A stretch of DNA of 46,435 nt from an uncultured Arenicella sp. GTDB lineage: Bacteria; Pseudomonadota; Gammaproteobacteria; Arenicellales; Arenicellaceae. A program made the position numbers and the translations under genes. A model generated the notes under the pieces. The model was not told the DNA's origin. It saw nothing but the letters and a program-made list of their open reading frames with translations, and did no database searches. Below, piece after piece: positions 1 through 46,435 of this stretch (its first letter is position 1; every line of letters starts with the position of its first letter). The DNA lies in the NCBI GenBank assembly GCA_938045295.1, contig CALINO010000005.1:1-46435 (forward strand), read 5' to 3'.

Positions 1-272
1 GACTCAGCCACATTCAAATCTGGGAATTTACCCAAATCTTCCGCGGCAATTGAATCCACCACGCCGGATGCATCTCGCTTGATATCTTGAGCACGCTTAA
101 TTGAGCTGCGTATTCCCGTTACAACAATTTCTTCCAGTGCATCGGCCTCTTGCGCGACCGCGGTACTGCTAACACCCAACATAGGGATTGCACTGGATAC
201 TGCCACTGCAAGCGCTGTCCGCCTCAGCACGGCGCTCGACTTAAAGCCTATTAATTTTGACTTTTTAGACAT
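1..272 (-). CDS. TonB-dependent receptor, N-terminal part (cut by window edge)
   Basis: Reading back from ATG at 272 gives about 90 codons with no stop to the window edge. The protein starts MSKKSKLIGF, then has a basic and hydrophobic signal sequence ending near AVAQ, a TonB box-like stretch (LEEIVVTG) and the start of the plug domain (VVDSIAAEDLGKFPDLNVAES). This matches the start of TonB-dependent outer-membrane receptors of the TIGR01782 type, which take up a ligand using TonB/ExbB/ExbD energy. The substrate cannot be told from this part. It is a close paralogue of the receptor just upstream at 667-3495. Both share the 20-base start region CGAAGGAGTTAAGTTATGTC, with a good AAGGAG ribosome-binding site. 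The gap and a terminator before it suggest its own promoter. Confidence 0.9.
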   Translation of the reverse strand, partial: MSKKSKLIGFKSSAVLRRTALAVAVSSAIPMLGVSSTAVAQEADALEEIVVTGIRSSIKRAQDIKRDASGVVDSIAAEDLGKFPDLNVAE

Positions 273-605
273 AACTTAACTCCTTCGGTTATAAACTTCG
301 TTTAATTGGCAAGTAATCCATTAATGTCAAGCTATAGAGCTAATTCCAAATCAGCTAGCTTTATTATTTTTATTAGCACTAATAATGAAATAAGCACCCA
401 ATTTTTATATTTTTGGTGCTTGTAGCTTATAGCTCATCATTAATCATATAAATCGTATCTAATTAATGCGTCCGAGTACAGTCTTATATAAGAAGTTTTC
501 CGTTTCGATTTGTCTTATTTTATAGCAGACCAAGTTGCCTTTATTTCACCGTTACTCCATTCACAGGTTGTTTAAGAGTAAAGCAATATCTAAAAAGGCA
601 CAAAA
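273..605. other. Gene-free gap upstream of the first TonB receptor
   Basis: AT-rich intergenic DNA between the terminator of the 667-3495 gene and the start of the partial receptor. It holds a TTGACA hexamer on the minus strand at 325-330, one TCATATAAAT motif at 444-453 and a 10-bp palindrome CTTATATAAG at 483-492. I see no coding sequence here. Confidence 0.6.
302..330 (-). promoter_or_regulatory. Candidate sigma-70 promoter of the partial TonB receptor
   Basis: On the minus strand a perfect -35 hexamer TTGACA (330-325) is followed after 17 bases by AATTAA (307-302), a weak -10. Transcription would start about 20-25 bases before the ribosome-binding site and ATG at 272. Spacing is right but the -10 is poor, so this is only a candidate. 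Confidence 0.35.
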
Positions 606-638
606 AAAAGGCGGCACCAATCAATGGTGCCGCCTTTT
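606..638 (-). terminator. Rho-independent terminator of the TonB receptor gene
   Basis: A perfect 14-bp inverted repeat (606-619 with 625-638) has a 5-base loop and a GC-rich core (GGCGGCACCA). On the minus strand the stem runs into a T-tract of eight. It lies 28 bases after the stop codon at 667 and separates the two tandem receptor genes. Confidence 0.93.
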
Positions 639-666
639 GTAAGGCAAAGTAAAACTTAAGCTTTAA

Positions 667-3495
667 TTAGAAACTGCCACGTAAACCAATGGTCCAACGA
701 GAACCGTTTTCTTCGTACGTTTCTAACAACTGACGTGTTTCTGAAAAGCGGAAAAATGGCTCGTCAAGCACATTCACACCGTCTAAGAAAGCCGTCAGAG
801 AGTCATTGATATCGTAACTAATGGACAAATCCACTTGAGTGTTGTCATCAACGAACTCGTTTCGGCCACCTTCAATGGTTTGACCGACCAAGTATTCACT
901 TCGGTAGTTGCCAGAAATTCGAGCGGTAAAACGCTCACCTTCATAGAAAACAGAAAGGTTAGCCGCTTCGTCTGAAATGTTTTCCAACGGAAGATCACTG
1001 ACTGCACCGGCTGAACTTGCTTCGCTGTCGGTCAAAGTAACATTCGCTGCGACACCAAAACCACTGTTGCTTAGATATTGACCACCTAATTCAATACCTA
1101 ATATTTCAGCTTCATCGCCATTTTCAGGGCGCTGAACTAAGAAGTTAACAGTTTGAGTACCTTGGTTAACACCGTTGTTCGTAAAGTTAACAGACACTGG
1201 CTCTGTGGTTACCACTTGCGTTACAAAGTTAGAAATGTCTTTGTAGAACAACGCGGCTGATGCGGATGTACCGCCTTCGCCATACCACTCTAACGACAAG
1301 TCAATGTTGTCAGACTCAATGGCTTCTAACTCAGGGTTGTTTACCGTAATGGCTTCACCACCTCTGTTTTGACTGGTAACGATAAACGACGTTGAAAGGC
1401 TGGTTAACGTTGGTCGTGACACTGTTTTAGATAATGCTCCACGCAAAACCAAATCGTCTCTTAAATCAAAGCTGATATTAAATGACGGTAAGATGTCCGT
1501 GTAATCATTATCAAGGCTCAGCGCTCGAGGTGCCGCAATAGTAAAGTTTTGGTTATTACCATCAGACAGCAATTCAATGGCTGAGATATCAGTCAGCTGG
1601 TTACCAAAACCGGTTGAAGTTAAATCAGTTTTAGCGGCACGCAAACCAATATTGGCTTTAAACGGCGTATTGCCTAACTGACCATCCCAATCATATTGCA
1701 CATAAGCACCAAGAACACTTTCTTCAACATTAGTTGAACCAGCTTCATTGATAGTGGGCGTGTATGTTCCTGCAGGTGCTTGAGAAATAAACCCAGCTTG
1801 CACCACATCAAGATCAAACCGATCAAAGTTACGAGGGATATTTGATCCAATGCCTGACAAGAAGTCAGATGGCGCACTGCCCGTTACCAAACCAGAAATA
1901 TCAACACCACCGGCGCCAACCGTTGTCGCGTATCCGCAAAGAGTACAAGCCACTGAGGTGTTTGTGAACGAACGGTTTACTTTCTGACGATCAACGTAGC
2001 TTAGGCCAACACTTAATCTAGATGTGTCGGTAAGCTCCAACTCGTAATCACCTTTTAACGAAACAACTTCGTCTTCAACCAACAAAATGTCATTACGACC
2101 AAAGTGAACTCGATAATCTTCTGGGCGAAGGTCGCCACTTGAGATGAATCCAGGCCCATTAGGGTTTGGAACGTCGAATGTGAAATCGGGCACTTCACGA
2201 CCAGTAAAGGTCTGCTGAACACGACCACCGGCAACACCCACAACAAAGAATGCACCACTGCCTGCGGCAGAACCTAAATTATCACGCTGGCCATCCGCTT
2301 TAGAGTACGACGCATCGACTACTAATGAGCTTGTGTCTGTTAGCTGCCATTCAAAATTACCACCAAACTGTATGGTTTCTGTATCACCTTCAGTTCTTCG
2401 GGCTAATGCGTCATACGCAAACGCGTTAGACGTATGGCTAACAATTTGATTGGCGTCATTAAGTTGTGCATTTGAGGTAAATCCTGGGCCGAAAGCACTA
2501 GGAAAGTAAGAGTACCCATAAATTTCACCTGGGCTTTCAAACTTGGTGTACAACGCATCAAGCGTCATAGAGAAAGTATCTGTTGGCTGATACTGCAATA
2601 CCAATGTTCCGCCAACCCTTTCACGTTCTTGTTCAGCAATAAGACCTGAAAAACCGTTAAATCGGCCTTCGCTTGTTACCAGAGGCAAACCACTGACATC
2701 ACTTAGGCCGTCGCCATTGCCGTCTTGGCCTTGCGAAGCATTACCCGCAGAGTCAACATCAACAGGGAAAATCAAGAAGTTACTTTCCGCAATATCAGTA
2801 CGGTTTTCACGTTTTTGATAAGAGATAGAAGCCAATAAGCCAATCGTGTCATCATTCCACGAATTACTGATAACGCCTGAGAATTGCGGGCTGAAATTAT
2901 CGGCTAGCTCTTCGTATTGGGTGCTAACTGAACCTGCGGCATTAAAACCAGGGTTATCTAATGGCTTTGCCGTATTTACGTTAACCAACCCGCCTAAACT
3001 TCCATCTACCTGCTTGGCCGCTGATGTTTTATAAACTTGGGCACCGCTGATTAATTCAGAAGCAATGACATCAAACGAAAACTCTCGCCCGTCATTCTCT
3101 GTTGCAATTAGACGACCATTGTATGTAACCCCATTGAATTCTTCGCCTAAGCCTCGAACCGTAATGAAGCGACCTTCACCGCCGCGAGTACGTGCAACAG
3201 CAACACCGGTGATTCTTGACAAAGAATCGGCCACATTGGCATCAGGAAATTTACCTAAATCTTCTGAAGAAATGGCATCAACTACGGTACTTGAACCGCG
3301 CTTGAATTCTGAAGAATCTTGCAACGATTTGAAAATACCGGTGACAACCAATTCTTCAAGCACTTCATTTTGAGCATTGGCCGTACCACTGATACCAAAT
3401 GCAGACACGGCACCAGAAACAGCAATGGCGACAGCATTTCTCCTAAATCTCACAGCAGAACTATGAGTTGTTTTCTTGTTAGATCTATTCGACAT
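667..3495 (-). CDS. TonB-dependent outer-membrane receptor (942 aa)
   Basis: Full-length TonB-dependent receptor that imports a large ligand across the outer membrane. Residues 1-42 form a signal peptide ending ANAQ. A TonB box-like LEELVVTG follows near 47-54. The plug runs from about 65 to 175 (DLGKFPDANVADSLSRITGV, RGLGEEFNGVTYNGR), then a 22-strand-type barrel ends in an aromatic residue (GLRGSF). It belongs to the TIGR01782 group common in marine Gammaproteobacteria, often linked to polysaccharide or peptide uptake; the ligand here is unknown. A CTLCG cysteine pair sits mid-barrel, probably in an external loop. The start at 3495 is fixed by AAGGAG. A terminator follows at 606-638 and a paralogue lies downstream. 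Confidence 0.96.
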   Translation of the reverse strand: MSNRSNKKTTHSSAVRFRRNAVAIAVSGAVSAFGISGTANAQNEVLEELVVTGIFKSLQDSSEFKRGSSTVVDAISSEDLGKFPDANVADSLSRITGVAVARTRGGEGRFITVRGLGEEFNGVTYNGRLIATENDGREFSFDVIASELISGAQVYKTSAAKQVDGSLGGLVNVNTAKPLDNPGFNAAGSVSTQYEELADNFSPQFSGVISNSWNDDTIGLLASISYQKRENRTDIAESNFLIFPVDVDSAGNASQGQDGNGDGLSDVSGLPLVTSEGRFNGFSGLIAEQERERVGGTLVLQYQPTDTFSMTLDALYTKFESPGEIYGYSYFPSAFGPGFTSNAQLNDANQIVSHTSNAFAYDALARRTEGDTETIQFGGNFEWQLTDTSSLVVDASYSKADGQRDNLGSAAGSGAFFVVGVAGGRVQQTFTGREVPDFTFDVPNPNGPGFISSGDLRPEDYRVHFGRNDILLVEDEVVSLKGDYELELTDTSRLSVGLSYVDRQKVNRSFTNTSVACTLCGYATTVGAGGVDISGLVTGSAPSDFLSGIGSNIPRNFDRFDLDVVQAGFISQAPAGTYTPTINEAGSTNVEESVLGAYVQYDWDGQLGNTPFKANIGLRAAKTDLTSTGFGNQLTDISAIELLSDGNNQNFTIAAPRALSLDNDYTDILPSFNISFDLRDDLVLRGALSKTVSRPTLTSLSTSFIVTSQNRGGEAITVNNPELEAIESDNIDLSLEWYGEGGTSASAALFYKDISNFVTQVVTTEPVSVNFTNNGVNQGTQTVNFLVQRPENGDEAEILGIELGGQYLSNSGFGVAANVTLTDSEASSAGAVSDLPLENISDEAANLSVFYEGERFTARISGNYRSEYLVGQTIEGGRNEFVDDNTQVDLSISYDINDSLTAFLDGVNVLDEPFFRFSETRQLLETYEENGSRWTIGLRGSF

Positions 3496-3887
3496 AACTT
3501 AACTCCTTCGTTGAGTATTTTAATTTAAATATAGGATTGGCCAGAAGCTCGGCTGGTCTGTTGCGCAAGACAACAGGCCCTTATTTTATGCAGAGAGTCA
3601 CAGCCAACGCAGTAAGTTAAAGGTTCCATTTCAGAACAAAAACACAGCTAATATTTGTAGTCATTATTGTTTAGCTTGCTCATCAAGGCCTGCATCGTAC
3701 TAAGCATTATTCGATGCCTTTATCTTACAAATTCTTTTTATCATATAAATAATACATAATCAAACAAATCCAACCTTTGTCATATAAATCTTCTGCTCTT
3801 CAGACATTACTGATACTTGAAAAAAATGAGTTACCATTGGTGCTTTACTCATGTTGATCGCGATACTGACTTCGCCTTACTTGCCCT
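3496..3887. other. Divergent intergenic region between TonB receptor and MOSC gene
   Basis: About 390 bp that must hold the promoters of the receptor (minus) and the MOSC gene (plus). It contains a hairpin at 3555-3579 in the receptor leader and two TCATATAAAT motifs at 3741-3750 and 3780-3789. A TAAAAT -10-like hexamer lies near 3585-3592 on the minus strand, but no good -35 goes with it. No coding sequence seen. Confidence 0.55.
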
Positions 3888-4700
3888 ATGAATGTAAGCC
3901 AGCTGTTTTACCACCCAATAAAATCCGCTGCCGGAATCTCGGTTTCGCAACTCAACTACAATAGCTTAGGGCCTGCACACGACCGTGAATGGATGGTGGT
4001 TAATTCGAGCGGTAAATTTTTAAGCCAACGTCAAATTCCACCCATGTGCTTGTTACAGGCTGAACTGAATGCCGACCAGCTAACATTAAGTTTTGCCGAA
4101 AAATCAACATTTAGCCTAGACTTAGACGGTGTGCAGGCAGCAGCAAAAACGGTTCAAGCAACGGTATGGAGTGATACGGTAACGGCGCTTGATTGCGGTG
4201 ATGACATAGCTGATTGGTTAAGCCACACCTTGGGCAAACCTTGTCGGTTAGTATGGCTATCAGAACACAGCCAGCGCGCCGTTGACCCACACTACGCTCA
4301 TCAAGGGCAATTAGTCGGGTTTGCCGACGGCTTCCCGACTCTTATCGCATCACAAGCCTCGTTGGATCAATTTAATGCCGATCTAACTAGCCAACACGAC
4401 GTTGCTCCAATTGACATGCGCCGTTTCAGGCCGAATGTCGTCATTGAGGGTTGCGAGCCTTTTGCTGAAGATAGCTGGCAGGCCATTCGCATCAATAACA
4501 TTGAGTTCGAGCTAGTGAAACCTTGCTCGCGTTGCATTATTCCGTCCATCAACCCTGACACCGCCGCCAAAGAAATGGCCATCAATGCAACGCTAATGAA
4601 AACCAGGCGCAAAGACAAAGCCACGTACTTTGGACAAAATGCATTGCATCAAGGCGTTGGGTTGATTGAGGTGGGCGCAGAAGTACAACTACTGCGCTAG
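3888..4700 (+). CDS. MOSC-domain protein, YcbX-like without ferredoxin domain (270 aa)
   Basis: The N-terminal MOSC_N beta-barrel (QLFYHPIKSAAGISV, DREWMVV) is followed by a MOSC domain with FADGFPTLIAS, DMRRFRPNVVIEG and the conserved cysteine motif PCSRCIIPSIN. MOSC proteins are molybdenum-cofactor carriers or enzymes; E. coli YcbX detoxifies N-hydroxylated compounds. YcbX is about 370 residues and ends in a 2Fe-2S ferredoxin domain. This protein stops after the MOSC domain, so it would need a separate electron donor. It starts at ATG 3888 with no clear ribosome-binding site and is convergent with dusC. Confidence 0.9.
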   Translation: MNVSQLFYHPIKSAAGISVSQLNYNSLGPAHDREWMVVNSSGKFLSQRQIPPMCLLQAELNADQLTLSFAEKSTFSLDLDGVQAAAKTVQATVWSDTVTALDCGDDIADWLSHTLGKPCRLVWLSEHSQRAVDPHYAHQGQLVGFADGFPTLIASQASLDQFNADLTSQHDVAPIDMRRFRPNVVIEGCEPFAEDSWQAIRINNIEFELVKPCSRCIIPSINPDTAAKEMAINATLMKTRRKDKATYFGQNALHQGVGLIEVGAEVQLLR

Positions 4701-4740
4701 GTCCAGACTTACCAGCAAATTCAAACGACCAGGCTATGGT

Positions 4741-5724
4741 TTAAGCGGCATCGTCCATCAGGCATTGCAATGCCGCTAATACCGCATTCGCTTCTTTGAG
4801 CCTTTTGATGGTCATAAACGCGTCTTTGGCTTCTGGGTAGGTGACTTGCAAAAAGCCCAACCACTGCTTAGCCCGATTGCCCACAAACATGGGGTGCAAA
4901 TTGGTGGTGTTACGCAAATAAATGATTAACTTATCCAGCACTTGGGTCCAAGACAAGCAATCGACGGCTTGATCAGCCATATTTGCTTTTATTTGCCGAG
5001 CTAAATCTGGGGTTCTTAATGCCCCCCGACCTAACATGATGTGCTGGGCGCCGCTTTGCTCTAAGGCTTGTTGCGCAGACTGAGTGCACCAAACATCACC
5101 ATTGACAATGAGCGGCAAATTCACTGAACGGGTGAACTCGGACACACGAGCTAACTCATGCCAAAATGCCGGCGGCTTATAACCGTTCTCTTTCGTGCGC
5201 GCATGCACACACAGCTCGCTGGCACCGGCAACAGACACTTCTTCAACGATGCGTTCTAAATCGTCCGTATGGCTGAAACCTAAGCGAATTTTAGCCGTCA
5301 CCGGAATACTGGGGTCAACCGCATCGCGCACGGCGGCGACTATCTGCCCAACGCGTTCAGGTTCACGTAACAAGACCGACCCACCTTCTCGGCGATTGAC
5401 GGTTTTAGACGGGCAACCAAAATTCAAATCAATGCCTTTGGGCTCCAATTTCGCCAAACGAGCAGCGTTAGCCCCCATGGCCTCAGCATCACCGCCGAGT
5501 AACTGCACATACACCGGCACGCCTGCGCGAGTGAGCCCGCCATTTTTTAATTCTGGTGCATACTTGAAAAACACATGATCCGGAATATTCTGCTGGGTAA
5601 CACGCACAAATTCGGTCACACAGCGGTCGTAGCCGCCCACTGCTGTGAAGACCTCACGCATTTCGGCATCAATCACGCCTTCCATGGGCGCGAGAACGAT
5701 TTTGCTTTGGGCGTTAGTGGGCAC
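4741..5724 (-). CDS. dusC: tRNA-dihydrouridine(16) synthase DusC
   Basis: FMN-dependent enzyme that reduces uridine in the tRNA D-loop, using NADPH. It has the family opening VLAPMEGVID, the catalytic cysteine in NFGCPSKTVN (about C104), VTAKIRLGF, the phosphate-binding NGDVW and LGRGAL. The length (327 aa) and the GGSVLL motif after the active site fit the DusC branch, which modifies U16. The start codon is GTG at 5724; no ATG in frame precedes the conserved core and no clear ribosome-binding site is visible. It is probably transcribed alone. Confidence 0.94.
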   Translation of the reverse strand: MPTNAQSKIVLAPMEGVIDAEMREVFTAVGGYDRCVTEFVRVTQQNIPDHVFFKYAPELKNGGLTRAGVPVYVQLLGGDAEAMGANAARLAKLEPKGIDLNFGCPSKTVNRREGGSVLLREPERVGQIVAAVRDAVDPSIPVTAKIRLGFSHTDDLERIVEEVSVAGASELCVHARTKENGYKPPAFWHELARVSEFTRSVNLPLIVNGDVWCTQSAQQALEQSGAQHIMLGRGALRTPDLARQIKANMADQAVDCLSWTQVLDKLIIYLRNTTNLHPMFVGNRAKQWLGFLQVTYPEAKDAFMTIKRLKEANAVLAALQCLMDDAA

Positions 5725-5851
5725 GGATCATTGGCTGATGGGCAATAAAAAACCAATTATATTCGCAATTGACCAAGAGTCATACCATTGACTCTTGGCC
5801 TGATTCTCACGCAGCCTTAATTAAACCGCGATACGTTAAACAAAGAGAATG

Positions 5852-5877
5852 TGTAGCAAACTAGATTGTTTGCTACA
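5852..5877 (-). repeat. Perfect 10-bp hairpin overlapping a stop codon
   Basis: TGTAGCAAAC (5852-5861) and GTTTGCTACA (5868-5877) pair perfectly around a 6-base loop. The TAG stop of the acidic secreted protein (5873-5875) lies inside the stem. There is no T-tract after it, so it is not a standard terminator; it may protect the mRNA 3' end or be a weak terminator. Confidence 0.6.
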
Positions 5878-7141
5878 ACTGCGACACACCATCAAGGTCG
5901 ACCGCATCGATCAGCGAATTGCGAATTTTCAATACACCTTCACCGTCATCACCTTGCTCAACTTTTAGTTCTTCGTCATTACCGCCCACAGCAATCGACT
6001 TCAATACACGAACCTTAACATTGCCACTGTCTTCTTCTTCAAGCTCAATGCCTTCTTTTGTTCCATTATTGTTAGCTATTGTTATTGAGCCTAAGGCTAC
6101 TTGTAAATCACCTTCACCTTCTTCAGACGCTTTTAAGCCTTCGTCGCTGTTACCAGACAATATAACCTGCTTAAGGCGTGTCACGATGTCTCCAGCATCT
6201 TCTTCGTCAAAGTCTAAGCCTTCGTCAAAATTATTAGTCACCCGAGTATTAGTAATGCTGGCGTATATTGAACCTTCACCGGCCTCATCAATATCAAAGC
6301 CATCATCCACGTCGGCATCACCGTCGTCATCGCAAGCGCTATTAAGCACGAATGGTATGCTGATGCAGTACTCGCCATTACTATCAAAGACAGAACCATC
6401 AACCGAAGCTACTACGTCACCATTGTCGCCTTCATCTAGTTCAATGCCATCGGCACCCACATTGCTAAAAATCGAGTTAATAGCACTGAAGTAAATATCG
6501 CCGTCACCACGTTCATCCACTCGAACGCCGTCAGCGTCTTGCCGACCAAAGCCAACATTATCAACCACAACTTGGTTCAGCTTCACACTAACGGAAGCCG
6601 GCGAACCTTGTCCCAAACCGCCACTGCCACCACCGCATTGATCGCGCAAAGTACAGTCAGACACATGAATGCCATGATTACCAACGTTGCTTACCGACAC
6701 ACTGCTGAGCTTGACCAACACCAGGCCTTCACGAAATTCCGGCACATTAACAAACACGCCCTTACCGCCTGTGGGTAATTCAGGGCTTTCATTGACCTCG
6801 AATGAAGAACCCACAAAGTTCAAATCATCAATGGTTAAATTAGCCCCGTTCAGTACAGAAAAAATATCGTCCGTGGCGGGTAATTGTGACGCATCAACCG
6901 TTTGCCCATGAGCAATAATACGCAAAGCGGCAGTGCCTTCATAAACCAACGGCTGAGTAATTCTAATCGCGGGCACTGAGCGCGGCACGCGAATTACATT
7001 AGCTCCGCTTTGAAGTGCGGCACGTAACGAGCCAGCACCATCATCATTACCATTAAGCACCACTGACGTTGCCGAATAAGCCGTTGAGCTTACCAGCAAC
7101 CCCATCAGTACCAATCCTTTTGAAAATGTGTGTTTGTTCAT
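5873..7141 (-). CDS. Secreted, highly acidic beta-solenoid repeat protein (422 aa)
   Basis: I do not recognise a named family. Residues 1-24 are a signal peptide (ending AYSA). Then comes GNDDGAGSLRAAL, which resembles the first coil of parallel beta-helix proteins. From about residue 204 to 416 the chain is made of units near 27 residues with the pattern [DE]-G-h-x-h-[DE]-E-x3-G-[DN]-h, then alternating hydrophobics and an Asn near the unit end. This is what a right-handed beta-solenoid with an acidic, probably cation-binding face looks like. One unit carries a DDDGDADVDDG insert similar to calcium loops, and there are two cysteine pairs (CTLRDQC; C-x11-C). No catalytic motif is visible. Start ATG 7141; no ribosome-binding site seen. 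It stands alone between dusC and tex. Confidence 0.85.
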   Translation of the reverse strand: MNKHTFSKGLVLMGLLVSSTAYSATSVVLNGNDDGAGSLRAALQSGANVIRVPRSVPAIRITQPLVYEGTAALRIIAHGQTVDASQLPATDDIFSVLNGANLTIDDLNFVGSSFEVNESPELPTGGKGVFVNVPEFREGLVLVKLSSVSVSNVGNHGIHVSDCTLRDQCGGGSGGLGQGSPASVSVKLNQVVVDNVGFGRQDADGVRVDERGDGDIYFSAINSIFSNVGADGIELDEGDNGDVVASVDGSVFDSNGEYCISIPFVLNSACDDDGDADVDDGFDIDEAGEGSIYASITNTRVTNNFDEGLDFDEEDAGDIVTRLKQVILSGNSDEGLKASEEGEGDLQVALGSITIANNNGTKEGIELEEEDSGNVKVRVLKSIAVGGNDEELKVEQGDDGEGVLKIRNSLIDAVDLDGVSQL

Positions 7142-7252
7142 TGCTTATTGGGTGTTGTATAGGGGTTAATAAATTGCGGCTGATTGTATAGCCCCAATAT
7201 GACACCGATCTTACAGCACTTTACGGCTTATTACCGGAAGCGAAAAGCTGCG

Positions 7253-9598
7253 TTACTTTTTAAACGCCGCCGCCAACTTAGCCGCCATGGCATTATTGGC
7301 CATTGGTTTTGCTGGTTTGGCTTTTCTTTCTTGCTGACGATTCATGCGCGGTTTCGCCTTGCCAGCAGCACCACCTCGATCACGCTGCTCCTGCTTAGTG
7401 TCTTGCAAGCGCATGGTTAACGCAATTCGCTTACGCTGAATGTCCACTTCCATCACTTTAACTTTTACAATTTGCCCCGCTTTGACAACGGAATGAGGGT
7501 CTTCAACAAATTTATCAGCCAAACACGAAATGTGCACTAACCCGTCTTGATGCACGCCAATATCAACAAACGCACCAAAGTTAGTAACATTGGTGACCGT
7601 GCCTTCTAGAACCATGTCTTCGGCTAAATCTTTAATGCTTTCAACGCCGTCTTTTAAATTGGCGGTTTTAAATTCAGGCCGTGGATCACGCCCTGGTTTA
7701 TCAAGTTCATTAATAATGTCAGTAATGGTCGGCACACCAAATTGTTCGGTAGTGTAGTCTTGCGGCTTCAGTGATTTTAAAAACGCACTGTCGCCAATAA
7801 TCGAATTGATTTCTCGGCCATTCTTCTTTGCAATGGCTTCTACCACACCATACGCTTCAGGGTGTACCCCAGAGGCATCAAGCGGATTAGCATTACTTGA
7901 TACAATGCGTAAAAAACCAGCCGCTTGCTCAAACGTTTTGTCGCCCAAACGTGGCACCGCCTTTAGCGCTTCACGACTATTAAATTCACCGTTGGTGTTA
8001 CGGTATTCAACAATATTGCTGGCGATGGTTTCGTTTAAGCCTGACACACGCTTGAGCAATGGCATGGACGCCATATTTAAATCCACGCCCACGTCGTTTA
8101 CGCAATCTTCAATCACGGTATCGAGCTGCCGCCCTAGTTGGTATTGATTCACATCGTGCTGATACTGACCAACCCCAATTGACTTTGGTTCAATTTTCAC
8201 CAACTCCGCCAACGGGTCTTGTAAGCGGCGCGCAATTGACACGGCACCGCGAATCGTAACATCCAAGTCAGGGAACTCTTTGGCCGCAAACTCAGAAGCT
8301 GAATACACCGAAGCACCGGCTTCGTTCACCATCACCTTCTGTAATTTCAGCTCAGGGTGAAGCTTAATTAAGTCACCGGCTAGCTTGTCTGTTTCTCTTG
8401 AAGCCGTACCATTACCCACCGCAATCAATTGCGCATCGTGCTTTTTGGCTAACACCGCCAACTCGGCAATGGCTTGGTCCCATTGATTCTTAGGCGCGTG
8501 TGGGTAGATTGTGCCTTGATCACGATACTGACCAGTGTTATCCACCACCGCCACTTTAACCCCTGTGCGCAAACCTGGGTCTAGGCCGATGGTTGCTTTA
8601 GCACCGGCAGGCGCGGCCAACAACAAATCTTTTAAATTAGTAGAGAACACTCGAATGGCTTCCATTTCCGCGCGCTCTTTTAAGCCAAACATTAAATCAC
8701 CGCTCACGTGCAGTAAAATTTTAATGCGCCACGCCCAGCTGACCACTTGCGCTAACCATTTATCCGCCGGGCGACCTTGGGCCGCAATATTAAACGCTTT
8801 CGCCACCATTTGCTCGCACGGGTGCGCCAAGTCGCCCAACCAGCCTTCTTCCGGCGCTTCAAGGTCTAAAGTGGAAACCAAGATGCCTTCATTACGCCCA
8901 CGAAAAATCGCCAACGCTCGGTGCGACGGTATGTTTTTATAAGGCTCTTGATAGTCAAAATAATCGCGAAACTTAACGCCTTCTTGCTCTTTGTCTTTGG
9001 CCACGTTCACGCTCACCACGCCCTTGTCTTGCAACAAGGTACGAATGTCATTCAGTAAGCTGGCGTCTTCCGCAAAGCGCTCCATCAAAATAGCACGTGC
9101 CCCGTCCAGTGCTGCTTTAACATCAGGCACCGGCGTTTCTTCGGCGTCGTTTAAATAATTCGCCGCTTGCTCTTCTGGCACCAGCATGGGGTCGGCCAAT
9201 AATGCTTCGGCCAATGGCTCAAGCCCGGCTTCAATCGCAATTTGGCCTTTGGTTCTGCGCTTAGGCTTATAAGGCAAATACAAATCTTCAAGCACGGTTT
9301 TTGTTTCAGCCGCTTGAATGTCTTTTGCCAAGTCATCATTTAGCTTACCTTGCTCTTCAATGCTGTTTAAAATACTCTGCCGTCGCTCTTCAAGTTCGCG
9401 CAAATATTTAAGGCGCTCTTCCAGAAGACGCAATTGCGAATCGTCCAACCCGCCCGTTACCTCTTTACGATAACGCGAGATAAACGGCACGGTGGCACCT
9501 TCATCCAACAACGTAATGGCGGCCGTTACCTGCGCTTGATTAACTGGGCTGGCTGCTTGAGACAACTCTTCGGCAATGCGTTTTTCAATAGACTGCAT
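7253..9598 (-). CDS. tex: Tex family RNA-binding transcription accessory protein
   Basis: 781-residue homologue of Tex, an RNA-binding protein tied to transcription and RNA decay. Domains in order: Tex N-terminal helical region ([33 protein letters not shown]), a YqgF/RuvX-like fold ([18 protein letters not shown]), helix-hairpin-helix motifs ([15 protein letters not shown]) and a C-terminal S1 RNA-binding domain ([26 protein letters not shown]). A basic, Ala/Lys-rich tail follows. I chose ATG 9598 because GAAG lies six bases upstream and the protein then aligns with E. coli Tex; a TTG four codons earlier (9610) is also open. Confidence 0.96.
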
Positions 9599-9801
9599 AA
9601 AAGACTTCAACTGATAATTTAAACGAATTAAGCGCCCAATTATCTGCGGGTAGTGTTACCAGTTCAACCACTATTTTAATCGGCTGTTATCTGTGATTTT
9701 AGTCGCACCACAAAAGAACATTACAACTGGACAGAAGTCACAGCAAGCTGGCTTTATTAGACCATTGCCCAGCAACAAAACTAGAATACCTCCTGTTTTA
9801 A

Positions 9802-9817
9802 TTTGTTTGTTTGTTTG
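9802..9817 (+). repeat. TTTG x4 tetranucleotide tract upstream of the S8 protease
   Basis: Four perfect TTTG units lie 61-88 bases before the likely start of the protease gene, in its promoter or leader region. Tetranucleotide tracts can change length by slippage, but four copies is short for that. Confidence 0.7.
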
Positions 9818-9889
9818 TGCCAACTTAAAATACTGTGTCTTCGCTGGCTCTTTGCAGCCGTTGGAATATTTAGATTGATGGGAATAAAA

Positions 9890-11341
9890 ATGGATCACCT
9901 TATTAAAAGCGTTACAGTCACTGCAAATGCTCTTTTTATGCTTTTGCTTTTCACTACAGCTATTGGGCAAGTGGCTCACGCCAATGAACTAAAATTATCC
10001 AATAGTACTAATGAATTTATCGGACAACAGCTTTCTGACTCTGGAACAGTCAGTGTGATTGTTGAGCTTTCACCAAGCACCACAATGCAAGGCTTGTCTG
10101 GCTCATCATTAAAAGAGCATTCAAGACTGTCAAAATCAAATTTTAGAAATACGCTTTCTCAATCACTTCAAACTAAAATAACGGATGAGTTCGATTACTT
10201 TCCTGGGGTGGTGTTTAACATTACCGCTGAAGAATTAACGCTATTAAAAAAACAACCTGGAATTAAAAATATTTACCCTAACCGTTGGCGCCAATTATCA
10301 CTCGCTCAGACCACAAAAATAGTTTACCCAAGACAACAGAAGACACCGTTTAATGGCAATAATGAATGGGTTGTAGCGGTATTAGATACCGGCGCAGACC
10401 TGAACCACAGTTTTTTAAAGTCTAACGGTGTCAACAAGATCGTTTCTGAGGCCTGTTACTCTGGTGCTGGCATACGAGACCCTCGAGTAATCAGCCTGTG
10501 CCCAGGTAGAGCTTTTTCTTCAACTGGAACCGGCTCAGGAAGAAGTTGTTCCGGAGTCGATGGTTGCTTTCACGGCACGCATGTGGCGGGTATTGCTATA
10601 GGTGATCGTGATACGGATGGGGCTGCTGATGGCGTTGCCCATAAAGGCAAATTAATGCCCATACAAGTTTTTACCCGAATAAACGACGCCCCTACTTGCA
10701 GAGGGCCATCCAGTTGTGTATTAACTGCTGACAGTGATTGGATAAAAGGTTTAGAGCGGGTATATACATTACGTAATACATTTAAGTTTGCGGCTGTAAA
10801 CATGAGTCTTGGCGGTGGTAGTTTTAGCAGCTCATGCAACTCAGAAAACCCTGCAGCCACCAGCATTATTAATCGGCTTAGAAATGCCGGCATTGCAACG
10901 GTAATTGCGGCCGGGAATGATGGCTTTGGCACTCGATTGAGTTACCCAGCCTGCATTTCCAGTGCCATTTCTGTCGGTGCAACGACTGACTCAGACGAAA
11001 TTGCTTTTTTCAGTAACGAAAATTCTCAATTGGATTTATTCGCTCCCGGCGTCGATGTTATATCATCAACTCCCGGCGGTGGATTTGTATCGGCAAGCGG
11101 CACCTCGATGGCCGCACCGCATGTGGCTGGAGCATTCGCGGTAATTAAACATGCTCAACCCGACCTTACCGTAAACCAAATTGAAACTCTGTTAAAACGT
11201 GTAGGACCACAAGTTCAACTAAGCTTCATCTCAACCAGCCGACGTCGCCTGGCCATTCGTGATGCATTGAAAGAACTAGGGGTCATTGACGACACCATCA
11301 TCACGCCCATTTTAAATATGTTATTACTTGAAGAAGAGTAG
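9890..11341 (+). CDS. Secreted subtilisin-like serine protease (peptidase S8, 483 aa)
   Basis: Signal peptide (residues 1-31, ending VAHA), an I9-type propeptide (VSVIVELSPS to GIKNIYPN, about 53-131) and an S8 catalytic domain. The triad is visible: D166 in AVLDTGAD, H228 in FHGTHVAG and S406 in SGTSMAAPHVAG, with oxyanion N343 in AAGNDG. Several cysteines suggest disulfides and an extracellular or periplasmic site. Start: ATG 9890 has GGGA six bases upstream; ATG 9878 is possible, while the TTG at 9803 would spoil the signal peptide. No C-terminal sorting or extra domain is seen; the tail is short and acidic. It stands alone and is convergent with the next gene. Confidence 0.93.
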   Translation: MDHLIKSVTVTANALFMLLLFTTAIGQVAHANELKLSNSTNEFIGQQLSDSGTVSVIVELSPSTTMQGLSGSSLKEHSRLSKSNFRNTLSQSLQTKITDEFDYFPGVVFNITAEELTLLKKQPGIKNIYPNRWRQLSLAQTTKIVYPRQQKTPFNGNNEWVVAVLDTGADLNHSFLKSNGVNKIVSEACYSGAGIRDPRVISLCPGRAFSSTGTGSGRSCSGVDGCFHGTHVAGIAIGDRDTDGAADGVAHKGKLMPIQVFTRINDAPTCRGPSSCVLTADSDWIKGLERVYTLRNTFKFAAVNMSLGGGSFSSSCNSENPAATSIINRLRNAGIATVIAAGNDGFGTRLSYPACISSAISVGATTDSDEIAFFSNENSQLDLFAPGVDVISSTPGGGFVSASGTSMAAPHVAGAFAVIKHAQPDLTVNQIETLLKRVGPQVQLSFISTSRRRLAIRDALKELGVIDDTIITPILNMLLLEEE

Positions 11342-11354
11342 TGTTGAGTGATTA

Positions 11355-11384
11355 CCCCCCTCGTGCCACTTTTTTGGAGGGGGG
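11355..11384. terminator. GC-rich hairpin between convergent genes
   Basis: CCCCCCTC (11355-11362) pairs with GAGGGGGG (11377-11384) around a 14-base loop that contains T6. It sits between the convergent protease and S1/P1-like genes. No T-tract follows on either strand, so termination is a guess from stem strength and position. Confidence 0.35.
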
Positions 11385-11425
11385 CAATCGGCAGCAGGTA
11401 AACAACCATCATTTTCTGATCCAAG

Positions 11426-12481
11426 TTAATATGATGGTGTTATAAATGGCGGCTGTGTTGGGTAATAATAACTGGCAAAATTTGACATATTCGGCGAGCC
11501 TGCATCCTGCCAAGCCTGCTGCCACAACCGAGCCAGCACATCCACAGCAATAGCTAGACGTTCTATTACAAAGCGCTCATAATGTTTTGCAGCCTTACTC
11601 GTCGTTTTGCGTTGCGCTGAGAACGATCGATTATTTAGAGAGCCTTTCTCAATCAGCGAATATCGATTATCCAGTTTCATTAGCCGCTCTAAATTCGCAT
11701 GACTATCAGCAATTAGTGCCCACACTATTTTTTGCGGATCACCCAATATTTCCTTACGTTGCTTAAGCTTATAAGACTTTAACCACAAATGACGTTTGCT
11801 CGCTTTAAGTCTGACTTTTCTCGGTAATTTGAACGACAACTCAGACACCACGGCAGATTCAAAATAATAATACCGCCCTGTATTGCCACTTAGCTGGCCA
11901 TCGTGGTTTTCTGTGGTGAGATGTGGGTTGGCTAAATCGGCCACAAAATGTGCCATTAAGCCAGCGTAATTTAACGCTTGGTTAATATGATGAACTTTCA
12001 ATTCTTCAGGCTTATTGTCGAGCCCGGTTAATTCTTCAACCATCAGCTTATACAGCTGCAACACGCGCCATGGGGCCGTACCTACGTCGTCAGGCGCCAT
12101 GCCATAATCGTTACAAAGCGCCTTATACGCATCAAAGCTCAACGGCACTTTAGACCAGTCTTGAATGCCGTCGGCCAGCTTGCCTAAGTTTACTTTCTCT
12201 AGTGAAATGTAATGCGTGGGTGAATTAGCTTGCTTGGCTTGGTCACTCATATAGTCGGCACGCCACACGGTGTCTGGCGCATTAGACAAGTGCGAAAGCA
12301 GATGGTCGCGCAGCAAGAAGGGGCGCATTAAGTTAACGTCACCGCCACTTAAGTCTCTCATATGCTGCACCGCAACACGCGTGACCACATCATGACCGCG
12401 CTCACCCCAAGCCAACGCACTATGATTAATGGCAAAAAACAGCGTGACGGTTAAGGCAATGGTTAAGATTTTTACGTTCAT
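11426..12481 (-). CDS. Secreted S1/P1-nuclease or zinc-phospholipase-C-like protein (351 aa)
   Basis: The signal peptide (NHSALA) would be cut to leave tryptophan as mature residue 1, as in S1/P1 nucleases and Bacillus PLC where Trp1 binds zinc. Other likely ligands: H30 (WGERGHDVV), D70 (SNAPDTVWR), H90 (PTHYI), H178 and D182 (MAHFVAD), H187 or H193. The last motif, normally H-x3-[DE], reads YYYFE, so one zinc-2 histidine looks replaced by tyrosine. It could hydrolyse nucleic acid or phospholipid phosphodiesters, or have lost activity. The C-terminal region is basic. I chose ATG 12481 over 12499 because it gives a clean signal peptide; neither has a strong ribosome-binding site. Confidence 0.8.
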   Translation of the reverse strand: MNVKILTIALTVTLFFAINHSALAWGERGHDVVTRVAVQHMRDLSGGDVNLMRPFLLRDHLLSHLSNAPDTVWRADYMSDQAKQANSPTHYISLEKVNLGKLADGIQDWSKVPLSFDAYKALCNDYGMAPDDVGTAPWRVLQLYKLMVEELTGLDNKPEELKVHHINQALNYAGLMAHFVADLANPHLTTENHDGQLSGNTGRYYYFESAVVSELSFKLPRKVRLKASKRHLWLKSYKLKQRKEILGDPQKIVWALIADSHANLERLMKLDNRYSLIEKGSLNNRSFSAQRKTTSKAAKHYERFVIERLAIAVDVLARLWQQAWQDAGSPNMSNFASYYYPTQPPFITPSY

Positions 12482-12613
12482 TATTTCTAATTTAGGCATA
12501 AAGGATAAATGGCGTTAATAAATACTATAACGACTAAATTGATTTGATACATATAAAAGAAATTCACATTACATTGATAGTATTGCTTCACACAAACCAG
12601 TAACAATAAAAAC

Positions 12614-13711
12614 ATGACCGCAAACGCTGATAACTCGGGATTTAAACGCAATACATTACCCAAAGCCAATCGCCTAATTGACTTAGCCGAGCATGGGAAG
12701 CTTCCGGATTTTTTAATTCGATACGGCATACGTCGGCTTTGTTTAAGGCGTTTACAACAAGAGCATATTAATCAGCCTGAACAACAGCAAGAACGCTATC
12801 AAACGTTGATTGATGAATTGCGACAAAGCCCAATTGCGATTGAAACTGAGGCGGCCAACGAACAACATTATGAAGTACCCACTGCATTTTATTTATCATC
12901 GCTGGGCACGCGATTAAAATACAGTTGCGCCTACTACCCAACGCCCAACACGTCATTAGATGACGCCGAAGAAGCCATGCTCACCTTATACGAGCAGCGC
13001 GCCGAATTGCATGATGGGCAGCACATATTAGAACTCGGCTGCGGCTGGGGCTCATTAACCTTGTGGATGGCAGAGCGTTTCCCTAACAGCCTAATTACGG
13101 CCGTATCCAATTCCAGCACACAGAAAGAATACATTGATCAACAATGCGCAACCAAGGGCTTTAATAACGTTAACGTGATCACCGCCGATGTAAACCACTT
13201 GTCATTAGACATGGCGCAGTTTGATCGAGCCATTTCAATTGAAATGTTCGAACACATGAGAAACTATCGCACCTTACTGCAACGCATCTCGTCTTGGTTA
13301 AAGCCTAGCGGTAAGCTGTTTGTGCATATTTTTGCCCACCGCAATGTGATGTACCCTTTTGAAATAGCGGGCGAAGAAGACTGGATGTCAAAGCACTTTT
13401 TCACCGGCGGCTTGATGCCATCAATAGACACGCTACTGCATTTTCAAGAGCATTTACACTTAGACAAACGCTGGCTGGTTAATGGCCAACATTATGAAAA
13501 AACCTGCAACCATTGGTTAGAAAAAACCGATCAGCATAAAACCGAGATCATTACCGCCTTCAAAACGTCTTATGGCGAAAGAGAGGCTCATGTGTGGCTG
13601 CAACGCTGGCGTATGTTTTACATGGCCTGCGCTGAGCTGTTTGGCTTACGAAATGGCAATGAATGGATGGTGGCTCACTATTTGTTTGAAAATAAAACGC
13701 TTGAAAGCTAA
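12614..13711 (+). CDS. SAM-dependent methyltransferase, cyclopropane-fatty-acid-synthase family
   Basis: 365 residues. The core is a class I methyltransferase: EQHYEVPTAFYLSSLG and YSCAYYPT, typical of the CFA/mycolic methyltransferase family, then the SAM-binding LELGCGWGSLTLWMAE, an acidic loop ITADVNHL and the family motif SIEMFEHMRNY. CFA synthases add a methylene bridge to unsaturated acyl chains of phospholipids. This protein is closer in layout to the shorter relatives, which include N-methyltransferases, and has a C-terminal WLQRWRMFYMACAELF helix. The substrate is therefore open. ATG 12614 gives the full family N-terminus. Its stop is one base from the convergent YceI gene. Confidence 0.85.
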   Translation: MTANADNSGFKRNTLPKANRLIDLAEHGKLPDFLIRYGIRRLCLRRLQQEHINQPEQQQERYQTLIDELRQSPIAIETEAANEQHYEVPTAFYLSSLGTRLKYSCAYYPTPNTSLDDAEEAMLTLYEQRAELHDGQHILELGCGWGSLTLWMAERFPNSLITAVSNSSTQKEYIDQQCATKGFNNVNVITADVNHLSLDMAQFDRAISIEMFEHMRNYRTLLQRISSWLKPSGKLFVHIFAHRNVMYPFEIAGEEDWMSKHFFTGGLMPSIDTLLHFQEHLHLDKRWLVNGQHYEKTCNHWLEKTDQHKTEIITAFKTSYGEREAHVWLQRWRMFYMACAELFGLRNGNEWMVAHYLFENKTLES

Positions 13712-13712
13712 A

Positions 13713-14342
13713 TTAATTTTTTTGAAATTCGGCAAAGGCTTCAATCTGCACTTCGTCGCCAACCAACGGAATGTACGCGTCCATGCCAAAACCTGAACGT
13801 TTAAAGCTGCCCGTTGCTGAGAAGCCTAAGGTGTATTTGTCGGTTAATATATAGTTTGCGCCGCCATGAAACACCACCGTCATCACTAATGGCTGCTGCT
13901 TGCCACGCCAATCCAGCTCACCGGTGAACTCAAAACGGCTGTCATCAATAGGAGTAACGTTCAATGTAGAAAAGCGCGCTTGCGGGTAACGTGCTTGATC
14001 AAACCAAGTGTCTTCCATCAAGTCTTGCTTTAAACTCTCGTCATTGATGTCTAATGAATTGATATCAATCACCGCCGTTAGCTTAGCGTCTTGCACATTT
14101 TCAGGGTCAAACTCCAGCTCGGCATCAATCGCATTAAACCGCCCCACATAGGTAGATAACCCTAAGTGTTGCACTTTAAATAAAACCGCGGCATGAGATT
14201 GATCCAATGAGTATTGCCCAGACTTTAACGTTACTACATCAGTGTTTACTTTGGGCGTTACCAACGGCGTTAATACCGACGAACAGGCGCTTAACATAAT
14301 CAATAGCGCAACCGCGGTTATGCTTTTTTTTACATCAAACAT
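13713..14342 (-). CDS. YceI-like lipoprotein (209 aa)
   Basis: The lipobox LSAC puts the lipid-bearing cysteine at residue 20, so the protein is membrane-anchored, probably periplasmic side. The rest is a YceI lipocalin-like barrel: YSLDQSHAAVLFKVQHLGLSTYVGRF, ARYPQARFST, GELDWRGKQQPLV and FSATGSFKRSGFGM. YceI proteins bind isoprenoid or other amphipathic lipids in a hydrophobic pore. The start at 14342 has a good AGGAG seven bases upstream. Most YceI proteins are soluble; a lipoprotein form is also known. It could work on lipids with the convergent methyltransferase, but nothing shows it. Confidence 0.93.
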   Translation of the reverse strand: MFDVKKSITAVALLIMLSACSSVLTPLVTPKVNTDVVTLKSGQYSLDQSHAAVLFKVQHLGLSTYVGRFNAIDAELEFDPENVQDAKLTAVIDINSLDINDESLKQDLMEDTWFDQARYPQARFSTLNVTPIDDSRFEFTGELDWRGKQQPLVMTVVFHGGANYILTDKYTLGFSATGSFKRSGFGMDAYIPLVGDEVQIEAFAEFQKN

Positions 14343-14425
14343 ACGTTTCTCCTGTCGGTTTATTTATCGATTTATCACTTCTACAGCGATTCAAAACTAA
14401 TTTAGGCGCTTATATGTACGCAGGC

Positions 14426-14965
14426 TTAGCGGTGGCACTCGTCCAACAAATCTTGCATGTGCTGTTGGCCCAACTGTTTTAACAAGCTTACATTATTGAC
14501 CGGAATATTGCCCGTATCTGGGTGCGCGTTAATTGCTTGCTCTAAGCTGCTTTCACGCAAAATATGCAGCATGGGGTACGGCGAGCGATTGGTGTAATTT
14601 TCAACATCGCCCGCAGCCGTACCGGCAAATTGATAATCCGGGTGAAAACTGGCGACCTGATAAGTACCGTCTAACGACATTTGCTCAAGCAAAGAATCAG
14701 CAAAATCTAAAAATTGGTTGTACTCACCAAAGTCTTGCAACACATGCGGGTGCACTAATAAAGTGGTTTCTATCTCTGGTTGACGACTCAGCAGTGCCAA
14801 CTCAACCACCAATGCGTGCAAAAGTTGCTCAACGTCATTCACCTCACTGACCGATACCCGCACTGAATTGTGTACCCATTCACGTTTGGCAAACGGGCAA
14901 AGGTTAAGGCCGATCACCACTTTCTCAACCCAGTTCTGGGTGGCGGTTGTAAAAATATCGCTCAC
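14426..14965 (-). CDS. DUF1415 family protein
   Basis: About 179 residues matching DUF1415: NWVEKVVIGLNLCPFAKREWV near the N-terminus, TTLLVHPHVL, FLDFADSLL, ASFHPDYQFAG and the NRSPYPMLHILRESS block. The function is not known; the conserved Cys, His and Asp residues hint at a metal or redox site. The start is uncertain: GTG 14965 has GAGTG upstream and matches the short N-terminus of the family, while TTG 14977 adds four residues. It begins 40 bases after the YbbP-like gene on the same strand, so it may be co-transcribed with ybbA-ybbP. Confidence 0.88.
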   Translation of the reverse strand: MSDIFTTATQNWVEKVVIGLNLCPFAKREWVHNSVRVSVSEVNDVEQLLHALVVELALLSRQPEIETTLLVHPHVLQDFGEYNQFLDFADSLLEQMSLDGTYQVASFHPDYQFAGTAAGDVENYTNRSPYPMLHILRESSLEQAINAHPDTGNIPVNNVSLLKQLGQQHMQDLLDECHR

Positions 14966-15005
14966 GATTTCACTCAATATATTGTTATTTATTCATGCCA
15001 GTGAC

Positions 15006-17582
15006 TTACGCAAGTCGGCGTAGCGACTCTAATGGCGGCACGGTAATAATTTCTCGGCTGCGCAACAAGCCTAGCGCGGTGATTAAAACCACTCCCAGCA
15101 GCAGCCCCACAAGCCAAAGCATGGGGTGCCATTGCGCGCTCAAATCGAACACGCGAGTTTGCACAAAGTACAACACAATTTCAGCGCCTATGCTGGCAAT
15201 CAAACCAGAGATAGCCCCCAAACTGGCGTATTCTACAGTTAAGGCGCCAATAATCACCTTTTTAGAACTGCCTAATGTGCGCAGAATGGCATTCTCTCGC
15301 AGACGCTCATCAAACGACACGCCAATGGATGCGAACAGCACCATGACGCCGCACGCCAGCACTAAGACTAAGATTAACTCCAAACCTTGAGTCACTTGAG
15401 TAATGACATCACGAATTCGAGCCACCACGTCGGTCAACTCAAGCACAATCGCGGTTGGAAACTGTTGCACCATTTTCCCAACAAACGGCGCTTGGTACAT
15501 CAGGCTTTGGTCTTGATTATTTGCCAAACCACCGGCTTTCACGGCCGTTACCCAATTAGGCTGATATTTATCCAACGCTCCTGGGTAAAAGATAACGTAA
15601 AAGTTTGGGTTCATGCTTTGCCAGTTAACACTGCGCAAGCTGGTCAATTTGGCGGTCATGGTTAAACCACCAATGCTGAAGGTTATTTCATCGCCTATGT
15701 TCACCCCAATTTCTGAAGCCACTTCTTCTTCCATTGAAAACTCAAACCCGTCTGGTGATTGTTGCCACCACTGACCTTGGGTTATTGTGTTTGACGGCGG
15801 CAATTCATCGGTTTGCGTGAAGTTCACTTCACGACTTAAGCCACCCGACCGAGCCAATCGCTCAGGCGTAATATCAACACCATTAATCGCGACCAGGCGC
15901 CCTCTTACCATGGGATACCATTGTGTCGTCTTAAGGTCTTCTTCTTGCAGCAACCCCTTTACTTGCTCAACCTCAGAATTGGCTACGTTAAACAGAAAAT
16001 GGCTGGGCGTGTCGCTTGGCAGTTGCGCTTCCCATTCTGAAATAAGGCTGGTGCGCATCCCCACGACGGTTAATAGCAACATTAAAGTACTGGCGAAACC
16101 CACTAATTGAATTAATGTGTGCTGGCGCCGGCGCCATAAATTTGCCAAGCCTAAACGTAAATAGCTGCCCTGCCACGCCCCTAAGCCTTTCGCCAAACGC
16201 AAAAATTGCAACGCAACAATGCCGCAAATAGCAAACAAGGCAAACAGAGCAGCTAAAAACAGCACCGCAGTGACGATGCTTTCGCTGTACCACGCGGTTA
16301 GAATTAAGAGCGCGAGTATGCCAATACTCAAGCGCTTACCGTGCCCCACTAATGAGCTGGGCAAGTCGCGCCGTAATACTTTTAGTGGCGCTATTGTTGG
16401 CAAGTGCCACAAGGCTGGCAGAGCAAAACCAATAACGCACACAAATCCCGTGAGCGCGGCAACGCCCCATGGTCGCCAACTGGGTGCCGGCAACTCAATG
16501 TTCAACAATTCTTTAGCGAGCTCGAGCAATAAATAGTGCACTAGCCAACCGAGCAACATGCCTAACAGTGTGGAAAATAAGGCAATGGCAAATAAACGTA
16601 TGGCCTGGCTCTTTCTGACCGCAGAAGCACCTTGCCCCCAAGCTTTCATTAGCGCAATTTGATCTGTTAAGCGGCCTGCGTATCGGTGACTGGCCAAAGC
16701 CATCGCCAAGCCTGCCAACAGCACACCAATGGTGCCACTTAACAATAAAAACGCACGCCCACGGGTAAACGTTTCACCCATCTGTTCTTGCGCGCCCTGC
16801 GGCGTCAATAGCTGATAATGCGGTGCGGCGGTGGATTGCAGGCCGGTATCGGAGCGGCTCTCGCCACCTGCCTCACCATCTCTGACTTCATTTTTTTCAT
16901 ACTGCCGATACCATTCTTGGTATTGAGCAATACTGGTTTCAGAACCACTAAGCAGTAAGCGATAGCTTGCTCGGCTGCCTGGGCGTATTAATTGCGTGGT
17001 TGGCAAGTCTTGATAATTAAACATGACTCGTGCGCCAGCAGCACCAAACGCGGTGCCTCGGTCAGGCTCGTTCACAATTAAATGCGTTATTGTTAAGTCC
17101 AGATAACCGACCGACAGTTGATCACCGAGTTCTAGGTTGAGTAAATTCAACAAGCGCGGCTCAACCCAGGCTTCACCTTGTTGCGGCCCAGTGGATAACG
17201 CTTGAACATTATTAGCGCTAACGCTATTAGCCACTTCAATTAAACCACGCAATGGATACGCTGAGCTGACCGCTTTCACTGACGCTAAATGGCTTTTTTC
17301 ACCGGCGAACACCATGGAGCGAAAATTCGCCGTGCGCGCCGTATTTAACGACAGCGCATCAGCTTGGTCTTTAAATGCCGGTTCAATAGCAATGACGCCA
17401 CCGACGGCCAAATCCGCCGCTAAAAACTGACTGATCTGCTGCACGATGCCACGCTCAACGCGGTCGGCAAATAAACTCACGGCACTGACCACCATCACCG
17501 CCAGCACCAAGGCTGATACCACTAAATTTAACTGCCCGCCTCGCCAATCGCGATACAGTAATTTCAAATCCACCAGTGTCAT
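15006..17582 (-). CDS. ybbP: ABC transporter permease, YbbP-like (FtsX/MacB fold, 858 aa)
   Basis: Large inner-membrane permease with an N-terminal membrane segment (LVVSALVLAVMVVSAVSLF), a long periplasmic domain, a central block of membrane helices, a second periplasmic domain and a last three-helix FtsX domain (ELILVLVLACGVMVLFASIG, RENAILRTLGSSKK). This is the type VII/FtsX-like architecture of E. coli YbbP (804 aa). Such proteins use cytoplasmic ATP for work in the periplasm rather than transport, for example lipoprotein or substrate release. Its ATG overlaps the stop of the ATPase gene by 4 bases (ATGA), so the two are translationally coupled. Together with divergent tesA it reproduces the E. 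coli tesA-ybbA-ybbP locus. Confidence 0.94.
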   Translation of the reverse strand: MTLVDLKLLYRDWRGGQLNLVVSALVLAVMVVSAVSLFADRVERGIVQQISQFLAADLAVGGVIAIEPAFKDQADALSLNTARTANFRSMVFAGEKSHLASVKAVSSAYPLRGLIEVANSVSANNVQALSTGPQQGEAWVEPRLLNLLNLELGDQLSVGYLDLTITHLIVNEPDRGTAFGAAGARVMFNYQDLPTTQLIRPGSRASYRLLLSGSETSIAQYQEWYRQYEKNEVRDGEAGGESRSDTGLQSTAAPHYQLLTPQGAQEQMGETFTRGRAFLLLSGTIGVLLAGLAMALASHRYAGRLTDQIALMKAWGQGASAVRKSQAIRLFAIALFSTLLGMLLGWLVHYLLLELAKELLNIELPAPSWRPWGVAALTGFVCVIGFALPALWHLPTIAPLKVLRRDLPSSLVGHGKRLSIGILALLILTAWYSESIVTAVLFLAALFALFAICGIVALQFLRLAKGLGAWQGSYLRLGLANLWRRRQHTLIQLVGFASTLMLLLTVVGMRTSLISEWEAQLPSDTPSHFLFNVANSEVEQVKGLLQEEDLKTTQWYPMVRGRLVAINGVDITPERLARSGGLSREVNFTQTDELPPSNTITQGQWWQQSPDGFEFSMEEEVASEIGVNIGDEITFSIGGLTMTAKLTSLRSVNWQSMNPNFYVIFYPGALDKYQPNWVTAVKAGGLANNQDQSLMYQAPFVGKMVQQFPTAIVLELTDVVARIRDVITQVTQGLELILVLVLACGVMVLFASIGVSFDERLRENAILRTLGSSKKVIIGALTVEYASLGAISGLIASIGAEIVLYFVQTRVFDLSAQWHPMLWLVGLLLGVVLITALGLLRSREIITVPPLESLRRLA

Positions 17583-18328
17583 ATCATGGCCGCAGGCTGT
17601 TGACTGTTATTATCTTGGTGCTCTTTTTCATCACCCACCACTGAGGCATTGCCAACCGAGCTAACTAAGCGCCCGCCATCAATGGTGATCACCCTTTCAC
17701 AGCGATCAGCCAAGCGTTGTTCGTGGGTTACTAAAATAAGCGTTGTGTCCGCCTGTTGGTTCAATTCAAACAATAGGTCTGATATTTTTTCTCCTGTGGC
17801 TTGATCCAAATTACCGGTAGGCTCATCGGCAAATAATAATTTAGGAGCACAGGCAAATGCTCTGGCAACAGCCACTCGTTGTTGCTCACCGCCGGATAAC
17901 TGCTTAGGGTAATGTTTAAAACGCTGACCTAAGCCCACTTTTTGCAAATAGTCGCGGGCTCGTGCTTGCGCGTCGGGCTGCCCATTTAATTCCATCGGCA
18001 AAGCCACATTTTCCAACGCGGTTAAACTGCCCAACAGTTGAAAAGTCTGAAACACAAAGCCAACAAGTTCTGCCCGAACGCGCGCTCGCCCCTCTTCGTT
18101 CATGGCGGTAATTTTATGCTGCCCTAACCAGATGTCACCTGACGTTGGCACATCTAAGCCGGCCAGCAAGCCAAGCAATGTTGATTTGCCGGCGCCGGAA
18201 GGGCCAACAATGGCCAAACTTTGGCTTTGCTGTAAACTAAATGAGATGTCTTGCAGAATAGCCAAGTCATCGTCGGCACTGGGCACTACTTTATTCACAG
18301 CGTTTACACGCAATACGGTATCGTTCAT
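17579..18328 (-). CDS. ybbA: ABC transporter ATP-binding protein, YbbA-like
   Basis: 249 residues with all ATPase motifs: Walker A GPSGAGKSTLL, Q-loop FVFQTFQLLGSL, signature LSGGEQQRVAVARA, Walker B LLFADEPTGNLD and H-loop LVTHE. It is of the LolD/MacB-type and partners the FtsX-like permease that starts within its stop codon. The N-terminus is slightly extended before the nucleotide-binding core. It is divergent from tesA across a short gap (18329-18400) that must hold both promoters. Confidence 0.95.
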   Translation of the reverse strand: MNDTVLRVNAVNKVVPSADDDLAILQDISFSLQQSQSLAIVGPSGAGKSTLLGLLAGLDVPTSGDIWLGQHKITAMNEEGRARVRAELVGFVFQTFQLLGSLTALENVALPMELNGQPDAQARARDYLQKVGLGQRFKHYPKQLSGGEQQRVAVARAFACAPKLLFADEPTGNLDQATGEKISDLLFELNQQADTTLILVTHEQRLADRCERVITIDGGRLVSSVGNASVVGDEKEHQDNNSQQPAAMI

Positions 18329-18400
18329 CTAATCTGTCTGCTGTGCTAAAGTCTAAAACTAGGCACGTTGTTAAAAATTGGTTTGAAATTTACACTCACA

Positions 18401-19051
18401 ATGATACTGAACTACCGAGCTAAAGGCTTCACACACCCTACACTTTTTTTGTTTATTCATGCATTGTTGTTATTAAGCAGCATGGTCGCATTGCAATCGG
18501 CGCACGCCAAACACTTATTAGTGTACGGCGACAGTTTAAGTGCGGCTTACGGCATGGAAGAACAGCAAGGCTGGGTGCACTTACTGAGCCAATCGCTTGC
18601 TGGCAAGCACACCATTTCAAACGCCAGCATTTCAGGTGAAACAACCGGCGGCGGCCTTGCTAGGCTGCCGGTTACCCTAGATGAACTGACGCCGGACATT
18701 GTTATGCTCGAACTCGGTGCAAATGATGGCTTACGGGGTTACTCTCCGCAGCTTATTGAAGACAATTTGCGCGCTATGGTTCGCGCCACTCAGGCTTCAG
18801 GCGCAACGGTATTCTTGGCCAGCATTTCATTGCCACCTACCTACGGGCCACGTTATATTGATCAATTCAGGTCGGTGTACAGCAACCTGTCAGAAGAGCT
18901 AGGCATTCCATTGCTTGATCTATACCGACCCGAGTTCGTCACAACTGCGGGCTATATTCAAGAAGACGGGCTGCACCCCAGCGCGCTGACCCAGCCCATT
19001 GTTAAAGACATGGTTTTGGACTTTCTTAACGACAACAATTTATTGGAGTAG
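18401..19051 (+). CDS. tesA: Periplasmic thioesterase/lysophospholipase TesA (SGNH hydrolase)
   Basis: GDSL/SGNH hydrolase that cleaves acyl-CoA, lysophospholipid and esters in the periplasm. Signal peptide to about residue 36 (LQSAHA). Block I VYGDSLSAAYG carries nucleophile S45, block II has the Gly of ISGETTGGG, block III ELGANDG has N108, and block V DGLHP has D189 and H192. ATG 18401 gives a good signal peptide; a TTG eleven codons upstream (18368) is open but less likely. No strong ribosome-binding site. The divergent YbbA/YbbP genes are the usual partners. Confidence 0.95.
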   Translation: MILNYRAKGFTHPTLFLFIHALLLLSSMVALQSAHAKHLLVYGDSLSAAYGMEEQQGWVHLLSQSLAGKHTISNASISGETTGGGLARLPVTLDELTPDIVMLELGANDGLRGYSPQLIEDNLRAMVRATQASGATVFLASISLPPTYGPRYIDQFRSVYSNLSEELGIPLLDLYRPEFVTTAGYIQEDGLHPSALTQPIVKDMVLDFLNDNNLLE

Positions 19052-19056
19052 TGTCA

Positions 19057-19686
19057 ATGGCATTAACACTTTATGGGCTTGGCCCCTCACGCTCTTTTCG
19101 CTGCCTATGGGCGCTCGAAGAAGCGGCGTTAGAATACGATTACATTAATATAGAAATGGGCAGCAACGAAAAAAACGGCGCCCAATCCGATGAGTATCTG
19201 AACATAAACTCTCAAGGTAAAGTGCCTGCACTAGCGCATGACGATTTTAGCCTTACCGAGAGTGCGGCCATTCTCAATTATATAGATTCCTTAGCTCAAC
19301 AAAGTTTTATACCTTCGCAGCCTCAACAGCGTGCTAAGTATGATGAACTCGCATTCTTTGTCTTATCTGAGCTTGAACAACCGCTGTGGACAATAGGCAA
19401 ACACAAGTTCGCAATACCTGAGCAATATCGAATCAGTGAGATTTTCACGACGGCTGCCTGGGAATTCGACAAAGCCATCAAGGCACTGGGCAATATTACT
19501 GACATTGGCAATGGCGAACAACGTTATGCGCTTGGCGATACGTTTAGCTTCGCTGATGTTTTAATTGCGCAGACCATTAATTGGGCTGATGTATTTAAAA
19601 TGGAAGTGCCAGCTGAATATTTAACCTATCGCGACACCATGTACGCTCGGCCAGCAGTTAAAAACGCGAAGGCTAAATTCGCGTAA
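19057..19686 (+). CDS. Glutathione S-transferase family protein (209 aa)
   Basis: Thioredoxin-fold N-terminal domain (LTLYGLGPSRSFRCLWALEEA, with Ser of GPSRS as likely glutathione-activating residue), cis-proline and G-site block GKVPALAHDDFSLTESAAILNYI, and an all-helical C-terminal domain with the capping motif FSFADVLIAQTI. It would conjugate glutathione to or reduce small electrophiles in the cytoplasm. I chose ATG 19057 because GGAG lies eight bases upstream; a GTG at 19051, overlapping the tesA stop, adds two residues. It is probably co-transcribed with tesA. Its end is 3 bases from the convergent phosphatase gene. Confidence 0.93.
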   Translation: MALTLYGLGPSRSFRCLWALEEAALEYDYINIEMGSNEKNGAQSDEYLNINSQGKVPALAHDDFSLTESAAILNYIDSLAQQSFIPSQPQQRAKYDELAFFVLSELEQPLWTIGKHKFAIPEQYRISEIFTTAAWEFDKAIKALGNITDIGNGEQRYALGDTFSFADVLIAQTINWADVFKMEVPAEYLTYRDTMYARPAVKNAKAKFA

Positions 19687-19689
19687 CCA

Positions 19690-20160
19690 TTAATCTGACG
19701 ACAGCTTGCTCAAGGCCTTTTCAACCGCGGTCATGTATGGGTGCACCTGAGGCCGCTGAGCACGCAAGTAATTGAGCCCTTCTTCTGGGCTCATTTCGCG
19801 ATAGTGGCACAGGTAGGTAAGCACGGTGGCCGGGGCTCGGCAAATACCAGCATTGCAATGAACATACACGCGGTGTTTATTTACTAACAGCTGATTTAAT
19901 GCCATTACCGGTTCTGGCAACTTCTCACCCAAATCGGCTTCATCAAAGTCGATAACCGGAAAACGTTGCACGACAATGTGGTTGCTTTGATAGGCGTGTT
20001 GCAATGCCGCCCAATCTATTTGATGGTTTTTTAAATCCGCATCACTTTGCAACGACAACACGGCGCTTACTTTCATTTGCGCCAAACGCTTAACATCAAG
20101 TTCCGCTTGTGGCGCACTGCCGATGAAAATATTAGGCTCAATGCCGCTGAAATTAATCAT
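19690..20160 (-). CDS. Dual-specificity/tyrosine phosphatase-like protein (156 aa)
   Basis: Cysteine phosphatase with the signature HCNAGICRAP (nucleophile C102, R108), in a single small DSP domain. D71, D73 or D76 in the loop PVIDFDEADLG could be the general acid. It lacks a signal peptide. The substrate is unknown; small bacterial DSPs act on phosphoproteins, phosphosugars or nucleotides. Its ATG overlaps the hemE stop by 4 bases (ATGA), so it is translated together with hemE. Whether it serves haem synthesis cannot be said. Confidence 0.9.
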   Translation of the reverse strand: MINFSGIEPNIFIGSAPQAELDVKRLAQMKVSAVLSLQSDADLKNHQIDWAALQHAYQSNHIVVQRFPVIDFDEADLGEKLPEPVMALNQLLVNKHRVYVHCNAGICRAPATVLTYLCHYREMSPEEGLNYLRAQRPQVHPYMTAVEKALSKLSSD

Positions 20161-21233
20161 GGGTGAAATTGACCACTTTCGGTTTGCACCGTTTGCACCA
20201 AGGCTTGCATATTTTCAGGTTTAGCAAACGGCTGAATGCCGTGACCTAGATTAAATATGTGGCCTTTGTGTTGGTCTTCATGCGTGCCATAGGCATTTAA
20301 CACTGCCATTGCCTGTTCTGACACTTGCGGTGCGTGAGTGTTCATCACAACTGGATCCATATTGCCTTGCAACACAACACGGTCGCCCACTCGATGCTTG
20401 GCTTGAGCAATATCAACCGTCCAGTCTAAGCCTAACCCATCGCAACCGGTGTCGGCCATCATTTCTAACCACTGACCACCGCCTTTAGTGAATAACACAA
20501 TGGGGGTATCTTGACACTGAGCGTCGGCTTTTAATGCGCTTACAATCTGCGCCATATAGTCTAAAGAAAAGCGTTGGTAGTTTTCAGTCGACAACATGCC
20601 GCCCCATGTATCGAACACCATCAATGACTGAGCGCCGGCCTTAACTTGTGCCTTTAAATACTCAATCACTGAGTCGGTAATGATTTGCAATAATTGGTGT
20701 GCGGATTTTGGCGACTCAAACATGAACCCCTTAATACGCCGAAAGTCTTTACTGCCACTGCCTTCAACCATGTAGCTGGCCAAAGTCCACGGACTTCCAG
20801 TAAAGCCAATTAAGGGTACGCGGCCATTTAATTCCTGGCGAATAACACGAACCGCATTCATCACGTAGCCTAAGTCATCTTCGGCATCCGGCACGCCTAG
20901 CGCATCGATGTCGGCTTGGCTGCGGATGGGCTTATTAAAAACCGGGCCAACCCCTTCTTCTAACACCAGCTCCAAACCCATCGCGTCTGGAATGGTTAAA
21001 ATGTCAGAGAATAGAATAGCGGCATCAAGACCGAAGCGGTCTATGGGCTGCATAGTCACTTCACACGCCAATTCTGGTGTTTTGCACAGCGTTAAAAAAT
21101 CACCGGCCTGTTTTCGAGTAGCGCGATACTCTGGCAAATAACGCCCAGCTTGGCGCATTACCCAGATTGGGGTTCGCTCTACTTTTTCTCCGCGCAAGGT
21201 GCGCAGATATAAATCGTTTTTTAAATCTGTCAT
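20157..21233 (-). CDS. hemE: Uroporphyrinogen decarboxylase HemE
   Basis: Cofactor-free enzyme that turns uroporphyrinogen III into coproporphyrinogen III in haem synthesis. Family motifs: RTPIWVMRQAGRYLPEYRATR, PIDRFGLDAAILFSDIL with the catalytic Asp in FSDI, GFTGSPWTLASYMVEG, MVFDTWGG and FNLGHGIQP. Length 358 aa is normal. ATG 21233 gives the full N-terminus. It is followed by the phosphatase with a 4-base overlap and preceded by the gltD terminator, so it has its own promoter in 21234-21270. Confidence 0.97.
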   Translation of the reverse strand: MTDLKNDLYLRTLRGEKVERTPIWVMRQAGRYLPEYRATRKQAGDFLTLCKTPELACEVTMQPIDRFGLDAAILFSDILTIPDAMGLELVLEEGVGPVFNKPIRSQADIDALGVPDAEDDLGYVMNAVRVIRQELNGRVPLIGFTGSPWTLASYMVEGSGSKDFRRIKGFMFESPKSAHQLLQIITDSVIEYLKAQVKAGAQSLMVFDTWGGMLSTENYQRFSLDYMAQIVSALKADAQCQDTPIVLFTKGGGQWLEMMADTGCDGLGLDWTVDIAQAKHRVGDRVVLQGNMDPVVMNTHAPQVSEQAMAVLNAYGTHEDQHKGHIFNLGHGIQPFAKPENMQALVQTVQTESGQFHP

Positions 21234-21270
21234 GGTTTAAGTATACCGTGCAAAGGTTTGTACAAGGTAT

Positions 21271-21302
21271 AAAAAAAGCCGCTCTGAGGGCGGCTTTTTT
21301 TT
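21271..21302 (-). terminator. Terminator of the gltBD operon
   Basis: A 12-bp stem (AAAAAAAGCCGC at 21271-21282 with its complement from 21290) surrounds a 7-base loop. T-runs lie on both sides, so it may work both ways. It lies 31 bases after the gltD stop and before hemE. Confidence 0.9.
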
Positions 21303-21332
21303 ATAATCACGCGCTTATAAATCGCAAAGCTA

Positions 21333-22769
<1,437 letters not shown>

Positions 22770-25700
22770 TTAAGCCGCTGCCCGTAGTGAATCGATTAGA
22801 GTTTCAAGATCGCTAGCCTTTGGCTTAATCATCCAAAAGCTTGGCAAATAGTCGGCGAAGTCTTCCAAAATTTCGGCACCACGCACACTGCCCGTAGAGT
22901 CGACATGACGTTGAATCATGTTTTGCAAGAACAATGCATACGACTCCATGGCTTCAGGCATTAAGCGATAGGTATCGATTAATTCGTGATTATAGCGATC
23001 AATGAAGCGGCGATCTTGGTCTAAGACAAAAGCCACGCCACCAGTCATACCCGCGCCAAAATTGACACCGGTTTCGCCTAATACGCAAACCGCACCGCCG
23101 GTCATGTATTCACAACCGTGATCACCCAAGCCTTCAACCACAGCAAAGGCGCCTGAGTTACGAACAGCAAATCGTTCACCGGCCGTTCCTGCAGCAAACA
23201 ATTCACCGCCTGTCGCGCCGTACAAACACGTGTTACCAATAATGGTTGACTCAGCAGCAACAAAGCGAGTGTCTTTAGCTGGGTAAATCGCTACGGTACC
23301 ACCGGACATGCCTTTGGCCACATAATCGTTGGCGTCGCCTTCTAGGTTGATATTCAAACCATTAGCGTTCCAAACAGCAAAACTTTGCCCCGCCGAACCG
23401 CTTAAGTTTAGCGTTACGGGTGCGTCACTTAAGCCAAGATGCCCGTGCGCTTTAGCAATTTCGCCCGACAACCTAGCGCCGATAGAACGGTGAATATTTT
23501 GTACTTTATAATCAAACGTGCCGCCCGATTTAGACTCAATAGCCGGCAACATGTCGGCCACCATTTGTTCGGCCAACAAACCTTTATCAAAAGGCTCGTT
23601 TTTCGGCTCGACACAGAATTGCGGCTTATCATTGGCTACGTAAGTGCTCGACAATATTTCTGACAGGTCTAAACCACGTTGCTTATCGGTTTCGCCTTCC
23701 AGCACTTCAAGCAGGTCGGTACGGCCAATCAGGTCTGTTAACTTAACAACACCTAATTTTGCCATCCACTCTCGGGTTTCCATCGCGATGAACTTAAAAT
23801 AGTTAACCGCTCGCTCAACCGTGCCAACGTAATGCTTTTGACGCAACACGTTGTGTTGAGTGGCCACACCTGTTGCACAATTGTTCAGGTGACATATTCT
23901 TAAATACTTACACCCTAAGGCCACCATTGGGCCGGTACCAAAACCAAAACTTTCAGCGCCAAGAATGGCGGCTTTAATAACGTCTAAGCCAGTCTTCAAA
24001 CCACCGTCGGTTTGCAATCGCACCTTATCGCGCAAATCATTCGCACGTAACGTTTGGTGCGCTTCGGTCAAACCCAGTTCCCACGGTGAACCTGCATAAC
24101 GAACCGAGGTTAATGGGCTAGCACCCGTACCACCGTCATAACCTGAGATAGTAATCAGGTCTGCGTAAGCTTTGGCCACACCGGCGGCAATAGTTCCTAC
24201 GCCGGCTTCAGCCACTAACTTTACGGATACCAGTGCGTCAGGGTTCACTTGTTTTAAATCGAAAATAAGCTGCGCTAAATCTTCAATTGAATAAATATCA
24301 TGATGCGGTGGCGGTGATATCAGCGCGACACCTGGGCGCGAATGGCGCAATGTTGCAATAAGATCATTCACCTTATGGCCAGGCAGTTGACCACCTTCGC
24401 CCGGTTTCGCACCCTGAGCTACTTTAATTTGCAGTACTTCGGCATTGACTAAATAATGCGGTGTTACGCCAAATCGCCCTGAAGCAACCTGCTTAATCTT
24501 AGACATTTTGAGCGTGCCATAACGAGCCGCATCTTCACCGCCCTCACCAGAATTTGAACGACCACCTAAGGTGTTCATTGCCTGGGCAAGTGATTCATGC
24601 GCTTCAGGAGATAAGGCACCCAACGACATGCCCGCACTGTCAAACCTCAGGACAATGTCTTCCCACGGCTCAACGTCGTCAATGGAAACTGGCTCTACGT
24701 CGTCTCGCAATTTCAATAAGTCACGCAACACCATGGGCTTGCGCAAATTAACCGTGTCGGCGTAATCTTGGTAAAGCTTGTAGTCGCCGCTTTCAACTGC
24801 CGCGTGCATGGTACGAACCACATCAGGGTTGTACGCATGGTATTCGCCACCGTGAATAAATTTCAGCAAACCACCTTGCTCTAAACCAGTTTGAGCATTC
24901 CAAGCGAAGGCGTTAAGCACTCTCTGATCATTATCTAGATGCTCAAACGTGCTGCCTTGAATTCGACTTGTGGTGCCGTTAAAGCAAAGGCTGACCACTT
25001 CATCAGACAAACCAACCGCTTCAAAGAGCTGAGCGCCACGATAACTGTGGATGGTTGAAATGCCCATTTTAGAAATGATTTTATACAGACCTTTGTTAAC
25101 GCCTTTACGGTACTGGCGTAGCAACACAGTAAGGTCGCCTTTAACTTTGCCATCGCGCACCATTTCATTGATGCTTTCATACGCCAAGTAAGGATGAATG
25201 GCTGTAGCGCCATAGCCAATAAGCACCGCAAATTGGTGAGAGTCACGCGCGGTTGCTGTGTCGATAACTAGGTTTGCATTACAACGCAAACCAGACGCCG
25301 TTAAGCGGTGGTGCACGGCGCCAGTTGCCAATAAGGCTTGCACTGGCAAACGGTCTTGCGAGATTGAACGGTCAGACAGCACAATAATACGAACGCCATC
25401 ACGCACCGCTTGCTCGGCTTCCTCGCAAATGGCTTGAACCCTGTCAGCCAATTTCTCAGATGCGGCATAAGTGATGTCGATAATCAACGACTTAAAGCTG
25501 GCGTCTTCTTGCGAGATAAGCTTTTTGTATTTGCCTGTAGACAGCACCGGTGAATCAACAACGATGGACTTAGCCATACGTTCATTAGGCTCAAACAAGC
25601 TGGACTCGGCACCAAAATACGTTTCCAGCGACATCACGATTTGCTCACGCAACGGATCAATCGGTGGGTTGGTTACCTGTGCAAACTGCTGACGAAAATA

Positions 25701-27233
25701 GTCGCTGAGCATACGATGGCGCATTGACAACACGGCCATTGGCGTATCATCGCCCATCGAACCCGTGGCTTCTTGCGCTGATTCAGCCAAAACGCGAATT
25801 ACATCAGTGCATTCTTCGTTAGTGATTTGAAAAAGCTTTTGATAAATTTTTAACGACGCCGAGTTTAACGAAACCGTTTCTTCTTCTTCGGTCAACTCTG
25901 ACTTAAGCCGAACAACATTATTCTTCAACCACGCTTTATATGGGTGCTGAGACTTAATACGCTCATGCACTTCATCAGGCGTAATGATGTCACCAGTTTG
26001 CGTATCAACCGCCATCATCTGACCCGGTTTTAAGCGGCCTTTTTCGACCACATCACGCTCATCGTATTCGTATACGCCCACTTCTGAAGCTAGCGTGATG
26101 AAACGATCTTTAGTCACCACGTATCGAGCGGGCCTTAAGCCATTTCGGTCCAAGGCACATGAGGCATAGCGGCCGTCAGTTAATACAATACCTGCCGGGC
26201 CATCCCAAGGCTCGGCATGTATCGCTTGGAAGCGATAGAACGCTTTTAAATCAGGGTCAATATGTTCGGCATTTTGCCACGCAGGTGGCACCAATGTTTG
26301 AGTAGCACGAAAGATATCCATGCCGCCCATTAAGAACACTTCAAGCATGTTATCCAGACTCATTGAATCTGAACCGGCTTTATTTACGAACGGTGCCGCG
26401 TCGCTCAAGTTTGGTAACACCGGCGATGTTAATTTGGCACCACGCGCAATGGCCCAGTTACGGTTACCTTGAATGGTGTTAATTTCACCATTATGAGCCA
26501 AATACCTGAACGGCTGAGCCAAACGCCATTGAGGTAATGTATTTGTGGAAAAACGCTGATGAAATAAACACAGCGATGACGCCATGTCTTCTTCGTTAAG
26601 GTCTTTATAAAATACCGGCAAGTATTCCGGCATCACCAAGCCTTTGTACAAAATAACTTTGCTTGAAAGACTTGGAATGTAAAACTGATTGTCGGTTTCC
26701 CAAATTTGCTTTTCAGCACGGCGGCGCGCTAAAAACAATTTACGTTCGAACCCACTCAGTGGCGCGCCTTCTGCGGAGTTAACGAAAACCTGTTCAATAC
26801 GTGGCACCGAACGCTTAGCTTGCTCACCCAATGCAGATTCATCCGTTGGCACTGTACGCCAACCCACAACCTGTAAGCCTTCATTGGCCAACTCTGCATT
26901 GAGCACTTCTTTAGCCGCTTCGGCTTCAGCTGATTCTTGAGATAAAAATACCAAGCCTGTGGCAAAGTCATCGTTTAACTGATAGCCATCGGCTTCAGCT
27001 ACTTTGCGCATGAACGACTCTGGCATAGCCATTAGAATGCCGCAACCATCGCCGGTTTTGCCATCAGCAGCAACCGCACCACGATGCGTCAGGCGTGCCA
27101 ACGCACTTATTGCGGTGCTGATAAGCCAATGGCTCGGCTTACCGTCCATTTGCGCAATTAGGCCAAAACCACAATTATCTTTTTCGAACGAAGGACGATA
27201 GAGCCCGCCCTCACCATGATACATATTTGTCAT
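22770..27233 (-). CDS. gltB: Glutamate synthase large subunit GltB
   Basis: Alpha subunit (1487 aa) of NADPH glutamate synthase, which makes two glutamates from glutamine and 2-oxoglutarate. A propeptide of 20 residues is cut to expose the nucleophile C21 (DNCGFGLIA) of the class II amidotransferase domain. A central domain, the FMN-binding synthase domain ([14 protein letters not shown]) and a C-terminal GXGXG beta-helix ([11 protein letters not shown]) follow. The 3Fe-4S cysteines are in [12 protein letters not shown]. The start at 27233 has AGGTG eight bases upstream. An unusually long leader precedes it (27234-27621). Confidence 0.97.
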
Positions 27234-27367
27234 GAATCAACACCTACGTTTTGTTCGTCGAAATTCTCAGCTCGAACTGTTGGTTACTCGTAAAAATCGC
27301 AACTTAAAGAAACTGACATGATCCAGTTAAGCTAAAACAAGCCTTTGTTTGGCGCCATAAACAACCT

Positions 27368-27389
27368 CGCACATAATGCATTACATGCG
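27368..27389. promoter_or_regulatory. 22-bp interrupted palindrome upstream of gltB
   Basis: A perfect central palindrome TAATGCATTA (27374-27383) is flanked by CGCA and TGCG arms separated by two unpaired bases on each side. It lies 135 bases before the gltB start and could be a dimeric regulator site. It does not match an ArgR or Lrp consensus by eye. Confidence 0.4.
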
Positions 27390-27532
27390 ATACAAGTCAC
27401 CATCTTGCTTCAAGTTGACCCAGCACAGCAATAGAACATTGCTAACGTGGGCAGTGATTAAATTATGAGTAAATCTGAATTGATCGAGTACGTACAGCCA
27501 GCGACACATTCGGCAATCGCAAACAGCAACGC

Positions 27533-27561
27533 GTACTACTTACTTCAAAATATTTTGTCAA
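27533..27561 (-). promoter_or_regulatory. Candidate gltB promoter 2
   Basis: Minus-strand TTGACA (27561-27556, perfect -35), 17 bases, then TAGTAC (27538-27533, 3 of 6 to the -10 consensus). Points toward gltB with a leader of nearly 300 bases. Confidence 0.35.
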
Positions 27562-27592
27562 CGACACTATCCATCGACAAAAAAGGAGCCAT

Positions 27593-27621
27593 ATTATATG
27601 CCATCTCGAAGAGATAGTCAC
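27593..27621 (-). promoter_or_regulatory. Candidate gltB promoter 1
   Basis: Minus-strand GTGACT (27621-27616, 4 of 6), 17 bases, then a perfect TATAAT (27598-27593). It lies shortly after the aroK stop and points toward gltB, which would give a leader of about 350 bases. Confidence 0.45.
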
Positions 27622-27674
27622 GCATAGGCGAAATTAAAACTTACTAGAAGACATGAATCGCGCAGGCAAACCAA

Positions 27675-28178
27675 CTACTTATCCAGCGCCTCAACAATCT
27701 CATCAACCACCTTAGAAACCACTCTATCTCCAGAAACCACAATCAAGTCGGCTTCCTGCTCATAAAGCTCTCCACGCTCAGCCATGAGTTGCGCTAACTT
27801 CTCCTGCGCATCGACATTATCCAATAATGGTCGATTTTGATTCTTTTGCGTTCTTGAAAGCTGCGTTTCAATACTGGTCTTGAGATAAATCACAAAGCCT
27901 TTGCGAAGCATTATTCGATTTTCTTCGCTGGTGATCGCCCCGCCACCGGTTGCAAGCACAATACCCGCGCGATCGCACAGCTCCGAAAGCATTTTAGCTT
28001 CTCTTTTACGAAACCCTTCTTCGCCTTCAATATCAAAAATTGTTGAGATCGAGACTCCGCAACGATCCTCAATCATATGGTCAGAATCAACAAAATCCAA
28101 ACGAAGGCGCTTAGCAAGCTGCTTGCCAACCGTAGTTTTTCCTGAGCCCATAGGGCCTATAAGAATGATATTTTGCAT
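27675..28178 (-). CDS. aroK: Shikimate kinase AroK
   Basis: Phosphorylates shikimate at the 3-hydroxyl with ATP in the chorismate pathway. Walker A GPMGSGKTTVGK at residues 8-19, shikimate-binding DSDHMIE (D34) and FRKRE (R58), ATGGGA (Walker B-like Gly triplet) and the lid NQNRPLL. Length 167 aa is normal. It lies after pilQ but a terminator (28276-28302) stands between, so it probably has its own promoter in 28179-28275. The usual partner aroB does not follow it. Confidence 0.97.
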   Translation of the reverse strand: MQNIILIGPMGSGKTTVGKQLAKRLRLDFVDSDHMIEDRCGVSISTIFDIEGEEGFRKREAKMLSELCDRAGIVLATGGGAITSEENRIMLRKGFVIYLKTSIETQLSRTQKNQNRPLLDNVDAQEKLAQLMAERGELYEQEADLIVVSGDRVVSKVVDEIVEALDK

Positions 28179-28275
28179 AGTATTGCCGGAACCTCAAATA
28201 AGATTCTGTACTTTAAATAGGAGGCATTTTCAGCCTATGAACAGAAGACAGCCACACACCACTTCCACAAAAAGC

Positions 28276-28302
28276 AAAAGCAGGAGACTAGCCCCTGCTT
28301 TT
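28276..28302 (-). terminator. Terminator of the pilMNOPQ operon
   Basis: AAAAGCAGG (28276-28284) pairs with CCTGCTTTT (28294-28302) around a 9-base loop. On the minus strand the stem is followed by TTTTGCTTTTT. It lies 55 bases after the pilQ stop, before aroK. Confidence 0.8.
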
Positions 28303-28357
28303 AGCCAACGGGTTAGCAGGCACTGCCTACAACCAAACCCGCATAGTATAGTGATTG

Positions 28358-30598
28358 TTAGCCTAAATTCAATTTAGGACTGATAATTTTTGGCGTTAAG
28401 AAAATAAGCAACTCGGTTCTTTCTGAATTTCGAGTACGCTGCTTGAACAAATTACCCAAAATTGGAATATCACCCAATACTGGCACTTTAACTTCACCGT
28501 TAAATTCAGCCTCCTGATAAATACCACCGATCACCACAGTTTCGCCATTATCAGCGAGCACTTGGGTCTCGATTTCTTGCGTTCCCAATGTGGTTAATGT
28601 ACCAGTGGCTGAAATCAACTCATCTTGAATAATCTCCACATCTAAAATGATGCGATTATCCGGTGTAATCTGCGGCGTCACAATCAGCTCCAATTCAGCA
28701 TCGATTCGCTCAACTGAACCATTACCACCATCTCCACCAGGAACAGTCACAAACACCTCTTGACCCTGACTGATACGCGCCTCTCGTTGATTAGCTGTTA
28801 ATAAGCGAGGACTGGCAACAACCTTTCCTCGACCATCAGCTTCAAGCGCAGACAACTCAAGCGTGATTAGATGCGCAAAGCCAGTGCCTGCTCGAAACAA
28901 GTCAAACGCAAAAGAGGCCGGGATCTGTCCGGCTATAGTATTAGCCCCTAGATCAACACCCAAACCACCAGGCGTACCGCGAGAGCTATCAAAGATAAAC
29001 CCTGGCTCGTCGTCACTCCTCGAGTTTTGAAGAGTCTCCAAGCCCTCAGTACTACCACTTGTAACAAAGTCTCCAACATTCGAATCATTTGCACCAGGAA
29101 AACGAGCATTTTCAGTAATGCGTTGAAAGCCTAAACGCGCACCAAGTTCACGACTGAAGTTATCGTTAGCTTGCACAATTCGAGTTTCAATCAATACTTG
29201 CCTTACTGGCTTATCAAGCTTTGCAATTATTTCCCTTAAATCAACAATCTTCTCGGCCACATCTTGCACCAGCAAGCTATTGGTACGCTCATCAACAGTA
29301 ACACTGCCTCTCGCACTAAGCAGGGAATTTGTGTCTGTTTCGGTCGCATTACCTGCACCAGCAACCGCGGCAGCACCAGAGGGGATATTTCCTTGGCGGA
29401 CAACCTTAACCGACTTTATTACTTCAGCAATATCTTCGGCTTTTGCATAATTAATACGCAACACTTCAGTTACCAGTGGCGCGAACTCAGCAACAGTGGC
29501 TTTAGACTTCAACTCTTCTTCTTCAAACTGTTGTATTTCTTGATTCGGCGCAATCCAAATAACATTACCTTTCTTTCTTTGCCCTAGGCCTTTGGTGCGC
29601 AAAATAACATCCAAAGCTTGATCCCAAGGAACGTCCTTTAAATTGATCGTTATATCGCCTTGAACCGCATCGCTGGTTACAAAGTTAATACCCGTAAAAT
29701 CGGCAATAACGGCAAGCGCAGAACGCACATCAATATTTTGAAAATTAATAGACAGCCTTTCACCCTCAAACCCCAAAGCTAAATCTTCTTCATTTCTCTT
29801 ATCTTCATCCGTCTCTATAATCGGGTCAATAATCAAGGTAAACCTGCCACCAGATTGAAAGGAAAGGTGCTGATATTTGCCTTGAGGCACCACCACGATT
29901 CTCACATTATCGGCATTTTGAAACGAATCTACTTTCTTCACTGGAGTGGCAAAATCAGTCACATCCAAACTTTGCTCAAATTCTTTTGGCAAATTCACAC
30001 CAATCAAATCAACCACAATTTCGCCATCTCGCTCTCGTGTATCTACTGCGAAAGAGTCATCATTTAAATCAACGATCAATGTTCCACCGCCGGCTTCTGA
30101 GCGACGAAAATCAACATTTGAAACTGCTGTCTCAGGCACAACATCAGGGCGCTTAGCAAATGGCTTCGGTTTTACCACCGCACTAATATCAGCCTCATCC
30201 TTGAACACGGTAATCGAATAACCGTTATCACTTTCTTGCAATGAGTATCGTGCGGATTCATACAAATTAATGATAATTCGAGTACGATCAGAAGTTTCTA
30301 CAGCAACAACACTTTTCACCTTACCCGCTTCAACAAGAGTTTGAGCGGCAGCTAATTGACTCTGCATTCCGAAAAAGTCAAGAGCGATGCGCGCCGGCGT
30401 ATCAGTACTAAAGCTTCCTGGCTCAGCCAATGCGTCATCCGCCACAATATTGATCTGAACATTATCGCCACTGAGTTTGCTGTAAACAATATCGGTTAAG
30501 TTAGCCGCCACTGCAGTGCTGCTATACAAACCAACCGCTATTAGCACAACATGCCGAACGACATTTCTTGCCAGATTGGAAATTTGAATTGCTTTCAT
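28358..30598 (-). CDS. pilQ: Type IV pilus secretin PilQ
   Basis: Forms the multimeric outer-membrane pore through which the pilus passes. A signal peptide (VGLYSSTAVA) is followed by two AMIN domains that bind peptidoglycan (about 32-130 and 160-265), an STN/N0 domain (SINFQNIDVRSALAVIADFTG), a secretin N1 domain and the C-terminal secretin barrel (VLIETRIVQANDNFSRELG, VVIGGIYQEAEFNGEVKVPVLGDIPILGNLF). I chose ATG 30598 (746 aa) because AGGAAG lies seven bases upstream and the signal peptide is clean; ATG 30628 adds ten polar residues. Last gene of pilMNOPQ. Confidence 0.97.
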   Translation of the reverse strand: MKAIQISNLARNVVRHVVLIAVGLYSSTAVAANLTDIVYSKLSGDNVQINIVADDALAEPGSFSTDTPARIALDFFGMQSQLAAAQTLVEAGKVKSVVAVETSDRTRIIINLYESARYSLQESDNGYSITVFKDEADISAVVKPKPFAKRPDVVPETAVSNVDFRRSEAGGGTLIVDLNDDSFAVDTRERDGEIVVDLIGVNLPKEFEQSLDVTDFATPVKKVDSFQNADNVRIVVVPQGKYQHLSFQSGGRFTLIIDPIIETDEDKRNEEDLALGFEGERLSINFQNIDVRSALAVIADFTGINFVTSDAVQGDITINLKDVPWDQALDVILRTKGLGQRKKGNVIWIAPNQEIQQFEEEELKSKATVAEFAPLVTEVLRINYAKAEDIAEVIKSVKVVRQGNIPSGAAAVAGAGNATETDTNSLLSARGSVTVDERTNSLLVQDVAEKIVDLREIIAKLDKPVRQVLIETRIVQANDNFSRELGARLGFQRITENARFPGANDSNVGDFVTSGSTEGLETLQNSRSDDEPGFIFDSSRGTPGGLGVDLGANTIAGQIPASFAFDLFRAGTGFAHLITLELSALEADGRGKVVASPRLLTANQREARISQGQEVFVTVPGGDGGNGSVERIDAELELIVTPQITPDNRIILDVEIIQDELISATGTLTTLGTQEIETQVLADNGETVVIGGIYQEAEFNGEVKVPVLGDIPILGNLFKQRTRNSERTELLIFLTPKIISPKLNLG

Positions 30599-30620
30599 TA
30601 TTATACTTCCTGATTGATCT

Positions 30621-31169
30621 CTATTCATCTATAGTCACTTCCACTTCACGCGCCACCCAACGGCCAGCCGGATCCAACACCGTCTCCACCAACATCACGC
30701 GCTGCTCTTCCGGAAGAATTGCCGTAATCTTTCCATCATTTTGCCCCATATAACTGCCAATAGAGGCTAATACTGCGGTTCCCTCATTAGTTTTCACCAC
30801 CACATGAGGTACTCCCTGTTGCGTAATTGTTCCTACCATACGCAGAGCATCAAGCGGGAATTTTTCCAACGGCTGTCTTCGCCGATTAGAGTCCGGCCTA
30901 TTAGCACCATCAACACCACTACGACCACTCTCTCTCGAAGCAATATTGTCTACACCAAATGGATCATTTTCATCCGCACTAGAGTATTCAAAAGCCTTAA
31001 ACGGCGGAATTTCTGGCAAGGGTTCAATTTCAGGCTTTTTGTTTTTATGCTCATTCGCCACAAAACTTTCTAAATCCCTAAAATCACCACCCACACAGGC
31101 CTGCAAGACACAAACCAATGCCAGCACTACGATGTTTTTTAACATTCTATTACTAGTATTATTGAGCAT
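30621..31169 (-). CDS. pilP: Type IV pilus lipoprotein PilP
   Basis: Inner-membrane lipoprotein that links PilN/PilO to PilQ. The lipobox LQAC puts the lipidated cysteine at residue 25. A flexible proline-rich stretch follows (EIEPLPEIPPFK), then the beta-sandwich that binds PilQ (LDALRMVGTITQQGVPHVVVKTNEG, GKITAILPEEQRVMLVE). Length 182 aa is normal. ATG 31169 overlaps pilO by 11 bases; a second ATG at 31145 is possible. Confidence 0.95.
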   Translation of the reverse strand: MLNNTSNRMLKNIVVLALVCVLQACVGGDFRDLESFVANEHKNKKPEIEPLPEIPPFKAFEYSSADENDPFGVDNIASRESGRSGVDGANRPDSNRRRQPLEKFPLDALRMVGTITQQGVPHVVVKTNEGTAVLASIGSYMGQNDGKITAILPEEQRVMLVETVLDPAGRWVAREVEVTIDE

Positions 31170-31752
31170 TGCTTTCTTCTATATAGTGATATGTTTTCGT
31201 AATAGCTTCAATATTCAACTCATTACCATCAGAGCCACGAGTTAATTTGAAATTATCCACGTTAATGATTCTCTGCAATGCAGCAATGTCACTAATAAAT
31301 CCCGCGACCTGATGATAGGTACCAGTGGCTTTTATATTGACCAATTTTTCTGCATAAAAATCTTTTTCAATCGTATTGCCCGGCTTTATTTGCTGGAATA
31401 ACAAACCTCTAGACAAACCAGCCTGAGTCATATCAATTAATAAATCGGGTATTTCACTCTCATTTGGAAGCTGTTTCAACAAAACACCAAAGGTTTCTTC
31501 AGCTTCAACCATTTGCAACTTATAAGCCTCAAGATTAACCGCTAAAGCCTTTTTATCAGAATAGGTTTTCTTCAACTGCGGCTCTTTACGCTCAACCACT
31601 TGCAACTCAGCCCTTTGCTTTTTAATAATAAAATGATACCCAGCACCCACCAACAAAACACCTAGCAAAAACGCCAAGAACAGCTTGACACGACGAGTAG
31701 CTGACCCGATATCATTTACATCAAAACTTTTTAATTCTTCTATTATGCCCAT
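31159..31752 (-). CDS. pilO: Type IV pilus assembly protein PilO
   Basis: Bitopic inner-membrane protein that pairs with PilN in the pilus alignment complex. A short cytoplasmic tail (SFDVNDIGSATRRVK) leads into one membrane helix (LFLAFLLGVLLVGAGYHFII), a periplasmic coiled coil and a ferredoxin-like domain (ATGTYHQVAGFISDIAALQRIINVDNF). 197 aa. It lies 36 bases after pilN and overlaps pilP. Confidence 0.96.
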   Translation of the reverse strand: MGIIEELKSFDVNDIGSATRRVKLFLAFLLGVLLVGAGYHFIIKKQRAELQVVERKEPQLKKTYSDKKALAVNLEAYKLQMVEAEETFGVLLKQLPNESEIPDLLIDMTQAGLSRGLLFQQIKPGNTIEKDFYAEKLVNIKATGTYHQVAGFISDIAALQRIINVDNFKLTRGSDGNELNIEAITKTYHYIEESNAQ

Positions 31753-31788
31753 AGTGATATTTTTATTAGTCGACGAAAACTCTTAATA

Positions 31789-32364
31789 TTAGAGGTTTTC
31801 TATTGCATTTGCGCCACTTTGATCTTTGCGCTCTTCTTGAACACTCATATTAAACTCACTAATTAAAGCTCCGTTTTGATCAACGACATCCACCACTTTC
31901 AAGTTGGCCCCATCAAACCAGTCCGAAGCATCCAAACTTCTCATCAAAGCTGAAACCCGACCATTAGATTGAGCCTTACCTTTAATTTCAAAACCTGCAG
32001 CGCCTTTACTGACACTTTCATAATAAATTCCAGCAGGAAGCTTATTAGCCAAGTCATCAAACACATGCACAATCTGCGAACGATTACTCTGAAGAGTTTG
32101 GATTACTTCCATTCTTGCCAATAAGGCGTCGCGCTTATCTTTAAGCGTTTCTATTTCCTTAATGACTTTGGACAATTTATTGATTTCTGTCTCTAAGTAG
32201 CGATTTCGCTCTTGTTGATACTCTATGCGCATGTCCATAATGGTTTTGCCAGCAAACACGAGCAATCCCGCCAACAGCCATATCCCCACACACATAACCA
32301 GCGTGGCTTTATTGCGCTCTTGACGTTGCGCCTCTCGCCAAGGCAGTAAGTTAATATTCGCCAT
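31789..32364 (-). CDS. pilN: Type IV pilus assembly protein PilN
   Basis: The N-terminal NINLLPWREAQRQER is the conserved peptide that docks in PilM. It is followed by a membrane helix (CVGIWLLAGLLVFAGKTIM), a periplasmic coiled coil rich in Glu, Lys and Leu, and a ferredoxin-like domain that pairs with PilO. 191 aa. Its ATG overlaps the pilM stop by one base (TAATG), and GAGAGG lies upstream, so the two are coupled. Confidence 0.96.
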   Translation of the reverse strand: MANINLLPWREAQRQERNKATLVMCVGIWLLAGLLVFAGKTIMDMRIEYQQERNRYLETEINKLSKVIKEIETLKDKRDALLARMEVIQTLQSNRSQIVHVFDDLANKLPAGIYYESVSKGAAGFEIKGKAQSNGRVSALMRSLDASDWFDGANLKVVDVVDQNGALISEFNMSVQEERKDQSGANAIENL

Positions 32365-33413
32365 TAGCCCAAACCTCTCAGAGATAAACCGTACGCCGTC
32401 GACAATGCCGGAGCTTTTGTCACAATGGCATCACGGCGAAACTGAACATTAGCATCCGAAAACGGATTCAATATCGACACCTTTGATCGCAACTTCAACT
32501 CTAGATCACCGGCCAAACCAGCCAGCCCACAACAAGCCCCGGTTAACACCACACTGTCAATATTGGAGTGCGAGCTTGATGAATAGAAAAACTGCAATGC
32601 ACGACTGACTTCCTGCTTCAACATCTCCACAAAAGGGTCTTGCACTGTTTGTAAAAAGTCAGCCGGCGGTTGAGGTGAGTTTAGCAACTCTTCAGCCTCA
32701 TCCGCGGAAATACCGTATTCTTTACGAATCAATTTAACCAACTGAGCCGCACCAAAGTTTTGATGCCGCGAATAAAGCACTTTTTCATTATCCACGATCA
32801 TTAAATGGCTGCTTGATGAACCTATATCAAAAACGGCCACTGGCTCTTTCGAATTCGGAGACAAACTATTTTGCGAGCGATACACTCGCTCTAAAGCATA
32901 GGTGTCAATATCCACGTACTCTAAAGACAAATCCATGCTCTCGATCAAGTCTACGTAATCTTCAACAACGCTTCGTCGACACGCCACTAACAAAACATCA
33001 TCTTCATTCTCAGTGGTAGCTGAAGGGCCTAACACCTCAAAATCAAGATTAACCTCTTCAATGGGGTAAGGAATAAAGTGTAAAGCCTCAATGCTAATTT
33101 GCTCTTCAAGCTCAACTTCACGCATACCAGAAGGCATACCCAACACTTTAGTAATCGCATGAGAAGACGACACGGCAACCGCGACATTATCACTCTTAAC
33201 ACCGGCACTCACCAACAAGCCAGACAAGGTATCTGCGACAAGCTCAGAGTTGGCAATGGCATTTTCCGAAAACGCACCCGACGGCAAGGCGGCAACACCC
33301 CACGCCACAACCTTAGGGTTCACTTTATTTCCAGCCAGTTCCACCACTTTTATCGAGTGCGTCCCGATATCGATACCAACAACTGACTTAGATTTGGAGC
33401 TGAAAAGTTTCAA
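32364..33413 (-). CDS. pilM: Type IV pilus actin-like ATPase PilM
   Basis: Cytoplasmic actin/FtsA-like protein that binds the PilN N-terminus. Nucleotide-binding motifs are VVGIDIGTHSIKVVEL, AVFDIGSSSSHLMIV and VVLTGACCGLAGL. 349 aa. The start codon is TTG at 33413, supported by a strong GGAGG four bases upstream; no better ATG exists nearby. First gene of pilMNOPQ, divergent from mrcA. Confidence 0.96.
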   Translation of the reverse strand: MKLFSSKSKSVVGIDIGTHSIKVVELAGNKVNPKVVAWGVAALPSGAFSENAIANSELVADTLSGLLVSAGVKSDNVAVAVSSSHAITKVLGMPSGMREVELEEQISIEALHFIPYPIEEVNLDFEVLGPSATTENEDDVLLVACRRSVVEDYVDLIESMDLSLEYVDIDTYALERVYRSQNSLSPNSKEPVAVFDIGSSSSHLMIVDNEKVLYSRHQNFGAAQLVKLIRKEYGISADEAEELLNSPQPPADFLQTVQDPFVEMLKQEVSRALQFFYSSSSHSNIDSVVLTGACCGLAGLAGDLELKLRSKVSILNPFSDANVQFRRDAIVTKAPALSTAYGLSLRGLG

Positions 33414-33569
33414 GAAACCTCCATATAAAACCGATATTTATATTGTTTTTATAATCACTTACCTTAAAGTCTAACCAACCCGAGCGAATAATGCCACACT
33501 TCTATTTAGGAAAATGCACAATTAATATATTATTCGCATTAACTTACACTTTTTAATTATTTCGGCATT
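33414..33569. promoter_or_regulatory. Divergent promoter region of pilM and mrcA
   Basis: 156 bp of very AT-rich DNA with a perfect 9-bp inverted repeat, GCGAATAAT at 33484-33492 and ATTATTCGC at 33529-33537, whose centres are 45 bp apart. The position is right for control of both directions. I could not choose -35/-10 pairs with confidence. Confidence 0.45.
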
Positions 33570-36272
33570 TTGAATAAGACCAAGCCCTGGTTGCGCTTAA
33601 CAACCACCATTAGCGCCTTTTTTTCATTAGGTCTTATTATAGGCACATTTGCCATCTTGCAATTTAGCAAAGGCCTTCCTGACTCCAACGGAATTAGAGA
33701 AATAGAGCTAAAGGTGCCGCTGCGCGTGTACTCGGCTGATGGCTTACTAATCAGCGAGTTTGGCAGCGAACGCCGCATACCCATTGACTATGACGACACT
33801 CCTCAAGCCTTAATTAATGCGGTATTAGCCAGCGAAGACGACAACTTCTTCAACCATACTGGAATTGACGCACTTGGGTTAGTGCGCGCCGCCATGGCAA
33901 ACTTCAGTAGCGGCCGCTCAGGCCAAGGCGCCAGCACGATCACCATGCAGGTGGCTCGCAACTTTTATTTAACCCCCGAAAAGACTTATACCCGCAAAAT
34001 AAAAGAAATATTGCTTGCCATCAGGCTTGAGCAAACTCTTGAAAAAGAAGAAATTTTATCTTTATATTTAAACAAAATCTTTCTTGGCCACCGCGCTTAC
34101 GGCTTTGGCGCAGCCGCAGAAACGTATTACGGAAAACCACTGCATGAATTGAGCTTGGCGCAAACCGCCATGCTGGCAGGCCTACCCAAAGCCCCATCAA
34201 GCTATAACCCAATACGAAACCCGGAACGCGCGTTAATTCGTCGAGATTACGTCTTAAAGCGAATGCACTCTCTTGAATGGATTACACCACAAGCCTACCA
34301 ACAGGCACTAAGTGCGCCTGTAACCGCCAAAAAACACGCCAGAGAAACCGGCTTGGATGCGCCTTACATTGCCGAAATGGTGCGCGGCCAGCTGATTGAA
34401 CAGTATGGCGAAAATGTCTATTGGCAAGGCCTGAATGTATACACCACCATTGACTCTAAAAACCAGTTGGCCGCCAGAGATGCACTCAGGGCTGGCTTAC
34501 AAGCCTACGACAAGCGTCACGGCTACCGAGGCCCGGCAACAAAACTCAAACTAGATGAAATCGACCTCAATGATGATCAGGTAACAGCAAAACTGGAAGG
34601 GTTACTGATTAACCAACCCGACAGTCGAGAGCAAACCCCCGCCATCGTACTCGAAACTCAAAGCTCATCTAAAGGCGGCATAGCAAAGCTATGGTCACGC
34701 CAAGCGGGCTTCATCACACTGAATTTCAAAGACACCAAATGGGCAAAGAAGCATATTAATGCCAATAGAAAGGGAGCCGCACCAACAAAAATAGACGACG
34801 TCATGCAAAAAGGCGACGTTATTTACATAAAAAACACACCCACGGCGGATAACGAAGAAAACTGGCAACTGACGCAACTGCCGGCAATTAGCGGTGCTCT
34901 CATTTCACTTGATCCAAACTCTGGCGCCATCATCTCATTAATCGGTGGCTACGATTTCTTTCTTAATAAATACAATCGAGCCACTCAATCCATTCGTCAA
35001 CCTGGGTCAAACATAAAGCCCTTCATATACTCCGCATCACTGGAAAAAGGCTTCACCCCGTCAAGCTTAATAAGCGGCGCTCCGATTGTTCTTACCGACC
35101 CGACTCATGGAACACGCTGGCGACCGCAAAATTACAGTGGCAAGTTTTTTGGCCCCACCCGCATGCGCGAAGCCTTAAGCAAGTCAATGAATTTGGTTTC
35201 AATCCGCTTACTTCGCTCTATTGGGATCGAGTTTGCGCGTGATTATTGCGCTCGCTTTGGCATCGACATGTCACGCTTTTCAAGATCATTGACCATGGCT
35301 TTAGGCTCCGGTGGTGCAAAACCCATTGAGGTGATTTCAGCATATTCCGTACTTGCTAATGGTGGCTACAAAGTAAACCCTTACTTCATAGAGCGCATTA
35401 CTGATCGCAATGACGACGTAATATACGAAGCCCCTAAACCCATTTTCTGCGATGACTGCTTTGCTGAATACTTAAGCAAGCCTGTCATTGAAGACGAAAC
35501 CAGCACTCCTTTTTCAACCTCAGAAGAAGACACAGAACAAACCGCGGACAACCCACTTGACGAAATTCAAGCAAGTTCAGAAGACACGATTGACAATTCA
35601 AAAGACAACGAAACCTACTCGGCTCCACGCGTCATGCCCCACGCCAACAACTATTTAACCGTCAGCATGCTAAAAGACGCCGTTAAATATGGAACCGCGC
35701 GCAAAGCACTGCGCTTGGAGCGCCCGGACATTGCCGGCAAAACTGGCACTACTAACGACTATGTTGACGCATGGTTCACTGGTTTCAATTCCAGCGTGGT
35801 CACCACTGTTTGGGTAGGGTTTGATCAGCCCAGAAGCATGGGGCGCGGGGAAGCGGGAAGCGTTGCCGCACTGCCAATATGGATTGACTACATGAAGACC
35901 GGGCTTGAAGGCGTGCCCATTGATACCGAAGAAATGCCAGCGTATATAGAGCAAGGGCATGTAAATCGCAGCACTGGAGCTCGCACTATTGAAGAAGACC
36001 CAATGGCCAGCCCAGAGCTGTTTGTCGTGAACGAGCTCACACCAGAATACGCCTTAGCCGAACAACTTGGCTTAAACGCAATAACAGAAATCGACCCGAC
36101 TAATATCGAGGCAAACGCCGGAGAAAATACGAACTCTGAGCATTCAGAATACGGTGAGTTCGCGCCAAATTCTGGGCAAACTCAAGACGCCGATCAGACT
36201 AATACGCCGAATATTCCGACTCAAGAAAGAATCATCATAGAAGATGAAAGCGAAACCGAAGGACTTTTCTGA
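33570..36272 (+). CDS. mrcA: Penicillin-binding protein 1A (bifunctional peptidoglycan synthase)
   Basis: Class A PBP (900 aa). One membrane helix at about 10-31, then a GT51 glycosyltransferase domain (catalytic E89 in ASEDDNFFNHTG; QGASTITMQVARN; SLYLNKIFLG), an OB-like insert and a transpeptidase domain with S480-x-x-K (GSNIK), SMN in SKSMNL and K724-T-G in AGKTGTTND. An acidic Ser/Thr/Glu-rich insert of about 50 residues lies between the SxN and KTG motifs (35485-35650), and the tail is long and acidic (36096-36269). The start is TTG at 33570: the frame is closed upstream at 33540 and the first ATG comes only inside the GT51 domain. Divergent from pilM, as in Pseudomonas. Confidence 0.95.
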   Translation: MNKTKPWLRLTTTISAFFSLGLIIGTFAILQFSKGLPDSNGIREIELKVPLRVYSADGLLISEFGSERRIPIDYDDTPQALINAVLASEDDNFFNHTGIDALGLVRAAMANFSSGRSGQGASTITMQVARNFYLTPEKTYTRKIKEILLAIRLEQTLEKEEILSLYLNKIFLGHRAYGFGAAAETYYGKPLHELSLAQTAMLAGLPKAPSSYNPIRNPERALIRRDYVLKRMHSLEWITPQAYQQALSAPVTAKKHARETGLDAPYIAEMVRGQLIEQYGENVYWQGLNVYTTIDSKNQLAARDALRAGLQAYDKRHGYRGPATKLKLDEIDLNDDQVTAKLEGLLINQPDSREQTPAIVLETQSSSKGGIAKLWSRQAGFITLNFKDTKWAKKHINANRKGAAPTKIDDVMQKGDVIYIKNTPTADNEENWQLTQLPAISGALISLDPNSGAIISLIGGYDFFLNKYNRATQSIRQPGSNIKPFIYSASLEKGFTPSSLISGAPIVLTDPTHGTRWRPQNYSGKFFGPTRMREALSKSMNLVSIRLLRSIGIEFARDYCARFGIDMSRFSRSLTMALGSGGAKPIEVISAYSVLANGGYKVNPYFIERITDRNDDVIYEAPKPIFCDDCFAEYLSKPVIEDETSTPFSTSEEDTEQTADNPLDEIQASSEDTIDNSKDNETYSAPRVMPHANNYLTVSMLKDAVKYGTARKALRLERPDIAGKTGTTNDYVDAWFTGFNSSVVTTVWVGFDQPRSMGRGEAGSVAALPIWIDYMKTGLEGVPIDTEEMPAYIEQGHVNRSTGARTIEEDPMASPELFVVNELTPEYALAEQLGLNAITEIDPTNIEANAGENTNSEHSEYGEFAPNSGQTQDADQTNTPNIPTQERIIIEDESETEGLF

Positions 36273-36361
36273 ATAAGCTAAGGATTTTCTAAGCGAGCTA
36301 AGGGCTATTCCAAGCAAGTTATTGCGCAAACAAAAGCTCTAACTAAAGACCAAGAAACACA

Positions 36362-36388
36362 GCACCGCCGCTTAGAGTTTGGCGGTGC
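36362..36388. terminator. Hairpin between convergent mrcA and topA
   Basis: GCACCGCC (36362-36369) pairs perfectly with GGCGGTGC (36381-36388) around an 11-base loop. It lies between the two stop codons and could act on both strands, though neither side has a clear T-tract. Confidence 0.45.
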
Positions 36389-36408
36389 ACAAGGAAGCAG
36401 CCTTGGTG

Positions 36409-39147
36409 TCACGTTGCCTTAGTTGCTTTCTTCTTAGCCACCTTTTTCTTGGTAGCTTTCTTTTTTGATGCCTTCTTTTTAGACGCTTTTTTCTTGGCTT
36501 TCTTTTTCTTTACAGTCTTTGTGGCCGACACAACCCAACGACCGCCTTCATAGAAAGCCTTCCAACCGGTTGCCTTACCTTCTTCTTCAGACTGCACGTA
36601 AATTTCTTTTGTTTTACGGCTGTATCGAATCACTGTAGGCAAACCATCGTCGTCAGCCACAGGAGCCGAAAACAGATAGTCGTATTTTTCATCAATAGCC
36701 TCACGATGAGGCAGAATTTCCGCTACTAACGGAGCCCTAGTCTCTCGATTTTTTGGAAAGCCACTGGCAGCCAAAAACATGCCTGAAGCGCCATCGCGCA
36801 GCACGTAATGATCGTCGACCTTTAAACATTTCAACTCTGGCATTGGCACCGGGTCCATTTTTGGTGGAGCCGCTTCACCATTACGCAATAACTTGCGTGT
36901 ATTTTTACAATCGTCGCTCATGCAACCAAAATACTTGCCAAAACGACCGTTTTTCAGCTGCATTTCACTGCCGCATTTGTCGCAATCGAGCACTGGGCCT
37001 TCGTAGCCTTTTATTTTGAATGTGCCCTCTTCAATCTCATAACCCGAGCAATCCGGATTATTGCCACAAATATGCAGTTTGCGCTTTTCATCCAAAAAGT
37101 ACCCATCCATGGCGGTATTGCATATCGAACAATGGCGCTTTTTAATTAACAGCTTGGCTTCGGCTTCGTCATCTTCATCAACATTAACCGCCTCATCACC
37201 AGACACCAGGTTCATGGTGGACTTGCAGCGCTCCTTAGGTGGTAAAGAGTAACCAGAACAACCTAAAAACACACCGGTGCTGCCGGTGCGGATCTGCATA
37301 TCTCGACCGCAAGTATTACATTCGATGTCTGTTTCGGTAGGCAAGTTTGGCCGCATGCCTCCGTCATCGTCGTTTCCAGCCTTCAAGAGGGTTTTGGAAA
37401 AGTCGTCGTAAAAATTATCTAACAAATCACGCCATTGCCTACGACCCTGTGCTACATCATCCAGAGAGGCTTCCATATTGGCCGTGAAGTCATAGTCCAT
37501 TAAGTCAGTAAAACTTTCGACTAAACGCTCGGTGACAATGTCACCCATTTTCTGCGCATAAAAACGACGTTTTTCAACCTGCACGTAACCACGGTCTTGA
37601 ATAGTGGAAATAATGGCCGCGTACGTTGATGGGCGACCAATTCCTCGTTTTTCAAGCTCTTTAACCAAACTTGCCTCAGTGTAGCGCGCAGGCGGTTTGG
37701 TAAAATGCTGGTTCGGCAACAGCTCTTTTAAATTCAGTACATCACCCACTTTTAACACCGGCAACACACCATCGTCTTCGCCTTTGCTCATAGGGGGTTG
37801 TACTTTTTGATAACCATCAAAAACCACAACTCGGCCACGCGTACGTAACTCATAGTCTCCCGCGCCAACACTGACTCGGGTACTTAAGAATTTCGCTGGC
37901 ACCATTTGGCACGCCACAAACTGCCGCCAAATTAATGTGTATAAACGCTCAGCATCTCGATCAACATTGCTGATCTGAGATGGCTTAACAAAGACGTCAG
38001 AAGGGCGAATGGCTTCGTGCGCATCTTGCGCGCCATCTTTACTCGAGTAAGAGTTCGGCGATTCAGGCAAATACTTGTTGCCATGCTCTTTTTCAATAAA
38101 AGATCGGCAATCCATCACCGCGCCAGCACTCAAATTTGTTGAGTCCGTACGCATGTAGGTAATGTAACCAGCCTCGTACAAACGTTGCGCCAACATCATG
38201 GTCTTTTTCACCCCAAAGCCAAGGCGAGTACTCGCCGCTTGCTGCAGAGTGGATGTAATATAAGGCGCTGTTGGCTTGGTCGAGGTTGGCCGCTCATTAA
38301 CGTCAGAGACTTGAAAACGGGCGGCTTGTAATTCGCCCACCGCCGCCAGAGCCTGCTCTTCATTGACCGGCTTAAACGCCGAACCTTGGTGATTCTTTAC
38401 TTCAAATTTAATCTGTTCGCCAGCCTTGCTTGTAAGCTCAGCAAACACGTCCCAGTATTCTTCAGGTATGAACGCGCGAATTTCTCGCTCACGCTCAACC
38501 ACCAATCGCAATGCCACCGATTGCACACGACCGGCCGACAAGCCTCGCGCGACCTTAGACCACAATAATGGGGAAACCATGTAGCCCACAACCCGATCTA
38601 AAAATCGCCGTGCCTGTTGAGCATTCACCCGCGACATATCCACAGGCCCTGGGTTCTCAAATGCGGCTTGAATGGCCGGTTTGGTGATTTCATTAAACAC
38701 TACGCGGCGATAGCGTGATGCATCACCACCAATGGCCTCTTGCAAATGCCATGCAATGGCTTCTCCCTCGCGATCCATATCCGTTGCGAGATAGATAACA
38801 TCAGCCTTTTTTGCCAACGAGACCAGCTCATCGACCACCTTTTCTTTACCCGGAAGAATTTCGTAGCGCGCATCCCAGTTCTGCTCTGGGTTAATGCCCA
38901 TGCGGCGAATCAATTGCTCTTTGGCTTTTTTCTTACGGTGAACTATCTTTTGTTCCGGTGACAGCTTTCGAGTGATAGCGGCTTGCCTTGCCCGCTCTTT
39001 AGGATCGACGTTTTTTTTGTCACTTCCACTGGTCGGCAAATCTCGAATGTGCCCAACACTGGATTTAACGATAAAGTCATTACCTAGATATTTATTGATC
39101 GTTTTCGCCTTTGCTGGCGACTCCACAATCACTAAAGATTTACCCAT
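36409..39147 (-). CDS. topA: DNA topoisomerase I TopA
   Basis: Type IA topoisomerase (912 aa) that relaxes negative supercoils. The TOPRIM domain opens with [19 protein letters not shown] and has [15 protein letters not shown]. The active-site tyrosine is in [14 protein letters not shown] (about residue 330). Three C-terminal zinc fingers follow ([23 protein letters not shown]), then a domain near [13 protein letters not shown]. The last 35 or so residues are almost all Lys with Ala, Ser and Thr in short repeats, a histone-like DNA-binding tail. ATG 39147, no clear ribosome-binding site. Confidence 0.97.
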
Positions 39148-39537
39148 ATCAACTGTTTAATTTTTATCTAATGCCGGTTGAAATACATTCGCTGACGCGA
39201 CTCTTTATTTACCATAACCGAGAGTTCATCAGAATAACAACACCTTTATTAGTAGGTGTGACATAAATTCAAACTTGGTCATTATGGTCAGTAATCAAAC
39301 ACCCTGAGCACTTTTGTAGGCCAACTTATGGGCACACAAAAACAAATTCAGTGGCTGAAAACAGGCATCAAAACCCACAAAAGATTTTGACAATTCGCGG
39401 GAGTATCTATTGATTCTTCCAATTCAGCAAGTTTTCAGCACCAAATAGGTCGAAAACGCCCCAACATGGGCGCTTTCGCTTTTACAAAATACGGTTACTT
39501 TAGTGCTAGCGCCTTGTTACACAGCAATGCATGTAAG
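39148..39537. other. Gene-free gap between smg and topA
   Basis: 390 bp holding the terminator of the smg side (39451-39478) and presumably the topA promoter. A 6-bp hairpin (39240-39259) is also visible. No ORF here has a credible start or composition. Confidence 0.55.
39451..39478 (-). terminator. Candidate terminator after smg
   Basis: CGAAAACGCCC (39451-39461) pairs with GGGCGCTTTCG (39468-39478) around a 6-base loop, with one G-U pair when read as minus-strand RNA. It lies 60 bases after the smg stop. The T-run is short, so it is less certain. Confidence 0.5.
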
Positions 39538-40023
39538 CTAATGCACAACAAAAGCAGCGCCCTCACCGACAACGGTCTCAGCCCACTCGGCAATGTCATC
39601 AAACCCAGGCTGGTTGCTCAACACCATCAACACCACCCACTTAATATGATCAATGTTGACATGATGAGAATCCAAAGCCATCACTCGATCTATCACCATT
39701 TCTCTCGAGTTTAAATCCAACACTCCGGAATACACCAGGCGAGTAATTAACGCGCGGCCTTGGTCACCTAAACGGCTAACTTCATCGTCCGAATAGTGCC
39801 TTATCAAGTTAACGTTTTGATTATTAAATAACGTAATTGAGTCTTGTTCACAGACTACTAGCAAATCTTCCAACCATTGGAAGGCCTTATCAATTTCCTT
39901 GCTTTCAAAACCAGCACCTAACAATTCCTCTTCAATTTCAGTGTGGCCTGTATCCCATTCAATGCCATCTACAATGTAATTCTCAAACAGATAAAAAAGT
40001 ACTTCTAACATATCTTCTTTCAT
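39538..40023 (-). CDS. smg: Smg family protein (DUF494)
   Basis: 161 residues of the Smg/DUF494 family: EVLFYLFENYI at the N-terminus, LLGAGFESKEIDKAFQWLEDL, LSRLGDQGRALITRLVYSGVL and the C-terminal WVVLMVLSNQPG. The role is not well known; the gene usually stands next to dprA and topA, as here. I chose ATG 40023 because CGGAGG lies five bases upstream; ATG 40038 has no such signal. It follows dprA after 34 bases and is probably in its operon. Confidence 0.93.
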   Translation of the reverse strand: MKEDMLEVLFYLFENYIVDGIEWDTGHTEIEEELLGAGFESKEIDKAFQWLEDLLVVCEQDSITLFNNQNVNLIRHYSDDEVSRLGDQGRALITRLVYSGVLDLNSREMVIDRVMALDSHHVNIDHIKWVVLMVLSNQPGFDDIAEWAETVVGEGAAFVVH

Positions 40024-40057
40024 ATCAGCCTCCGGCATGAGTCACTAAATTTTGAGA

Positions 40058-41212
40058 CTAGGCAGTTTTCACATAACCACCATCAACGGCAGTTGATGCT
40101 ACACCCAATAACTCCAGTTCTAATAGAATGGCTGAAACTTCTGCAGCCGTCAATGAACTCTTTTGGATTAAAAAATCCACCGAACTGGATTCATAGTCTA
40201 ACAGGGCAAAAATTTTATTTTGTTGAGGGCTGAATGATTGGCTTATTACTCGCTCTTGCGAACTCGTTGATTCGCTCACATTAGACTCCAGTGCGTTTTG
40301 CTTTAAAGCACAATAGTCACTCAGCTCACCAGACAACAACTCAATCACTTCTTGCCCACTACACACCAACGCAGCGCCGTCTTTTATTAATCGATGCGAA
40401 CCGGCGTATTGACGACTAACTGCCGCGCCGGGCACCACCATCAACTCTCTATTTTGCTCTATCGACATTCGCGCAGTAATCAGGGTACCACTGCGTTCAG
40501 CGGCCTCCACAATCACCACCCCTAGACTCAAACCACTCACCAAACGGTTTCTCTCTGGAAAGGTATATCGCGTAGGCTTAAAGCCCAACGGGTATTCCGA
40601 CAAAACCAAGCCTTGCCCAACTAATTGCTGAAATAAATGAACATGTCGACTGGGGTAAATAACATCCAAGCCACTGCCAACAACAGCAATACTAGGGCCG
40701 TTCGAGTTTAATGCGGCGACATGCGCAACACCGTCAATGCCCAACGCCATACCACTGACCACAGCCACACCCAGCTTACTTAAACTGGCGGCAATATCTT
40801 GCGTTACTTTCACCCCCAATGGCGTTGGCCTCCGAGAGCCAACAATAGCCACTTTAGGGCTATCCAATAGCGACAAATCCCCGCTGGCGAACAGCGCAAT
40901 GGGCGGATCATTAATTTGCCTAAGCAAGTCTGGATAACGGTCATCAAAATACGTAATGAGAAAATTTTGAGTGCCCATAAGCCAATTTAGCTCTGCCTGA
41001 ACTTTAGCCTCATCAACCCCTGGGCTTTTATTCAAAACACGCCCCTCAAGCACCTGCTTAACCTCACCTGAGTCGGCATTAAGCACCTTCTCAACACTTA
41101 AGAAGTGCTCCAACAGTTGCCTTTTTTGCAAGCGCGACCATCGCCGGTCACGAATAAAGCGCAACCACAATGCTTGCATCTCAATATCTAATACACCCGT
41201 TTGAATATTCAT
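40058..41212 (-). CDS. dprA: DNA-processing protein DprA
   Basis: 384 residues. DprA protects incoming single-stranded DNA and loads RecA during natural transformation. An N-terminal helical domain is followed by the Rossmann-like core (VAIVGSRRPTPLGVKV, VVSGMALGIDGVAHVAAL, AVVGSGLDVIYPSRH, FPERNRLVSGLSLGVVIVEAAERSGTLITA) and a C-terminal winged helix (ALLDYESSSVDFLIQKS). The start at 41212 has an excellent AAAGGAGGG. With the type IV pilus genes in the same window this fits a cell able to take up DNA, though dprA is also present in cells not known to do so. Confidence 0.96.
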   Translation of the reverse strand: MNIQTGVLDIEMQALWLRFIRDRRWSRLQKRQLLEHFLSVEKVLNADSGEVKQVLEGRVLNKSPGVDEAKVQAELNWLMGTQNFLITYFDDRYPDLLRQINDPPIALFASGDLSLLDSPKVAIVGSRRPTPLGVKVTQDIAASLSKLGVAVVSGMALGIDGVAHVAALNSNGPSIAVVGSGLDVIYPSRHVHLFQQLVGQGLVLSEYPLGFKPTRYTFPERNRLVSGLSLGVVIVEAAERSGTLITARMSIEQNRELMVVPGAAVSRQYAGSHRLIKDGAALVCSGQEVIELLSGELSDYCALKQNALESNVSESTSSQERVISQSFSPQQNKIFALLDYESSSVDFLIQKSSLTAAEVSAILLELELLGVASTAVDGGYVKTA

Positions 41213-41382
41213 TCCACCCTCCTTTGGCGAAGTAATTTGTAGAGAAGCTGATAAATGACAGCACTAAGCGACACACATCCTATGTGCCCTTCTAATAGTC
41301 AACCTAAAACACCAAACTAATAGTGTGCCAGAATAATAATCTGCGACCGTTTGAGTGTAACAGATTACACAAGACATAAAAA

Positions 41383-41407
41383 AAGCCCTTCATAAAATGA
41401 AGGGCTT
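41383..41407 (-). terminator. Terminator of the LysM protein gene
   Basis: AAGCCCTTCA (41383-41392) pairs perfectly with TGAAGGGCTT (41398-41407) around a 5-base loop. On the minus strand it is followed by a run of T. It lies 39 bases after the stop at 41446 and separates this gene from dprA. Confidence 0.92.
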
Positions 41408-41445
41408 GAAGTACAAAAATCTTAAGCTATCTAGAGTTATCTAAA

Positions 41446-42501
41446 CTAATCGGCGTCTGGACTCACCAACACATCACCGGGAGACACCTGCCTGATCGAG
41501 TCGGTAATAAGCGCATAACTGACTTTTTCAAACGTTCTAAACACCAACGCCACCCCAATTTTTTCTTCTGGGATTTGATAAGGCTCTTTCGTGAACGGAT
41601 CTTGATGAGTCATTTTTTGACTCAAAATGCGAAACACATCACCCGGCTTCACACCCTCACGCTCACCCAAATTGAGCGCCACAACCGACATGGCACCTAG
41701 CTCGGTCAACTCATTTTCAGTGTGAAAAATCACCCCACGAATGTCTTGGTTATCCGGCGCTTTCGGGTAGAAAAACGGCAAGGCAGATTGCTTATAAATG
41801 GGGCGCAAACGGTCTCTCACACCGGCATCAGTAAATGTTTTGGTTAATACCAATCTAGAAACATCCTCGCCTCGCTTCAACATATTGGCATCGCCTACGT
41901 GCACGGCTTCGTAGCCCAACAGTTCGCCACTGACAGGGTCAACAAAGGTTCGACCCGGGCGGAATACACGAAATGAATCCACTTCTTGCTCGGTAACGCC
42001 TCGCACATAAAATTGGTCGTACTTACCACCGACCAAACGGTTATCCATTCCTTGCACGATGTAACCGGCTTTTTCTAACTCTTCTGTGTCAGTCACCAGT
42101 GGTGAATTAATGTAAGCCTGAATCGCACTAGGGTCTATTGGCGGAATCGCATCGGTAAATCGAGTTGGTCGCGGCTTGGGCGACAATTTAACCGTTTCAC
42201 GGCGCAATGCTCTTAACACTGGGCGGCCATCAATAAACGTCAGTACCAGCACATCCCCCGGATAAATAAGATCCGGGTTTTCAACCTGCGGATTACCTTG
42301 CCATACTTCAGGCCAGCGCCACGGGTCTTTTAAAAATTTTGAAGATATGCCCCACAAGGTATCACCTTTAACCACCGTGTAGCGGTCTGGGTAGTTTTCT
42401 GCCAACCAAGCATTATCAGACTGAGCGCCAAGCCCGCATGAAAACGTCAACGACAATCCCATAACAAGCAAAGCAAACGTGCGTTTAACATTTCGGGTCA
42501 T
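41446..42501 (-). CDS. Secreted LysM-domain protein
   Basis: About 351 residues. The signal peptide (LLVMGLSLTFSCGLGA) is followed by one LysM peptidoglycan-binding domain (YTVVKGDTLWGISSKFL, NPDLIYPGDVLVL) and a longer domain of unknown role (SGELLGYEAVHVGDANMLKRGEDVSRLVL, REGVKPGDVFRILSQ). Proteins of this kind are often encoded between dprA and def in Gammaproteobacteria. The frame is open further upstream with ATGs at 42534, 42561 and 42603 and a GTG at 42630; I chose 42501 because it gives a normal signal peptide. No ribosome-binding site decides it. Divergent from def. Confidence 0.9.
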   Translation of the reverse strand: MTRNVKRTFALLVMGLSLTFSCGLGAQSDNAWLAENYPDRYTVVKGDTLWGISSKFLKDPWRWPEVWQGNPQVENPDLIYPGDVLVLTFIDGRPVLRALRRETVKLSPKPRPTRFTDAIPPIDPSAIQAYINSPLVTDTEELEKAGYIVQGMDNRLVGGKYDQFYVRGVTEQEVDSFRVFRPGRTFVDPVSGELLGYEAVHVGDANMLKRGEDVSRLVLTKTFTDAGVRDRLRPIYKQSALPFFYPKAPDNQDIRGVIFHTENELTELGAMSVVALNLGEREGVKPGDVFRILSQKMTHQDPFTKEPYQIPEEKIGVALVFRTFEKVSYALITDSIRQVSPGDVLVSPDAD

Positions 42502-42962
42502 GGTACGTAAAGAGGCACGTAAGTGAGCCGCCATGTTCAGTGTTTCTGTATTTATAATCATCATTATTATCGTCGCTTTTCTTCCACTGTTAGAGTGATT
42601 CATACCGCATAAGGCAATACTCAATGACACTCTCTACCACCAATACATCATATATTGATACGAATCACTCTGGCGCATGCAAACAACAACTGGCATGCAA
42701 AGCCCGCATAATTCATAATAGCCTGATTAGCCCGCTCATTCGATAACCCATTGGAAATCGTGACATGAATTGGCATCGTAACTTATTCATACTTGCAATA
42801 ACGCCTTCAACCAAAAAAACACTTTGGCTAAAAAAGCATAATTTTTCATGCGAGCATGCAATAATCACAGCTAATTTAGCATGTTACATAAACAATGCAG
42901 AATGTAGTTTACGTTATTTTTGGCTTAAACTGTAACCATATTTAGAGATTTAATTGCCACAT
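42502..42962. other. Divergent region between LysM gene and def
   Basis: Holds the promoters of both directions. GCATGCAA occurs three times (42675-42682, 42693-42700, 42854-42861). A promoter-like pair lies before def. No gene seen beyond a possible N-terminal extension of the LysM protein up to 42630. Confidence 0.5.
42908..42936 (+). promoter_or_regulatory. Candidate def promoter
   Basis: TTTACG (42908-42913) and TGTAAC (42931-42936), each 4 of 6 to consensus, are 17 bases apart and end 26 bases before the def start. Only a candidate. Confidence 0.3.
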
Positions 42963-43463
42963 ATGGCCATTTTAGAAATTTTAGTCTACCCAGACGAGCG
43001 CTTACGTACCGTTGCCAAACCAGTAAAAACGGTCAATGACGACACTCGCAAGCTGATCAGCGACATGAAAGAAACCATGTATCACGCCAACGGCATTGGC
43101 CTAGCGGCCACTCAAGTGGATGTGCACCAGCAAGTGATTGTGATGGATCTGTCAGAAGAGCGTAATGAACCCATTGTGCTCATTAACCCCAGCATTGTTG
43201 AACGTGACGGCGAACAAGTTTATGACGAGGGCTGCCTTTCCATTCCGGAATATTATGCCCCCGTTAAACGAGCTGAGAGAGTCAAAATCACCTCGCTCGA
43301 CGAACAGGGTGAAATTTTTGAACTGGAGGCTGAGGGCTTACTATCAGTTTGCATTCAGCATGAAATGGATCACTTAGCTGGCAAAGTGTTTGTTGACTAC
43401 TTATCTCGGTTAAAACAAGACCGTGTTCGCAAAAAGTTGGTTAAACGAGCCAAGCTCGCTTAA
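42963..43463 (+). CDS. def: Peptide deformylase
   Basis: Removes the formyl group from the first methionine of new proteins. The three metal-site motifs are present: [13 protein letters not shown] (Cys ligand) and QHEMDH (two His ligands and catalytic Glu). 166 aa from ATG 42963 ([15 protein letters not shown]), which matches the E. coli start; a TTG at 42954 would add three residues. First of def-fmt-rsmB. Confidence 0.97.
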
Positions 43464-43478
43464 TTCTATCTAAACATC

Positions 43479-43514
43479 GCTTTGCGCCAAACAAACACAG
43501 CTTTGCGCCAAACA
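43479..43514 (+). repeat. 15-bp direct repeat between def and fmt
   Basis: GCTTTGCGCCAAACA occurs at 43479-43493 and 43500-43514, a period of 21 bp (two helical turns). It lies in the short gap between the def stop and the fmt start. Confidence 0.8.
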
Positions 43515-43551
43515 TAGTTTCGCGTTAGCACGCCATACCAACAGGTTGACC

Positions 43552-44520
43552 ATGAGAGTATTATTTGCGGGCACACCCGATTTTGCCGTACCGCCCCTTA
43601 AAGCCCTTGCCCAAGAACACGAGATTGTTGGCGTTTACACCCAACCCGACCGCCGTGCTGGGCGTGGCAAAAAACTCACCCCTCCACCAGTAAAAGTGGT
43701 TGCCCAAGAGTTAGGCATTAATGTCTACCAACCAAGCACGCTCAAAGATCAGGCGCATGACATTGAAGAATTACGCGCAGACGTGATGGTGGTGGTGGCC
43801 TACGGCATGCTATTGCCGCAAAGCATTTTGGATATTCCCAAATTAGGCTGCATCAACATTCACGCTTCGCTATTACCACGCTGGCGCGGCGCGGCGCCCA
43901 TACACCGCGCTATTGAAGCAGGCGATAACGAAAGTGGTGTCTCCATTATGCGCATGGAACTTGGTTTGGATACGGGGCCTGTTTACCAAATGTTACGCAC
44001 CCCTATTCTTGATACCGACACAACGGCCAGCCTGCACGACAAGTTAGCGGTACTGGGCGCGCAAGGCATTAGCGAAACGCTGGCCATGCTAGCCAGCACC
44101 CCCAATCTTCAGCCTATACCGCAAGAGGACTCGCAAGCCTGCTATGCAAAAAAACTGCAAAAAGCAGAGGCCAATATTGATTGGCAATCAAGCGCTCAAG
44201 ACATTCACCGCGCAATCAGGGCATTTATTCCGTTTCCGGTAGCGCAATGCAAGCACAACGACACCCGAATTAGAGTTTGGCAAGCGCGCGTTGAACATAA
44301 CGACCAGCACAACACCTCTGGTAATGACTTAGACAATAAGAGCCTCAGTAATAAAGCTAAGCCTGGCACAGTCACTAACATCGACGACACAGGCATTACG
44401 GTACAGTGCGGTCAAGGCTCATTAATCTTGGAAATATTGCAACGTGATGGCAGCAAGGCCATGCCTTACTCTGAATTTGCCAATGGGTATGGAATTTCAA
44501 TCAATGATCAACTTTCATAA
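43552..44520 (+). CDS. fmt: Methionyl-tRNA formyltransferase
   Basis: Adds a formyl group to initiator Met-tRNA using formyl-tetrahydrofolate. N-terminal catalytic domain: MRVLFAGTPDFAVPPL, the loop YTQPDRRAGRGKK, active-site NIHASLLPRWRGAAPI and LDTGPV with the catalytic Asp. The C-terminal OB-like tRNA domain carries an Asn/Asp-rich linker (about residues 250-275). ATG 43552 has AGG six bases upstream; a TTG at 43546 adds two residues. Confidence 0.97.
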   Translation: MRVLFAGTPDFAVPPLKALAQEHEIVGVYTQPDRRAGRGKKLTPPPVKVVAQELGINVYQPSTLKDQAHDIEELRADVMVVVAYGMLLPQSILDIPKLGCINIHASLLPRWRGAAPIHRAIEAGDNESGVSIMRMELGLDTGPVYQMLRTPILDTDTTASLHDKLAVLGAQGISETLAMLASTPNLQPIPQEDSQACYAKKLQKAEANIDWQSSAQDIHRAIRAFIPFPVAQCKHNDTRIRVWQARVEHNDQHNTSGNDLDNKSLSNKAKPGTVTNIDDTGITVQCGQGSLILEILQRDGSKAMPYSEFANGYGISINDQLS

Positions 44521-44532
44521 ACGCGCCGCCTA

Positions 44533-45834
44533 ATGCCAAAAAAAATTAACACTCGAGCCGCGGCAGCACGAATCTGCTGGCAAATTATTGACCAAGGCCG
44601 TTCTTTAGACGCCGCCATGGCTGATTACATTGAAACACAACAGCCCAGCCCTCAGGACAAAGGCTTTGTGCAAGAAGTGGTGTACGGAGTTTGCCGTTGG
44701 CACGGCGAACTGGAGCAAGTGGCTAAAAGCTTTTTACGCAACCCTATTCGCAAGAAAGACCGCATCGTGCACTTTTTATTATTGGTGGGTTTGTATCAAC
44801 TGCGCTACCTAGAAACCGCCAATCACGCCGCCGTTGCCGAAACCGTACAAGCCTGCAAGCAGGTTAATAAGGTCTGGGCTAAAAAATTGCTTAATGGGTG
44901 TTTGAGAAACTATCAGCGCAACCCGGTTGACGTTTCCGACCCGATCACGCTCAGCCACCCGAAATGGTTACAAGAACAACTCAGTCAGGCATGGCCCAAT
45001 CATTCACTGGCGATCATGCACGCCAATAATCAGCGGCCACCAATGTGCATTCGAGTCAATGCAATGAAACATTCGCGTGACGACTATTTGCAGCAACTCA
45101 ATGAGCATGACATTCAATCAGAAAAAGACCCTCATTCGCGCGATGGCATTATACTAAACAAGCCGGTAGGCGTAACAAAGTTACCCGACTTTGCGCACGG
45201 CTCTTGTTCGGTACAAGACACCGCCGCGCAACAAGCCGCTGAGTTCTTACAGCTGGCACCCAAACAGGCGGTGCTTGATGCCTGCGCAGCCCCAGGCGGC
45301 AAAACAGCGCACATCCTTGAACGGTTAAATAACGATGGCTTAGTACACGCATTGGACGTTTCAGAACAACGCTGCGAACAGCTCACGTCAACGCTCCAAC
45401 GGCTGCAACTGAATGCTGGTATCTATACCGCCGATGCCAGCACACCGCCCAGCTGGCCAGTACCAGAAGATGGCTATGACCGCATTTTAATTGACGCGCC
45501 TTGCTCAGGCCTTGGCGTTATCAGGCGGCACCCAGATATTAAACATCACCGCAAACCCAGTGATATTACGCAACTGAGCAACATTCAAACCGCGCTATTG
45601 GAAAACTTATGGCAACACCTGAAACCTGGCGGCCTATTGCTGTACATGACCTGTTCGGTGCTGCCGGTTGAAAATGAGCAGCAAGTGAAACGGTTTGTGG
45701 AATCGAACAATAATGCTATCGTAATGAACATAGAGCACCCGTGTGCTTTGTCTCAGAAATATGGCGTTCAAACGCTTCCTGGTGTGCATTCGATGGATGG
45801 TTTTTATTACAGCCTACTGAAAAAATCGACCTAA
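44533..45834 (+). CDS. rsmB: 16S rRNA (cytosine(967)-C(5))-methyltransferase RsmB
   Basis: Methylates C967 of 16S rRNA with SAM. The N-terminal third is a NusB-like RNA-binding domain (TRAAAARICWQIIDQGRSL, GFVQEVVYGVCRW). The catalytic part has the SAM motif LDACAAPGGKTAHILE, the cysteine motif DAPCSGLGVIRRHPDIK and the nucleophile motif MTCSVLPVENE. 433 aa is normal. It begins 12 bases after fmt, so it is in the same operon. Confidence 0.97.
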   Translation: MPKKINTRAAAARICWQIIDQGRSLDAAMADYIETQQPSPQDKGFVQEVVYGVCRWHGELEQVAKSFLRNPIRKKDRIVHFLLLVGLYQLRYLETANHAAVAETVQACKQVNKVWAKKLLNGCLRNYQRNPVDVSDPITLSHPKWLQEQLSQAWPNHSLAIMHANNQRPPMCIRVNAMKHSRDDYLQQLNEHDIQSEKDPHSRDGIILNKPVGVTKLPDFAHGSCSVQDTAAQQAAEFLQLAPKQAVLDACAAPGGKTAHILERLNNDGLVHALDVSEQRCEQLTSTLQRLQLNAGIYTADASTPPSWPVPEDGYDRILIDAPCSGLGVIRRHPDIKHHRKPSDITQLSNIQTALLENLWQHLKPGGLLLYMTCSVLPVENEQQVKRFVESNNNAIVMNIEHPCALSQKYGVQTLPGVHSMDGFYYSLLKKST

Positions 45835-45868
45835 TATGTTTGCATAACTAACCCTGACAAACCAAACA

Positions 45869-46393
45869 GTGAGCAAGATTATTCGAAACCGTGTTTCATT
45901 ACATTATTTGCTACTCATGGCATTGCTGGTGATACACAGCTCACAAGCAAACGCAAAGAGTGGCATACAGCACAGTGTTGACGGCCCACTGATTGAATTA
46001 TCAGAGGCAACCTTGCAAGCCATTGACAGTGGCGTAAGCCTAACCTTCATTTGCGACTACGCCACCATTCGGCCATGGCTATTCATGAGCTGGCCCGAGA
46101 AAACGCGCCAGCACCGCTTCGTTATTAGCAAACACGCGTTGTCTGACCGCTATTTGGTGCATCAAGACGAGAAGCCAACTCCCAGTATTTTTCGTTCAAG
46201 CTCACAAAGCATGTCGTACATCAGTAAGACCGCCAATAAATTATTTCGCAATTATCATTCGAATAACCCAAGCACACAGCTTCGTATTTACCTTAATAAA
46301 TACGAACTTCCAGCACCGATCAGAATCAGTGCTTTCACTTCACAACAATGGAGCTTTGATTCCGGGTGGGGCTTATGGCAATCCGCCAAGTAA
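45869..46393 (+). CDS. DUF4390 family secreted protein
   Basis: 174 residues with a signal peptide (LLLMALLVIHSSQANA) and the DUF4390 pattern: DGPLIELSEATLQAIDSGVSLTFICDY near the start, RHRFVI-like HRFVISKHALSDRYLV, and a C-terminal ELPAPIRISAFTSQQWSFDSGW. Function unknown. In related genomes this family stands between rsmB and an NtrY-type sensor kinase gene. The start is GTG at 45869, 34 bases after rsmB. Its end overlaps a new ORF. Confidence 0.88.
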   Translation: MSKIIRNRVSLHYLLLMALLVIHSSQANAKSGIQHSVDGPLIELSEATLQAIDSGVSLTFICDYATIRPWLFMSWPEKTRQHRFVISKHALSDRYLVHQDEKPTPSIFRSSSQSMSYISKTANKLFRNYHSNNPSTQLRIYLNKYELPAPIRISAFTSQQWSFDSGWGLWQSAK

Positions 46394-46435
46394 TTAAATG
46401 GCTGGCCAAGCCAATACCGTTAACGGTCATCAGCA
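46375..46435 (+). CDS. Start of a further gene, possibly an NtrY-like sensor kinase (partial)
   Basis: ATG 46375 opens a frame (MAIRQVIKWLAKPIPLTVIS) with no stop to the window edge. It overlaps the end of the DUF4390 gene by 19 bases and has a purine-rich GGGTGGGG upstream. The N-terminus is basic then hydrophobic, as expected before a first membrane helix. The NtrY guess rests only on the usual order rsmB-DUF4390-ntrY-ntrX; 20 codons cannot prove it. Confidence 0.4.
   Translation, partial: MAIRQVIKWLAKPIPLTVIS

Follow-up and report, generated by a model that had tools for sequence, protein, structure and literature searches.

An unnamed family of secreted, predicted beta-helix proteins with a strongly conserved acidic face, encoded in an uncultured Arenicella

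The window analysed here (the whole stretch of 46,435 nucleotides from an uncultured Arenicella sp., contig CALINO010000005.1) contains a gene for an apparently secreted protein which is confidently predicted to fold as a right-handed parallel beta-helix of the pectate-lyase-like superfamily, and whose central coils carry on one sheet outward rows of Asp and Glu that hardly vary among its relatives. The family is unnamed, its fold is known, and its invariant acidic face is unusually rich. By analogy with better known beta-helix proteins, this face is probably where metal ions are bound and where the protein does its work. We further propose that the secreted protein depends on a divalent cation and acts on or binds a polysaccharide, a proposal that we judge to be evenly poised between right and wrong, the metal, the substrate and the chemistry all being deduced from analogy. 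The family matters in that it is retained by 12 of the 13 genomes of one alphaproteobacterial genus, although neither Pfam nor NCBIfam has a model for it, and in that its invariant face pinpoints residues for testing.

Reading frame, repeats and predicted fold

An earlier note on this DNA had described a secreted solenoid-repeat protein without giving its strand. The protein is real and is read from the minus strand, from an ATG start (open reading frame list and translation; Table 1), and its apparent signal peptide, recognised by eye, agrees with secretion. Frame 1 of the plus strand contains many stops across the same positions, and a plus-strand coding region was set aside, although a 191-aa plus-strand open reading frame overlaps the gene at 5919-6494; note that relatives were sought, and found, for the minus-strand protein and not for this 191-aa frame. 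Scans for promoters (3 vs 2.5 in shuffles) and terminators (2 vs 2.1) stayed at about the level of shuffled sequence. A search for a second copy in the same genome gave nothing better than E 0.384.

Table 1. Features of the gene and its product (positions in the window; residues in full-length numbering)
Feature	Positions	Strand	Basis
Gene for secreted 422-aa predicted right-handed parallel beta-helix protein	5873..7141	-	Stop codon 5873-5875; AlphaFold2 pLDDT 88, pTM 0.89; 30 members aligned, 26 non-redundant at 90%
Apparent Sec-type signal peptide, residues 1-23 (AYS/A), without lipobox Cys	7073..7141	-	Putative; sequence read by eye
N-terminal cap and first coils, residues 24-125, with GSLRAAL motif	6767..7072	-	AlphaFold2 model; motif in 22/30 members; insignificant profile match to VexL N-terminus, E 0.18
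Gly-rich loop behind strand 158-161, residues 162-180, with C163 and C169	6602..6658	-	C163, C169, G170, G172, G177, G179 and S180 invariant, 26/26
Acidic 27-residue coils, residues 204-396; near-invariant outward face on central coils	5954..6532	-	Self-similarity, alignment, coil layout
Loop bounded by C259 and C270 (putative disulfide), residues 259-281, short form, containing DDDGDADVDDG	6299..6367	-	Cys pair in 30/30 members; short in 6, long in 24; pLDDT <50 at 260-276

The period of about 27 residues that had been reported was recovered clearly: the lag-27 self-similarity of residues 181-416 reached 0.488, against a maximum of 0.083 in 1000 shuffles over lags 5-99, and over the whole mature protein it was -0.075 against -0.304 in shuffles. 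The same region is markedly acidic, with 23.7% Asp plus Glu compared to 9.6% in residues 24-180. The earlier note had placed a shared motif ([DE]-G-h-x-h-[DE]-E-x3-G-[DN]) in at least seven units, and this holds in part: its exact form fits four units (starting at 204, 231, 307 and 363), a relaxed form adds those at 280 and 334 to make six, and the seventh (390-416) is degenerate, with E391 in place of the Gly and the motif only partly kept. Counted from one conserved Gly to the next, the units are spaced by 27, 49, 27, 27, 29 and 27 residues, the second of these spacings (232-281) being lengthened by an insert of 22 residues and the fifth (335-364) by two residues. The DDDGDADVDDG stretch, earlier taken as an insert of one unit, is present and forms the end of the loop bounded by C259 and C270, of which the window protein has the short form. 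Indeed, the length from C259 to G281 is 23 residues in the window protein and five relatives, and 65-71 residues in the other 24 of the 30 members. Both Cys pairs (163/169 and 259/270) occur in the 29 complete members, and the latter also in a partial one (L009). The long loops, lying beside the acidic strands, could form the walls of a cleft.

With a ten-sequence alignment, AlphaFold2 returned a confident right-handed parallel beta-helix (pLDDT 88.0, pTM 0.89), in which 24 residues, mainly 116-119 and 260-276, fell below pLDDT 50; the single-sequence model was unusable (pLDDT 31, pTM 0.20). A regular right-handed beta-solenoid had been anticipated by the earlier note, and both this model and the structural matches speak for it, as a predicted rather than a solved structure. 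Foldseek matched beta-helix enzymes with modest E-values (best 9.7e-6), and VIA-align placed 443 of 583 aligned chains at Z of at least 8. The best VIA-align scores were those of the AlgE4 and AlgE6 A-modules (Z 33.4), the RbmB lyase (Z 31.5) and an alginate epimerase/lyase (8ja4, Z 29.9), followed at Z 29-30 by tailspikes, polygalacturonases and the adhesin PfbA, which is not an enzyme (Z 29.4). We take these leading matches, in part from the cited papers, to be beta-helix proteins. Since tailspikes, polygalacturonases and an adhesin also match, the fold by itself does not pick a function. The 50 structural matches listed include no entry named as a PL6 lyase, which excludes nothing. In addition, an Asn ladder at one turn, which the available part of one source gives as a feature of alginate-converting beta-helix enzymes (PMC6879350), is found here: N255, N304, N331 and N358 occupy one coil position and are invariant (26/26), the other coils having V228, S180 and G387.

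At the level of sequence families, our searches agree with the earlier failure to recognise a known family. No Pfam or NCBIfam model reached its cut-off for the window protein; Beta_helix (PF13229) scored 8.8 bits against a cut-off of 25.9. This model gave weak matches to three of the nine members compared with family models (best E 0.0062), and every other family stood at E 0.0081 or worse. The RTX (hemolysin-type calcium-binding repeat) model is absent among the families matched by these nine members at E 1, and the unit here is of 27 residues. Searching the PDB with the protein alone gave nothing at E 1, and a profile gave three insignificant matches; as an example, VexL (6fi2) aligned with the N-terminal cap region alone (profile positions 22-106, E 0.18, not significant). 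Among the open-access papers listed by our searches, from which the print literature may differ, we found none on the protein or on a beta-helix with an acidic ladder.

The conserved acidic face and its possible function

The window protein was aligned with 29 relatives and 26 rows were kept, after removal of the partial L009 and of three rows at least 90% identical to others. The face was defined on the strand behind the conserved Gly as the outward positions +2, +4 and then +5, together with the position before the Gly (-1). At +2, residues H159, R207, E234, D283, D310 and K337 are each invariant (26/26), and the column varies further on, with Val in 18 of the 26 rows at residue 366 and Glu in 19 at residue 393. 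At +4, D209, D236, D312, S339 and E368 are invariant, S161 and D285 are found in 25 rows each, and residue 395 varies. At +5, D162, E237, E286, E313 and E340 occur in all 26 rows, E369 in 25 and E210 in 23. The position before the Gly is invariant at D204, D231, D280 and E307; residue 334 is Asp in 20 rows and Glu in 6, and residue 363 is missing in 20. R211 is also invariant (26/26). The stacked Asp/Glu columns expected of a cation-dependent solenoid by the earlier note are therefore present in the coil-wise layout of the alignment on the predicted fold. The cation dependence itself is plausible.

Over six coils, the mean conservation of the face (-1, +2, +4 and +5) was 0.94 against 0.49 elsewhere (Mann-Whitney p 3.6e-10), the comparison set being seven other positions per coil that were chosen in the same script and include some inward residues. 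Left out of this comparison, the turn residues (Gly at 0 and +9, Asn at +23) show a conservation of 0.93-0.99, about that of the face, as is to be expected for turns; since Gly +9 and Asn +23 are as conserved as the face, conservation alone is no proof of function. Among the 72 acids of the mature protein, 16 of the 22 on the face (seven coils) are invariant compared to 5 of the 50 elsewhere (Fisher p 2.1e-7), and thus the acids are fixed in place and do not reflect a general surface acidity.

The earlier note had recognised no catalytic residues. Here, the mixed-charge column of H159, R207, E234, D283, D310 and K337, together with R211, looks from the alignment like a binding or active site, which speaks against that part of the note. 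The ice binding that it also listed finds no support: beta-solenoid ice-binding proteins display a flat Thr array on one sheet, and the outward columns of the conserved sheet consist of Asp and Glu, with His, Arg, Lys and Ser at a few places and no Thr ladder.

By analogy, the acidic sheet may be the counterpart of the PB1 face, which binds cations and is catalytic in beta-helix lyases. As the sheet has Asp residues on successive coils and, close to them, Arg, His and Lys, we infer Ca2+ and an anionic polysaccharide as ligands, with lyase- or epimerase-like chemistry as a possibility. In the proposed mechanism, a stand-alone secreted protein would adopt the pectate-lyase-like beta-helix fold predicted above, with one sheet, PB1-equivalent by analogy with beta-helix polysaccharide lyases and epimerases, as its working face; rows of Asp and Glu would hold divalent cations, probably Ca2+; these cations would bridge to the anionic polysaccharide; and H159, R207 and R211 at one end, with K337 at the other, would contact or modify it in a lyase- or epimerase-like manner. 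The best structural matches act on polysaccharides, which favours this proposal, as does the conservation of the face with its invariant H159, R207, R211 and K337. Against it stand the failure to find a complete active-site motif of a characterised family (the epimerase and GH28 motifs were sought), the absence of a constant gene neighbour, a number of carboxylates on the face that far exceeds the need of one metal site, the fading of invariance at the ends of the face (residues 366, 393 and 395), the presence of the non-enzyme PfbA among the matches, and the lack of an invariant Tyr on the face, the only invariant aromatic residue (Tyr, Phe or Trp) of the protein being Y258.

Several of these points would also suit a non-catalytic, calcium-loaded solenoid, namely an adhesin or a matrix or mineral-binding protein whose carboxylate ladder offers a row of Ca2+ to a polymer or surface. 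We consider it a serious rival, if a somewhat unlikely one. The recurrence of the acid columns over about six coils goes beyond what a single active site needs, no complete known catalytic motif was found in the members, a beta-helix adhesin is among the close matches, and the gene keeps no constant neighbour. However, H159, R207, R211 and K337, each the same in all 26 rows, depart from the periodic pattern, and such unique residues at fixed coils would be needless in a purely repetitive lattice. A more specific idea, which we put forward as a rather unlikely one, is that the invariant carboxylate columns would bind a linear array of Ca2+, about one per coil pair, along one sheet of the rigid beta-helix. 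The ions would then serve as a pre-spaced template for gripping a mineral or an anionic polysaccharide, and the site would be delimited by H159/R207 at one end and K337 at the other. We know of no other beta-helix family with a face of this kind, and our searches of open-access papers returned none; if calcium ions do stand in an ordered row on the face, this would be an unusual means of gripping an anionic polymer.

The invariant carboxylates on neighbouring coils can also be read as the acid and base pairs of a metal-independent beta-helix glycosidase acting on a neutral or cationic glycan, and several structural matches are indeed beta-helix glycosidases or inulin fructotransferases. We find this doubtful. 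The active-site motifs of GH28 are NTD, GHG and RIK; RIK is absent from all 30 members, as is RVK, and the shorter NTD (11 of the 30 members) and GHG (16 of the 30) are both missing from the window protein. The GH28 model is likewise absent among the families matched by nine members at E 1. Moreover, about 16 invariant carboxylates lying close together would be expected to repel one another strongly without a metal. Finally, mere marine or salt adaptation of a secreted surface, with ordinary coils and no special face, is very improbable, as the acids should then spread over all surfaces and drift instead of being invariant chiefly on the face, even though the calculated pI is low (4.05-4.39 in nine members, signal peptides included) and the named hosts belong mostly to marine genera.

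Distribution and gene neighbourhood

When 84,980 species genomes were scanned by pattern, 141 stretches were returned, nine of which encode relatives (33-59% identity), from records of Arenicella, Pseudomaricurvus, Halioglobus, a SAR11 single-cell genome, Rhodobacteraceae, Thioclava, Silicimonas, Roseicyclus and Roseibium. Profile matches were found in 6 of 41 near relatives and in 6 of 109 genomes of the order, the same six in both, all belonging to the window's own genus, where 6 of 18 genomes match with five complete genes and one short remnant with an internal stop (G013). The Arenicella record of the scan (L001) is contained in the stretch taken from a genome of this genus (G002), which points to Arenicella as the genus. 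The remnant of the same gene in G013 (contig 11, 7950-8147; L044) covers 66 residues at 45% identity, with one stop inside its 61-residue profile match, and suggests gene loss in the genus. A phylum sample of 398 genomes gave six matches, among them the window's own genome and a short, weak hit in G139. In the alphaproteobacterial genus mentioned above, which belongs to the Rhodobacteraceae, the lone genome without a match is 83% complete; among 295 genomes of that family, one per genus, nine match, two of them (G139 and G450) short and weak. Note that the family is called Rhodobacteraceae here because the Silicimonas record falls in it, the NCBI labels being Paracoccaceae. Plasmid, phage and viral collections yielded no member (72,556 records; 50,697 records; 319 pattern matches, none confirmed).

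In a midpoint-rooted tree of 29 rows, the proteins of Arenicella and Pseudomaricurvus form one group (100/100), every one of them having the short Cys loop, and the gammaproteobacterium Halioglobus groups with the long-loop proteins (100/100). When the tree is read unrooted, a single branch (89/91) can separate the seven gammaproteobacterial rows from all others, and therefore transfer between the classes is not required. The long-loop SAR11 row (L003), from a single-cell assembly, groups out of place with one Rhodobacteraceae row (97/95), reflecting either transfer or contamination of the assembly.

The gene has tex (7253-9610) on one side and a gene for a dihydrouridine synthase (4741-5724) on the other, and all three are read from the minus strand. 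The same two genes flank it in one relative's genome (G002), with one more open reading frame between tex and the gene; in another (G012), tex is upstream and the dihydrouridine synthase gene lies about 9.6 kb further on; and in two others (G008 and G017) neither was found within the stretch taken. A comparison of the first 16 kb of the window with 24 loci gave, besides the gene itself, no cluster common to more than 6 of the 25 sequences, with neighbour lists that are rough, the open reading frame picker having favoured antisense frames in some loci and the gene's own cluster having been recovered in 20 of 25. No carbohydrate-active enzyme was identified by Pfam among the ten window genes scanned around the gene, which looks like a stand-alone gene. 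Other genes of the vicinity are a TonB-dependent receptor gene (667-3495, minus), beyond the dihydrouridine synthase and MOSC genes, a subtilase-family (Peptidase_S8) gene (9803-11341, plus) divergent from tex, and a gene for a 357-aa protein (11426-12499, minus) with a sub-threshold S1-P1 nuclease match (20.6 bits vs 29.5). TonB-dependent receptors import nutrients.

Comparison with known beta-helix systems

The beta-helix fold is common among polysaccharide lyases, epimerases and hydrolases. The A-modules of AlgE4 (2pyh, 2pyg) and AlgE6 (5lw3) from Azotobacter vinelandii resemble the window protein as beta-helices over the whole length, 2pyh and 5lw3 (both at Z 33.4) aligning over 323 residues with an rmsd of 3.3 and 16-17% identity, and this shared fold shows no function. 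The acidic 27-residue coils set the window protein apart from these A-modules. AlgEs also bear a C-terminal RTX R-module, whereas the window protein ends with the beta-helix and has no such module. According to the accessible portion of one source, YG(F/I)DPH(D/E) is the catalytic motif of mannuronan C5-epimerases (PMC8824271); the AlgE epimerases carry it, whereas it occurs in none of the 30 members of the window family.

The polysaccharide lyase RbmB (9ozl, 9ozd) is likewise a beta-helix, and 9ozl aligns over 317 residues (Z 31.5, rmsd 3.2, 13% identity); its activity in the presence of calcium, as given in an excerpt of the original study, is about twice that measured after treatment with EDTA or EGTA (PMC11637428). 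For PL6 lyases, the part of the source at hand describes the use of Lys, Arg and His with Ca2+ (PMC6879350), and the window family has invariant residues of these kinds in K337, R207 and H159. In the PL9 pectate lyase Pel9A (1ru4), a beta-helix matching at Z 26.9 with 12% identity, Asp209, Asp233 and Asp237 bind Ca2+ and Lys273 acts as the base, as far as the excerpted text goes (PMC10992409). The window protein carries Asp on adjacent coils, and K337. In Pel9A, however, the three Asp residues make up one site, while the window family keeps many more invariant acids.
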